Shown one piece after another: positions 1-64,000 of a DNA stretch of 64,000 nt (its first letter is position 1; each line of letters opens with the position of its first letter). Source of the DNA: Prostheceraeus crozeri (taxonomy: Eukaryota > Platyhelminthes > Polycladida > Euryleptidae); contig CAJQUW010014359.1 of NCBI GenBank assembly GCA_907163375.1, positions 620,001-684,000 on the forward strand, read 5' to 3'. Made by a program: the position numbers and the translations under genes. The notes under the pieces were generated by a model. It was not told where the DNA came from, ran no database searches, and worked only from the letters and a program-made list of their open reading frames with translations.

Positions 1-968
1 GGTCAAAGCGATTATCCCTATAAATCATATTTCAATCATGTATCACAGTTTCATCCAGCAGCACAAAAAAGTCATATGGAAGCCATGGGATGGTACAGAG
101 ATGAAGCAGGAAAATTTGATGTTGAAACAAACAGTGGCTTTGTAAAGCGATCTGCTATGATTAAAGATAGTAGAGTATGTCAGCTATATGGTCCGCTGAA
201 TTTAGACTTCTTTAGACAGTCAAAGTTTTTACTCTGTAATACCAGCATGCGACTCAAGCTGACATTGAATAAGCCTGAATTTGCGCTGAATGCATTTGCT
301 AAAGTTGACAATTTTAGAATTCATGTGGAAGATATTGCACTTTACATTCGTCGAGTAGTACCGAATCCAAGTGTCATTAGAGGGCATGCTGAAGGCCTTA
401 ACCGCCAAAATGCCATTTACCCCGTTCAGCATACAAAGCTTCTCACCTTTACAATTCCGAAAGATCAAAAGAGTTTCATGAAAGATGGCCTCTTTCCATC
501 GGAAGCACGAAGCTCCTCATGGTGGCAATGGTTGAAAATGATGCATTTAATGGTAATATAAAGAAGAATCCTTTCAATTTTAAACACAATCAGTTAAGTG
601 AAATTGCTTTACGTGTAAATGGTGTGAGTCATCCTGGTCCACCCTACAAACCAGATTTTGCTTCGGATCAATTTATGCGCAGTTATGTTGATTTTATGGA
701 TGTCTTTGGCTTTTACAATACGGATGACACCAACGGACTGACTATGAAAGAGTTTAAGAGTGGATATACTATTTATGCATTTGATTTGACTGCTGACAGC
801 GATATTAGTGCACCCTATCGTCAAGCGAACGTGCCTCATAATATTCGTTTGGATTTGACGTTCAAAAGAACACTACCTGAGACGATCAATGTATTAATTT
901 ATGCAGTCTTCGATTCAAATATTGAAATTACAAAGTATCGTGACGTGATTCTTCAGTATAATCGTTAA
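1..968 (+). pseudogene. Hexon-like major capsid protein of a Maverick/Polinton element, 5'-cut and frameshifted
   Basis: The reading frame is already open at base 1 and continues to 561 in one frame; the rest of the protein is read in a second frame from about 501 to 968. The two parts match consecutive parts of the family annotated in invertebrate genomes as F54H12.2-like, which I take to be the double-jelly-roll (hexon-like) major capsid protein of Polintons and adintoviruses. Landmarks are AGKFDVET and GPLNLDFF in the first part, and NDAFNG, KNPFNF and GYTIYAFDLT in the second. The shift near 500-515 fits loss of one base. I see no slippery heptamer, so I read it as decay rather than programmed frameshifting. 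The N terminus lies left of the window. The stop codon overlaps the start of the protease gene (TAATG). The family match is firm; the hexon assignment is from memory of the family. Confidence 0.72.
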
Positions 969-1429
969 TGAGTTGGTTGACTGCTGACGATATTAAGACT
1001 AAAGTGCAGCGTAATGCAGACGAAGCGACGTTGAAAGCTTTCGATAATGTCTATTCACTCGATACCTTACCACCTGCAGTAAATCACTATCCCATCTTTA
1101 TTGTGCTAAACACTCATTCTCAGAATTTAGGCGGTGAGCATTGGAAAGCGATCTTTATTGGAGAAGACCGACGTGGTGAACTATTTGACTCTCTTGCTCA
1201 ACCTCCAAATATACCAACACAGCAGTGGTTGAGAAAACATACGCGTCAATATCAGCGAAATGAACGCATACTACAACATCCACTTTCATCAACGTGTGCT
1301 GCTTTTGTACTGTACTTCATCTTAAGACGTTTACATGTATCTCGATTTGCATCTGTTATTCAAAACTTTTCATGTAATCCATCCTCTAATGAAAAAATGA
1401 TTTGTAAGTTCTATCATGATTTGAAATAA
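968..1429 (+). CDS. Adenain-type maturation cysteine protease
   Basis: This 153-residue protein has the layout of the adenovirus/Polinton capsid-maturation protease. Visible elements are His58 in GGEHWKAIFI, Asp74 in GELFDSLAQPP, and Gln103 followed six residues later by Cys110 in LQHPLSSTCAAF, the Gln-x6-Cys oxyanion-hole and nucleophile spacing of adenain. In the family it cleaves capsid precursors during virion maturation. The frame is intact with all catalytic residues present. The start codon overlaps the capsid stop codon by one base, so the two genes form a tight late-type unit. The stop codon overlaps a poly(A) signal (AATAAA, 1425-1430). A general Ulp1-like protease is the alternative, but neighbours and length favour adenain. 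Confidence 0.85.
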   Translation: MSWLTADDIKTKVQRNADEATLKAFDNVYSLDTLPPAVNHYPIFIVLNTHSQNLGGEHWKAIFIGEDRRGELFDSLAQPPNIPTQQWLRKHTRQYQRNERILQHPLSSTCAAFVLYFILRRLHVSRFASVIQNFSCNPSSNEKMICKFYHDLK

Positions 1430-1460
1430 AAACATCATGTTGGAAAAATTGTTTTTTATT
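1425..1460. terminator. Overlapping convergent poly(A) signals built on the two stop codons
   Basis: On the plus strand AATAAA at 1425-1430 contains the protease stop TAA (1427-1429). On the minus strand AATAAA (plus-strand TTTATT, 1455-1460) contains the stop TAA of the TBP-like gene (1456-1458). Only 26 bases separate the two stops. Both genes end Lys-stop (AAA TAA), which creates the signal. Confidence 0.6.
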
Positions 1461-2001
1461 TTACAATCCGCTGGGTACGTACATACTCAATGAGATAGTC
1501 TAGGATCACATTTGCTTGTACATGAGATTTTAGTCCAGTAATGATCACTTTACTATTATGAAAGATTGCCACATGCACAGGTAACCAACAACTAATGAGA
1601 GCTGCAGGAAAAAGTTCGGGTTCATAACACAAACTGTAACTGCTGGTACGAATCTTCAAAAATGATACACTTTCACTCAATTGAGTAGAGATCACCATAT
1701 TGTCCACAGTCAGATTCGACATCACACACCTCTCCCTCTTCCATATCCGACGTAGTAGTCTTTGTAGCTCTAAGCGCATTGACTGCGCCGATGAATGAGA
1801 AAGGGCGCCGAGAATCTGTACAGTCCCATTTGGGAAGAGTTGAAGATTCCGTGAATTGTTCATCTTCACCACTAACATTTGAGGACGGCCCGGGTAATAC
1901 TTGCTGTTTGGAAGCTGTTGGTGTAATGTTGTGAGATCGATTTTGGTGTAGAGTCTGAAGCGACGGAGAATGTTGACGATGGTGTAGCGATGGCGCTTCA
2001 T
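1456..2001 (-). CDS. TATA-binding-protein-like protein (two-repeat TBP core)
   Basis: Starting at the ATG at 1999-2001, this 181-residue protein is the size of a TBP core (about 180 residues) and shows its internal symmetry. Repeat 1 (about residues 8-85) has IVNILRRFRLYTKIDLTTL, then LQLFPNGTVQILGA, matching the TBP pattern of LIFxSGKxxxTGA. Repeat 2 (about 98-176) has NMVISTQL, then CYEPELFP, then VAIFHNSKVIITGLKS; YEPELFP is the classic TBP second-repeat signature. Of the four DNA-intercalating Phe positions of TBP, three are kept (F56, F131, F147) and the fourth, in the strand at residue 40, is Pro. The frame could extend upstream to 2145, but that part only overlaps the neighbouring gene and adds nothing TBP-like. 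A TATAAAAGG lies 34-42 bases upstream of the ATG. Likely role (inferred): promoter recognition for the element's own genes. A captured host TBP fragment is unlikely, given divergence and lack of introns. Confidence 0.8.
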   Translation of the reverse strand: MKRHRYTIVNILRRFRLYTKIDLTTLHQQLPNSKYYPGRPQMLVVKMNNSRNLQLFPNGTVQILGALSHSSAQSMRLELQRLLRRIWKRERCVMSNLTVDNMVISTQLSESVSFLKIRTSSYSLCYEPELFPAALISCWLPVHVAIFHNSKVIITGLKSHVQANVILDYLIEYVRTQRIVK

Positions 2002-2323
2002 GATGAAAGAATGAGTAAATTGAGCGATGTACCTTCCTTTTATACTTTTCCCAACTACCTTGATGAAATGTGAAGTTAGTATGAAGTTGGGAATGATAGA
2101 GTTGAATTCGCCGATTGTTGACGCGCAGCCAGATGCGATTTCCAATACGTGAATGTCTTTTCATATAGAAGTATTTCAAGTCCTTCATGATATGATGTAG
2201 AGATTGAAAATGACGATAAGATAAAGCAAACTCTCTTCTCACATTTCCAGTTGAATCTTTGAAATAGACGTTTCGATCATGATCCGTTTCAATACGTTGT
2301 AGGGAATCTAATTTCCAACTCAT
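1673..2323 (-). CDS. Small basic protein with acidic tail, possibly PC4-like; overlaps the TBP-like gene
   Basis: This protein has 216 residues. The N-terminal ~110 residues (WKLDSLQRIETDHDRNVYF, GNRIWLRVNNRRIQLYH, WEKYKRKVHRSIYSF) are paralogous to the next gene (2346-2702). They suggest two beta-rich modules each followed by a helix, reminiscent of ssDNA-binding PC4/p15 or Whirly-like folds. That fold call is a guess from pattern, not a recognised match. Residues about 110-216 form a low-complexity tail ending in an acidic stretch (DMEEGEVCDVESDCG). The tail is encoded by the same DNA as the first half of the TBP-like gene in another frame (overlap 1673-2001). The minus-strand order is this family twice, then the TBP-like gene. 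The protein family is unnamed to me; the ORF itself is convincing because of its paralog. Confidence 0.6.
   Translation of the reverse strand: MSWKLDSLQRIETDHDRNVYFKDSTGNVRREFALSYRHFQSLHHIMKDLKYFYMKRHSRIGNRIWLRVNNRRIQLYHSQLHTNFTFHQGSWEKYKRKVHRSIYSFFHHEAPSLHHRQHSPSLQTLHQNRSHNITPTASKQQVLPGPSSNVSGEDEQFTESSTLPKWDCTDSRRPFSFIGAVNALRATKTTTSDMEEGEVCDVESDCGQYGDLYSIE
2035..2043 (-). promoter_or_regulatory. Candidate TATA box for the TBP-like gene
   Basis: Reading minus strand, TATAAAAGG lies about 34-42 bases before the ATG at 2001. It sits inside the coding sequence of the upstream gene, where it encodes part of KYKRK, so it may be a coding coincidence. The paralogous position in the next gene reads TATAGAAG. 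Confidence 0.4.
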
Positions 2324-2345
2324 GATGTGTAGTAGTCATGTCTGA

Positions 2346-2702
2346 TTAAGATTTGCATAGTAGGGCGATGAACTCACGACGAATAAATGTCATGATGGAG
2401 CGATGTATATATCTTCTATACTTCTCCCAATTGTATTTGCAAAATGAGAAACAGTTTGCGGAATGAGAATGGTAGATTTGAATTTCATTTCTGTAATGTT
2501 GAAGCCAAACTTGATCACCCAAGGAGATGAATCTTAATGTTTCAAAATATTCCAAATCCCTCATGATATCATTGAGGTTGACAAATTGTCGCCATGTTAA
2601 TGTAATTCCTCTTGATGTATGACCATGAGAATTTTTGAAATGTACGTTTCCATCACGATCAACTCTGATATATTGTAGAGAGTCCAAAATCCAAGTCTTC
2701 AT
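2346..2702 (-). CDS. Small protein paralogous to the 1673-2323 gene, possibly PC4-like
   Basis: From the ATG at 2702 (MKTWILDSLQYIRVDRDGN) this is 119 residues; an ATG 12 bases upstream would add MHNI. It aligns along its length with the first 110 residues of its neighbour: LDSLQ, a D-x-D-x-N-V-x-F-K core, SLGDQVWLQHY, WEKYRRYIHRSIMTF. It lacks the acidic tail. Tandem paralogs in opposite orientation to the flanking late genes suggest an early or regulatory unit with the TBP-like gene. Its start codon and that of the plus-strand structural gene (2738) are divided by only 35 bases, so the two must share promoter DNA or use sequences within each other. Function unknown; ssDNA or nucleic-acid binding is inference. 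Confidence 0.6.
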   Translation of the reverse strand: MKTWILDSLQYIRVDRDGNVHFKNSHGHTSRGITLTWRQFVNLNDIMRDLEYFETLRFISLGDQVWLQHYRNEIQIYHSHSANCFSFCKYNWEKYRRYIHRSIMTFIRREFIALLCKS

Positions 2703-2737
2703 GATGTTATGCAAAGTTGCAGATTAGCAATATAAAA

Positions 2738-4135
2738 ATGTCGTTTTATCATATTTTGCTTAGCAATGCGGCTACAAAGAGATTTACTAGTAATCGAGCT
2801 GCACTCTTTTCTACTCCCATTGATCATGCACAACAGCTAAATGGAAATTGGGAAGTGGGTGTCACTCAACTTGTTTATAGCAACTGTGTCTATACTTTTG
2901 ATCATGAGGTGATGACTATTAATATGAGGCGTACAGCTGCTTATCAATGTGAAAAGGGGTGCCGAGTATACATTCCACAGTGGCCAAAGAAAGATCTCTT
3001 ATCATGTAAAAAGTTTATATATGATTTCTTGAATAAAGCGTGTAAACATATTGTCCAATTTACTCCGCACAATGATGATTATAATTATGTACATCATGTA
3101 GTTGAGAAAGATTGGATTGTTGGTTTAAGTCCAAGTTTAAGAAATGATTTAGGCTACCTCGCTAGCGCCTTGACAAGCTATGATAATTTTAACGTTAATT
3201 ACCACATAAGTGGCCATAAACAGTTAATATATCGAGAGGAAGCTTATTATGTAGATCTTATTCCAAGAAATGAGAAGACGTTGGTGAAGAAGATTGTGAT
3301 TAAGCCAAGAAAGACAAACATGACTCCTGAAACATTATTGAAGAAATTTAATTATCTCCTTCGAGTTGATGGCAAGCAAGTGGCAACATTGACTTATATT
3401 AAATCATCTAATCATATTGCAATAAGTAAATTAAATGATGATGATCTAGTATTAGTTTGTTCAAAAGATTTTCATCAGTTCTTACGACATCGTTCTGCAG
3501 CTGTTCATGGAAAATCTGATATGCAACATTTACCATGTGAAAGGTCAAATCAATTTGATACAGAATGGACCGTATCTTTATACAGAAAGTGTGTAGAGCC
3601 TTTAGGTGGTATCTTACATGAAACAAGAGTGTTGATACCTCGCATTATTACTTCGGTTAAATTGGTTGTAGATTATTTAAATGAAGTGACTAATGAGCAA
3701 CATATTTCATTTTCTGAAAAAGAAGGTACTTTGTCTCTCACTATAAGTGGAAAAGGTATTGAACTAATTATGGATAAAACTCTAATGGACATTTTGGGTT
3801 TTGATCAAAATATCTTTAAAAGTGGTACTGTAACCAAAGCTAGCGCAGACATGTCGCTATCGCGTCCTATTAACTATTTTCAGATATATTCCAATATTGG
3901 TGAAGATGTACGTGTGGGAGATGTTGAAGCTCCATTGCTAGCAATGATACCATACCAGCCAAAAAGCTGCAGTATTTTATCTGAGCATACTTTCAAGAAA
4001 GTGCATTATACAAAGCTGAAATCAAACTACATCCCACAAATTGATATTGCCATTTATGACGATGCTGGTGCGTTGATTCCTTTTCATAAAGATGCTGTGA
4101 CAAGTATCACACTCCATTTCCGAATGAAGAGTTAA
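2738..4135 (+). CDS. Late structural-type protein of Maverick/Polinton elements, copy 1
   Basis: The predicted protein has 465 residues from MSFYHILLSNAATKRF. The ORF could start 21 bases earlier, but the MSFY start matches the family's N terminus. It belongs to the family starting (I/F)Y-x-x-L-x-SNA-(S/A)-x-x-x-F, then N-G-x-WEVG, which I recognise as recurring beside capsid and protease genes in invertebrate Polinton/adintovirus elements. I do not know its exact role; a virion or fibre-like role is inferred from neighbours. Visible here are SNAATKRF, LNGNWEVGVTQLVYSN, and a C-terminal beta-rich segment ending VTSITLHFRMKS. The frame is intact. It is followed by its paralog after about 40 bases, same strand, with no poly(A) signal between them, so a shared transcript is likely. 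Confidence 0.65.
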   Translation: MSFYHILLSNAATKRFTSNRAALFSTPIDHAQQLNGNWEVGVTQLVYSNCVYTFDHEVMTINMRRTAAYQCEKGCRVYIPQWPKKDLLSCKKFIYDFLNKACKHIVQFTPHNDDYNYVHHVVEKDWIVGLSPSLRNDLGYLASALTSYDNFNVNYHISGHKQLIYREEAYYVDLIPRNEKTLVKKIVIKPRKTNMTPETLLKKFNYLLRVDGKQVATLTYIKSSNHIAISKLNDDDLVLVCSKDFHQFLRHRSAAVHGKSDMQHLPCERSNQFDTEWTVSLYRKCVEPLGGILHETRVLIPRIITSVKLVVDYLNEVTNEQHISFSEKEGTLSLTISGKGIELIMDKTLMDILGFDQNIFKSGTVTKASADMSLSRPINYFQIYSNIGEDVRVGDVEAPLLAMIPYQPKSCSILSEHTFKKVHYTKLKSNYIPQIDIAIYDDAGALIPFHKDAVTSITLHFRMKS

Positions 4136-4174
4136 TGCAAACGTATGCTAATATATTTTTCCAATGTGAATAAT

Positions 4175-5695
4175 ATGGAAAGTGAAAATAAGGACTCGTT
4201 TCTAATCTACTTGCCCAGTAATGCTTCTATGAATAAATTTCCCAAAAATAAACCATCAGACTATCGAGTAGAATTAAATCGGCCACTGCATTTAGAAGGT
4301 GAATGGGAGGTTGGCGTTTCTAGTATTTGCTATGATAGCAATATTCAGAATGTGAATGATTTGGAAGAAATGATATTGACTCCTCGCACCCATGATGGAA
4401 TAACGATGAATAATGCATTTCAGTTCCCATACAATTTAACGTCAGATGGAAAGTGGAACTATGAATGGATTCAGATAAAATCAGATTCTTATGAGCCATT
4501 TGGGAATGAGAAAATTATTAAGGCATTCAGCAGTGGTAATACTTCCATCATGAAGAATAAAAATCAGAAAGCTTATGAGTTTACTATCTATCATTGGAGT
4601 GGGAGACAGTTCCTCCGCTTTCATTCTTTTACTAAAGGTCTTACGCTGAGGTTGGATAGTGAATTCTATCCACATCTTGGTTTTGGTCATGGACTACATC
4701 TAACGTCAATTGCTACTGCAAATGTTAAAAAAGTTTATTCAAATCGAATCAACAAATTTCATTATAGATTTAAAATATTTGATGAAGATGTTGTAGAATG
4801 CGAAGAACGCATCATTTTGAAAAAGCGTGGTGTTCAACCTTTATCACTTATTGAGTTAGTAAAACGATGGAATGAGACTGTGGGTAAGAAGTATGGAGAG
4901 AAAATTATGGCGGACAAAAATAAGTTGGTTATTCAGAAATATAATGACAAACTTACAGTTTATTTCTCTCCAACCTTGCGTCATTTTGTAAGACATTATA
5001 CGCCTATTATTGGAAGCGGTGTGGTGTATGCTTCTCATGAATATCACACTAAAGCTGATTCAGTTAATGATGAATGGTGGGTGGACATCTATGGCGATCG
5101 CATCAAGAAAATTTACCAGTCTTATGAAGAATCTAAAGTTGCTATCAATATAATGCCGCGTCTATATCATACAGTTGAAAGCTTCATTCATGTAGTAAAT
5201 CCTTATATACAACAGAAGTTGAAGCATGTGATGAAAAGTAAATATGATGCAAAGACACACCACATTTCGTTTTCAATTGAAAATCAACGCGTTGTTCTGA
5301 AACTGGGTGATGACATTCAATGTCAATTGAGTAAAAATTTGAAAAAACTCTTTGGCTTTTCAATGCTACAAACAGTGTTTGCTGCTGCGCATACGATTGG
5401 TATAGAAACACCAATGACACTTGATAAACATGAACAGCACCTTTACATTCAAAGTGATTTGATTTTACCTATTTCTGTTGGCGAGAAAAAAGAATACATT
5501 TTACGTGATTTCATTCATGATAAAGACGCTTCATATGGAATAGTCGAGAAGTTGTTTGAATCTATTTTCTATCATCCCGTCATCAAACAAACTATACCCT
5601 CTATTGCTATCAAAATTACCAATGGTTTACAAGAGTGCATCCACGTGAAAGATACTAAATCCCTCGTAACTTTAGTGTTTCGGAAAACAAAGTGA
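4175..5695 (+). CDS. Late structural-type protein of Maverick/Polinton elements, copy 2
   Basis: This protein has 506 residues from MESENKDSFLIYLPSNASM; a start 30 bases upstream (4145) is possible but adds residues outside the family pattern. It is clearly paralogous to the preceding gene: PSNASMNKFPKN, LHLEGEWEVGVSSICYDSN near the N terminus, a middle DEWWVDIYGD paralleling DTEWTVSLYRK, and a matching hydrophobic end, SLVTLVFRKTK. Divergence is high, so the duplication is old. The frame is intact, and AATAAA follows at 5719-5724. Function unknown; a virion protein is inferred from family context. Confidence 0.65.
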   Translation: MESENKDSFLIYLPSNASMNKFPKNKPSDYRVELNRPLHLEGEWEVGVSSICYDSNIQNVNDLEEMILTPRTHDGITMNNAFQFPYNLTSDGKWNYEWIQIKSDSYEPFGNEKIIKAFSSGNTSIMKNKNQKAYEFTIYHWSGRQFLRFHSFTKGLTLRLDSEFYPHLGFGHGLHLTSIATANVKKVYSNRINKFHYRFKIFDEDVVECEERIILKKRGVQPLSLIELVKRWNETVGKKYGEKIMADKNKLVIQKYNDKLTVYFSPTLRHFVRHYTPIIGSGVVYASHEYHTKADSVNDEWWVDIYGDRIKKIYQSYEESKVAINIMPRLYHTVESFIHVVNPYIQQKLKHVMKSKYDAKTHHISFSIENQRVVLKLGDDIQCQLSKNLKKLFGFSMLQTVFAAAHTIGIETPMTLDKHEQHLYIQSDLILPISVGEKKEYILRDFIHDKDASYGIVEKLFESIFYHPVIKQTIPSIAIKITNGLQECIHVKDTKSLVTLVFRKTK

Positions 5696-5710
5696 AGTCA
5701 TTGTGATATG

Positions 5711-5724
5711 TTTATTGAAATAAA
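5711..5724. terminator. Abutting poly(A) signals for converging genes
   Basis: AATAAA at 5719-5724 serves the plus-strand structural genes (stop at 5695). TTTATT at 5711-5716 reads AATAAA on the minus strand and could serve the polymerase gene, whose stop is about 160 bases away at 5874. Confidence 0.45.
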
Positions 5725-5873
5725 AATATGTATATGAAAAACTCTTTTCACAGATATAGTGGAATGGGCTGACTGTAGGCATATATTCACAAGGAAGAAA
5801 CGATCTCATGCGATACATAAAACAACCATGTATATCTACAAAAAGCAACATCAAAATACTGAGTTAAAGTTGA

Positions 5874-8800
5874 TTATGTCAATACATCTCCTGAATGTGG
5901 TAGCGTGAGTTTTATTCTTTTGGGTGGAGGTATGTTTGTATCAGGATGTCCATGTGGAAGATATGTGTTATGTCCTATCCAACACCTCTTATCCTCCCAT
6001 GCTGAAAGTGCTCGTTTCTTGAACGTGTACGTTTTCACAGTATGAACTTGAGATTTTAAGATTGTCATATTGACAAACGTTATAGTTTTATTTTTATAGG
6101 CCTTCTTATAGGACCGATGTTTCATTTTATGAACAATGGATTTTGATATACCTTTAGCACGCTTAATACTATCTGCACATTCTTTTAGTTTCATGGAATA
6201 CATTTTAGGACGGAGGAGAATCATTTCATCTATTTCCTTTCCTGCTGTTTCATCCTTAAAACAACCAAGTTTGGCTTTATTCTGTATGGAATAGAGTGGA
6301 TGAGTGGGATTGTAGTTAGATGTGTCGAAATATTTTTCTAATGACTTGCCTACTTCATTAAAATTTAAATCTTTTTGAGTGGTAATTCCTAAAGAGAAAC
6401 TATCTGTATCACCACCCAGCAAGCGAACCTCTTTTACGAGAGGGCATGGTTTTAATATTTTGTAGAAGAGTTGATACATTTCAAGCTTGGAATAATCTAA
6501 AACGGCTTGCCCAATATAGATGGGTTTGCACAACTCAACTTCTGATTTAATCATTTTAACACCTACAAGATCCTCATCGATGATGTCTCTATCAATGAAA
6601 AGAGGTGATGAGGTCAATTTGTGATATTTTTGTTCATCAACGACTAGTTTGTAATTCATACGTTTTCTAACATCCTCCATGGTCTTTCCGAATAGACTGT
6701 TATTCTTATATTTATAAAAATCCTTTTCAAAATTATTTTGGGCGAGTGCACGTTTTTGACTGTTACTATCTATGTAGGGTTTGAGGAAGGCTTTCTGTCT
6801 AAATTTGATAATGCGGTGAACTGACTTTAGAAGCATGCCCATTTCTAAATAGAATTTTAATATGCAGAAGTGTACGAGATAATTTTTCTTATCATATTGG
6901 GTGAGTAAAAGTTTGCGGCATGGTTTGTACCTTGGCTGTCCACACTCTGTTAAGTTATTATGAAATTGTGACATGAATGGTGAAAACATATCTTCAGTCA
7001 CTTCGCCAGATTCAGGTGCAAGTGGGAAATCAGCAGTTTTATTTTTAATACTATTTGGATAAATCAAATCCACTTCAAAATAATATCCCCAATCACCTTC
7101 ATCTGGAATCTTCAGTATGTTTGAAGGGTTGGAGTAATACTCAAGCTCATTTTGATTTAACCAACTAAACTCGGAATGAGGTAGTGGTTTAGACAGTGAA
7201 CTGCCATATAAATTATTTTGGTCATAGTACTTTAGGTGGATATGATCATCACCTACTGTTTCAGATTTTATATGATGTTTATTTACAAATGTGAGACCAC
7301 CGCGTATTCCGCGCTCAAATATATTATACATCTCCGGGTCTTGTAAGAGATGAATGGTCTCACCAGTCATTTTAAAGGCTGATTTAAAGGACATGGCTGG
7401 TAGACTGACAAAGTGGACAGGATCTAATTTGTCTTCTTCTAATGCCACTCGTCGAAACTCCTGAAAGACATCAGCCAGCAAAATGACATCTAATTCTAAG
7501 TAAGCGATCATATAATCGCCAAACGTTTTACAATCAAATTTTAACCATGCCTCTTGAGCATGTTCATAGTCCTCTACTGGACAATCTTCACCCGTCAAAT
7601 CGTTTTTGAATTTGTCAATGGAAGGAAGGGTTGTTTCATTTAGTTTAGACATTGAGCTAAAATACGCATAAGGAAAGACTCCTTTGCGAGTGATTATTTC
7701 ATCCGTTAAGTTTGGATAGTGTTTCTTCAAAGTTTGACTATGGGGAAGAAACTTGAGATTACGAACGAGAGAAGCTAGTGACGCTGACATGAATTGAAAT
7801 GAATCTAAAAATTTTATTTCGAAGAAGACTGTCTTATTTTCTTTAGTTTTATCTACTGGTACTTTTGCTGTCATTGCCATGAATTTTTCTCTCGTTTGTG
7901 CTATTACATTAAACTGCCACGATTTCATCTGGCTCAACCCTCCTTTTATGAGCATATGACTGTCATAGCCCTTAAAGTTATGAAATATTACGGGTAGTAC
8001 ACGACGTCTCAACCTAAGTGAAAAGTTACATTTGGAGCAGAGTGCGTTTCTAAATTTACCAGTGATGTGATCATGATCACGCACTTTCTTAATTTTATCG
8101 TCAGCAAACGTTTTATGACATTTAGGACAGGATGTGCAACTTTCAAATTTTTGTTTGTCTTCATCTGACATATGTAGTGACTTACGCTGCAATTGGGAAT
8201 CATATGATTGTTGAAATTTAGCAGCTTTATCGAGAAATTCTAGAAATTTTGAAATGCAATCTTCACCTTGCCAAGTATGCATTTTGTTTTGTCTATTCCT
8301 AAAGTGGTCATGCCATACTTCATAGCAGGATATGGCTGCTGGCTTGTGGATGATATCATCAATGTAGCATTCTATGTCTGCGTAAATGACACGCAGGGGA
8401 TTTAATTCGTCACCATTATCCCTATGTGAAAATATTTTATCTTTGGGCATGCGTTCCATTTGTAATTTACCTCGCTTGCACCATTCATAGTGAGTTTCAA
8501 ATTTATCTTTACTCCAAAAGGAGCGGATGCAGCGGTCGCATACAAAATGTTCACCTCTTTTAGAGTGCCCCAAGTGAGTGTACAAGCGAGAGATTTTGGG
8601 AATACCACAGTAGTGCCATTCCTCGCTATCATCTTGTTTTACTAATAAGAGGTTGACTACACGTTCATAACAAGTTGAACGTGAATTATAGCGGGCACCC
8701 TTCAACCCCTTCTCCCACACGTGAACGACAATTTTAATCTTATTATGTTTTTCGAACGTTTCTACATCTTTGATTTTCATGTTGTTACTATCACAACCTT

Positions 8801-9692
8801 CAAAGTCTAGTTCATCCTCCCACTGTCTATAGCTATAGGTGCGATCTCGATGCGCGTTGATATCATTATAGTGAAGGATGGATAGGACTGCATACTTGAA
8901 ACACTGTGATTTACAATCAACATTGATGACAGCTTTCTTATTATACAACGTTTTTGGTAGTTTAAATGTGCCTCGAGCTGCATGACTTTCTAATAGGGAA
9001 ATTTTGAATATGGCTGAGTCCACACCATCAAAAATGAGAGCGCTGTCGCGTTGATTGAATTTATCTACATTTGATTTTAAACATTGAATGTGAAAATTTA
9101 GCCAAGACTCGCAGTCTACAACTTCGGTTGCGGAAGAGGAAGGAACATGAAACTGTATTCTCTCCGTCACTTGACCCGTTTGAAAATCTATTTTAATATA
9201 TTTTAGTTTAAGGTAGATGAGCGCCTTCATTCTAAAATTGTCTAAATTGTTGAAGAGCGCTTCGATAATGTTTGAATTTTGAAGGAGCCACTCAGGAAAA
9301 TCTACTATTTGAGTATTGGACTCCATGCAGTAGTCGCGTACTAAATTATTATGGGAAACATTAATGAGGGAGATGGTAGAGGTACCGTTGGTGTAGTGAT
9401 CATTTGCATGCGTGTGTTGAAGTCTGTGCGAAGATCGCTGAAAGTGACTATCAAAAGAAAGAGGGCACAAATCGCAAGGAAAGGAGATGTCATCGTCAGA
9501 ATCAACTTCACCTCCGGAGATTGACGCCGCTTTGCGTTGACACACACGTTGTTTGATGTGTCGAAGGAGACTGTGCTTCCTTGTAAACATATGTCCGCAG
9601 TCGGCACATTCCCACTCGTTGCCTTGTCGCGAGAGTCCTGAGCTGGAACTCACATCACCTGAAAGAGAAATCATTCTATCATCTCTGTTCAA
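5874..9692 (-). CDS. PolB: Protein-primed family B DNA polymerase with zinc fingers
   Basis: This is an intact 1272-residue polymerase of the Polinton/adintovirus pPolB type. Two C2H2 fingers lie at about residues 29-50 and 73-95, and a third Cys/His cluster at about 385-405. The exonuclease motifs are Exo I YADIE (437), Exo II HNFKGYDSH (571) and Exo III YLELDVILLAD (731). Between Exo I and II sits a Cys4 plus RDHDHITGKFR segment (about 519-555), the zinc/HNH-like insertion common in this group. Polymerase motifs are A YYDQNNLYGSS (822), B KYKNNSLFGKTM (995) and C LGGDTDSFS (1092). All catalytic residues look present and there are no stops over 3.8 kb. In the family it replicates the linear element genome using a terminal protein. 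It faces the structural genes tail to tail. The start at 9692 keeps the whole first finger; internal ATGs would cut it. Confidence 0.93.
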   Translation of the reverse strand: MNRDDRMISLSGDVSSSSGLSRQGNEWECADCGHMFTRKHSLLRHIKQRVCQRKAASISGGEVDSDDDISFPCDLCPLSFDSHFQRSSHRLQHTHANDHYTNGTSTISLINVSHNNLVRDYCMESNTQIVDFPEWLLQNSNIIEALFNNLDNFRMKALIYLKLKYIKIDFQTGQVTERIQFHVPSSSATEVVDCESWLNFHIQCLKSNVDKFNQRDSALIFDGVDSAIFKISLLESHAARGTFKLPKTLYNKKAVINVDCKSQCFKYAVLSILHYNDINAHRDRTYSYRQWEDELDFEGCDSNNMKIKDVETFEKHNKIKIVVHVWEKGLKGARYNSRSTCYERVVNLLLVKQDDSEEWHYCGIPKISRLYTHLGHSKRGEHFVCDRCIRSFWSKDKFETHYEWCKRGKLQMERMPKDKIFSHRDNGDELNPLRVIYADIECYIDDIIHKPAAISCYEVWHDHFRNRQNKMHTWQGEDCISKFLEFLDKAAKFQQSYDSQLQRKSLHMSDEDKQKFESCTSCPKCHKTFADDKIKKVRDHDHITGKFRNALCSKCNFSLRLRRRVLPVIFHNFKGYDSHMLIKGGLSQMKSWQFNVIAQTREKFMAMTAKVPVDKTKENKTVFFEIKFLDSFQFMSASLASLVRNLKFLPHSQTLKKHYPNLTDEIITRKGVFPYAYFSSMSKLNETTLPSIDKFKNDLTGEDCPVEDYEHAQEAWLKFDCKTFGDYMIAYLELDVILLADVFQEFRRVALEEDKLDPVHFVSLPAMSFKSAFKMTGETIHLLQDPEMYNIFERGIRGGLTFVNKHHIKSETVGDDHIHLKYYDQNNLYGSSLSKPLPHSEFSWLNQNELEYYSNPSNILKIPDEGDWGYYFEVDLIYPNSIKNKTADFPLAPESGEVTEDMFSPFMSQFHNNLTECGQPRYKPCRKLLLTQYDKKNYLVHFCILKFYLEMGMLLKSVHRIIKFRQKAFLKPYIDSNSQKRALAQNNFEKDFYKYKNNSLFGKTMEDVRKRMNYKLVVDEQKYHKLTSSPLFIDRDIIDEDLVGVKMIKSEVELCKPIYIGQAVLDYSKLEMYQLFYKILKPCPLVKEVRLLGGDTDSFSLGITTQKDLNFNEVGKSLEKYFDTSNYNPTHPLYSIQNKAKLGCFKDETAGKEIDEMILLRPKMYSMKLKECADSIKRAKGISKSIVHKMKHRSYKKAYKNKTITFVNMTILKSQVHTVKTYTFKKRALSAWEDKRCWIGHNTYLPHGHPDTNIPPPKRIKLTLPHSGDVLT

Positions 9693-10141
9693 GTCTCAGT
9701 GTATTGTTACAACCTACTTTGACTCAACAACTCTAAACTTTCCTCGAGAAGGGAGGGTGTTGGTGATGAAGTTGATGCCTGAAATTGAGGAAGATGCTAT
9801 TAGCCACACGTTTGAGGGAGATGAGTGAAGAAATTTTCAACTTACCATTTCAACGAAATTATGTTTAAGCTTGATACTTCAACAAGATAGAGACTTCACT
9901 CAAATAATACGTCTCAAATTTGGAATTCACTTGTACGCCTCAAATAATAACAGAATTCGCTAGACAACCGTTCACTTATGCGTCTCAAAGACAGAGTGAA
10001 ATGACACGAATGTCACTTTGCTTATATACTTTCATTCTCTTCATTCATTGGATGTTCATTCTGATTGGCTGCTTGTGTATACTTAAGAATTAGAAAAATG
10101 TTAAAGTTATCATTATTCAAAGTCAGCATTTCAAAGACAAC
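9693..10141. promoter_or_regulatory. Divergent intergenic region with repeated CGYCTCAAA motifs
   Basis: The DNA between the polymerase and the small acidic gene carries three related copies of a motif close to TTCACTTRTRCGYCTCAAA, near 9893, 9930 and 9968, about 37-38 bases apart. A TATA-like TTATATAC (10022) and TGTATACTTAAG (about 10073) lie before the ATG at 10142. It probably drives both divergent genes; which box is used is unknown. Confidence 0.45.
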
Positions 10142-10579
10142 ATGACAAGTCCTCCAACAACACCAAATACCGCATTGGAGTTCTCCTCTCCATGTACATC
10201 AGCAAAGGTGCTCGTTACACCAAATGCACCAAGAAAGGCGAAGGTGGAGAAGACATACAATCTCGACAATATACGAAAGTTATCATTATCGGAGGAGGAT
10301 GAAGAGGAGTTGCCCGACCTAACAGGCATACGGTGGAAATATTTACAATATGATGCCGAAGGGGTGATGGAGATGACCAGCAAGTCGCACTTGCATCAAA
10401 TATGGGAGTGGTACACCCCTAACTCCCAACCGCGAACCGTGGCGGAGTGGGCGTACATTGAGAAAGTGAGGGACGCTGCAGAAGAACGTTTAAAGCAGCT
10501 CAACTGTTTTTGTGATCTATGTGAAGCCAGACTCTGGGACGATATTGACGATGAAGACCTTTTGAAATACATGCCATAA
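10142..10579 (+). CDS. Small acidic protein of unknown function
   Basis: This protein has 145 residues. The N-terminal ~45 residues are Pro/Thr/Ser-rich and basic (TPNAPRKAKVEK). They are followed by an acidic stretch LSLSEEDEEELPDL, a Trp-rich middle (IRWKYLQYD, IWEWYTPN) and a C-terminal Cys cluster CFCDLCEARLWDD with an acidic end. I do not recognise the family. It has a virus-style context: divergent from the polymerase, a TATA-like box upstream, and the stop codon running into a poly(A) signal (TAATAAA, 10577-10583). The size and charge pattern would suit an early regulatory protein, but that is only inference. Confidence 0.6.
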   Translation: MTSPPTTPNTALEFSSPCTSAKVLVTPNAPRKAKVEKTYNLDNIRKLSLSEEDEEELPDLTGIRWKYLQYDAEGVMEMTSKSHLHQIWEWYTPNSQPRTVAEWAYIEKVRDAAEERLKQLNCFCDLCEARLWDDIDDEDLLKYMP

Positions 10580-10626
10580 TAAATGTTTATTTCGTATTAT
10601 CTTTGCTTTCATACTGACTTACTTGA

Positions 10627-11244
10627 ATGGGGTTTTAGTGAATAATTTAACCATGTATACTTTTTCATTTGGAAATAGTAGCACGCTTAGTTTAACTTGC
10701 AAATCTTATAACATTTCATATGGGTGATAATGGTAGATGAAATAGTGTCAAATAAAATTAAGATAGCTTACACTTCTGATACAGGGATAGCAATCGACTG
10801 CGATCCATGTGTAAAGAGCTTGTTAGACTACGGATGGGCTTAAGTGGATGATTTAACCATGTATACTTTTTCATTTGGAAATAGTAGCACGCTTAGTCTA
10901 ACTTGTAAATCTTAAAACATTTCATATGGACGATGATGGTAGATGAAATAGTGTCAAATGAATTAAGATAGCTTACACTTCTGATACAGGGATAGCAATC
11001 GACTGCGATCCATGTGTAAAGAGCTTGTTAGACTACGGATGGGCTTAAGTGGATGATTTAACCATGTATACTTTTTCATTTGGAAATAGTAGCACGCTTA
11101 GTCTAACTTGTAAATCTTAAAACATTTCATATGGACGATGATGGTAGATGAAATAGTGTCAAATAAATTAAGATAGCTTACACTTCTGATACAGGGATAG
11201 CAATCGACTGCGATCCATGTGTAAAGAGCTTGTTAGACTACGGA
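10627..11244. repeat. Three tandem copies of a ~206-bp repeat
   Basis: The unit recurs at 206 and 205 bp (anchor CCATGTATAC at 10651, 10857, 11062) and is nearly identical between copies 2 and 3. Each ends with an imperfect hairpin: TTACAC and GTGTAA arms enclose CAGGGATAGCAATCGACTGC. That 20-mer occurs a fourth time at about 12,083. There are no ORFs. Position beside the polymerase end of the element suggests a regulatory or replication role, not shown. Confidence 0.75.
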
Positions 11245-11580
11245 AGAGAGAAGTGTGTTATGTTGCGTGTGGCGCGTGAGTGTCCTCCCATTTCATTCCA
11301 TTCATCAATTCGTCTCATTGATAGAGACAGGTAGAACTCATGGTTCTCATAACGTATGCAATGGAAAGTTTTAGGCAACCTTCGACAGTTGGCTAAATGT
11401 CGCCCTGACGCGAATGCATACTACGTTGAGACAGAGGCAATCACTTGCAAACATGACGCAGAGAGGTTTAACAAGATTGACCATTGCCGAATGTCCCTTG
11501 CGGTATACATAGCTACGGGTTTCACCGCCGCCCTTTACAGGAACGCCCGTCGAAAGGAAGTATTACACCGAACTGCATTT
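11245..11580. other. Non-coding stretch with one doubtful ORF
   Basis: A plus-strand ORF (11356-11730, 124 codons) runs from here into the 148-bp repeat. It has no family resemblance, and its second half is just the repeat, which is open on both strands. I do not call it a gene. Confidence 0.4.
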
Positions 11581-11728
11581 GCAACGTTCAAGTTGACTGA
11601 TAGCAGATTCAACTTAATGATAGTATTCGCCAGTCCGAAGACTGCCCAGGGCAAACCGCGAGGAGGTTCTATCATGTCTTGCCCCATGGTGGCCCTTAAG
11701 AGAGCCGATGGTTCGTTCTCGGGGACGT
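11581..11728. repeat. 148-bp interspersed repeat, copy A
   Basis: First of three near-identical units (others at 12108 and 12579), each lying just 3' of a minus-strand gene. It contains nested inverted repeats: AAGTTGA/TCAACTT, ATGATAG/CTATCAT, and inside the latter a CAGTC-CGAA-GACTG hairpin. Read on the minus strand it has GCCACCATGG, a strong initiation context, opening a short frame that begins MGQDMIEPPRGLPWAVF. Confidence 0.75.
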
Positions 11729-11736
11729 GAATTTGA

Positions 11737-11991
11737 CTATTGACTGTAATAGTCAATAGGTATGACGGTTAGGTTCTCGTATACCCTATACCGCCTAAGC
11801 CGTGCTGGTGCATCTGGCACCTTTCGGATGCGGGTGGTATTTGGAGTCCATACCTCATCCGTCCAAACGATCCTCTTGATCTTCCCCTTCTTCTCATCCT
11901 CCTCATCCCACTCGTCGAGGATGACGAACTCGGGAATGCCGTTGTCTTCATCAGTGAAGACGGGAATGTTGTGGGTAGATGTCGCTTCCAT
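11737..11991 (-). CDS. Small acidic protein, 84 residues, unknown function
   Basis: The protein runs from MEATSTHNIPVFTDEDNG to IDYYSQ, with an acidic centre (DEWDEEDEKKGK) and a basic C-terminal half. I do not recognise the family. Support for a real gene is a clear TATA box 41-48 bases upstream and the same layout as the neighbouring minus-strand gene: TATA, short leader, ORF, 148-bp repeat. The last codons lie in a perfect hairpin with 9-bp arms CTATTGACT and AGTCAATAG (11737-11759). A plus-strand ORF over the same DNA has no promoter-like signal. Confidence 0.5.
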   Translation of the reverse strand: MEATSTHNIPVFTDEDNGIPEFVILDEWDEEDEKKGKIKRIVWTDEVWTPNTTRIRKVPDAPARLRRYRVYENLTVIPIDYYSQ

Positions 11992-12031
11992 CGTGACTTC
12001 AAATTGAATGAGAAGCGCTACAATCTTCTGG

Positions 12032-12039
12032 CTTATATA
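12032..12039 (-). promoter_or_regulatory. TATA box of the 84-residue gene
   Basis: On the minus strand the sequence reads TATATAAG, 41-48 bases before the ATG at 11991, a normal TATA-to-start distance with a short leader. Confidence 0.6.
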
Positions 12040-12107
12040 GGGTTTTCAACAATGAATTGCTCAACAGCGAATCAGAATGCTTCAGGGATAGCAATCGACT
12101 GCATAAT

Positions 12108-12253
12108 GTTCAAGTTGACTGATAGCAGATTCAACTTAATGATAGTATTCGCCAGTCCGAAGACTGCCCAGGGCAAACCGCGAGGAGGTTCTATCATGTC
12201 TTGCCCCATGGTGGCCCTTAAGAGAGCCGATGGTTCATTCTCGGGAGTAACGT
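12108..12253. repeat. 148-bp interspersed repeat, copy B
   Basis: Second copy, beginning at GTTCAAGTTGACTG just after another copy of CAGGGATAGCAATCGACTGC. It ends 5 bases before the stop of the 88-residue gene. The minus-strand GCCACCATGG is kept. Confidence 0.75.
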
Positions 12254-12257
12254 CATC

Positions 12258-12524
12258 TTACACCCTACCAATTCTGCTGAGAGAGTCTTTGACTCTCTCT
12301 TTGGTAGCACTGTCGACTTCCACACTAACTGGCACATGGCTAAAAAGTGGAATGTAGCGCCATTCCGTTGGATTGACAGCAGTTGCTGTCATCGGATTGC
12401 CAATCCGAGCAAGATTATTAAAAACTCTGTCTTGCTCCTCTAGCCTGACAAACTCCTCAAATAAATTTCGCGGCCTTAACTGCGGTCCGCGAGGAGAGCT
12501 GACTTGACTGTTCGGCGTCTGCAT
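12258..12524 (-). CDS. Small protein, 88 residues, unknown function
   Basis: The protein starts MQTPNSQVSSPRGPQLRPRN and ends DSLSRIGRV. The start is Pro/Arg-rich, followed by a probable helix LFEEFVRLEEQDRVFNNLAR. I do not recognise the family. The ORF has a TATATAAA box 32-39 bases upstream of its ATG and a 148-bp repeat immediately after its stop, the same arrangement as the gene at 11737-11991. This repeated layout is the main reason to accept it. Confidence 0.5.
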   Translation of the reverse strand: MQTPNSQVSSPRGPQLRPRNLFEEFVRLEEQDRVFNNLARIGNPMTATAVNPTEWRYIPLFSHVPVSVEVDSATKERVKDSLSRIGRV

Positions 12525-12555
12525 GATTGAAATGAAATGAAATGAGAGGCAGTGG

Positions 12556-12563
12556 TTTATATA
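12556..12563 (-). promoter_or_regulatory. TATA box of the 88-residue gene
   Basis: On the minus strand the sequence reads TATATAAA, 32-39 bases before the ATG at 12524. A short GAAAT repeat fills the leader. Confidence 0.6.
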
Positions 12564-12578
12564 CCCCTCTAACGCGAC

Positions 12579-12730
12579 GCAACGTTCAAGTTGACTGATA
12601 GCAGTTTCAACTTAATGATAGTATTCGCCAGTCCGAAGACTGCCCAGGGCAAACCGCGTGGAGGTTCTATCATGTCTTGCCCCTAGGTGGCCCTTAAGAG
12701 AGCCGATGGTTCGTTCTCGGGAGTGACGTG
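12579..12730. repeat. 148-bp interspersed repeat, copy C
   Basis: Third copy. It shares GCAACGTTCAAG with copy A at its left end. The minus-strand ATG of copies A and B is lost here (CCTAGG instead of CCATGG). It lies about 90 bases beyond the stop of the 392-residue gene. Confidence 0.75.
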
Positions 12731-12821
12731 ATGGGGTGGTGAAGGCGGGCAAAGATCTGCAATGAAAATGATATGTATTAGAATAGGATATACTATCTTA
12801 TTTACTTTTTCACTTACCAAG

Positions 12822-14000
12822 TTAGTCATCCTTTGGTAGTCTCGCGCGTTTCCGAATCGAAAATTTGTGTAGATGGCCGCGCATTCTCAGGCTGGCATGG
12901 AGACACTTTTTCGTGGGATGACCATTGTAACATAGGATGGACTCGTCGAGACTTTGATTGACGAGTACTTCGCCGGCCAAATGATTATCCCGAATAGGGA
13001 TGTGAAACTCAAACAAACGATCCTCATTCACACGTTCCCACTCATCCCTCATGCGCTCCAACTTCTCATACGCCTGCCTCTCATCACCCCGCCGAGCCAC
13101 AGTCCTCTCCAACTCAACATTCCTCGCTCTCAACACACTCATCTCCTTCATCATCTCCTCAAACTTCGCCTCTGCATCTCTCATTCTTCTCTCCGCAGCA
13201 CTCGCCCTCTTCTCACACTCATCATTCTTCTCTTCCAACTCTCGCGTCTTATTCTTCAAATCAGTCACACAACGCCTCATTCTAATGTTTTCATCCGCCA
13301 CCTCCTTCGACTTCAGTTCCTTCTTTTTTAACTCATCCAACTCCTTCACAACTTCATCCTTCACTTTCTTCAAACTCTCATACTTATTCACCAACAAATC
13401 ATGCGCCATCTGCTGCGAAACATGCCTCTTCTCTTCATCCTTCAACCACCTCGCCGACTGCACACGAATCCCACCACTCTTCACTTTTGGGGAAGATGAG
13501 CTCTTCGGGGGGTCGGTGATGACGATGTTTGACACCTCCGATGACGAAGAGCTCAACTTCCTCACACGCTTCCTCACACGCTCCCTATCTAAATCCACAT
13601 CATCCTCATCATCACTCTCAAGCACTCTCTTTCGCCCAATCTCACCCTCCAACGACGCAACCGCTCTCGCCAACTCATCATTCTCAACAACATTCTCAAC
13701 AACATTCTCAACCTTACCCTCTCGCTCGATCGCCAACATTCGCTCCCTCTCTTCCACAATCAACTGCGTAAATCTCAAATCACTCACTAAACCACCACTA
13801 CAGTCAGCATGCACTCTGTAGAAACGCGCCTCATCCTCATCACCCTTCAGCACTCTACACTTCACGCACGCAACCCTATTCAAGATAATCATGTGGCCGG
13901 TGCCCGCCTTCTTCACATGCGCCTTGGCGTCCGCACTGCGATTTATACGACCGCACACACACATTTTGATATGATACTTTCTGTTTCTATCGTTTGCCAT
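12822..14000 (-). CDS. Cys-cluster plus coiled-coil protein, unknown function
   Basis: From the ATG at 14000 (MANDRNRKYHIKMCVCGR) this is 392 residues; an upstream in-frame ATG at 14054 is possible. The N-terminal ~70 residues hold a likely zinc site (CVCGR, later CVKCR, then a lone Cys after ADC). A charged region with ESDDEDDVDLD, the basic run RVRKRVRKL (likely nuclear signal) and a Ser tract follow. A long coiled coil (about residues 205-330, heptad-rich E/K/R/L) comes next, then a short basic C terminus. I do not know the family. It is intact and is the last gene before satellite DNA. Inference: a DNA- or chromatin-associated accessory protein of the virus-like element, or a host gene abutting it. 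Confidence 0.55.
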   Translation of the reverse strand: MANDRNRKYHIKMCVCGRINRSADAKAHVKKAGTGHMIILNRVACVKCRVLKGDEDEARFYRVHADCSGGLVSDLRFTQLIVEERERMLAIEREGKVENVVENVVENDELARAVASLEGEIGRKRVLESDDEDDVDLDRERVRKRVRKLSSSSSEVSNIVITDPPKSSSSPKVKSGGIRVQSARWLKDEEKRHVSQQMAHDLLVNKYESLKKVKDEVVKELDELKKKELKSKEVADENIRMRRCVTDLKNKTRELEEKNDECEKRASAAERRMRDAEAKFEEMMKEMSVLRARNVELERTVARRGDERQAYEKLERMRDEWERVNEDRLFEFHIPIRDNHLAGEVLVNQSLDESILCYNGHPTKKCLHASLRMRGHLHKFSIRKRARLPKDD

Positions 14001-14825
14001 GCCTGATTTATCGTTAGCTGTAAGATAATGAAATTTGTATAAGTTTGGAATCATGTAGTACAGTCATATTCCTAAAGAGTGTAGTGAGTGGCACTCGATC
14101 CCGTCGACAGCCCGAAGGCCTTGTACTGATCACTAGGAAAGTGAGAGATCTTCCCCGATACCCGCTCTTTACAGCTGAAGACATCATTGTCACTGCCCCG
14201 AAGTGGTAACAGGAACGCCGAGTCAAAGGTAGTGATCAGTAGCTGGGATCTAACCCCTCAAAGCTGCCTTAGACTTAGTTAAATTTCAAATCTGATAGCA
14301 TATTTGAACTCAGGATACTTGAAAACCTTAGTCTATATGATAAAACTTTGAAAAAAGTGAAAATTAAGAATTTTTAAAAAATTCCGCATTTTACTACTCA
14401 TACTACTTTTAAAAAATTTTATCAGTAGTAAAGACACTATCAAAATCTATCATACAAACTTTGAAGTAAGAAGATAGCTTGCCTACTTCAAAAGATAGAG
14501 TCCTTTGAAACACCCGATATCGGGAGCTCAGAGCGACGACCGTCGCTTGCCTCGTCTTTCGATGAAGTGATCAGACTTACGTTGTCGGGGGTTTATATAT
14601 GCTCGGAAGAAAACTTAAAATGGCTCTATCTCCGAAAGTATTCATCGTAGCGACATGCGGTTTGTTGCAAACGATTCGTCTCATCATTCTTTACAATATG
14701 ACACCTGAACCATTCTCATATGACCACGGGAAGTTGGTCCGTCAGCACATGTCCATGTAACATGCCACAAGTGAAAAAATTCCTAAGTGTGAGAGCTCCA
14801 GTGTGGTGAAAATTTTGAAAAATTT
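14001..14825. other. No gene seen; possible right edge of the virus-like element
   Basis: No coding region is visible. A 12-bp inverted pair (TACTGATCACTA near 14116, its complement near 14230) is the only clear structure. The element's terminal inverted repeat cannot be identified because its left end is outside the window. Confidence 0.4.
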
Positions 14826-14945
14826 AAAACTTCCGAATTTCGACCTGGAACCTTTACCAAAACATTTTTCATCAAATTTCACTGACCCCCCCCTCCCCCC
14901 CTCATTCAGAGAAATTTGATGAAAAATGTTTTGGTGACGGTCCCA
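14826..14945. repeat. Foldback of satellite sequence
   Basis: About 45 bases (ending ATTTTTCATCAAATTTCACT, then C-runs) are the reverse complement of the satellite sequence that follows at 14910-14945. This makes a long inverted repeat around a C-rich centre. It marks the left edge of the satellite array. Confidence 0.65.
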
Positions 14946-16930
14946 GGTCGAAATTCCACACTTTGGAAAATTTTCAAAATTTTACCCATACAAAGTCACT
15001 CTGACACTTAGGATTTTTTCAGGTGAGCGAGCTCCGACCTAAAATCTTAAATGGCGTCTCACATCTAAACGAAGACAGATAGGAACAAGCCGATTCTTTC
15101 ACTGAATTTGTCTCACTCTTAGCTTTCAAACGAGCTATTGCACGACAAAATCCGTCCACTGGAACCAAAGTTAGAAGATTGTTGTCGGGGGGGGGGAGGT
15201 CAGTGAAATTTGATGAAAAATGTTTTGGTGACGGTCCCAGGTCGAAATTCCACACTTTGGAAAATTTTCAAAATTTTACCCATACAAAGCCACTCTGACA
15301 CTCAGGATTTTTTCAGGTGAGCGAGCTCCGACCTAAAATCTTGTAACCGCTCTAACTTTTGAACGGCTGGTCCGATTGACTCGCAACAAAAAATGTTGTC
15401 GAGCAGTTTTTTCTCCTCTTTCAAACGAGTAGCTGTAAGACAAAATCCGTCCACTAGAACCAAAGTTAGAAGATTGCTGTCGGGGGGGGGGTCAGTGAAA
15501 TTTGATGAAAAATGTTTTGGTGACGGTCCCAGGTCGAAATTCCACACTTTGGAAAATTTTCAAAATTTTACCCATACAAAGTCACTCTGACACTTAGGAT
15601 TTTTTCAGGTGAGCGAGCTCCGACCTAAAATCTTAAATGGCGTCTCACATCTAAACGAAGACAGATAGGAACAAGCCGATTCTTTCACTGAATTTGTCTC
15701 ACTCTTAGCTTTCAAACGAGCTATCGCACGACAAAATCCGTCCACTAGAACCAAAGTTAGAAGATTGCGGGTGGGAGGGAAGGTCAGTGAAATTTGATGA
15801 AAAATGTTTTGGTGACGGTCCCAGGTCGAAATTCCACACTTTGGAAAATTTTCAAAATTTTACCCATACAAAGCCACTCTGACACTCAGGATTTTTTCAG
15901 GTGAGCGAGCTCCGACCTAAAATCTTGTAACCGCTCTAACTTTTGAACGGCTGGTCCGATTGACTCGCAACAAAAAATGTTGTCGAGCAGTTTTTTCTCC
16001 TCTTTCAAACGAGTAGCTGTAAGACAAAATCCGTCCACTAGAACCAAAGTTAGAAGATTGCTGTCGGGGGGGGGGTCAGTGAAATTTGATGAAAAATGTT
16101 TTGGTGACGGTCCCAGGTCGAAATTCCACACTTTGGAAAATTTTCAAAATTTTACCCATACAAAGCCACTCTGACACTTAGGATTTTTTCAGGTGAGCGA
16201 GCTCCGACCTAAAATCTTGTAACCGCTCTAACTTTTGAACGGCTGGTCCGATTGACTCGCAACAAAAAATGTTGTCGAGCAGTTTTTTCTCCTCTTTCAA
16301 ACGAGTAGCTGTAAGACAAAATCCGTCCACTAGAACCAAAGTTAGAAGATTGCTGTCGGGGGGGGGGGGGTCAGTGAAATTTGATGAAAAATGTTTTGGT
16401 GGCGGTCCCAGGTCGAAATTCCACACTTTGGAAAATTTTCAAAATTTTACCCATACAAAGCCACTCTGACACTTAGGATTTTTTCAGGTGAGCGAGCTCC
16501 GACCTAAAATCTTGTAACCGCTCTAACTTTTGAACGGCTGGTCCGATTGACTCGCAACAAAAAATGTTGTCGAGCAGTTTTTTCTCCTCTTTCAAACGAG
16601 TAGCTGTAAGACAAAATCCGTCCACTAGAACCAAAGTTAGAAGATTGCTGTCGGGGGGGGGTCAGTGAAATTTGATGAAAAATGTTTTGGTGGCGGTCCC
16701 AGGTCGAAATTCCACACTTTGGAAAATTTTCAAAATTTTACCCATACAAAGCCACTCTGACACTTAGGATTTTTTCAGGTGAGCGAGCTCCGACCTAAAA
16801 TCTTGTAACCGCTCTAACTTTTGAACGAAGACAGATAGGAACAAGCCGATTGTTTCACTGAATTTGTCTCACTCTTAGCTTTCAAACGAGCTATCGCACG
16901 ACAAAATCCGTCCACTGGAAGCCAAAATCG
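14939..16930. repeat. Satellite array, ~292-bp units with poly-G runs
   Basis: The anchor GGTCCCAGGTCGAAATTCC occurs at 14939, 15233, 15525, 15817, 16109, 16404 and 16695, so units are 291-295 bp. Two unit types share the first ~125 bp but differ in the rest. Type A has TCTAAACGAAGACAGATAGG; type B has CTAACTTTTGAACGGCTGG. The order is A, B, A, B, B, B, then a B-to-A hybrid that ends the array. Nearly every unit ends in a 9-13 base G run followed by GTCAG. Short ORFs in both strands are by-products of the repeat and not genes. Confidence 0.9.
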
Positions 16931-17590
16931 AAGCAAGCTGTCCAGGGGGGGGGGACGTCAGCCGAAAACTTTTTCTCTCCGATTGACTTGAAACTCACCC
17001 TACCGATGCAGAATTTCACGCTGAATCCGAATCTGACCTCCATTTTCTCATCCGATGCTTCGTTTGGACGCTACACACCAAAACGTCCCAAATTCTAACT
17101 CTGTCGTTTTTCGAAAAATGTTGAAAATTTTTTCTCACCGATTGACTTGAAACTCACCCTACCGATGCAGAATTTCACGCTGAATACGAATCCGACCTCC
17201 GTTTTCTCATCCGACCACTCCTTCCACTCGAAACAACCCATTTTACAACCCAACATTCAGCAGATTGCACCAAAAACATCACACACTATAGCCTCAAGAC
17301 TAATCCTGGCGGTCGCCCACGTCAACCTAGACGGTCGCCCACGTCAACCAGGCGGTCGGACCAACTCACCCGAGTCTCACACTCTGTCGTTGCAGGGGGG
17401 GGGAGTCAGCGAACATGTTGTGAACGTGGACCCACCTGGCCGGCACACCACGACAGACCACAACCTCTGTCGTTCCAGAGGGGGGGGGACTCAGACACGA
17501 AGCACCACGGCGGCCGACCACGACACTCTGCCGTACCAGAGGGGGGGGGACGTCAGCGATGGCGGCCATCTTGCGCGGTCCAGAAGTGGA
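16931..17590. repeat. GC-rich patchwork with poly-G junctions
   Basis: A ~75-bp segment with ACTCACCCTACCGATGCAGA occurs twice (about 16975 and 17132). Downstream, short segments end in the same junction as the satellite: a run of 9-10 G, then A, then (G)TCAG, at 16945, 17395, 17480 and 17541. The sequence is open on the plus strand by chance and joins the LINE fragment that follows. Confidence 0.6.
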
Positions 17591-18062
17591 GTTTTGCTTA
17601 CTACTGCGATTATCTCATCTGTGTTAACGTATGCTGCTCCCATTTTTTGTCACCGAACTCAAAGTGTACAATCTAAGATTCGTCGCATTACGAAACGCGC
17701 TCAGCATATTATCTGCGGATTCAAATGTAAGTGTAACATAGTGTGCGATATTGATGACCTGTTCAGCAAGGTAATTTTTTCTTTTTTGCTGAAATGTGAA
17801 AACCCACTTCATCCTTTGAGAGAAATTGTTCCTCGTCGTCTACATTTTTCAAGACACTTTGCAATAGACGCTTTTCGCACCGCTAGAACAAACAACGCAT
17901 TTTTTATAAAAGCTTGTCTTGACTTCAATATGTCCTTCCAACGCTGAGATTGAACTCTTGAGTAACTGCAACTTTATTTGTATGTAAATGTCACACTTTA
18001 CTCTCCGTTATTTTGTATTAGCATTTGTATTGAATGATTTTTATTTTTCATGAAATATATAC
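17590..18062 (+). pseudogene. 3' end of a LINE reverse-transcriptase ORF plus 3' UTR
   Basis: The end of the ORF (to 17947) reads TAIISSVLTYAAPIFCHRT, then RRITKRAQHIICGFKCK and NPLHPLREIVPRRLHFSRH. This is the C-terminal tail typical of CR1/Jockey-type non-LTR reverse transcriptases, after the catalytic domain. The catalytic part is absent, so this is a 5'-truncated copy. Its ORF reads back into unrelated GC-rich repeat DNA by chance. About 115 bases of 3' UTR follow, then a CTA microsatellite tail. Confidence 0.65.
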
Positions 18063-18066
18063 ACTT

Positions 18067-18067
<1 letters not shown>

Positions 18068-18107
<40 letters not shown>

Positions 18108-18108
18108 T
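18068..18108. repeat. (CTA)n microsatellite
   Basis: About 13 uninterrupted ACT/CTA triplets directly after the LINE 3' UTR, as expected for the simple-repeat tail of some non-LTR elements. Confidence 0.9.
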
Positions 18109-18199
18109 TACAAAATGTAGTACAAAATTACAGGGAGTTGGTTGATCACGACATAGCAAATAATCTAGCATACATCAATTAAAATCAATCAAAATAAAT

Positions 18200-18530
18200 A
18201 CATCGACAAAAAACGAATGATATCAGTTAAAAAGTTAAGAACAGTAATTAATAAAACTCCTAGAGAAACGCTGGGTTCTATTTTTCATTTTTCTCAGAGG
18301 ACATTTGTTTCTAGTGCGAGAGTCTCGGGGACGAAAAAAATGTCTAAGAGGATGGCATCTTCCAGCACCACTTTGAAAAGGTTGTGGCACACAGTTTCAC
18401 AATGGGTAAAAAGTGAATTGGCAGGCACATCAGCGCTATCAATAATATTCAACACTCTTCTCTCGACACGTGCAAAACTTTTCTTCAAATAATCAGGAAT
18501 GTTGCAAAACACAGGATAAATCAGCACTTG
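18200..18530 (-). pseudogene. C-terminal fragment of a CR1-type reverse transcriptase, opposite orientation
   Basis: The minus-strand frame reads YPVFCNIPDYLKKSFARVER, then RVLNIIDSADVPANSL and LFKVVLEDAILLDIFF, the C-terminal region of CR1-like reverse transcriptases. It then meets a stop, with the continuation (FINYC) in another frame. It is a 5'-truncated, decayed copy lying tail to tail with the preceding LINE fragment. Confidence 0.55.
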
Positions 18531-18734
18531 GATATTGAATTTTTGAAAGAATATCTACTAACTCATTTTCAAAAATATGCGCACAAGTATACACATCTAA
18601 AATCATGTCGGATTTGTAATAATAGACTTATTTAATTAATCAAACAATAACAAAAGCTTGAAATATGTTTTCTTAATTGTCAAACTTTTTACGAAAACAT
18701 TCACATAAGCCTAATAAATTTATATATATGAATT

Positions 18735-20192
18735 CAGAGGCGTCGTCTCCGTGCCTGCGAGGCCTTCGCCGCATACCCAAAAATAATTATTTACGTTCAT
18801 AAATCAAAGGTTCAAATATAGTTTTAATTTTTTGTTTTTGAGAGCATCTTTACGTTTACATCTTTACACACACTTTACAGTTTCAAGTCACTACTCTCAA
18901 ATACGTTCCGAGCGCCAGTGCTCAGCTGTTAACTGCAGCGATCTTCAAGCAATCACACAATGCGCTGGGGATGTGTTCACAGCAAATCACAGAGATCTGT
19001 GTGATATGTGGAGCGTATGCGCTTAGCTCGATCGTCTTCTCCCGATAGAAACGAAAAAGCGTAGAACCTGATGTCTTATATGAGTTGTATTCGTGTCTGT
19101 GATATTCTTTGCTGGATTTGTCATTTCACTGTCGTTTCTGCCGTCAACCCTTAAAGAGGCAGCGTGATATCAGGGCAATAAATATCTCTCTGAACTTCCG
19201 TATTTTGAATCTGGTATACAGAAACGAAAAAGCAAATATGTTGCAGCAATGCAAGAAAAGATCTATTTATATATTCTTAGATTCAGATAGAGAGAGAGGT
19301 GCAAATTTTCCCTATTCGTGACTTCGCCAAATTTGATGATGACGCGTTGAATTGTCGTGTCTGCGCTCACCAATGACTGAATGTCGGATCGGAAGGTTAG
19401 AAGCCGCAGAATGGAGATACCGATGAAGGTTCCATAATTTGATGTGTGATTCAGTCAGAGATTCAAGGCATATTTGTGATAATATGTTTATGGTGTCGAT
19501 TTCAACAGTGGCTATTTTCTACACCGGACAGTCGTCCGAGGGATTATGCAGAAACCTCTAGCCACCGTACACGAAGTTTATGGTATTGAAATAAAAACTA
19601 AACCACTCTCAAGGGATAGAATATCAGGAGGAACACGAAAAACATTTTAGCAGCCCTAAATTTGAAACATGTAAGTGATTGACAAGCTATAATAATCACA
19701 ATGGAGACTTGCTTTGGCGAGAGCTTCCTCGAGAGTGAATGTTCTCTATAGTAATCTCACCAAGGCGATCAAGCGTCATGTGAGAAATCAACATCACATT
19801 TTCATTGTCATTTGACGCTTAAAATCTTGGGAAGACAAGAGTCGCGTTGACGAGCAGTCAGCCAGGATTGCATGCTTATGATGGCTGTTCAGAAAAAGAG
19901 GCTGTCAGTGAATCACTTAGTTCACATGCAGAATAGTCAAAATTGGGTAGTCTAAGGACTTCAGTGTACCTTTCATTTAAATATCAGTATCTATTTCTCA
20001 TCATTTCATTCTGTAGTCATGGATGTCAGCATGATTTGAAAATTCATGTACAAGTGTTTGAAAATTCACTGAAATTAAGATAGTGTCAATTAATTAATTA
20101 TTTTATGCAGTTCATGCATGCTGTCTGCTGCAGAAATATAGGAATCCACTTTGGAGCGAAGGCCTATGGTCTGGGAGCACGCGACGCCACTG
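18735..20192. mobile_element. Non-autonomous hAT element with CAGNGGCGTCG ends
   Basis: The left end reads CAGAGGCGTCGTCTCCGTGC. The right end, inverted, reads CAGTGGCGTCGCGTGCTCCC. Both continue into GGCCTTCGC. Flanks TATGAATT and TATAAAAT agree at 6 of 8 bases, a decayed 8-bp target duplication. No transposase is recognisable in the 1.46 kb. The terminal sequence is the same family as the 3.5-kb hAT at 40069-43600. Confidence 0.7.
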
Positions 20193-20352
20193 TATAAAAT
20201 ATAAATAAAAGCCGAATAATTTGCAACATCACGCTAGCGTATGGCTTCTAGCGATTGTACAAATAAGCAGGTTGCCAAATAGACGAGATTATTTGCTTAC
20301 TAAATCAATTAAATTAACCGACAAGGCTAAAAAAATTTGAAGAATCCAGGAG

Positions 20353-20817
20353 CACTAGGGGGCATGCCACGCTCAATTGCGCGTAATTCACGCGTAAACA
20401 ACGCGTAATTACACATGACCCTAAACATCCGTAGCTATGCGTGACATTGCTGCAACATCTGTCGGCAGTCCTGTTATATACACACAGACTTTGCGTCTCA
20501 TGTGTCTGCATGTATCAGAGGCTAAACAATGCGATAGGACCTCAATTTCATGCTCAGGGAGCACAGAAGATGCTAAGCGGTTCATCCTGGTTCAAGCGGC
20601 AACAAGGACAACCATAGACGACGCGCAAGCTATAAACGCTCGCCCGTGCTTATTCACAAACATTCCCCATATCTTAACAGCATCAGATCAAGTGATTTCT
20701 GACTCTTAGTGTAGCGCGTGATGTACGCGCGTAGAAGAATAGAATGTCTTTAACCACGGATGTTTGGGGTGCTCCCTAATTACGCGTGAATCACGAGTGG
20801 CAATATGTCACCTAGTG
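20353..20817. mobile_element. Small inverted-repeat element with CACTAG ends
   Basis: The left end CACTAGGGGGCATGCCACGC and the inverted right end CACTAGGTGACATATTGCCA share an imperfect ~45-bp terminal repeat, including a TTCACGCGT block and, further in, AAACATCCGT. It is 465 bp with no coding. No convincing target duplication was found. Confidence 0.6.
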
Positions 20818-23800
20818 AAGCGGAGGAAACCAAGTTAAACAACTGCCCTAAGAAAATTGTGTAAACAATTAGGTTACTTTTTCAAGGACGCACAAACTAA
20901 TAGGCCTACTTATAACACAAAGTTACTTAGGAAACGTAATACTTATAATGGCTAGACGACTTTAAGGGATGGGAAATAAATTAATACATATAATCAATTT
21001 TTCTTACAAACTAAAATGAGAGTTCGGCATGAGGCATGCCGAGAAGCTAATCAAAATAGTTAAATGATGGAAATCAAGAAACATAAGAAACCAAAATAAG
21101 ATCGCTATGTACGGACTGCGGAGTCATCAGGGAGGAACTATGTGCCTGCATGAAGCACGGTTTCGGCCCCTCCCACCTGTACCACATGGCAACTGATGAA
21201 ACATACCTAAAACTTAACCGCGCAAATAAATCTGGATATATGAGAAGAGGATAACCTTCGCTCCATTGAGACGAGTGCGGCCCCCTGCCGAGAATTTTGG
21301 CTCCTGAACGAAGGAAAATGTAAGCTCCGAATTATTGATAGCTCATTTTCTACATATTCCACAGCTTTCCATCAATTTTGAACAACATCGGCTTAATAGG
21401 CCTACTTATTCGTCACAATAGATTTCAAAAATCTGTAGTGTACGACAAAATTGTCGAGTTTTGCATTATTTTCTCTTTGAATGTTTTCAGGTGTCCTTAT
21501 GTTAAAACCATTCAAATTTATTAAAGAGTGTTTTCGTTTCAATTTGAAAAGAAAATGATGACCTTGTAGACTCTAGAATTCAACGATTTGAATTCAAAAT
21601 TCAAAGTTGTGAAATTTTTGTAATTGGACCAGACTACAAAATGTAAACAGTTTGCTAATATTTATTGGCATTTATGAACGTTTTCTTTCTTATATCTTTT
21701 TATCATAATATTCTGACTCGTCATTTAGAGCTTTCATTTGATGTATTTTGATTTGAATCGTGACAAATGGTTTCTGAGAGGGCAAGAAATAATGACCATA
21801 GTCCTATTTTAATGTCTTACCATAGTCTTATACATGTATACGCACCATGACTAATTTTTCACTTTTTTTAAAAAAACTAGGATTTATTTGCTAGTTTTAA
21901 ATTTGCAGCATTACAGTTCTACCATTTAAATTCAGAAAAGTAGTGCAATTAATGTGTTAAGTTCTGTTAGAGAACGTAAATAATATATTTTTCCATTCGG
22001 TGCAATAATTTTATATTTTCTCGTGGAACGATGCGGCCGTGAAGATACAGCACAAATGGAGAAGTCACACTGTATTTCGAGATTTTTTGATTTTGTAGGT
22101 CCTCCATTGTCCTGAATTGTAGGGCGAACTAGCCATGAATTAATGCAGGACAGAGTTTTTCACATGGATATAGGCCTAGGGATTTGGATGAATACGTCGC
22201 AGTGACAATATTACGGATCACACTCGAGGACCGTATACAGGGCACGAAGAGAGTAGGCTATAACTGCAAAATGCGTTATACTAATTGCGCGCAGTTTTCA
22301 TTATTCGATCAGACTTCTTCACAATCCCTCTTTCAGCTTTCAAGACATCCCCGAAGGTATACCCCTCCGGTCGCTATCCCGGTGAAAAAAACTCGAACCT
22401 TCATCTCATGAGCCCCGAAGCCAAATCTGCTACACTGCTCCAATTCTACTCATGACGTGTAGTGCACTCGCTCATAAAGGCAGCTATGGAAGCAATAAGC
22501 ATAATACGCCGATGCAGGTTTAAGCCAGTAATTGTCACGCAAGTGCGACGCGGGGCTCGAGGTTAAATTTTCCAATAACTGCGGACTATTTATTAATTTT
22601 GCATCAATATGCCATACGAACAGGGCAATTTTCCGATAAGTTCGTTCAGATGGCAGTTACAAAGGACAAAAATTAAACTACACCAATTTCGTAGGCCACA
22701 AACCTGCACGGCTCGCAACATGTCATTATGATTCGGTCTCTTATGACAGCTCTACTACACTCGATTGAGTTTCAAGTCTTCTCTATACGTCTCTGAGCGG
22801 ACAATTGACTGACAGGGCTGTATCCGCTTGGATAGAGACTTGACTTAGGCGAATTGCCAGACCCAAGAAAAGTTCGACCCAACTACGGAATTCCCTGAAA
22901 GTCGGTCCCGTTTCATGATTTTCTATCGGTTCGGTTACTTAATACTATTGACTTATCCAGAATCCTGAAAAACTAGCCCATCGTAGCTGAGCAAGCAATC
23001 CACTAGAACCAGATAAAGGTTGGTAATGATGAGAAGACATGAAAACGAATGTGCTATATTTCTGCATAAGAAATCAGTCGATCACAGCAGTAATAACGAA
23101 ATCTATTTGGTGATCGTTGATGTCATCAATATGAGTCAAACAAAGGACCACAACAGCACAACAGTAGTCAAAGGCGAAAATACAATTTCTGTCTCATCTC
23201 ATTATTATTTTTGACATCGCATTTAAAAGGAGTTATCTTTACAATATGAAAAATCCACTGACACTTTCCATTTTGCGAATGTATAACATTACAGCGGGAA
23301 TACAATTATCAAAGCAGCTTACTCTATTATCACAAGAAATATCATTCATAATCTAGTACGGATAGATAGCAATCAAATACTGATTAATTTATCAGATTAC
23401 TATTGGAAAATTTACAGCTCTAAGTACTTGACAATATTAACAATTACATAACAGGCATATGAAAAGTATCGATACCAATATTCTGACATTTAAGTAACAG
23501 TTTCGTGGAAAATCAAATCGTAAAACACGGAACGGCGAACGAGCTAAATTAAAAATTATGCCACAAGTAAAGCATCAAGGAAGTCGAGAAATCACAACAA
23601 CGAATGCAAAAGGGAAGGTCCAGTTAAATATTAACGAATGACTGATGCGATCGATGTTAGAATCAGTTGAACAGTCTTTACACATTGAAATCTTCAAACC
23701 GTCTTTCAACTGTTCGAAACATAAATAAAAACAAAACTCGATTATGAAGAAAATTAAGTCAAAGATACATGGTTATAATAGTAACAATAATCAAGATGCA

Positions 23801-24784
23801 ATTACATAAAAGTTCCAACAAATTGGTTGCATTGTTGAACAAATTTCCTTAAGTCAGAATTCGGTCACTTGGCAAACTAAATTCAAATAATGTTGTGACT
23901 GCTTTATAACAGGGTGTATAGTCATTAAAACCGAAATTGTTTACTGTCGATAAATCTTCTACTACATGCACTAAACATGCACCAGTCATGATTCTGCCTC
24001 GCGTAACAAAATTGATAAATCACTTATACGTCATACAAGAGAATTCATTTCGAAATATGAATTAGAATTCGTGGAAAAGACAATTTCAAATAGGAGATTA
24101 ACACATATGATTTGGTTCTGAATACTACAACTGCCACTTGAGATAGACAGCACAGAGAGGGATGGTCAGCTAACAAACAGTAAGCAGAGGTACAAAATGG
24201 AAACAGATAAGCGTTCATATTTAGATCATATAAACGAATCAGTCCCTGACGGATAGCCTGCATTTATCATTACTGTTATTTGCAGGTCAGTAATTTATCA
24301 ATGTATTAACAACAGGTATAAAAATCCGTCAAAAATACAAAATATCTCAACAGTTCGTTTAACCAAATAGGGAGTATGAGTGTATAACGAGCGTAAACGA
24401 GGAAGTTAACAAGATTCACACAAACAAATAAGACATAAAAGCATCTATTACATTTGTATAAAGTTTCAAGATTTAGGATCTTTTTCAAGTCAAAATATGT
24501 ATGCCAAGGACATACAACAAATCAAGCACACCATAGTTGTGAACATGAAAAAGGACAAACAGCTGCAGAAAGAAAAGAGCTCGGTAATACAGATCTACAT
24601 ATTTCATCACAACAAGTGCAGATATTGAGATAATAATGGAAGTATACACAATCCTTCGAAATTGTTACAAAATAGTGTTATTATTCAAACAATAAATCTT
24701 AGCGATCAAGTAAATGCGAATACAATTTCCTCTGTTGCCATTGAACACAGTATTTCGGTAAACAAAAAGAAAACAAACGATATT
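20818..24784. other. AT-rich DNA, no gene recognised; right part probably 3' UTR
   Basis: No ORF here resembles a protein family, and no clear inverted-repeat element was found. The part nearest 24784 lies just downstream of the NHL gene's stop codon and is probably its 3' UTR. Confidence 0.35.
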
Positions 24785-25261
24785 TTATGAAAATGAATTG
24801 ATCAAATGCGGAGAGCGCTGATCTCGGCCACGCAGGAAAAACGGATAAGGCTTATAGACATACACACGATAATCCTTGCCCGCTTGGATAACTGCTCCGT
24901 CACTCGGTCGCAATTGAACATCGTGAATTTGAGCGTGCTTAATTTCACTTTCGCGAGCCTCTAGTAGCGCTCCTTCACTTGTGAACACAGTCATATTGAA
25001 GTTGTTATGATTGTCAAAGACACAAATAGCTCCATCAGAGACTCTCAAGCGAACAGCCACAGGAAAATTAGTTAATCCAGGTCCACCGACACTTCCAAGG
25101 GCTTGTCCGGAATAAGAGAAAATTCGTACACAATGAGCTTCATTATCAGTAATATAAAGACGGCAACGAGAGTCAGCAGCAATTGAGTTTGGAAAGCCCA
25201 GATCAGTAGCAATGAAGTCTTTCTGTAGCTGAGTACCGGACCAGATGGTGACTCTCATTAT
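24785..25261 (-). CDS. Brat/TRIM-NHL-like gene, last coding exon (NHL blades 3-6)
   Basis: The acceptor TTGTTGCAG precedes ATAATGAGAGTC at 25261, so the exon begins in phase 0 with IMRVTIWSG and continues VVECK from the previous exon, exactly as in Brat-type NHL domains. Blades visible are FPNSIAADSRCRLYITDNEA, NFPVAVRLRVSDGAICVFDN with the Brat-like HNNFNMTVF, and KHAQIHDVQLRPSDGAVIQA followed by KDYRVYVYK, which closes the propeller. The stop is at 24785-24787. In the family this propeller binds RNA and represses translation of target mRNAs. The Brat-type C terminus is the strongest family match; TRIM2/3-type is the alternative. Exact orthology was not tested. Confidence 0.85.
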   Translation of the reverse strand: MMRVTIWSGTQLQKDFIATDLGFPNSIAADSRCRLYITDNEAHCVRIFSYSGQALGSVGGPGLTNFPVAVRLRVSDGAICVFDNHNNFNMTVFTSEGALLEARESEIKHAQIHDVQLRPSDGAVIQAGKDYRVYVYKPYPFFLRGRDQRSPHLINSFS

Positions 25262-27101
25262 CTGCAACAAGAAAAGAAGATCATATAGTAATAACAATTT
25301 CATGTTTCGTCTTGCATAAAACAACCCAGAAAGATATATGGGCCACGAATGTGTCAACTTTGGGTTCATTTTTTCAAATTTGTCCCAATAAGTCGAAATC
25401 GGTGGCATTTTGCTTGTAGAGACATGAAGGACAATGGAAATAATAATATTGCCATTTTATAAATTATCGCTTATGGAACAGAATCGACTAAAAATACATG
25501 TTCGTTTTTATGACTCGTTCTTTCAAGCAATATTTTTACAAACTGCTTTATTTAACTTTTATCAGTGGCGGCTTTAGGAGTCATGACAAAGTACTTCATT
25601 GCATTCAAAGACTCTTCTATGATCATATTGCCATGATATTAAGGTCATACTCAAGATTTACGAATAAGCTAGCTTATTTTAAAAAAATGCAGGGGCAAGT
25701 AAGTCAATTCGAGCATGCCTCACGTCATCTCTAACTAATACAATAGCAAAAGCTGCAGATGAAGAATTCCATACTCCATCGCATGCCATAGACGAAAAGC
25801 ACGAGTTACATGTATTCTATGTCATTCCCTCGAAGTTATTCTCAACCGAAACGGCAGCTGATTGAACGACAAGTTGTTGATTGCGGACGTAATGAGATGT
25901 CTCGTCTCAGCAAGTTTAGTGCTACAAAAGTCATGGGACAGAGCAAGTGCGAATAGGAAATGAGATTGAAATTTTGTTCGTCTAGTCGGGCAAGTTTTAT
26001 GCACTCTTTGGCATAGATGGCCAAAAACCTTCACATTGCTTGTTGAACATCTGGCATTTCCGCTTGATACCAACAAAATTGATGAGCATGACCTAACAGA
26101 AAAGCAAGGAGCCGCCACTACTTTTTATACATGCAAGTAAAAGCGAAATTAAGTCTCCTGGATATACAATCATGTTGACACACAAGAAAAGTCACCCTCT
26201 GAATGAAAGATTGAAAGGCCACATCTTTTCAAAAATGGAGATATTTCTTCAGAAAGTGCATAAGCCACTCTCTACACCCTGTGGTTCAAGGGTCAAAACA
26301 AGACCCGTGCCATCATGTTGCTGTACAACGGTTAGATACAACCTGGCGAAGGAGAAAAGTTCAAAGGCATTTCCAAGTCTTCCTTATAACAGGTCACACA
26401 CTCATTTCTGACCATCCAATATGCGAGCAACAAAAACTTTATGAACAGAAGCTGGAGTTTTCAAAAGCACAAATTCCAATTTTGACGGTGAACATCCGTT
26501 ACAGATGTTTCTTTAGATCTCCCTCACAGGACTTTTCACGAGGCCAACCTACCATCCAAACAATGAAAACTTAAGGTTGAAGACTATGTGACGTCCTAAG
26601 TAGGGCCCTGCGAGTCGGGCTTTTGTCAACCTCGAGTCGAGTCGGCTAAAACTCGAGTAGAGTCAAGTCGGTCAAAAATTTCAAAGATTTTAAGAGGCAA
26701 GAATGTGTTTATGCCAATAAAAGCAATAAAGAGAATAAGAAAAGGAATATGGCGACGCAAATAGTTGATCGAATGAGTGGGTTATCCTATGTTAAGTATA
26801 TGTAATTGTGGACATTGGACATACATTATGCAAATTTAAAAATTCTATGGATCCAATCATTTATTTAAATTATTTTTGCAATTAATTTTTTAAACCTTTG
26901 TTCAAGCACATGTATTTTACCTTGTAGGCATATTTTACAATAATTATTAAGCAAGCGTGCCATTATTCTGAGAGAGAACATCGCTCACTTACTATTGGGA
27001 AATTGACAAAAGATCAATTTCATCTTTAGCGAGTTAACTCAAACCTGTATTTTTTGCAGTTATAAAGTGCTATATCTAATGGTCGCTGTTAAATGTCAGA
27101 G

Positions 27102-28036
27102 CCGGTGTTACGAAATTTAATTTCCTTAGGTCTTAGTTTCCGATTGGAAAATAAAACCATGGTTTTAGCTTCCTAGTAGGAAAATGATACCAGGTTTTAT
27201 TTTCCTATTAGGAAACTAGAAGCCGCAACATATACACAGAATACAGTTTCCGCAGGTCTCAGTTTCTCATTTCGATGTGTTCACGACAACTTTGTTCTTT
27301 GATTGTCAATCAGCGCTTTGATATAAAAGCAAACATCGAAATGCAGTGGTGTTGTATGGACACAGACTGTAAATCATGGATCTAACGGATGAAATGGTTC
27401 GGCACTACCTAGTAAAGAATACCTATCCGGAAGAAGTTTTAGCCATGAAGAATGGCAAGCGCCGATTGCGTTCGAAAGCGGCCAACAATTGCATTGAAGA
27501 CAGTCGCCTTTTCTACTATGTGCATGTGAGAGCCAAGAATGATGGTGTTAAAACGAGGCATCTGTCGCGACGAATTGTTGTCACCTCCTACGAAGAGAAG
27601 CAAAGCATCATGCTGGAGCTGCACTCTGGTCTGACAGGTGGTGGACACCTAGGTCGAGAAAAAACACTACACAAGGTAAGTTTGTGGATAAGATAGATTC
27701 ATAGAAATATTGGTTCCTACAGAAGACTGTAAACGGTTGTCACTTAAAGAAATATGAACATCGATGAAATTTGCCTTTTATCTCATAGGAAACTGGAACT
27801 ATAGTGGGAAAAAAGAACACAGGACATTATCATCAGATTATCATCTCGTAGGAAACTGGAACCATAATGGGAAAATAAGAACACAGTGTTATTTGCTAAG
27901 CCGGAAGCTTAAACCAGGGGGAAACTAAAACACACTTAAAAATGTTGAGTTTAATTTTCCTATCGGAATATTAAACCATGGTTTTAGTTTCCGGTAGGAA
28001 ACTGAGACAGAGGGAGAGAGAGAACTATAACACCGG
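27102..28036. mobile_element. Inverted-repeat element carrying an integrase-type exon
   Basis: The ends are CCGGTGTTA (27102) and TAACACCGG (28036). Subterminal zones on both sides are packed with GGAAACTAAAACC-like and CCATGG-centred inverted repeats. The 935-bp element contains the H2C2 exon at 27376-27675. A 263-bp inverted, internally deleted derivative lies at 34516-34778. No target duplication is evident. Confidence 0.65.
27376..27675 (+). pseudogene. Integrase zinc-binding (H2C2)-type exon fragment
   Basis: One hundred codons end at a good donor (AAG|GTAAG). The end LELHSGLTGGGHLGREKTLH is the start of the His2Cys2 zinc-binding domain of retroviral/Gypsy-type integrases and of Ginger-type transposases, where GGH-x-G-x-x-KT is the signature. 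The upstream residues include a basic NGKRRLRSKA and a tyrosine pair (LFYYVHVR), as in those proteins. The expected continuation with the two Cys and the catalytic core is absent: after the next acceptor (27722) the frame soon stops. So it is a remnant of a DDE-type gene kept inside a short inverted-repeat element. The family name (Ginger-like) is inference. Confidence 0.55.
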
Positions 28037-28060
28037 TCCTATTATTTCAATATTTACAGA

Positions 28061-29364
28061 CAGGATTGGCCGGTAAAAAGCACCCTGGTTTTTACCACCT
28101 GGTAAAAACCACCAGATTTTGTCATCATCTTTTCGGTTAAAAAATCAAAAACTATTTTCAAGCATTGCTACATAAGTCTTTTGGGATACATAGAATAGAA
28201 GGGATCATCGTCACTCCTTAATTTATTGATGAACGTTAGTCGCAATAAGTTCATTTCATTTTTTCATCATTCAATAAACATTTAGGCCTGTATTTTCACA
28301 ATTCAAACCTTATCAATGTCATGTCAATCAAGAATATGTTCCAAGTATAGGTGTAAGAATATGAATTATTATAAAAAATATTGTTATAAAGCTGTTGTGC
28401 ATTCTTCTAAGCGTGCACACGCATTTTGTTGCTTCATAAATTTCATTCATTGTAAGATGCAACAGACAATGCTTCCATCCGATCCGTCTATGCTGGAAGG
28501 AAATCACTTGGCTCTATATAAAAGATCGAAAACAAGCATTCCATGAAGATAGAAGGGCAAGAAAATGTAGAAATCTGGCCTCGGATCGCTACTAACCTAC
28601 AATCTAATAGAAAAGCTTGTCTTCTATATCTGTGGCAAATGTCCCATAGCCATTGTGATTACACGAATATTACATTGAAATTTATCCTGCACTCCCAGAA
28701 GGATTAGATTAAAAATATTACCCTTCAACATATGATGTCATGGCAATTTACACTCATTTAGATGATAAAGTGATGTCAAATGAATTTAATACCGAAACTA
28801 AAGCTTTTACTTGAGTTCAAAATATAGAGATTTCAAGAACTTTAAACAAACTTGAATATCACAATAATGTCACAACTGTTTGTCGCTCTTAGATTCTATT
28901 AACATTCTTGCTTAACGCTCATCACAGAATAATGACGGTGGGATTATTGAAGCTCTTCCATATGAAGAAAGTGGTTTGCTTAATTTAGTTCTATATATAA
29001 ACCAGTTTTATTCGTATACTCATTTTCATTTTTTCATTCATTTGATGATAATTCTGGGAGTATCTAACAACTTCTGTTACATGAACAAAGAGCCAAAATG
29101 GTGCTGAAGTCTACATTTGTTCTTAAATCACAAGAAAAGAGCACAGCAATCATAAACAAAGAGCAATCATGTGGTTCTATCACAGAATGAATGTCATGTT
29201 TTGGAAGAGTTGCAAACTGCAAACCCGCATGCATCATAATACTCAAACCACAGCTTGTCGATCATTTCGTGAAGGAACACACTGATTTTTCAGGATTTTA
29301 GTTTTAGCCGGTTTTTACCGCTTTGTGGCAAAAACCAGTTTTAGCCGGCAAACTGCCAACCCTG
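28061..29364. mobile_element. Non-autonomous hAT element, perfect 8-bp TSD
   Basis: The left end CAGGATTGGCCGGTAAAAAG and the inverted right end CAGGGTTGGCAGTTTGCCGG carry further GGTTTTTACC-type subterminal repeats. Flanks 28053-28060 and 29365-29372 are identical (TTTACAGA). It is 1304 bp with no recognisable transposase. It begins 25 bases after the previous element. Confidence 0.85.
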
Positions 29365-29969
29365 TTTACAGAAATTAACGGAGCTTGCAGCTTTTATTCA
29401 AGTTGTACACTATCGCAATGTGCATTTATCGATTTCTTGTGTATTTATCTAATTGCACTCTTATTCAGTCTATTCCAGTCAAACAGCATGTTTAGCTATT
29501 TACCACTTTAGAGAACAGTACATCATCATCATCAGACTGTCAATTGCAGCTGAATAATGTGATTTTGTACGAGTTGTAGTCTGCTGATCATTGTATCATC
29601 CTGCACTTGCCTCTATGAGAAACCTGTCTACCTACGTTGATGAGTGTAATTTTTTGTGAGTAGTGTATTGAATCATTTTTTGTTTTTCGCAAAACATTTT
29701 TCGTTTTTCAACAAAATATGATAACAATATACGTGCGTATTTTTACTAAAATGCGAAATGAATTATGATTTCTGAACAGCTGCCAGAATGAGTATTTACG
29801 TGCGTAAGATAAACTAAAAAACCAAAGCAAACTAACTGTCTGATAAGCTAAAACAACAGGTCCGAATTGCGTTTTGCAAAGATAGAAATAATGATTTGAG
29901 ACAGAAGTAATTGATCTTCTCCAGGAATCGCAATTCACCCAAGAAAAAAACGGAAAATCGGGAAAAACC

Positions 29970-30402
29970 GGGGCTGGAATGCATATATTTGAAATATTCA
30001 TATTCTGTATTTATATCTAACTTCTTCTCTTTGTCGGTGAGTTTGTCCTTTTCATTGCTTAATGCTTCAAGTTTCTCATCCGCCTCTTTTGGTTTCTTCT
30101 ACGCCTCAATCAAAAGCTCTTGTAGCCGATTCTTTTCCGCGATTTTCCGCTCAATTTCCTCTTTTTCTATTTGCTTTCGCAAGTACAATCTTTCGCCGTT
30201 TGCTTGCCTCCTCTTTCGAGATCTCTTCTTGAAACATTCTATCCATTTCCTGCTGTCTTTTCCTCACTTCCTCTTTTTCCATATCTCGCTTCGCTAGCTC
30301 ATAGGATGCCCTGGCAGACACAAAATGCTTAACAGATTCCTGATTTATAGGAATAATTTCAGGAGACCAATTTTTGGTTTTCATGATTAACTTGCAAACC
30401 AC
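29970..30402 (-). other. Degraded Glu/Lys-rich coiled-coil ORF
   Basis: The minus-strand frame (from 30402) reads YELAKRDMEKEEVRKRQQEM and on to KANRKRGN. After a frame change the theme continues (EKNRLQELLIEA, stop, then DEKLEALSNEKDKL). This looks like a broken coiled-coil segment, perhaps from a transposon-encoded protein. The family is unknown. Confidence 0.3.
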
Positions 30403-31338
30403 AAGGGCACTGAAGGTAACGGGATAACAAAGACTGTCTTTTCTTCGTTATAACATCAGGCAGAATTGAAAAATTCTCTCGATTTCAGCATTGCCATGAA
30501 GGAGGATAAAGGAAGCCTTCGCAACCTTCACCAGTGTTGGAAATGTTTTGCTTTGTTCTATTGTCGCCCAATGAGTTCCAACACATTGACTTTCTGTTTT
30601 ATTATTTTATTTATTATATTCATCATGCTCTTATCAGAATTGCACATCTTTTAGAATACTCTGTCAATGTCACAGCGGTCACAAGGCTTTATTTAATGTC
30701 TATTGAATTTGAGTTTCTTCAAAAGAACAATACTTCCGATGTATATTTCACTCATTCATATGATTGTGGATGTCCCTTTCGTTGTAAACAGATGATTACA
30801 CACATCATCAACTCGCTTTACCTTGCTTTCACCCAGTGGGTAGGAAGTCTGAAAATGCAATTTGTACTACAATCAAAATTATCATAGAATTCGAAAATGC
30901 ACTCCAGAGTTCATAATTATAATTTATTCATTAACCCATTATCAAAAAACGTTTTGAATCTTCATCTTTAAAATGCGCGTTTCAAGGAGTCTCAATTTCG
31001 CGTCGAGTTTTGAAAATTTCGCATTTAACGCGAAATCCGCGTCGCTGTCGGAGAAATGGTAAAATCCAAAATAGCCGCGAAAGCAATCATATTATGCTAC
31101 CGGATAAGTTTTGGAACTCAGACAGACTCCATTATAATGCTCCGAATGTGCTCTTAATGAATCATAGATTGCTCAATTGAATATAGTGAGAATTGAATTA
31201 ATAAATAAAATAGCCTAAGAAGTGGCATGTCTGCAAATTGGTGACAAAGTTTCAGCATATAAAAGTTAAAGAGGAGAAAGACAAATTGTGCAATTTTGAC
31301 ACTGAAGTAATCATGTAATTATCAAACTAAGTTCATTT

Positions 31339-33080
31339 TAGAGGTGTACCGATTAGTGATTTTGATAATCGGACGATTACCGATTAATCGGTGGAGGGTA
31401 ACCGACTAATCGGGCCGATTAGTTCTTTTGAGTTCATCTAAATCGACGTTTTTCATGTACCAAAAGCACGGATTTAGTTAAAGGAAACTTAATAATAGCC
31501 AAGTGCACCAAATAGAATTTAAAACAGGTATTGAATGTTCCCTGCAAAAAGCTTTGCGATGCTAGTATAGTCCTAGGAAGAGTTGGATAATTTTGAATTT
31601 TTGTCAATTGCTTTTGATTAGACTCTAATAGGCTAATTATTACCCGTAGAAGTAATATTGATGACCGAAATATACAGCAAGAAGCTTATTTCATGTAATT
31701 ACATAAGCTTTTCATTCCAAGCAAAATCACATCGATAATCAGCACCATTAATATAATAGAGACGTGGATGAACCGATCCATTTTCTAACCAATGAAAGGA
31801 CAGAACTCATCCTTGTTCGAAGAAGTCGAATTGTCGAGACTTGTCGAAGGAGTCTGAAGTGACTTGCAAATACTTGCTAGACTATAGGACTCGACTTTGA
31901 TAGATGATAATTTTATCCGATATTTACGGAAATACGCGATGGGATTCGAACCCAGATATTCCAGTTACATTAGTGAGTGCTCCATCACAAGGCTAAAATA
32001 GCAGCTGGTCAGATGCAAAGCGAACGATTTCATGTCGCAGTCAACCAGAGACGATATCATGACATGGCCAAGGACTACCTAGAATTTGAAAAGCATGAAA
32101 AGTCAAAATCAGTGGTTGTTCTAGAGTAGAAACCGAGCCCTGGCCTGGATTTTCAGAAACAACCAGTCGCTCGTTCTTAAGGTTATTTTCCTTGGCGTCC
32201 TCTAAAACTTGATATTTCTAAATACAATATCAGCATTGCGTTGATGCGCAATCGAGCATAATTTGTGCAGTTTACAATTATGTTTATCATGGCGAACGCT
32301 AAAATCACTACTTCTTCGAGATATGATAGAGTTTCCCAAGCATTTTATTACCGAAATGATTTATTGATAAGATAGAAATTTTCTTGGTGGGTGCGAGTCA
32401 TAATTACGATTTGAAAGGCAGGCACGCGTTTGCATGTTTCGGCTTGTAAATAAGTAGCATCTACAAATATGAAAATATAGATTTTCACTTGCAGATATAC
32501 AGTACATCATTCAGTTGGTGACTACCTTTGAATGCTCGTATGCATTTGCTCTGAGCAAGAGGACATTTGAGTGAATCTTGAAAATGCAAAATATGATAAT
32601 TGATTGTTCAATCATAGTTTGCGAATATATTCAAATGCCTACTAATTTTAGACCAGACGGGCCTGGGCCCAAAAATCAAATCTGCAACGGAACCAAAGAA
32701 TTCTGGCCTTCACAGAATTGGCTGACGGGCCCGGACCGAAACCCCATTCTGGGCCCTTTTGGCCCCATTCAAGGATAGGAGAAAAGTGCTTAACTTAGTA
32801 TGCGCACTTAAACATGATAATTTGCGAGAATAACTCTTTTATCAGCATTCATTATCATCATGAAAATCTAGTCTTTGTGAGATATCAGTTGTTTTCAATC
32901 ATTGAAATGATAAAAAGAAGTCATTTGAATATAGATTAGTAGTTCAATGCACAATGTGCATGTAGAGTGACGTTTATTAAGTATTTGAGATCTTGTCTTT
33001 CGATCAGTCACCAAATTTGAATGATAATCAACGGAAATCTCCTACGTCCACTAATCGGCCGATTAATCGGTACACACCTA
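31339..33080. mobile_element. Non-autonomous hAT-like element with TAG-type ends, perfect 8-bp TSD
   Basis: The left end TAGAGGTGTACCGATTAG and the inverted right end TAGGTGTGTACCGATTAATC carry several CGATTAATCGG palindromes nearby. Flanks 31331-31338 and 33081-33088 are identical (GTTCATTT). It is 1742 bp with no transposase recognised. It contains a tRNA-like segment (see 31930). Confidence 0.8.
31930..31996 (-). repeat. tRNA-derived SINE-like segment
   Basis: On the minus strand, an A-box-like AGCCTTGTGATGGAGCAC is followed about 30 bases later by GGTTCGAATCCC, a perfect pol III B box. I do not see a full tRNA cloverleaf with matched acceptor arms, so a SINE head is more likely than a functional tRNA gene. 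Confidence 0.45.
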
Positions 33081-34515
33081 GTTCATTTTAAGATGTTTTA
33101 ATGAGTTGACATTTGTCGACTAATGGGTGTCCTTTAAAATTCATGACTTGAGTTAGAAAAACAGAAACAGCGCAAATATGTGAATATGTGAATTTACTTT
33201 TATTTGAATGAAATATCGTAAATTTAAACACCAATGCACAACTTCTCGTTCTAAAACTCATGGCTTCCTGCTGCTCCTTTAACAACAGGCTGAACAAGAC
33301 GGATAACACACCTATGTTTAACTCTGGCGCTGACATTATCGATAACTCTTCATTAGGATAAATGTTGCAATATCGGGCAGCTGATGCAGTGTGGCACATG
33401 GTTTAAATACCCCGTGATGGTGTGGAGGCATGGATAAAGCTCACCAATTAAAACAGTTCACATATTTCAATATCGTCGAATTTTGTATGTTGTACAAATC
33501 TGAATTAGCCCGGATGCAATCCCGAACTACTAGCGAATGGCGATACGTCCAACACACTCGCCACACGAAAGTACGCAACAAGACAGTTTGCTGATGCAAT
33601 TCCAGAAATTGTAAGCTGTCCAACATCGTATATATAACGCGGCTGTTGAGCGCAAATTCTGTTAGGCGACACTGAGCCATGTCATACTCAGAAATAGACA
33701 GGATGCTCCTATAAATGGAAAAGTTGCTTCGAGCCAGTGCTACAGGTACTTCCGCATATCAAGATAATGATTTTAAATTTTTCCATGACATCATTACCTA
33801 TGTAGAGTAAAGTAGCGGTAATTCACTGGATGTCATTATATGCTGAGTATAGAGTTGCTAATAGTACATCTTATACTTGCAATTGCATGCAATGATTATC
33901 TCCGCTGAAATAATTTCTTTGAATTTGTGTAAGTGAAATAATCGACATAAAATACTAGAATACTATTTGACAATCGTATCAAGAAACATTCCGTCTGCTT
34001 AAAGTATCATAATTCCATAATGAAGTATATAATAACTATAATAATATCACTATATGCGAATATTATAAATACTAAGTATGATTATCATAATGTCATACTA
34101 ATTGAATTTTGTGTACAAAAAGGCTTAAGTTAAATCATTTTAATGGACACTGGTATGTAACTTTATATGAAATCAAAGCCATATTGAATAAGCCTACTTG
34201 TGCCTCTATCCTTACTACGAAATCTATAACCGCTATGATGAAAGGCGATTGCTGGCTTATCGTTACTTTTTTGTTCAGTTCACAGTAAGCATCTTATCAA
34301 AACATATTTGGGTCATCCACTTCCCAGGGATATTACCTGTATCTGCTCTAAGCTTTGAGTAAGCTCAAAGTAAAGTAGCTATGATCAATGAAATACATCA
34401 CGGAAGGATGAAGCTATAATGACAAATTGAACACTACCAAATTTCATGATTATCTAGCTTGGGACTACTCTATGCTTGTGATGAGAAATTGATAAGATTG
34501 ATCCTCTCATTAACA

Positions 34516-34778
34516 CCGGTGTTATAGTTCTCTCTCTCCCTCTGTCTCAGTTTCCTACCGGAAACTAAAACCATGGTTTAATATTCCGATAGGAAAATTA
34601 AACCCAACATTTTTAAGTGTGTTTTAGTTTCCCACTGGTTTTCCCCTGGTGTTGCGGCTTCTAGTTTCCTAATAGGAAAATAAAACCTGGTATCATTTTC
34701 CTACTAGGAAGCTAAAACCATGGTTTTATTTTCCGATCGGAAACTAAAACCTAGGGAAACTGAATCTCGTAACACCGG
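34516..34778. mobile_element. Deleted inverse copy (MITE) of the 27102-28036 element
   Basis: Its left half is the reverse complement of the right end of the 935-bp element (TATAGTTCTCTCTCTCCCTC, TTTCCTACCGGAAACTAAAA). Its right half is the reverse complement of the left end (GGAAACTAAAACC, then TAACACCGG). The coding middle is missing, the classic derivation of a MITE from a larger element. Confidence 0.75.
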
Positions 34779-34850
34779 CACGGTTGGTTTTGCATTCTTT
34801 CACACACTTTGAATGGTCACTGTTGACACAAACGAGTAAATATTATTATA

Positions 34851-36271
34851 CAGTGCGTTCATAAAGTCACTGTGCACCTAATAAATCAATGCATGCGCAA
34901 TACTTTGTCGCTTAGAATTTGCCACGGCACTATAAAAAGTGGATTTTATCTTGTAGAAACTTCGACTTCTATGTGATCACAAAATATCTATTTACATACT
35001 ACAAAAACATTTGAAAATGTCCACCCTGTTCACGAATGCAAATGTCAATTCAACGTCTCATATTCTCAAACATTCGGTGAATTTCCTCGTGCCTGATAGC
35101 GTCAATTTGCTGTCGGCTGTTTTCTCTAGACTCCTGTAGATTTCGTGACCTGCTTCCGTAAACCTCCTGCTTCACCGCTAACCACCAGTAAAAGTCCAAG
35201 ACATTCAAATCCGGGATCAAGGATGACAAAATCCTTCAGAGATAACTCTTGTTTGAAATATTCCACTAAAATATCGAATTGAGGAATTGGCGGTATGCGC
35301 AGTTGCTCCATCTTGCTAGAAATAAGTAGTCAAACTTTCATCGTCATTTAATTCGTCAACGAGTGAAGCAATAATTTTGTTAAATAATTTTTGCAATAGT
35401 AGTTGAATATCGGCCCAAGCATTTGTAGTCTTGACATAAGAGAATGTAATGGCTTCTCAACAAATTCGTCTGGGTTTTCACTAGACCATATGCGGGAACT
35501 CTGACTACTGAAATGCCTTGATAGATGAAACCAAGCTTCATCAGAAAAGAAAGTCTTATCGAGAACGTTATTTACATTTAGATTTTCCTTGAACCAAACA
35601 CAGTACTTGAATTACAAACGCTTGTCATGATCGGCATCATTCAATTCATGTTGGCCAGAGATGCGGTACGGATATAGGCCTATGTTCTTTCTTACAGCAG
35701 GATGAGCCGCCCCGAGAGATAGACCCACTTCTTGGGATAAGCGACGCATCGACTTGTTTGGGCAATGAGTCATAGCTTCAGAAATAACATTTTCAGGAAT
35801 AACTTTTTTATCACTTAAGATTAGGGCCTAATGGTCGATCTGAACGTGATGGATCGTGCACCGAGTCAGCTTTTCTGAACTCACTGATTGGACTCCAATC
35901 AACATTTCGATGAGGCAAATCAGATGTAGGAAGTCTTTCTAAAAACCCCTTCTTCACCTCATTATTACGAGCGAGTATTCCCCATTGGCGCGAAAAACAT
36001 TTTCGACCAAGAAGTTCTTCTTTCGCATTGACAGCATACCATGCTTAGCTTCGAAATGCAACGCACTGATCTTCACCGAGTTAGTAGCTGACAAATGTGA
36101 AGTTAAATTCAAATTCTAGATCATGTTGAATGTCGCAAGCTACTCAATTGCGCTTCCCAAACGAGCCAGTGACTCTGTGCATGTGATAGATATCTACAAT
36201 TGTAAGATTACGACTGTTTTCTTTGGCAAAACAAAGTTAGAAGAGGTGCATAGTGACTTTATGAACGCACT
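34851..36271 (-). mobile_element. Mariner-like element with decayed transposase
   Basis: Terminal repeats CAGTGCGTTCATAAAGTCAC face each other at both ends, flanked by TA (34849-34850, 36272-36273). The minus strand encodes a transposase remnant: KMSMRRLSQEVGLSLGAAH, then YPYRISGQHEL, then KTFFSDEAWFHLSRHF and RIWSSENPDEF. These are the helix-turn-helix and first catalytic Asp region of the mariner/Tc family. Several stops and frameshifts make it non-functional. Confidence 0.85.
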
Positions 36272-36336
36272 GTAACTACATAAAGCAAATTGACGATGAC
36301 ACAGAGCCACAATATAGTCTACGTTCTGTCGCTCAC

Positions 36337-36579
36337 CTTGCACTCTACCACAATTATACGGCTGTGACCGTCAACACAAAGTCCTCGCGGATTCTCCAAA
36401 AATCCCTCACCAAAACGTCTCACAAAGCGCCCTTCTTCGGTGAAGACTTGAACTTGTGGGTGTGGAGCTCTCTCTGTCAGTACGAGATGTCCAGTGTTCG
36501 GGTCAACAGCAGCTCTATTTGGGTACATAAGATAGCCATTCCATCTTCTGTTTCGTGAACCTCCAGATCGCATTTGCTG
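36337..36579 (-). CDS. Brat/TRIM-NHL-like gene, middle exon (NHL blades 2-3)
   Basis: This exon is 243 bases, phase 0 at both ends, with acceptor TTTCTTTCAG before CAGCAAATGCGA and donor AAG|GTGAGC. It encodes 81 residues: QQMRSGGSRNRRWNGYLMYP, then NRAAVDPNTGHLVLTERAPH, a full blade ending FVRRFGEGFLENPRGLCVDG, and the start of the next blade (RIIVVECK). LMYPNRAAV and PRGLCVD-x5-RIIVVECK are Brat-type signatures. It joins cleanly to the exons at 37680 and 25261, so the six-blade propeller is complete across three exons. Confidence 0.88.
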
Positions 36580-37679
36580 CTGAAAGAAAGAGAAGCAAAT
36601 TTGAATTAATCATAGTTGCAAAATTTGACTGCATCACAAACTATCGGCCAGATCACTTCAAGATATCGACTTATTTTGTGGTACATGTAAATTAAACAGC
36701 ATGCCATTGCAAAAAATAAAGCAGATACACCGATACTAACAGATACTTAGAATAATTCGGATATTTGTTACGAAATAGAGCAATACCAGGCTATACAAAA
36801 TAAATTCTTAATTAAGACCTGAATCTCGCATATCCAACCTAACTTTAAAAAAACATGTTTTTGAATTGTTTGAAAACAAAAGGCTTTGCTTTTTGTTTTT
36901 AGGCTCCTCTAGTTGTGCTTTTTATATTCCAGCATTTTCTAGATCTGTCCGACTGCTAAAAAATCAATCTGTTCTTATGTGAGGATCGGTCACCTGTCGC
37001 TCCGGTCAGACAGTCTTGTCGCACTTTGTCGCCAAACTTTTCGTCAGGATCAGGAGCTACTTGAACGCGTCAAGTGTATTTTCAACCATACTTAGGGAAT
37101 ATGATGATGGTAATATATTTGGTCATAGGACACAAATCACAAATTTGTAATTTCATAGATCCTGAAATTGTTCCAACGTTTTCTCGATAGATATGACTTT
37201 TTAACAGAGTTGCAGAAAATCTTTACTCTCTACGACCTGTTTAATCATAAGTCATCACTAACAACCCTTTTTACAGCTTAGCATGCATTACGGTAGTTAA
37301 TGAAAACCATCGGGCAGCGGCTTACTTACACGTAACTAATCTCTTTCACGTTTTGGCGCATTGTGTTCTTTATGTGCATTGTGACCTCAAATTTGTAACA
37401 AAGCAAAATTTACCCAAACCATTGATCAAAAACTGCAAATAACCTTCATTTTGATAGAAAGTATGAAAAGATCATAAAATCACGAAAAAGTATGATAAAA
37501 GCATGAAAGTACGGCGACCCCTGATAACATTTATAAATATTCCATCAAAACGTTCAATATCACAGAATGTTAACCTATGAAATTCTTTATAATATGCATA
37601 TGTATGTTTCTTGCAACTTAGAACCGATTGGCTCTTTTATTTAGTGATGAAATAATATCATTTTGCACTTCGAGCTTAC
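36580..37679 (-). other. 1.1-kb intron of the NHL gene
   Basis: The intron runs from donor AAA|GTAAGC (37679) to acceptor TTTCTTTCAG (36580). I see no gene or element inside. Confidence 0.8.
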
Positions 37680-39545
37680 TTTGTCTAACTCCAAGCGTGC
37701 AAGTTTGTCTGTCTGCATAGCATCTTCGTCAGAAGAAAAACAAATGTCCAGATGCTTGTCTTCACGAAATATCATGATTCGGTGCTGATTCGTATCAACC
37801 ACAGCCAATCGACCGTCTTTCAAAACCGCAAGACCACTTGGCTCAGTAAATTCACCAGTTCCTGTTCCGTATGAGCCGAACATTTGTGAAAAACTCATTT
37901 TGTATCGCGGAATAGCGCAAAGCACCTTCTCAAGCAGCATTGGATCATGACCAAGTAGGGGTGCTAAAGCAACAGCAATGAAATCGTGGTTCATGGGCGC
38001 CGGATTCCGATCAGCTTCTACAGCGCGTTTGCAAGCGCTTACAAATCGGCCATGCTTACTTTCAGGTGAATAGTTTCCAACATCCGATGCCACCATCAGA
38101 ATATGGCAAATGTGATCAATGAGGCGTGCATGACGACATGTGTCACTGTCGTATGTGTGCTTCCAATTGTTCATCAGGGATGGACACTTAGAGAGCAAGG
38201 TAACCATCATCGTTCTCAGAGAATTCTTTGTTACTGCTTCCGACAGCCATTGCCAATAAACACCGAAATCAAGAGCACTGATACTTCCACTTAAAAGCCC
38301 TTTCAAGCAATGAAGAGGCAGATGTTTGAATGGATTATCATCGGTTTGAGGAATTTGAGTCCGAATACCTGCGGCAGTTTCAACCAAAACTCGTTGGGAA
38401 TATGTCAGAACTACGGGCAGCTTATATTCCTTGAAAAATTCGAATATTATTTTGTCAGCATGGGTGAAATATTCCGGAGGATACTTTTTCTTCGTATTCC
38501 TGTAATTTAGAGAATCACCTCGACCACCAGAAATCTTACGAAAAGATTCAAAATGCTGAACGCCACCATTCAGAGATTCAACACAATGAGATCGACGCTG
38601 TCTCATAAGCAGTGATGGAACCACTGATCTTTTCGAATCCAAAGATAATCTCTGACTATGAGTCTGATCTGAATTGGAATTCAGACTTAAGCGACTGAAC
38701 TGATCGAGATCCGGAGAAGCGTTAATAGACTGACTTTTAATAATTGGTCTTCTGGGCTTGTCGAAACCATTCATTTCGTATGTTCCTGAGCCTCCGTAAT
38801 ACCTTGGTGCAGCTGCAGTATCCGATAGCCGATGATCACTAAGTAAGTCGTCGGTCTGATCATAAAAACGTTCATGTGGATAAGAAATTAAACGGGAGGT
38901 TTCATACCCGTTCTGCTTGATTTCACCAAATGGCAACCGTTGATTACGTCTAGCTCCAAATGGATCGGTGAAACCAGCGGAGGTACGGTCATTATTTTGA
39001 GATTTCATTAGTCTGGGAGAATATCTCTCTGAGAATGGATCGTTTTGTGAGTTCATTAACTGTTCAAGCATAGGACTACGCCCAACCCTATCAGCACCGA
39101 CATCATGTACTTGTTGCGTAAGTGCATCGAATTTCATACTATCAGATGAATTGCCAGGACTGCCTGAATTTGATACAGCTTCCACAGGGTTCGTTATATC
39201 TGATAACACATTGTCCAATGACAGTCTGTTGACTGAGAAATCTATACTTGCACGATTAGTCACGTCATTCAATGTGTCGTTGTCACTATGTGTGCGCTGC
39301 CGCAGAAGACTTTCATTCCGATAAACACCCATAGGAAAACCAACATCGTGTAATGGCCTTTTCTTCCAAATGTCGTGCAAGTTATCGTGAGATGTTTCTG
39401 ACGACCGTTTCGTGTGCTCTTGATATTCTGTAGTTTCTCCCTGCCAAATCCCAATACTGAACTGTCTCGCACGATTTTCTTTATTGAAAGGGAATGCTCT
39501 GTCATCGATTATCCAATCGTTTAAGTCGTGCTCGTGTTCCATTAC
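37680..39545 (-). CDS. Brat/TRIM-NHL-like gene, long exon (N-terminal region and NHL blade 1)
   Basis: The acceptor TTCTATTTTTCAG at 39546 precedes GTA ATG GAA, so the protein may start at the ATG at 39542 (621 codons here, about 860 in total) or continue from an unseen upstream exon. Residues 1 to about 340 look disordered, rich in Ser, Asn and Arg. About 345-545 is a predicted helical domain (IIFEFFKEYKLPVVLTYSQR, HCLKGLLSGSISALDFGVYW, RLIDHICHILMVASDVG) that I do not recognise. Then FGSYGTGTGEFTEPSGLAVL opens NHL blade 1 with VVDTNQHRIMIF. No RING, B-box or coiled coil, usual in TRIM-NHL proteins, is visible in these exons. Likely role: NHL-mediated RNA binding and translational control (family knowledge). 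Confidence 0.8.
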
Positions 39546-40060
39546 CTGAAAAATAGAAGCAGCAAGCATCAAGCAACAATTTTACGATTCATTACATTAG
39601 TCAGTTGGACATGCACGCGACCATCAGGACAGTAATGCGAGTTAACTTTGAGAGTGAACATCATCAATCAACTAGCTGATTAACAGCATTTGAAAAGAAA
39701 TGCATTCAAACAACCTAAATGGGCTCTTTATACTACCGTTTTGGGCAACACGACTGTTTTAGGATCCGTTGAGTCAAATTCTTTCATTAGTCGCGTGTTG
39801 CAGAACTGGGTCCTGGTCGATATCATTCGGTCCAACGAGATAGGATGTTGACTATTGTCATAATTCAATGTTCTGACTCAGAGTGTTGCATAGTTCATTC
39901 GATCCGATTTTTTCAATTACTTTGATTTGGGACAGGTACAGGGTCCTGTCCACCAGATAGACTTTGATGATGAAAGCTTTGGATACAGATATATAGAGGC
40001 AAGTGGATGATGCTAGATTACAAATTCAACAGTGATAATAAAAACCTGTGTTCGAATCGC
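39546..40060. other. Upstream or intronic DNA of the NHL gene with a weak tRNA-like stretch
   Basis: No coding is seen. The segment 39993-40060 has an A-box-like GGCAAGTGGATG and a B-box-like GTTCGAATCGC. It may be a decayed SINE into which the next hAT inserted. Confidence 0.35.
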
Positions 40061-40224
40061 AGTATGATCAGTGGCGTCGTGCCATTGAGGCCAGAGCAGG
40101 CTCTGGCCTGCTCAAGATTTTGAACACAAGAAATTGCCGTCCTATTTTTTCTGTCTACACTTTTCCCAAAGTTGGCCTACCAGCTAACCCAACTGACGAC
40201 GGCAGGGAGTATTTTTGGAAATTG

Positions 40225-41380
40225 CAAACTTGATTGGGAGGTGGAATGAACAACTGAAAGCACATCTGGAAAAATCAGAGCGAAATCCCAAAGCATGGCC
40301 TAGTTATACATCACCAACCTCTCAGAATGAGATGATCCATAGTAGTGCTCAACTTCTTCGCGAAGATATAGTCAAGGAAATAAAGGATGCTGTTGTACTT
40401 CGCCATATGCCTTGACACTACTCCTGATGCAAGCAAGAAAGACCAGCTCTCAATGATTATTCGATTTGTGAAAGAAGAGGGTGACGTGATTGAAGCCTTG
40501 CTAGATACGTCACATGCAGAACACGCTGACGGTAAAAGCCTGTATAAACCATTGTGTCATTATATTGAAAATAATGAACCTAAAGCATGAGCAATTGCGC
40601 GTCAGTAGATACGATATGGTGTGCGACATGCGGGCCAAAATCGTGGATTCCAGCCTCGTGTGAAGGAACATTGGTTCGACACTTTGTTTTGTACATTGTC
40701 TTATGTCCATCTTTTGGCTAGTAGTTGTTTGTTACCTGTTTGTTCGCGCACGTGCACGTAACTTTTCGGTTGGTCGCCCAGATCAGAAATTGTACGATTT
40801 TATTGAACACTCGACCAAACGACACGGTCTCTTAAAGAGAATCAAAAAGATGAGCAGTCTAATGATGACAATGATGAGAGACATGCATCATACAGGATAC
40901 ATTGACGTCACACTACTACTACTTGGTGTTGTTCACGTTCCAAAAATTGCTGTGTGCGAACAATAATACACCGACAGCAACGGACACCGGATGATTTTCG
41001 ACAGATGCAAAGTCGACTCAGATACTACTGCTATGAATCTATTTCTTTCACAATATTCAAATTCATTAATTTTGTCTCGCTGTCTAACAGTGTTCGTTGA
41101 AATTTTGAAGCTTTGTGTGATTATGCAATCCAAAATCTTTGCAATCATCAAAGATAGACATTTCTTCTGCTGTATCCCTTGTTGAAGCATTGATCGTTGC
41201 AATTCAATCTCAGAGAAATCAAGAGAAATATGATGAATATTGGGATCGAGCCGAATCAATGGCAGCAAGCATTGGCGTTGAAGTTATTGCTCCCCGTCAG
41301 AAAAAGGGTTCCTCAAGAATCGATGCGAATTCTGCAAATCAGACCTGCTTTGATTTTAAACAGGAATGTTCGCATTGATT
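40225..41380 (+). pseudogene. hAT transposase remnant (ZMYM1/DUF4371-like)
   Basis: Pieces in several frames line up with the ZMYM1-like hAT transposases. These are NLIGRWNEQLKAHLEKSE (40224), YTSPTSQNEMIHSSAQLLRE, ICLDTTPDASKKDQLSMIIR (40405, first catalytic Asp region), and near the C terminus SSKIDISSAVSLVEALI with DEYWDRAESMAASIGVEV (41140). Stops and frameshifts separate them, and the central part with the second catalytic site is unrecognisable. It is non-functional and in sense orientation within the 40069-43600 element. Confidence 0.75.
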
Positions 41381-41677
41381 CTCTATGAGGTCTTTAGATC
41401 CATTGCTCATTGGCTGCTTTGCAATCATTTATAGTATATATTAACTAATCCCACTGAAAATCATATCAGCTCAAGAGTCGTCGTCCGTCCACTCAGAGAA
41501 TTGATTTGTTGGTGGCAACATTTTATATTTCCCCCCCGATATTGATTCAGATACGCTTGTTAAAAGCGGAATACCAACTTTTTGTGCACCATTTATCTTC
41601 AACGCAAACCGCACCAAATGGCGTGCACAATTTATATTTGTACATGGTAAATAACAATCAGCACAAAATGCTTGCAT

Positions 41678-41860
41678 CTTAGCCAAGTTGTACAACTTTG
41701 CTAAGCAGCCCAAGTAAGCCAACTTGTACTGACTTTTCCCATAAATCATCACATCTTGTGAGCGTTCTTTTCTTAGCCAAGTTGTACCAACTTGCTAAAG
41801 CAGCCAGTGCCAACTTTGTACTGACTTTCCATAACACATCATCTGTGAGCGTCTTTTTCC
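41678..41860. repeat. Two tandem ~94-bp copies differing by many small indels
   Basis: Both copies start CTTAGCCAAGTTGTA (41678 and 41772) and end GTGAGCG(T)TCTTTT. They differ mostly by one-base insertions or losses in homopolymers rather than substitutions. Confidence 0.75.
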
Positions 41861-43120
41861 CGCGTTGAAGTTTGTTAAAAACAACTTAAGAACCACAATG
41901 AACCAGGACCGTCTAAATGACTTTGATGATGGTCTGCAGAAGCAGCAGCTCGAAACCCCAAGCTATATCACTGGCCGCTTGGGGGGTACTTTTTGGGATC
42001 ATTTGCTGGAGGGTCGCAAAAGCTTTTTTTCCGTGCCGCGCGAAATCTATCAAAAAAGCAGCTCTTGTGTGGTCTCTAATATGCCTATCTACATTTACCC
42101 GTATTTTTATTGCGAGTTTAAAAAAAAACTAGGCCTACAAGAGAAGAAAATGATTGTAGGTATTGCAGCTGTGTTTTTCAAGACTTGTCTTTTACTTCAA
42201 GTTGTAAAGTTGTTTTTTCTACATTGTAGGTAGAAAGCATTGAAATACACTTGATTACACATAGTGTTAGTACCCTTGCATATCAGCAACATTAGGCCTA
42301 TACAATTACAAGTGTGCAAGCTGCTTTTATGAAACATTTCAAATGTAATGCATTGCAGTTTACATGTAGAGGCCTATACCGGTAGGCTACATGTGTATTG
42401 CCGGGGGTATATATACACATAATGTGTGACGTTTGCTTGTACATGTACGGTATAATACACACAGAAATTTCTATTCTCGTTTTTATTGCTAGATCTAACA
42501 ATGTAAGTTCATAGCTTATCCCAAGTTTGTGCTTGTGCCATGAAATCGAAAGACGATTGATGAAATCCATGATACCATGCGATAGATTTTTTTAGAAAAT
42601 CATTTTTGTTGACGTGTAGTTTACCCTCAAACCATAATTTTTTTTTTTCATGAACTCTAGCACTAGCACCAAAATTGTTTTATTTTTTTTTTTTTTTGTG
42701 TGCAGATCAGACAAAACTTATGAATCCATGCATGCCAACAGAATTTTCTAGAATCATTTTTTTTGTAAACGGTAATTTTATGTTATCATATTTTTACTTT
42801 TTATTTTTAGCTTAATACTTCACTTCACACATATTTATTTTACTTTTTTTTTCATCCTCGTTATTGTTTTCTTGATCATATGAAACACATGCACTGCACC
42901 ACTTCCTTGTTTAGGCATACACAGTGATATTGTGTCTGCATGTAGACCTATGTCTTTTAACAGCATCTGCTTTTTTGAATTGTTTTCGATCCACACCACC
43001 AGATTTTGTGAAGAAGTACCAGATTATTATACTCAAGTAGGTAGAGTGTTTCCTTGTCAATCGTGTTTTTCGAAGTTGAATTGTTAAATAGCTGAGTTTC
43101 AGATATCTCCAAAGCGGTGT

Positions 43121-43470
43121 GTTGTCTACGTGTATCACGTAATTTTTCAGAGATAATGAAATATAAAACTTGTTTATCTTAACTCTGTTGCTATCACTTT
43201 AAACAGTGTAAAAGGGAGAATGAATGAATTAGAATTCAACAATCAGAATAGCAAGAAATAGAAAATTCAAAATATGTTCAAACCTACAGGCAATGTTGTC
43301 TACGTGTAGTAACGTATTTTTTCAGAGATAATCGAAATAAAAACTTGTTTATCTTATCTCTGTTGATTATCACTTTAACAATTGGTTTAAAAGGGAGAAT
43401 GAATGAATTAGAATTCAACAATCAGAATAGCAAGAAATAGAAAATTCAAAATATGTTCAAACCTACAGGC
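43121..43470. repeat. Two tandem ~175-bp copies
   Basis: Both copies start GTTGTCTACGTGTA (43121, 43295) and end AACCTACAGGC. The second halves, from AAAAGGGAGAATG, are identical, while the first halves differ by small indels. Near the right end of the hAT. Confidence 0.85.
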
Positions 43471-44380
43471 CCATGGGGGTTGACAGCAAGGGTCACGGTC
43501 ACGGGTGAAAGTCAATGGTGTGGCGTGGACCCATAAACTTATCAGCAATGATGTCACAAAAATGGGCCTGCTCAAGTTTTTGCGGCGCACGACGCCCCTG
43601 AGTATGATACATCTGTCAAAGTTGACTGCTTGCTATACAACATTGGTTCTTGTTCTATGTATTACTAGAACTGCAAAATGTAACAGTATATTGTGATTGA
43701 CAACGCTACGTCGCATTCTTCAATCGAAAATTATAGTTTCAAAACCAGAATACTCCGGATTACGCATTCTCAGGATGGCTCCCTTGCGCCCTATTGAACT
43801 ATTGAATACATCTAGTCATCACTGAAGAAGTCAGTTTAAAAATGACCTGAGAGCCCAAATGACGGAAATTTTCAATGGCTCAGATAGTCTCAACTAAACT
43901 GACCAGACTTCGAGTGATTGAAACTATGCATGACATGGCAGTGAGAGCATGTGAACAATACTACAATCTGATCATGTGCAACGACTACGCCGATGTTGTG
44001 GACAATAGACTTACAATGCACAATACAGTGTTTATCCTAGTCTTCATTTGGTGAGTTGATGAACACTTTTTGGATAAAATGATTCATTGTTATTGCATTT
44101 GATGATCCAATTTATTTATTTATTTATTCAACGCACAATTTTTGAGTTGCGTTATGTCAATGATGAATTCAAGGCCACTGAACGAAAATAAAAGTAAGAA
44201 GACAAAAACAATTACTGAGGGAAATAGCGACTGACAAGGGAAGTATTCAATGTACGTTTGAAAGAAAGGAGAGAAGACTGGCAGGTCACAGAAGTCGGCA
44301 ACGAGCTCCACGTGCGTGCGTGCTGCAGATAGGAAGGAACGATTTCCCATGAATCGGCGTGAGAATGGAACATACAGAAC

Positions 44381-46654
44381 CAGTGTTGTTTGATTTAAAT
44401 CACTTTGATTTTTATTTTACTTAGGTACAAAAAGTAAGTCTACTGTCGAACAAAAGTAGTAGTCTTTACTAATAGTGGTACGTCAGATAGAGATAAAACT
44501 ATTCATCATATCGATTAATATTCATTGCCAAGTAATATAGATGGTGTGGGCGTACATCTGCCAACCCAAAGGCAATCCCAAAAGCTTCAGATTCTCATGA
44601 TGGCTGGTCGAAAACTAGACGATATTTGGCTGAGCTTCGAACGTCAAACGAGCACTGGAAAGACAGGCTTTCGAGCTAAGTGTCTTAGGTGTGGAAAGAT
44701 GATGCAAGGACTTGTTGCTCACATAAAACAACATTACCACTCTTGTGTTCCAAAGATTTCACACAGCAAATCCGACGAATCCAGTGTTGTTGACATCTTG
44801 CAGTTGGAAAATGCACATGGATGTGCAACAATCAGTGCACACTCTTCTCTCCAATCCCAATCGAGCCTGCCCACAAGATCTAACACCAAGGAATCCACTA
44901 CCGACCACAGCAACATGAAATTTAAGAACAGGAATACTAGCACAATGCTGAACGACTTCATTCTAAAAACCTCCAGCGACAAAAAAGACGCTTTGGACAT
45001 GCATGTAGCTCGTTTTGTTTATGCACCGAACATTACTTTCAATGCAGTTGAACATCGAGTTCAAAAAGCTCATATCCATGTTGCGGCCCGGTTATCGACC
45101 ACCTTCTAGACATGATATAGGAGGAAAGTTGCTGGACGAAGTTCAGTCAAACCTAATGACCGAATCCTCGACTGAATTGGAAGACCAAACTGTTTCCATG
45201 GCTTTGGATGGGTGGAGCAACGTTCACAATGATCCAGCTATTTGTGCCTCTGTTATAACCTCCGATGGACATTTCTTCTGACCGAATCAATCGACACCAC
45301 AGGCAGCCCTCACAATTCAGACTACTTGTGTGATCTAGCATGTAAAGCTATCATTGACACAGAATCGAAATTCAATAGCAAAGTGCGCAGTTTTGTTACT
45401 GACAACGCTGCAAACATGCTCAAGATGAGGAAACAGTTGAGTGACAAGAGCGACGTTGTCACGTACGGGTGCTCTGCTCATTTTTTGAATTTATTGGCTA
45501 AAGACGTTGAGGTGCTGGTCTGCGAGAACGCATCATAACAGTTGTGAAATACTTTCGCAATTGCCAAATGCCTTCCGCTTTATATAGCCAAGCTGGAGGG
45601 AAGAAACTTGTGCTTCTTCAAGAGGTGAGATGGAACACTGTTTCAGATAGTCTTGATTCGTGTTTGAGTAACTGGCCCATATTGTTGCGAGTCTGTGAAG
45701 AACATCGCAACGTAATTGATGATGATATGATAAGAAATGTAACAATGTCTTGCATTGAAGCGAAATATCGAAGACTATTCCAACAGGATGAAACCAATAG
45801 CTGTGGCTTTGGACAAAATGCAAAGTAGTCAGTGCAAGATAAGTGATGCAGTTCAGATCTGGAAAGAGTTATATGAAACTCTCATGCAGACTCAGCCACA
45901 GGATGTGATAGAGAAAGTCAATCGACGAATGACTGAGGCTCTTACTCCACACCACTATCTTGCAAATATGATCGATCCTTGCTATCTAGGAAATAAATTA
46001 TCCGATTCTGATGTTGACGCTGCTATGAAACTATTGACTGACAAATATCCACCGCTGTGTGTGGCATCCGTCGTCAACCTTCGCGCCAGAGCGAAACCGT
46101 TCATGAACTACTTGTTCTCAGAAGAACTTTTAAAGAAGGTAACCCCGATAACTTGGTGGAAGTCACAGAACTTCGATGATGAAGTGATTGATTTTGTTGT
46201 TGCACTTCTCTCTGCTGTCAGTTCAAGTGCTGATATTGAACGAATCTTTTCTACCTACGGATTAGTCCACAATAAACTTCGCAACTAATGACAAGGCTGC
46301 CAAGGTCGTTTTTGTATAAAATATTGAACTCCTGTCGAAACTCCAAGACTCAGAATTATGACTTGCTTGTTTTCGTAGTCCTTGTTTGATTGAATATGAT
46401 CGATTTGATCCACCTGTAATTGGTGTTTGTCACAACTAGTACACAATCGTTTACCTAAATACACTGCTGTTTTTGATTGTGCCATGTTCGCTGTATTCTT
46501 CTAGAAACTACCAGACCAACACATCTCCACTAATGAACTAAAATATATATGAGATAGTGTCAATCAATTTGAAGAATATAGCCATGTTTTGATTTAAATC
46601 AAAAAAATCTGATTTTTGATTTTTTCAAAAAAATCATGATTTTTATCAACTTTG
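44381..46654. mobile_element. hAT element inserted in the LINE, perfect 8-bp TSD
   Basis: The left end CAGTGTTGTTTGATTTAAAT and the inverted right end CAAAGTTGATAAAAATCATG carry TTTGATTTAAATCA-type subterminal repeats on both sides. Flanks 44373-44380 and 46655-46662 are identical (TACAGAAC). Joining the two flanks restores the order of the LINE reading frame, which confirms the insertion. It carries its own decayed transposase. Confidence 0.92.
44598..46288 (+). pseudogene. hAT transposase with BED zinc finger, frameshifted
   Basis: The start MMAGRKLDDIWLSFERQ leads into a BED finger (AKCLRCGKMMQGLVAHIKQH, 44670-44740). Later pieces in changing frames are MLRPGYRPPSRHDIGGKLLD (45080), VSMALDGWSNVHNDPAIC (45200, first Asp), SFVTDNAANMLKM and YGCSAHFLNLLAKDVE (45390-45510), LQEVRWNTVSDSL (45620), and the hAT dimerisation end SSSADIERIFSTYGLVHNKL (46220-46285). 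At least four frameshifts break it. Order, length and end motifs are those of hAT transposases. Confidence 0.88.
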
Positions 46655-48221
46655 TACAGAACACAATGAGCTGCGGAGCCTAAGTGCTTGAGAGAAGCAA
46701 TCTCTGAAACACCGTGAAGGGACTTCGGCGATATAGGGAGGAGCAGAATGATTGAGACATTCGAAGCTGAGCACTGCAAGGCGAAACTGAATCCTTTCTT
46801 GAATGCGTAGTCAGTGGATGTCCTTCAGGATGGGATTGAATTGAGGGTGGTTAGAGGAATTGGCGAGAAGTGTTGCGGCAATGTTACGAGTGGTTTGGAG
46901 GCGATGATTCCCGATATTTGGGAGACCATCAAGCACAGACAAGCATTAATCTAGACGAGAGTGCACTAATGACACGACGAGCGATCGAAGGATAGGCATT
47001 GTGATTGGCGAATTGACCAGATTTGCCGAAGTGAGGCGAAGCAGTTCGAGACTTTGCTTGAAATGAACGCGGGCATGGACAAATGGGAGTCAAGATGCAC
47101 TTCTAAACAGCGAAGGATTTTGGAGGGAGCGATTAGGGTGGAGTCAACAGTGATTGCAGTTGAAGGGAGCTTGACTTTCTTGCGATTTGAAGAGCACCAC
47201 AGAACTTAAGACTTGGCGACGTTGATTCTAAGTTTGTTTACGCTCAACCACTGCTGGATGTCTTGAAAACAAAGCTCCATCCGCCGCGAGAGCTGGGAAG
47301 TGGCAGAAAGAGAGCGGGAGCTGTAGATGCTGCAGTTGTCTGCATAGGCGTGAGCTCGTAGGCCATGACGATCAATCAATTGAATGAGGTCGGCAGAGTA
47401 AAGGATGAAAAAAATGGACCTACCACTGATCCTTGAGGGATGCCATGAGCATTGGGAGATGGAGCTGACCAATTGCTAGGAATATCCGTGGGCAATTCCA
47501 CGCAGTCACGAACGAACTTTGCAGGATTTATTATTACATTTCTGATTGTCATTCCTAACCTATTGAACCGGTGATAATCATACTTTATTTGAATTGGCTG
47601 CAATATTCACTGTTTATGAAACACTAGCCAAACCGATGAAAAAAATGTGTATTTGATGGTTTAAAATACAATAGTTTGAGTGGTCACGAACGAACACAGA
47701 ACGACAAGACTTTTTCGAAAAAAATGTAGACGTTAATAACCTCCAAAGCTCTGGATTCTTCATCACGAAATTTGCTCTGATTGAATAGATTAGTATGCTA
47801 TTTGATCAACTTAAATGCTGAAAAGAAATCTAGAAACGTTTGATTACTAGCAGTTCATAAGTTTCGAGAAGTGCGGTCACGAACGAAAAGTCACGAACGA
47901 ACATTTTGTCCAACTTCATCAGAAAACATATTCGAAAAAGAAATCAGTCACAAACGCGCTCCATGCATTCCTTTGTATAAAGAAAAAGTTAATAAATCAT
48001 TTCGGAACATTTGCTTCGTGTCGGGCATCGAATATCTATTGGCATTCGTTTTTTTTGGCATGCAAGTTCATTCACGAAAGTTAGTCATACTGGCACAAAT
48101 TTACAAATAAACGACTTATGGCTAGGTACAATTTTGACTCACTTCAATGTCCTAGTTGCTTGTAAGTTATTCTCAAAGTTTCCAAGAGAGTGAAGTTTCT
48201 TGACTCACGAGTAATTCTATT

Positions 48222-48486
48222 TTTAGCAGTCCAGGGATTCCCATGATATTTCAAGACTGATTTAATCGATATGGAGACAGATGTACGTCTTAGGTGGAGA
48301 AACACACATCAACCATAATGTAAAGCTTTTTTAGTAGCCTTGGGCTTCCCATGACATGACTGATTAACGGAATGGGAGCAAATGTATGTATTGGGTAAAA
48401 GAAATAGGCTATTTTTAGTATCCAGGATTTTCCCATGAACATGGGTATAAGTTGTGCTATTTTTAGTAGTCGTGGGCGTCCCATGA
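48222..48486 (+). repeat. Four iterons before the transposase pseudogene
   Basis: A ~26-base motif close to TTTTAGTAG, four to five variable bases, GGGC-TCCCATGA occurs at 48222, 48329, 48413 and 48461. Spacing is irregular (107, 84, 48). These are likely transposase or regulatory binding sites. Confidence 0.6.
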
Positions 48487-48532
48487 ATATTTTTGACTGT
48501 GAAATATAAAACAATGGAAGATATATTTCAAT

Positions 48533-50500
48533 GTGATTCATGACCGAAAAATGGGCAAGACTCGAGCTGAAATCGCGAAGAAGTATCGTTCCACAAATTC
48601 ATCATATCTTTCCCGAGAAGTTGACCGGATGAGAGTGAGACGTTCAAATATGACCCAAGAAGAACTCGAACGTGATCGTGAGAAGGCTAAAGTAAGGATG
48701 AAAAATCTCCTAGAGAAGAGGAAGTTGAATGATTCCAACACGGTTTTCAAAACAAAAGCGGCCGAATCGAAGGCAAAACAGCGAGTGATCAATGCAATGC
48801 CACGTTCCCCACGTCACAGGAAAGTCATTGCACAAGCAATTGCTGAAGAATACCAAGTCTCCAGCAACTCGTCGTTCATTAAAGGGAAGAGAACATCTTT
48901 ATCAGAAAGCCACAAAGACACCATTGCCGATTTCTACGATCAGGATGAAATATCTCGTGTCTGTCCATGAACCAAAGACTATGTTACTGTGCGCGAAAAA
49001 GGCGAGAAGATGAAGGTTCAAAAGCGTTCGTTGATCTACACAGTTGGAGAGTGTTATCGAATGTTCGTAGAAAAACACGGCAAATTAGTTGGCAAGTCTC
49101 TCTTCTATAATGCCCGTCCCAAACACGTCATCCCTATTGGCAAAACTCCACACAACGTTTGCTGCTGTGTGCTTCATGAAAACTTTATGTGCTTGCTAAA
49201 TGCAGCCTCATCTGCGGGATTGATGACATTACCGTGTTATCATTCTAATTGGATTGTTGACAATGCACTGTGTCCTGATGCTAAGCCAGATTGCCTGAAG
49301 AACACATGCGACGAGTGTGCCAATGGTCAACGAATATCGGAGAACGCGATCGACCAGGATGTGGATTTGACTGTTACAGTCAAGAGATGGCAGAAAGGCT
49401 TCTCTGGCGAGACTATTGCTTGCCACGACACGATTATGTCAGCAATGGAAGTGAGTGAGGCATTCCAAGCTTTACTGCCACAGTTCCAGCTGCATCATCT
49501 ACTGAAAAGAAATCAACAAGCCATGTAACGCAAGGACAAAGAGTTGGCATCCTCAGAACGCGTACTGGTTCACTTTGACTTCAGTGAAAATGCAACATGT
49601 CCCTTCCAGGATGAGGTTCAGAGCGCCCACTGGTAGCAGAAGCAGTTGTCTTCGTTTGTTGTCTGCGTATTCAAGTTCAACGACTGCCCTAGCTGCCGTG
49701 TGATGGTCAGTGACCATCTGGATCACTCAAAACGATCAGTGTCTCATTATCTGCAGACAATCATTGAATCAACTGTCACATCGGAAGTGCAAGAACTGAT
49801 CTTCTGGAGTGACGGACCTGCATCCCAATTCAAGAACCGGTACACTGCCATGCTGCTGAATCATTTTGCGAGGAAGTATGGGCTGCAGATTACCTGGAAC
49901 TTCTTTGCGACGGCTCATGGTAAAGGGTGTGTTGACGGAGTCGGAGGTTCTGCAAAACGGATGGTTTGGGACTGTGTTCGCTCGAGACGTTACCAAGTGC
50001 AGAGTGCTCAACAGTTCGTTACCTGCCTCAACGAGTGCAACAGTAAAATTGTAGGCACGGTCGTGTCGTCCGGTGACATTGATTGTACTTATCACCAGTT
50101 ACAGAATATTCTTGAGAACGCGCCAAAGATGACCGGTGTTCAGACGGATCATCAGTGGATAGCCAAAGACAATCAGCAACTAATTCGACGGCCATTCTCA
50201 ATCGTCTACGCAGATTGTGATCCTCCATCCATTATCAACGAGGTTCGTGTCGGTGATCTGATCATCGCTAGTGTCAGCACAAGTCGTGGCACCACCAAGA
50301 ACGTCATCGGAATCATCCAATCTCTAGCTGATAATGATTATGAGGTGCAGTTTCTCAAGGAATGCTCGCAATCAATCTACATGATTTCTGATACAAGTGA
50401 TGTTGCATGGGTACAGAAATCTGACATTCGACCAGTGGAAGTATACTGTCTGTCAAAAGTCTTTGCACCCCTAAGATATTTGAAGTTTCAAGCTAATTAA
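48533..50500 (+). pseudogene. DDE-like transposase with three in-frame stops
   Basis: One frame runs about 655 codons with stops only at 48968, 49526 and 49634. The N-terminal part is basic and coiled (RTNMTQEELE-like, NMTQEELERDREKAKVRM). The middle has YTVGECYRMFVEKHGKLVGK, then KTPHNVCCCVLHENF. The putative catalytic part has HFDFSENATCPFQDEVQSAH, LIFWSDGPASQFKNRY, and NFFATAHGKGCVDGVGGSAK. This belongs to a widespread invertebrate family with FDFxEN, SDGxxxQ(F/Y)KN and HGKGxxDGxGG blocks, which I read as the Asp/Asp/Asp-or-Glu sites of an RNase H-fold transposase. I cannot name its superfamily with certainty. No frameshift is seen, only stops. The first stop follows a plausible native C-P and the frame resumes at once. 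Confidence 0.72.
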
Positions 50501-50671
50501 GTGGCAGTTTATTCTTAGCGAATGTCTCCAGTTTAATGTCTTATAATGCTTCACTTAGATAAAAACAATTTGGGTCATGACACGGAGTTAATTAGCTGTG
50601 AACACCATTCAGTGACAAGCGGTCGTAAGAATAAAAGTGCGGACAAGCGTCAACAAACGTAGTCAGCAATC

Positions 50672-51706
50672 ATGGCGACGCGTGAATTGAGCGAAGAAAA
50701 GCGGTGGCGTATTGTCACACTCAGTATTGATGCTAAGTGGTCTTACAATCGAATCGCCAGTCATTTGAATGTTCCAAAATCAACCGTTAGGTATCAAATT
50801 AAACGGTATAGGGAGACACATTCAGTGAAAGACAGAAACAGATCCGGCAGACCTTCAGTTCTTGCTGAAGACTCCTATTCTTTCATTACTTCCACAGCTG
50901 AAGCAAATCCGTTTGTAAGCATTCCAGAATTACAGAGACTTCTTCGTGAGAGGAATGTTCGAGTGTCCCAGTCATCAATAAGTAGACGCCTACATGATGC
51001 TTGTCTTCACAGCTTTCGTCCTTTCAGATTTCTTCCACTTAGCGATAGTCATAAGCTTGCACGTTTGCAATGGGCACGACAGCATCGCTCATGGTCGGCA
51101 CTTCAAGAATGGCGTCAAGTAATTTTCACTGATGAAAGTGTTTTCTGTCTCCGTCGTACTGATGGTCGCTTGAGGGTTTGGAGAAAGAGAAATACTCGGT
51201 ACGCAAACTTCGATGCAGTACAGACCCAAGAGCGGCGAGGTTTTGGTAGTGGTTCAGTAATGGTCTGGGCAGCTATCGCCTGGAACGGCAAATCTGATCT
51301 TGTGATGCCAAACGGTTCTGTGAACGGTGAAAAGTACCGTGAGATTTTGACCACCGTTGGTATTCCTTTTGGACTCAGTGTTATAGGTCCAGGGTTCCTT
51401 CTACAGGACGATAATGCTCGACCCCATCGCTGCCGTCTTCTTGAGACACTCCACCTCGAGAATCATGACTACACTCACATGGAGTGGCCGAGTCGCAGTC
51501 CCGACCTCAATCCTATTGAACATGTGTGGGACGAGCTTGGTAGGCGAATCTCAAAGCGACAAATTCGAAATATTGCTGATCTGAAATCTGCTCTGAAAGA
51601 TGAATGGTGCAGTATTCCTCAGAACTCCATTCGTCGTATCATTCGTTCGATGCGTTCACGCTGCGACAGTGTGATCGCAGCTCAAGGCGGTGCCACTAGG
51701 TACTGA
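50672..51706 (+). CDS. Tc1-like transposase, intact
   Basis: This is a 344-residue transposase of normal Tc1 length with no breaks. The N-terminal paired-type helix-turn-helix (WSYNRIASHLNVPKSTVRYQ) is followed by GRPS and a second DNA-binding module (FVSIPELQRLLRERNVRVSQ). The catalytic triad is visible: D in VIFTDESVF, D in LLQDDNARPH, E in SPDLNPIEHVWDELG. I count 35 residues between the second Asp and the Glu, one more than the DD34E of classic Tc1. It cuts and pastes at TA. The right element end is probably the GACGGGCAG at 52014 followed by TA; inverted it reads CTGCCCGTCAAAAGTC. I could not find the matching left end, so the copy may be incomplete. It sits just after the transposase pseudogene. 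Confidence 0.9.
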   Translation: MATRELSEEKRWRIVTLSIDAKWSYNRIASHLNVPKSTVRYQIKRYRETHSVKDRNRSGRPSVLAEDSYSFITSTAEANPFVSIPELQRLLRERNVRVSQSSISRRLHDACLHSFRPFRFLPLSDSHKLARLQWARQHRSWSALQEWRQVIFTDESVFCLRRTDGRLRVWRKRNTRYANFDAVQTQERRGFGSGSVMVWAAIAWNGKSDLVMPNGSVNGEKYREILTTVGIPFGLSVIGPGFLLQDDNARPHRCRLLETLHLENHDYTHMEWPSRSPDLNPIEHVWDELGRRISKRQIRNIADLKSALKDEWCSIPQNSIRRIIRSMRSRCDSVIAAQGGATRY

Positions 51707-52437
51707 TGACATTATACAGAGTTTGTTGTATAAAATGTATATAATTGTAAATATGTTCAGTATCAGTATGCTTGTATGTTACGTTTCATTTCTATTAAAA
51801 TGGAAATTGGTAGCATTTCGCAGTTTTTTATTCTCTTATTACATTTTTTGGGAAGAAATTATAGGCGATCCACACATATTGCAGTAACTAAAGTTGGACA
51901 AATCTGTCCACATTCACGACTTCTACCTCTGAAAGCTATTATATACACGTAATAAAGTATGAAAACATTGAAAACGCTATTTTTCTGAGGGGTGCAAAGA
52001 CTTTTGACGGGCAGTATAGATTACACAATAGACAGTCATGATCGGTATATTTTTTCATCTCCTCCGAAGTGACCATGAAACATTTTATATTTTCCTGTTG
52101 CATATAGGCCTATTCAATATTTTTTAAGCTCTCCTGAATTGATATAGTGTCCTCTTTGTTACCTGAAAGGTGTTTTCATAGCTTTTTCCTAGTTCAAGTT
52201 TGCGGGATGGGATAATTGTGAAGTTGTGGTCATGTCGCGAACGAAAATAATACCACAGCCACGAACGAACACTCATCTCTTTTCTTCCGACGGTCGTAAA
52301 TATTAACCCCTCATAATCAAATTTCAGTCGAAGGTCACGGTAGCCTAGGGCATCATTTACATATGCATAAATTTGTGCTAGATAAAATTGATCTAGTAGA
52401 AGATAGAAAAATAGTAGATATCTGGTCACGAACGAAC

Positions 52438-54579
52438 ATTTATACTAAGATTCAAACTCGTGTCAAAAAATCGGAAGAAATTATGTCCTTGACAAAAAAT
52501 ATTGTTTAAGCTTCGACAAAGGAGTATCAATAATAATATAACGCAGTATAGACTACTTGGAATTCCATTTCTAACACTGCCTACATTTTTTCAAAAATTC
52601 AAAGGGAATGTATTTTTAATATCTTCAAAATAGCAAGATATTCCAAAATTGAATTTATTAGTAGAAGAAGTGTGTCTAAGCGATAAATTTTGTGATTCCT
52701 AATGGCTTCGGATATCCTTTCAAGAAGACACCAGTCACTGAGAGAAAATAATGCGTTTTAAAATTTGCCCTCCGTGTCGTTTTTACCGTGGAATTGCCCC
52801 CGTGTAATTTCAATGGTGTACAAGTATCATGAATATTATGATATCATTGATTGTTTATGTGTCGCTTTGTTTTTGTTGTAGAGTGGAACTCGTTTTTAAA
52901 TGAATGTTTTAAATTGAATGGACAGGTTTTAATTTGAGCAGAACATTTTTAAATTGAATGGGAGAGGCTAAAATAGAACGGAATAAGCTTTAGTTGGAAT
53001 GGAAAAAGATGTAGAACTCTTGCGATCTTCTATAAGAACACATAAGATTTCTATTCGATTGCTATTTGTAATTGCTTTTAACCACTACTACATGAGAAAT
53101 TTTAAACATAAGTTAGGGTCGTCTTTGATAGCTGAAGTGCATATTATTGATTACGAATTTTTTGAAAATCGATACTTTAAAAGGATGAATTACAATATTA
53201 CTATCATAAGACAAGATCAATTTGAAAGCAAACAACAGCAGATGATGTAATGTGAAAAAGCAAAGTAAGTAATGAATGTAAAACACGTCTATCAAAATAA
53301 CATTCTTCTTGGGTATTGGGAATCTGCGAGAGCGATGGTGGTCGGTAACAGAAATTGCTTGATTCTCGTTCGTGATGGTTCGAAGTGCCAGACTCGACAA
53401 CAGACTAAACACGAACCGCCTATCTCCCATGCAATTCATTCCCTCCTCGACGTCATCGGCAATTTCCGTCGTAAGAGATATGCCTTTATACATTGCAGAT
53501 CGTCTTGGGCATCGTCAATCGGGCATAGCACTGTCTCGTCGAGCCTCCACCTTGTGTCACGCGACATGGAGCAGAATTTAGTGATTCTACTGCTCGATTC
53601 GGAAGCATACTCCACCGCATACCCCTGCGAAGCTTACAGTCTTGTCAAAAGACGGGCCATATTCCTCAATCCTTCATTTTCTACCCATCAAAGATCGCAA
53701 CCACTACCCTGACAATTGCTGCTCCAGTTCCTCCAGCAAATTCCGAAATACCGACCTCACATAGCACTGAGACATGCCATCCATTCTACTGATGATGATA
53801 AGACCTCTTCTCTTGAGAAGGTTCTTCCTATCCAAGTAGCTGATGTGATAATCAAATGAAACGCCGTTGCTGACACTGCTTCATCACTCGGCCTAGAAGA
53901 TTCGCTGGCTCGCCTCAACCAGTGGTGACATAGCTCAAAATCAAATTTTTCTCGCAGGTCGAAAAAAATCCCGCAGCTACTAAAAAAAGCTATTTTTACG
54001 AAGATATGACATTCCAGAATATTTCCCCCTATAGTCCCTACACGGATGCCTAAATGCGGTATTTAGGTATGCGTTAGTCCCTACTGCGCTGTCACTTGAA
54101 GGACACTGCGTTTACAGTGTAGGTCCATGTCTATTTATAAATGACAATCTTATGGCACCGTACGTGCAGATCAAAACTTCCATTCGTCAAACATGTCTAT
54201 CAAACTGGTTGTAACACCTAGCTGCCACGCACGCCTTCAATACATGAAATCATATAAAAAATTGAAGTCATCTCTAGACCTGATCGAAGTGTATACTGCT
54301 TCAAAAATCAAAAGAGTACCTACAGATACGCAGGAGGTCAAAACAACCAATTTCCAGGCTGCCAAAGACTTGCGGTCAGATTGGAAAAAAGGCTGACACT
54401 TGTAGCCTATGATAAAGAACAAAAAAGATAAGAAGCGTGTACAGTGCTACAGGTACTGACGTCCAAAAGAAACGCAGCATTCTACATATTTCTTTTTTTT
54501 CTCTTTAAGCATTCTTTCTTAGCCAATAATGAAGCATACAATCAACAAAAGAAAATACCACTCTACTTTAGAAATGAAC
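52438..54579. other. No supported gene
   Basis: Several short ORFs (for example 53272-53712 plus, 53113-53493 minus) have no family resemblance. The stretch 53360-53930 has a somewhat coding-like composition on both strands but stops in each frame. It may be a decayed LINE or a gene I cannot recognise. Confidence 0.35.
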
Positions 54580-55115
54580 GTTCACATACCTCGAGCGCAG
54601 ACTCAGAACAGATCGTCTAAATTCATCTGAGTTGGTGTTCTCAATCATCATCGTCTTTCTCCTGTAGCTCGTGGAGGTTTCTTGGAGTGAATCAGTGGTA
54701 TACAATCACAGTGCCCCAGCAGTAGTTAGTGCAGCGGTGTTAATCTGGCGAATGAGCTGGCCACCGGTTTGGATATCCTCATGCGATAATCCGATCATCA
54801 GGGAATATTCGAGAAAGGAAAGATTCTGCAACATTCGACAAAAGTGTAGGTGCTCTATCGAGTTGGGAGATTGTGGAATTCATACGCCGTCGCCTTCCAA
54901 GTTGTGGGATGACATGATCGCGAAGCATGTTGGCATATTTTTCTCCTGTAACGGTTCCAGGAAAGGAGAAAGGAGTTAGACGGTACTGCGCAGAATAACC
55001 GAACCATACACACTTTTGGAGCATGGATGTCTTTCAAGAGGACTTCCCGCGGCTTCTCCGATCCCCAAACGATACAATTGTGGCGATTCACATGTCCATT
55101 CACTTCCATTCTGCT
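54580..55115 (-). pseudogene. Mariner/Tc-type transposase fragment
   Basis: On the minus strand, NGHVNRHNCIVWGSEKPREV (about 55105), then VTGEKYANMLRDHVIPQLGR, FPDDRIIA and a degraded WPAHSPD region followed by FTPRNLHELQEKDDD line up with the catalytic half of mariner-like transposases. They are spread over three frames with stops. No terminal repeats were found. Confidence 0.65.
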
Positions 55116-55886
55116 TCAAGTTTGCTGATATCATCATCACAATGTCGGATACTTCGCACCGTTTGTACTGCTGGTCTGTTTGTCAAGCCGAAACATCAAT
55201 AGAGTAAGACTTCCATTTTTTCAAGTTTGCTGATATCATTATGTCAGCTCTATTGCAAGGCCGATTGACGAAACAGCTTCAAATGACTCCAATAAAATGG
55301 ACGAATGAATTTGAGATCACGCAAAATATTATTAGACATAAGTAGCATCCTTTGAAAATGTACGACCAACTTAAGATACACACGAACAAAAAAAGCTACT
55401 TTCACCTCAGCGTTACAATCACTTAAATTTTCCTGGATCCTTCGCCGTTAATGAGTTCACTATTATGAAGCCAGAATTTAGGTTCTAATGATATAGTTTC
55501 AAGCTGGATGAAATTTTCTGAATGTGATCTGAAAGCAGAAACTTTGAAAGTAAGTCACGATGCAGTTCACGGATGTCTTTGTAGAGATTTTGAATTAAAA
55601 CTCCATTTTTCTGGTAGGGCCTACATAGCACCGTTTCTCGAACTTTTCCAAAAAAATTGATGTTATTTCTTGCACTTTTGGATTCACCAATTCCTCTCAT
55701 TTCTCAACTGGAGGTTTACTCATGAAGTACTCTTGCAAACCCGGAAAATTGCTCTGTATGACGCGAAACGACCGGAAAAAATTGAAACCATTGTGTTTCA
55801 ACTCTACGCAATGGTCTATTAGCTTCGAGGTCTAGAATTTGGACATTTTTGTATCTTATTCAACGCGATGTGTAGTTGAAGGCCAT
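55116..55886. other. No gene recognised
   Basis: AT-rich DNA. A TTCAAGTTTGCTGATATCAT phrase occurs twice (about 55117 and 55219), a short duplication. Confidence 0.4.
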
Positions 55887-56640
55887 GACTTTTCCCATAA
55901 TTGTGCATTAACAACTGGTCTTCAGATGATTGGTGGAGTCGTGCTATTCCCCGCTACTGGTCCTTGTTGTTCAGCCCTGCTGGCTTTGTCTGACCTGTGT
56001 ACTTTTCGTATTCATTATATGTTTAGTTGTTTAGGCGTAAGCCATCGTTCAACAGCCCTTTTCAGGGCTACACTTATTAAGCATATATTAACTTTTTATT
56101 GTATATTATTGTTCATTCGAAGTGCACTAACCTGACTTTTCCAATAATTGTGCATTAACAACTGGTCTTCAGATGATTGGTGGAGTCGTGCTATTCCCCG
56201 CTACTGGTCCTTGTTGTTCAGCCTTGCTGGCTTTGTCTGACCTGTGTACTTTTCGTATTCATTATATGTTTAGTTGTTTAGGCGTAAGCCATCGTTCAAC
56301 AGCCCTTTTCAGGGCTACACTTATTAAGCATATATTAACTTTTTATTGTATATTATTGTTCATTCGAAGTGCACTAACCTGACTTTTCCCATAATTGTGC
56401 ATTAACAACTGGTCTTCAGATGATTGGTGGAGTCGTGCTATTCCCCGCTACTGGTCCTTGTTGTTCAGCCTTGCTGGCTTTGTCTGACCTGTGTACTTTT
56501 CGTATTCATTATATGTTTAGTTGTTTAGGCGTAAGCCATCGTTCAACAGCCCTTTTCAGGGCTACACTTATTAAGCATATATTAACTTTTTATTGTATAT
56601 TATTGTTCATTCGAAGTGCACTAACCTGACTTTTCCCATA
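55887..56640. repeat. 247-bp tandem repeat, three copies
   Basis: Copies start at 55887, 56134 and 56381 (GACTTTTCC(C/A)ATAATTG). A fourth start at 56628 diverges after about 14 bases. The copies are nearly identical, so the duplication is recent. A 69-codon ORF is open in each copy but has no family resemblance. Each contains a histone-type stem-loop. Confidence 0.92.
56054..56563 (+). promoter_or_regulatory. Three histone-mRNA-type 3' stem-loops (56054, 56301, 56548)
   Basis: Each 16-mer AGCCCTTTTCAGGGCT folds into a 6-bp stem with a TTTC loop, flanked by TTCAAC on the left and ACACTT on the right. The metazoan replication-dependent histone stem-loop is GGYYCTTTTCAGRRCC with A/C-rich flanks, so only the closing base pair differs. 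No histone coding sequence is recognisable upstream in the unit. Confidence 0.6.
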
Positions 56641-57515
56641 ATCAAACGCCATATAATAAAAGCTTGTGCGCAATAGAAATTCCGCAACGATTGAATCGTT
56701 CTGAGAAAAACTCGAAAGTGGCAACTTCGTGTAATGCTCAGATTACAATTTTGTCGAAATCCTCTTCCACAAAGAGATAGGCTAGCTATGTTGGCGATTA
56801 TTCACAGAATATTGTCTCAACATTTTACAATCGGATTCCTAAAAAATCTAGACCGTGGATTAATGAGTGGGTCCGTTCATATTCTGGATTCCCTCCCTTT
56901 ATCTAATCATCCTCTATTTTCTGTTGTTCTTGCTGTTGAAATTTAAATAGCCGGTACTCGAGGATTTACAAACCTCACATAGCTGCACAATTTCAATGAA
57001 GAAAACCAAAGAGGCACCACTAAATTTCGCAGTAGCAAAGAAAAGTCCTCATACGGACTAAAGAAAAATGGGAAAATAAACGCATCACACCACGATAGGA
57101 GATCGAAGTTCAGCAGAAAAAAAGAAGAGACGATTACGAACCGGAGGGACAATTACTCAAACATGCGAAGCGGCCTTTGCATTCTATTCAGGCATGAATA
57201 TATAATCGAAAAAAACTGAGACCCACTCCTGCTTAGACTGGAGCAAGGAAGATACTGCTGAGGGATACCGATTTTTTGTCTACCTTTGTTCTCCGACCCA
57301 GAACACATAAATCACATAATTATTCTTTACAATGCTAAATAGGCATATTTGCGAGATCCTGCATTGGAACCGAGTACCGATAGCACACTAGTAACTGTTG
57401 CTTCTTTTTCACTAACTTGCTGGAAAACCTCTTCACATCCAGAATGTTGTGCGCACATACGTATTTAATTAAAATTGTCAATAGACACTACAGCAGGTAC
57501 GTTAGCTATGCAAAC
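56641..57515. other. No gene recognised
   Basis: An open frame at 56734-56946 (70 codons) and one on the minus strand at 57152-56943 have no family resemblance. Confidence 0.35.
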
Positions 57516-59639
57516 CAGGGATGCAGAGTCGGAGTCCCTGAGTCCAATCATTTTTGGTGGAGTCGGCTTCGGACTATAACTAGACCCGAAATATAATACA
57601 AACAAACTATTTATCCTCGTGCATAGTTGTCACTGTCTTGACATCAACTTTCTCCGTAAAACAAAAGTACAGAGACAGCAGTGCATGCAAAGCTTGAAAT
57701 AGGCCTAGTTGACGGAATGACCCGTGATAGTGAAAAAATGATATTTCACTCGGTGATTCAGTAGAGAAGACAAGCCTTCCTAGCAGAGTTGGAAAAGTCG
57801 GGATTGGAATTAATTCCGATCCGGAATTAATTCCATTTTTCGTCGGAATTGGAATTGGAATTGACGATATTCAAATCTACTGGAATTGGAATTGACCTTG
57901 ATAAACCTCAATTCCACGTTTTCGATAGACCTGTGATAAATCTATTTGTACAAAAATTGAAATCAGAGTACTCGGCCGTTGTGTTAACTGCACGCAGAGA
58001 TAAGAGAGATTGATCGACAGAGATAGCTTTATTCTATCGTTGAATAAAGGGTGTTAATTGTGACTTCGATGGGCCTACAGCTCCGGTCAATGTTATTTCA
58101 GCGATTAAGCAGACAACGAAAAGACAATCATCTCTGTTGAATTTGTTATTTAGTTATTTATCAATTAGGATAATTAATCAAAATAAAGCAATTGTTGAAT
58201 TTAGTTCTTGATAGGTTAAGCACAAAAATTGGAGATTAACTTAATTGTTGTACACACGAAAAACAATTGGTATAAAAGAGGAAAATTAACGCTGCATTAA
58301 AGGGCAGCAACCCTGTCAGTTCAAATCACAATATAGACAGTGCCAATAGATTATTCTAATAATTCATGATTCAATTAAAATGCAATTACATGAACTATTT
58401 TTCAACTTCCAATCACAACAATTAACAATATCAATTTTTAAGACTATAGCTATATAGATACGATACGCAACGATAAAAGAAAAACTTTACACTTACAGTT
58501 CACTTCCTAAAGTTGAATTCACTTCAATTCGATCGGACTCACTTATACCAAAATAATATCATAAATATCTGGGTTACTTATACCGTCAATCTTCAATCGC
58601 GCTCGCTGATGTGTTGCCGCATACTCATCGTCTCTCATTTGTGCAAATTTTTGAGACTTGACGATAAAACCACTTTCTTTTGAAAATTGAAAGTTTCCTT
58701 TAATCTCTGCTCGGTAGCTTTCGACCCGACTTCTTTTGTCAGATTATTAATAGATTATTCGCATCTCATCTCTCAGCGTTTGATTCTTTGCTGACTGTTA
58801 ATTTTCTTTTCTTTTTTTCACGAGATATTGAATATCTATTTTACGAAACGAAAATGGTGTAGGCTGACCGGCTACATATATGCATGTACACAAGAAATAT
58901 GAACATGAGAACGCATATAGGGGCGACGCAGGGAACTGCACACAGGAACGAAGATAGGATAACGGCACATGGGTTAGATTGAAACGAACAAACGTTAAAT
59001 ACATTAACGTAATACACTCTACGCGACATGCAATTATCGGAATTGAATCTTATTATGGAATTGGAATTGAATTGAACTGTTTCGACTGGAATTGGAATTG
59101 AAATTTCTGCTCCGGAATTGGAATTGGAATTAAAAAATGTCAGTGGAATTTTTCCAGCTCTGTTTCCTAGCCTCCATCACACCTACGAACCAGAGGTCAT
59201 ACCAGAGACAAGAATGAAATACTAGTTCGAGAACATTATCCTCTTATCCTCATTTTAATCGTATGATGAATTCTCTAAAGCGCTTATTAAAATCGAAAGT
59301 CTACTCATTTTATTTGAGGATGCGGATCTTCCTGCCTGGCAGAGACTGGAGAAAACCATGTGAAGCACACATCAACAAGATGGGAGGAACGAGTATCCAA
59401 CTAAAAGTGACATTTGATGAATTTTCATCGAAAATGATTGATAATTGATACAGCGATGATCCCTAAAAATAGGTTCAGGTAAGCCTATAATGATCTATGA
59501 ATTATGATGTAGGGTACCTGTTAATTTTTCAAAATACTAGGCTTTATATATTGGCCACCAGGAGTCGGAGTCCTATCAAAAGCCCGAGTCCCATCCACCC
59601 CCGGAATCGGAGTCCTATCAAAATGACTCCGCACGCCTG
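57516..59639. mobile_element. Outer hAT element, perfect 8-bp TSD
   Basis: The left end CAGGGATGCAGAGTCGGAGT and the inverted right end CAGGCGTGCGGAGTC carry many GGAGTC and GAGTCGG repeats nearby. Flanks 57508-57515 and 59640-59647 are identical (ATGCAAAC). It is interrupted by another hAT at 57784-59162. Without that insertion it is about 740 bp and non-autonomous. Confidence 0.88.
57784..59162. mobile_element. Inner hAT element nested in the outer one
   Basis: The left end CAGAGTTGGAAAAGTCGG and the inverted right end CAGAGCTGGAAAAATTCC have long arrays of GGAATTGGAATT on both sides. Flanks CTTCCTAG (57776-57783) and TTTCCTAG (59163-59170) match at 7 of 8. It is 1379 bp with no transposase. 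Confidence 0.85.
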
Positions 59640-59647
59640 ATGCAAAC

Positions 59648-60908
59648 GCGATTTATAGATTTACTCAACTCGATGTGTAGTAGTCTGCAAATGCTGCAAC
59701 TATGACATTATACTTGCTGCAAAACGTTTAGTTCGGAAATGCTCGCCCTGTGACTGAGGCCTTTCGCTAATGTTATATGATTCGAGAGCAGTGACGACCT
59801 GTGCCGACACAACTCAGGCTTCATGAACGCCATAAATGTTCCAAGTTCCATAATGACCACCATTTGAAATAAATCATTTGAGCATCGTCACAACATGAAC
59901 CTACGACTCTACGGTTTATTTGAGCGTCAACCTACCGCAAATGATTTCAACCAAGTCACCAGCAGCGCTGCTCAGGTGATTCAAATTTTTTAATATAATG
60001 CATATTTAAACTAAGAATGTACAAGACATGAACTCTATCATGTGACCATGGCATGTGACAGCGCTACTTTTACAACAACCTCACTCTGTGAGCACAAAAA
60101 TATATTCAGCATGGTCAAAGCACCCAAGCCATAAGTGCTTGCTCTATGTCCCAAATATTGATGGTCAAGGCGCACAAGTTGACATCTACAATAGCATTGA
60201 ATTTTCACAAACAAGAAAATGCATGTGCAATGTATAAACATGTGTGGATACATGTTGTTTTAAATTATACATTTTAATAAATAAACAGTAATCAGGTCCA
60301 TCAAATCAAATACAAAATAGTCTGACATTTATCATGCGGAACTCAAAGCAGTGAGGCAGCGCCGTTTACCTGCGTTACCGCACCATGACATCCCTGGGTT
60401 AGAAAATTTTTTCCATTCATCTCGTGGTAAATTGAGTTGCAGATATTCACTTTCCACTTCAAGGGACTGTCAGTTTACTGACCGTTGAAGCCAGTTTGTT
60501 CGGTCATTCGAGCTGCTTCTGCAATGCGAGATCTTGGTCAATCACACAAGGCAGACTGTAACGAATCTCCATCGACAGCCATCATTGCAAACAACACTTG
60601 GGATAGGATGATATTCGGTTAAGACTAACTCACATTCAATTCTCCAAAATCATGATTTGTTTAGCTACATAGTTTCGATCATAAATCAATTCAATAATTC
60701 ATACAAAATTACAGTCCGATCTAAAAAAACTTAGAGAGTTCCATAGTGTTCACAAATGCATTTAGAGATTATCCAACGTCCGCTTTTGATTCCCTCCAAT
60801 TCTTATCGATGCATTTTGCGGATATTTGTTTTCGATTTATATCAAACTATTTTGAAATGTATTTGCATTTGACTAAATTTGTGAAAGAGTATCACATATC
60901 TAGAGAAA
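59648..60908. other. No gene recognised
   Basis: Only short unsupported ORFs are present. CATCCCTG at about 60389 resembles a hAT end (inverted CAGGGATG) without a visible partner. Confidence 0.35.
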
Positions 60909-60910
60909 TA

Positions 60911-61231
60911 CCATATATACTCGCATATAAGTCGATTATTTTTACCCAAAATTCATTCCAAAAGAAGGTGCTGTCGAATAATGGCGGATCCCATTCAATA
61001 TTTAGCATTTTTCTTCCCTTAACGCAGTTACCGATGCGCCCGCGCGAAATACATCGCCATTCACTTTAATCGGTACTCCCGGCGACACCCCAGATCTGCA
61101 TTTGTCATTGAACCTTGGTTTCACCTTTTCATCTCGTCTTACAGGTGGACCTTTGGAATTCAACCAGCATTTGCGTGGCAAAGTCGGGGGTAGATTTAAA
61201 GTCGGATCGACCTATTGGCTAATATACACGG
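60911..61231. mobile_element. TA-flanked MITE
   Basis: The left end CCATATATACTCGCATATAA and the inverted right end CCGTGTATATTAGCC, then AATAGGTCGA, face each other and are flanked by TA on both sides (60909-60910, 61232-61233). Ends of this ATACTCG-type are common in mariner/pogo-derived MITEs. It is 321 bp with no coding. Confidence 0.65.
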
Positions 61232-61233
61232 TA

Positions 61234-63270
61234 GATATGCTTTACAAATGTATTTTTGATGACTTGTCGTTGTCAACAATTGCAAGCCGTCATCACGTTG
61301 CAACCCTCATCATGACAACACGCATCAGCCTTTTCCTGTGATCTTCAATGTTGTCTATGAATGTTCCTGTCTGTTCAAGTCCTTTGTTCAATTATCGCAT
61401 TCCTGGGACATGCCATCCCTGTCTAGGTCAAAGTTTGCTAGATGTTAAAACAAATCGAATTGATGGCCTATGATGATCTTTAACTGTTGCCGTGAGGCGA
61501 TCTAGTGCTAGCTATCATATAAAAGTGCTTTCATAGACAAAAATGAAGTGGTAAAAACCGTGAATGTTCACAAACAAGACTTACAAGCAGCAGGGAACTT
61601 CCCATTGCCAACCACTGAAACCATCGCTGAGGTGGCATTGTCATGAAAGCGCATTTTCGCCACGTAGGTGCTCTATGGTAGGCACTGTTTTTTTTAATAT
61701 CTACGTATTTTCTTCATGAAGTGTTGGATTTCTATGAGCTAAATGCATGTATTAATGAGTTCAAGAAGAATAAAATATATCAGGATTGATGCGGATAATT
61801 TGACTATGATAAAATCTAGCTTGCTCACAAATAAATGATCCAATCACTTTTTTATTGGCATCTGATGAGTTGGAAAACGAAATTGTATGCTCCATCGTGA
61901 ATTAATTTTAACATGTTCCACGTGATCATATTCTTCTAATTCATGTCCAACAGTGGTCCTTATAATTCATGTTCTAGTTTGTACATTTTGCTGTATATGT
62001 TAAAGGTTTCCAGTAGACATTGCTGTTGTTGATTGAGCATCCTTCGAAAGAATCCTGGATTAGAATTTTCAGCTCGGACCCCAGTCGAACTGCCAATATA
62101 TAGTCCCGTTCTTCTCTGTGGACCCTTTAAAATAATGAATTTCCGGCGGTGGCCCGTTGTCCCATTCTCATCCTTGATCGATGATTTTCAAAAATTACAG
62201 GATTTCATTTGCCGGCAGCTTTTATGGCGATAGGAATATGAATGGCGATTATTTCAATTAATTTCCGTGGGTGCCTAAGTCGAAATCATGTCATCCTAGA
62301 TGCTTGATGTTTACGAACCTGCTATTTTGTTGCATAACGAACCGATTGCTTTGACAGTAGGTGTTTAAGGAAGTGTCATTGACAAAATTTGTGATCCTGA
62401 ATTTCACATTTTCCACGGTAATTCACGTGGCGATAAACGTTTTATGAATGCATTCATACTTGCAGATGCACTTTTCCTGGTGCATTTCCTGTATTTTTTG
62501 TGATGCCAATATTTACAATCCGAGATGGTAGAATGCATTTCATTTTTGCCAAAGTTTACATATGGGTCTCATTCGAAGCAGACTGTGACATGTTGGGCCT
62601 TTTTCCTCCTATTTATTAAATGTCATTCATGCAGTTAACTTATTATTGATTATTATATGCTAAATAGATTATCATTGTATCGGTCGATTATTTCCAAAAA
62701 CAACCTGGCATCCCTGCAGACATAAGATGCGATAATATCAGCAGTCAACAATTCGTTGGGGGATGTTTTCTAGTTTACGGAGCATAGCGCTCTCAATTCC
62801 CAACGCATGTCAAATTGTAGCCAAATCATTGGAAGCTAGGTTCCTACGGTCATATACGGTCAAAAAATGATACTGGAGACTTTCAGTCGAAAAGTATTCT
62901 AGTAGAAAAGATGGCAGCTTAACCACATTGATGATTTGTAAAGGGGTGAACACTAGAAAGTTGAATGGAATTTTTGTTCGGTATAACATGAATTACGAAT
63001 GTGGTAGATTTCCAGTGATCCAACCAGTATTCTAATGTATACATTTCTATTTGGACCTCTTAGCGCATTCTCATGCCTACCGTGCATTTCAGAAAAAAAG
63101 CAGAATGACAATTCTAAAAGTAAAATAAGTATGAAATATGCCGACAGGCTTTTAAATTGCTGAACACCGTTAGTGTGCAGATATGGTGCAGATGGCATCG
63201 GTTACTTCGGCGACGGTAAATTAGATGATTGAATGACAATTAGCTCAATCTTCGTCCCCCTTTTGCTTAA
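61234..63270. other. No gene recognised
   Basis: AT-rich DNA with short ORFs lacking any family resemblance and no clear element ends. Confidence 0.35.
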
Positions 63271-64000
63271 GTAGTAATGAAAAGGTGTGTAGAACAAATT
63301 TACACAAAAACGATAACATCATTTTTGTGTAAATCCATCAAACTGCATCCGCATTACTTACTAAATTACTTTTTTCGTTTTTGTCTCTTCTTCCCGATTC
63401 CACCAGGGTTGGACGTTGCTGCGATGACTTTTTACTGCGATTGCGATCTAGACCAGTGTCCTTGATCTTCAGGTATTCGACATCTTTGACACAAGCATGC
63501 CACTTTACCTTCGGTCTTCCTGTTGGACGGCCACCGTCAACCGATGGATGATATGACTCACCGATGATGTCGGTTGCTCTCTTTACATTTCCGAATCACC
63601 GCAAGTGTTTCTGTCGTAGGCGAATAGGTAGTTCGGGTAGGCCACATAGCCTTACCACTTCTTCACTTGGCATTTTGTCCTTCAACATACCATGTATTGC
63701 AGCATTCGCCTGTCAACGCCTCTTAGATGCTCCGTCAATTTTTGATTGAGGGTCTATGTTTCCGAATCGTAAGTTCGGACCGATCTTATACAGAGCTCGC
63801 ATGCTTGTGTCCTGTACCGCAACGGAATGTCTGTAGTTGTCAACAGGTCGGTTAGTTTCCTCCACTTCTTCCATGCTGCGGCAATGCGAGCTCTGACTAC
63901 CCTCTCCGTTCGGCTTCCTTGTCCAGGACATTCCCAAAGTAACAAAATTCTTGGACTTCTTGCACTGTCATGCCGCTGATTTCTAGGAGTCGTCGTCGTC
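63271..64000 (-). pseudogene. C-terminal part of a non-LTR reverse transcriptase, continuing past the window
   Basis: Minus-strand pieces in two or three frames read, from the right edge, TVQEVQEFCYFGNVLDKE, RIAAAWKKWRKLTDLLTTTD, IPLRYRTQACELCI, LRGVDRRMLQYMV, KMPSEEVVRLCGLPELPIRL, RQKHLRWFGN and GRPTGRPKVKWHACVKDVEY. This is the classic tail of non-LTR reverse transcriptases (E-F-x-Y-L-G, then arginine-rich RRLRWFGHV-like, then GRPK). Frameshifts break it. The reverse-transcriptase domain itself would lie to the right. Confidence 0.75.

Follow-up and report, generated by a model that had tools for sequence, protein, structure and literature searches.

A TATA-binding-protein gene carried by Maverick/Polinton elements of a polyclad flatworm, and a candidate element-specific promoter box

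The window analyzed here, a 64,000-nucleotide stretch of the 2.05-Gb genome of Prostheceraeus crozeri (contig CAJQUW010014359.1, positions 620,001–684,000), holds most of a 24,845-bp element copy, the remainder of which lies to the left (locus L029). Its right terminal inverted repeat (16794–17605; 815 bp, 96% identical to L029:261–1073) ends in ACTACT, and the left end of the element is AGTAGT. The hexamer GCGATT was found on both flanks (17606–17611, identical to L029:255–260) and represents a 6-bp target site duplication. L029 also encodes an integrase with a chromodomain (PF00665, E 1.2e-10; PF00385, E 6.1e-7; both above the cut-off). Vertebrate Mavericks are reported to have (AGT)2//(ACT)2 ends and 6-bp duplications (PMC8097293). 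By its ends and its integrase, the carrier is a Maverick/Polinton element, as the initial annotation had proposed.

To the left of the window, L029 contains the integrase gene, a core-like ORF (Adeno_PX, E 0.0024, below the cut-off), ATPase-like and minor virion-like ORFs, and the start of the capsid gene. The ATPase (P-loop), minor virion and capsid names are presumptive; the ATPase-like ORF in L029 has no Pfam match, and Pfam searches of the capsid and ATPase ORFs gave no matches for double jelly-roll capsid or packaging ATPase. In the window, the C-terminal part of the major capsid protein (1–968, plus strand), which we take to be F54H12.2-like, is spread over two frames (1–561 and 519–968) and is a single frame in other copies; the window copy of the element is probably not intact. 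An adenain-like cysteine protease follows (968–1429, plus strand; Peptidase_C48, 15.7 bits, E 0.013, below the cut-off of 20.7). Further along the plus strand are two probable virion proteins, ORF472 (2738–4135) and ORF516 (4145–5695), the N terminus of the latter resembling ORF472. A family B DNA polymerase, recognized from its motifs by eye, is encoded on the minus strand (5874–9692) with a zinc finger and an endonuclease-VII-like domain (Endonuclease_7, E 5.8e-7); the Pfam search gave no polymerase match for this ORF at E ≤ 1. It is 33% identical over 1112 amino acids to a polymerase-type ORF located beside an integrase-like ORF on an IMG/VR contig (L025, 17,398 bp), in which no TBP was detected. 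The right part of the element contains a 410-amino-acid ORF (12822–14054, minus strand) that appears coiled-coil-like by eye and has no Pfam match at E ≤ 0.01, as well as tandem arrays of ~292-bp and ~205-bp units at 14895–16950 and 10550–11244; the terminal repeats contain related short repeats. Outside the element, a Tc/mariner-type transposase ORF (HTH_Tnp_Tc3_2, DDE_3) was observed at 50672–51706 on the plus strand.

A gene for a TATA-binding protein (TBP) of 181 amino acids occupies exactly 1456–2001 on the minus strand, the plus strand of this interval containing many stops. The product matches Pfam PF00352 in two stretches (E 7.6e-20, 71 bits against a cut-off of 22.9) and also matches TBPs in PDB at the sequence level (best E 5.6e-12). 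Thus, the reading of this ORF as a TBP-like gene with both repeats is borne out, and the YEPELFP signature is present. Three of the four intercalating phenylalanines were said to be kept, and indeed they are (F56, F131 and F147), the first site being Pro40. Structure prediction, which had been suggested as a check, gave a two-fold TBP saddle: the AF2 model has a pLDDT of 94.7 and was aligned to TBPs by Foldseek and VIA-align, with Heterosigma akashiwo virus 01 providing the best named viral structure match. The proposed placement between adenain-type and capsid-type genes holds on one side, where the adenain-like ORF is the neighbor. The capsid gene is not a direct neighbor and sits past that ORF; on the other side of the TBP gene are two ORFs with a putative PUR fold, followed by a virion-type ORF.

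Both PUR-fold ORFs are on the minus strand. PUR-fold a (2346–2702) encodes 118 amino acids. PUR-fold b (1673–2323) encodes 216 amino acids, is 43% identical to the PUR-fold a protein and has a basic, serine-rich tail that is similar in two other element families. In comparison with PUR-alpha proteins, the element ORFs show ~11% identity, and the two putative beta4-alpha PUR repeats would be contained in 118 amino acids. The tail of PUR-fold b lies in another frame of the TBP gene (1673–2001, minus strand), so that TBP codons 1–110, comprising the whole N-terminal repeat, are open in both. Codon permutation of the overlap in three families (one copy each) gave P-values of 5e-5, 3e-4 and 4e-4. 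The domain of a core transcription factor therefore shares its DNA with a second conserved frame.

We then analyzed the distribution of the TBP gene. The window family (F1) has at least 150 near-identical copies of it in the genome. All of the 150 scored matches, which were chosen by similarity to the window protein, are full length and free of stops (98–100% identity), and among 20 copies chosen through the adenain gene the TBP frame is unbroken in 18 and carries indels in 2. In all 30 fetched F1 loci, the TBP gene is accompanied by the adenain-like gene as well as by the PUR-fold ORF with which it overlaps; in 29 of them, ORF472 is also at its side. Homologs were also found in other records (61 at E ≤ 1e-3 among 94 candidates; longest contigs 24.7 kb). 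These homologs, the full-length copies and the unbroken frames in adenain-selected copies confirm that the ORF is real and not a chance reading frame. A profile search gave 1006 matches, 120 of which were listed; those beyond the 120 may include cellular TBPs.

A search of the genome with the Pfam TBP profile, in which the 150 best matches were scored and 30 loci fetched, yielded 4 host loci and 26 element loci (13 of F1, 9 of F2, 3 of F3 and 1 of F4); a few of the element TBPs in this search carry a stop. The gene is thus present in four diverged families of the same genome, and neither of the two outcomes that the initial annotation had named as refutations was obtained. F3 and F4 show the gene order capsid-adenain-TBP as well, and F3 relatives of other element genes were identified as well (66% identity for the ATPase, 50–64% for capsid pieces). 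In all 9 F2 loci, the TBP gene adjoins the end of the polymerase gene; the TBP-PUR pair is flanked there by this end on one side and on the other by a group of accessory ORFs related to ORF204, ORF176 and ORF136 of L029, and is not located at the adenain gene (L090, L077 and other loci; L124). The F4 copy (L123, 2338–2874) has a reverse-transcriptase-like ORF, identified by eye, within its integrase gene, probably a later insertion. The host has a TBP gene of its own on contig C9306, which is interrupted by an intron and encodes all four phenylalanines. A TRF2-like host gene was observed on C3829 (L073, L080); it was matched in two pieces, one with an internal stop. A FastTree phylogeny grouped 144 element TBPs in a single clade that was separated from host TBP and TRF with weak support (0.66).

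Between families, the TBPs share 41–55% identity, with dN of 0.40–0.71 against dS of 1.2–2.7, near saturation. Among young F1 copies, the changes in TBP look neutral: shared changes comprise 0 synonymous and 5 nonsynonymous, and changes found singly 4 and 9, respectively, against a neutral expectation of ~23% synonymous.

To characterize the residues of the element TBPs, we used the same 144 sequences, chosen by similarity to the window family (141 found proteins including that of the window, plus F2, F3 and part of F4), and mapped positions to host TBP by sequence alignment, with what we take to be the corresponding yeast numbers. In the N-terminal repeat, the first intercalating phenylalanine (F99) is proline in 138 of 141 sequences (three gaps), the DNA-contacting V122 is glutamine in 143/144, and the contact residue T124 is leucine, methionine or phenylalanine in 144/144 (leucine in the window protein); proline and glutamine occur together at the first two positions in 137 of the 144. 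The other intercalating phenylalanines are kept (F116 in 144/144, F190 in 143/144, F207 in 143/143 with one gap), as are the DNA residues of the C-terminal repeat (asparagine at N159 and valine at V161, all 144). Two glutamates that contact TFIIB, human E284 and E286, are kept in 141/144 and 143/144, respectively. On the other hand, the basic positions of the N lobe are mostly lost (n = 65), with arginine at human R235 in 8 and arginine or lysine at R239 in 12, in a helix that aligns less surely. Both the glutamate contacts and the effect of changes at R235 and R239 are described in a previous study (PMC7221094), according to which ~40% of viral TBPs retain the first glutamate; a TFIIB-like protein, too, is present in almost all of these viruses. 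Scanning 20 ORFs of the element gave no match to the TFIIB family.

Two kinds of candidate promoter boxes were found. A canonical TATAAAAG box precedes the TBP ATG by 43–46 bases in F1, F2 and F3, at the same place; in the window it lies 43 nt upstream (2037–2044, minus strand). A TATATAAG box is located ~336 nt 5' of the polymerase ORF (10021–10028, minus strand). Between this box and the ORF, GTAAGT and TTTCAG (9692–10060, minus strand) might delimit a 5' intron. The second kind is (T)ATGCAAA, which lies 30–47 bases ahead of five virion-type genes in F1. Its longer form TATGCAAA occurs four times in the ~16 kb of F1 searched, in all four cases 30–47 bases ahead of a gene start and on the same strand. 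These sites precede the core and ATPase genes, ORF472 (2708–2715, plus strand, 30 nt upstream) and PUR-fold b (2352–2359, minus strand, 36 nt upstream and inside the end of PUR-fold a). The shorter ATGCAAA has 10 sites in F1, 6 of them before genes, adding the minor gene and ORF516 (4135–4141, plus strand, 40 nt upstream of the second methionine and 10 nt from the first).

The box was first noticed by eye and tested afterward; a 7-mer control, which allows for this in F1, showed that the commonest 7-mer of random intervals reached 5 occurrences in 3 of 2000 sets, ATGCAAA being present in 5 of 14 F1 upstream intervals. The core GCAA was found in 8 of 13 F1 intervals (-60 to -20; random mean 1.9, P-value = 5e-5) and 7 of 10 F3 intervals (random mean 1.5, P-value = 1e-4). 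For GCAAA, the strict part common to both families, the counts were 7 of 13 F1 intervals, a value reached in 0 of 20,000 random sets, and only 3 of 10 F3 intervals (P-value = 0.019). A sister family carries GCAA-type boxes (TAAGCAAA) at a spacing similar to that in F1, and the exact F1 motif ATGCAAA was not found ahead of F3 genes. The box is absent ahead of TBP and integrase in F1, and no clear box was found in F4. Ahead of ORF176, ORF230 and the capsid gene of F1, GCAA occurs only farther upstream, at -66 to -69; some of the F3 sites fall within the final coding part of the preceding gene, and one F1 box, that of PUR-fold b, is in coding sequence.

The initial annotation suggested that such a TBP would let the element choose its own promoters. 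As judged from sequence, this is likely and is backed by the two-class promoter pattern. We somewhat favor the hypothesis that the element TBP binds the element-specific (T)ATGCAAA box; from this site, it is predicted to bring TFIIB and Pol II of the host to virion-type genes. Host TBP would first activate the genes with TATA boxes, those for the element TBP and the polymerase. The altered N-terminal repeat may then shift recognition to the GCAAA-type box, and host TFIIB could dock on the glutamate pair that the element TBP has kept, whereas loss of the basic surface of the N lobe might free the protein from regulators of host TBP. In this order of events, the element TBP would finally position TFIIB and Pol II of the host at the virion genes; its binding, the timing and the use of TFIIB are all putative steps. 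The full scheme has a chance that we put slightly short of even: a private late-promoter system, in which a small TBP, its DNA-recognition half encoded atop a PUR-fold tail, reads a GCAAA-type box (TATGCAAA, or TAAGCAAA in the sister family), passes the virion genes on to the TFIIB and Pol II of the host and escapes the regulators of host TBP.

Several other explanations were considered. The element TBP might read ordinary TATA boxes and simply raise or free the supply of TBP, for example if host TBP is limiting or regulated. The C-terminal repeat with its asparagine and phenylalanine contacts would allow this, as would the canonical TATA boxes at the element TBP and polymerase genes, but the changes in the N-terminal repeat are near-invariant, GCAA is enriched at -60 to -20 in F1, and among the virion genes a TATAAA is nearby only at ORF472, at -7; we regard this explanation as unlikely, yet worth keeping in mind. 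Somewhat less probable still is that a host factor, such as a C/EBP-like protein or one that recognizes the POU octamer, occupies the GCAAA box and that the element TBP acts elsewhere, for example in replication. Three of the six F1 sites before genes are ATGCAAAT, which we take to be that octamer; however, the other three and the F3 sites are not octamers, and the distance from box to ATG resembles that of the TATA box ahead of TBP.

A decoy that titrates host TFIIB and thereby damps host transcription would account for the kept glutamate pair and the largely lost regulator surface of the N lobe. Such a protein would hardly need the DNA-contacting asparagine, valine and three phenylalanines, which are also kept, and the promoter pattern would be left unexplained, making this role very improbable. 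As for a host TBP captured by chance and lacking a function in the element, only the neutral-looking changes among young copies point that way; the divergence of four families with dN well below a nearly saturated dS, the 61 relatives elsewhere and the near-invariant motifs argue against it, and the conservation between families largely refutes it, leaving it scarcely credible. 

Mavericks are regarded as a hub between transposons and viruses and the source of several groups of DNA viruses. We know of no account of how they activate their late genes, and none was found in the papers searched. The conserved TBP gene and the matched candidate boxes, early and late, open this activation to direct testing. 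Moreover, a TBP with its TFIIB dock retained and one half of its DNA face altered would constitute a naturally occurring, separate promoter system. If the proposed scheme is true, it would be, to our knowledge, smaller than any other self-encoded initiation system of virus type and the first to be carried by a transposon.

The element shares with known Maverick/Polinton elements (polintoviruses; adintoviruses) the terminal inverted repeats, AGTAGT/ACTACT ends, 6-bp target duplication and chromodomain integrase, together with capsid-, protease-, ATPase- and polymerase-like ORFs. It differs in the TBP gene, the PUR-fold pair and the overlapping gene, which are not described for them in the portions of the literature covered by our search. 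That search found no report of a TBP gene in Polinton, Maverick or adintovirus genomes or of their promoters, which does not prove absence from print, and term counts gave no TATA term in the main texts of five articles (PMC11071308, PMC10120064, PMC11071296, PMC10328495 and PMC8097293). An algal study mentions TBPs in its mirusvirus-like elements and not in its Polinton-like ones (PMC10675990). Cellular TBP and TRF2 have the same two-repeat saddle and C-lobe contacts, but canonical cellular TBP has four intercalating phenylalanines and the element TBP three. TBPs of giant viruses and other nucleocytoviruses share the fold, whereas most of these viruses are reported to have a TFIIB-like protein of their own and diverged glutamate positions (PMC7221094). 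A precedent is provided by the TBP mimics of beta- and gammaherpesviruses, in which a TBP fold encoded by the virus likewise goes together with the Pol II of the host and with late promoters of a non-TATA kind; one of them, KSHV ORF24, replaces TBP on TATTWAA late promoters (PMC12529657). ORF24 is reported to be larger, to have an extra DNA-binding domain and all four phenylalanines, and to lack the TFIIB glutamate pair (PMC12529657). The element TBP, in contrast, has 181 amino acids, has lost one phenylalanine and has kept the pair; since ORF24 lacks it, the element TBP would serve late promoters in a different way.
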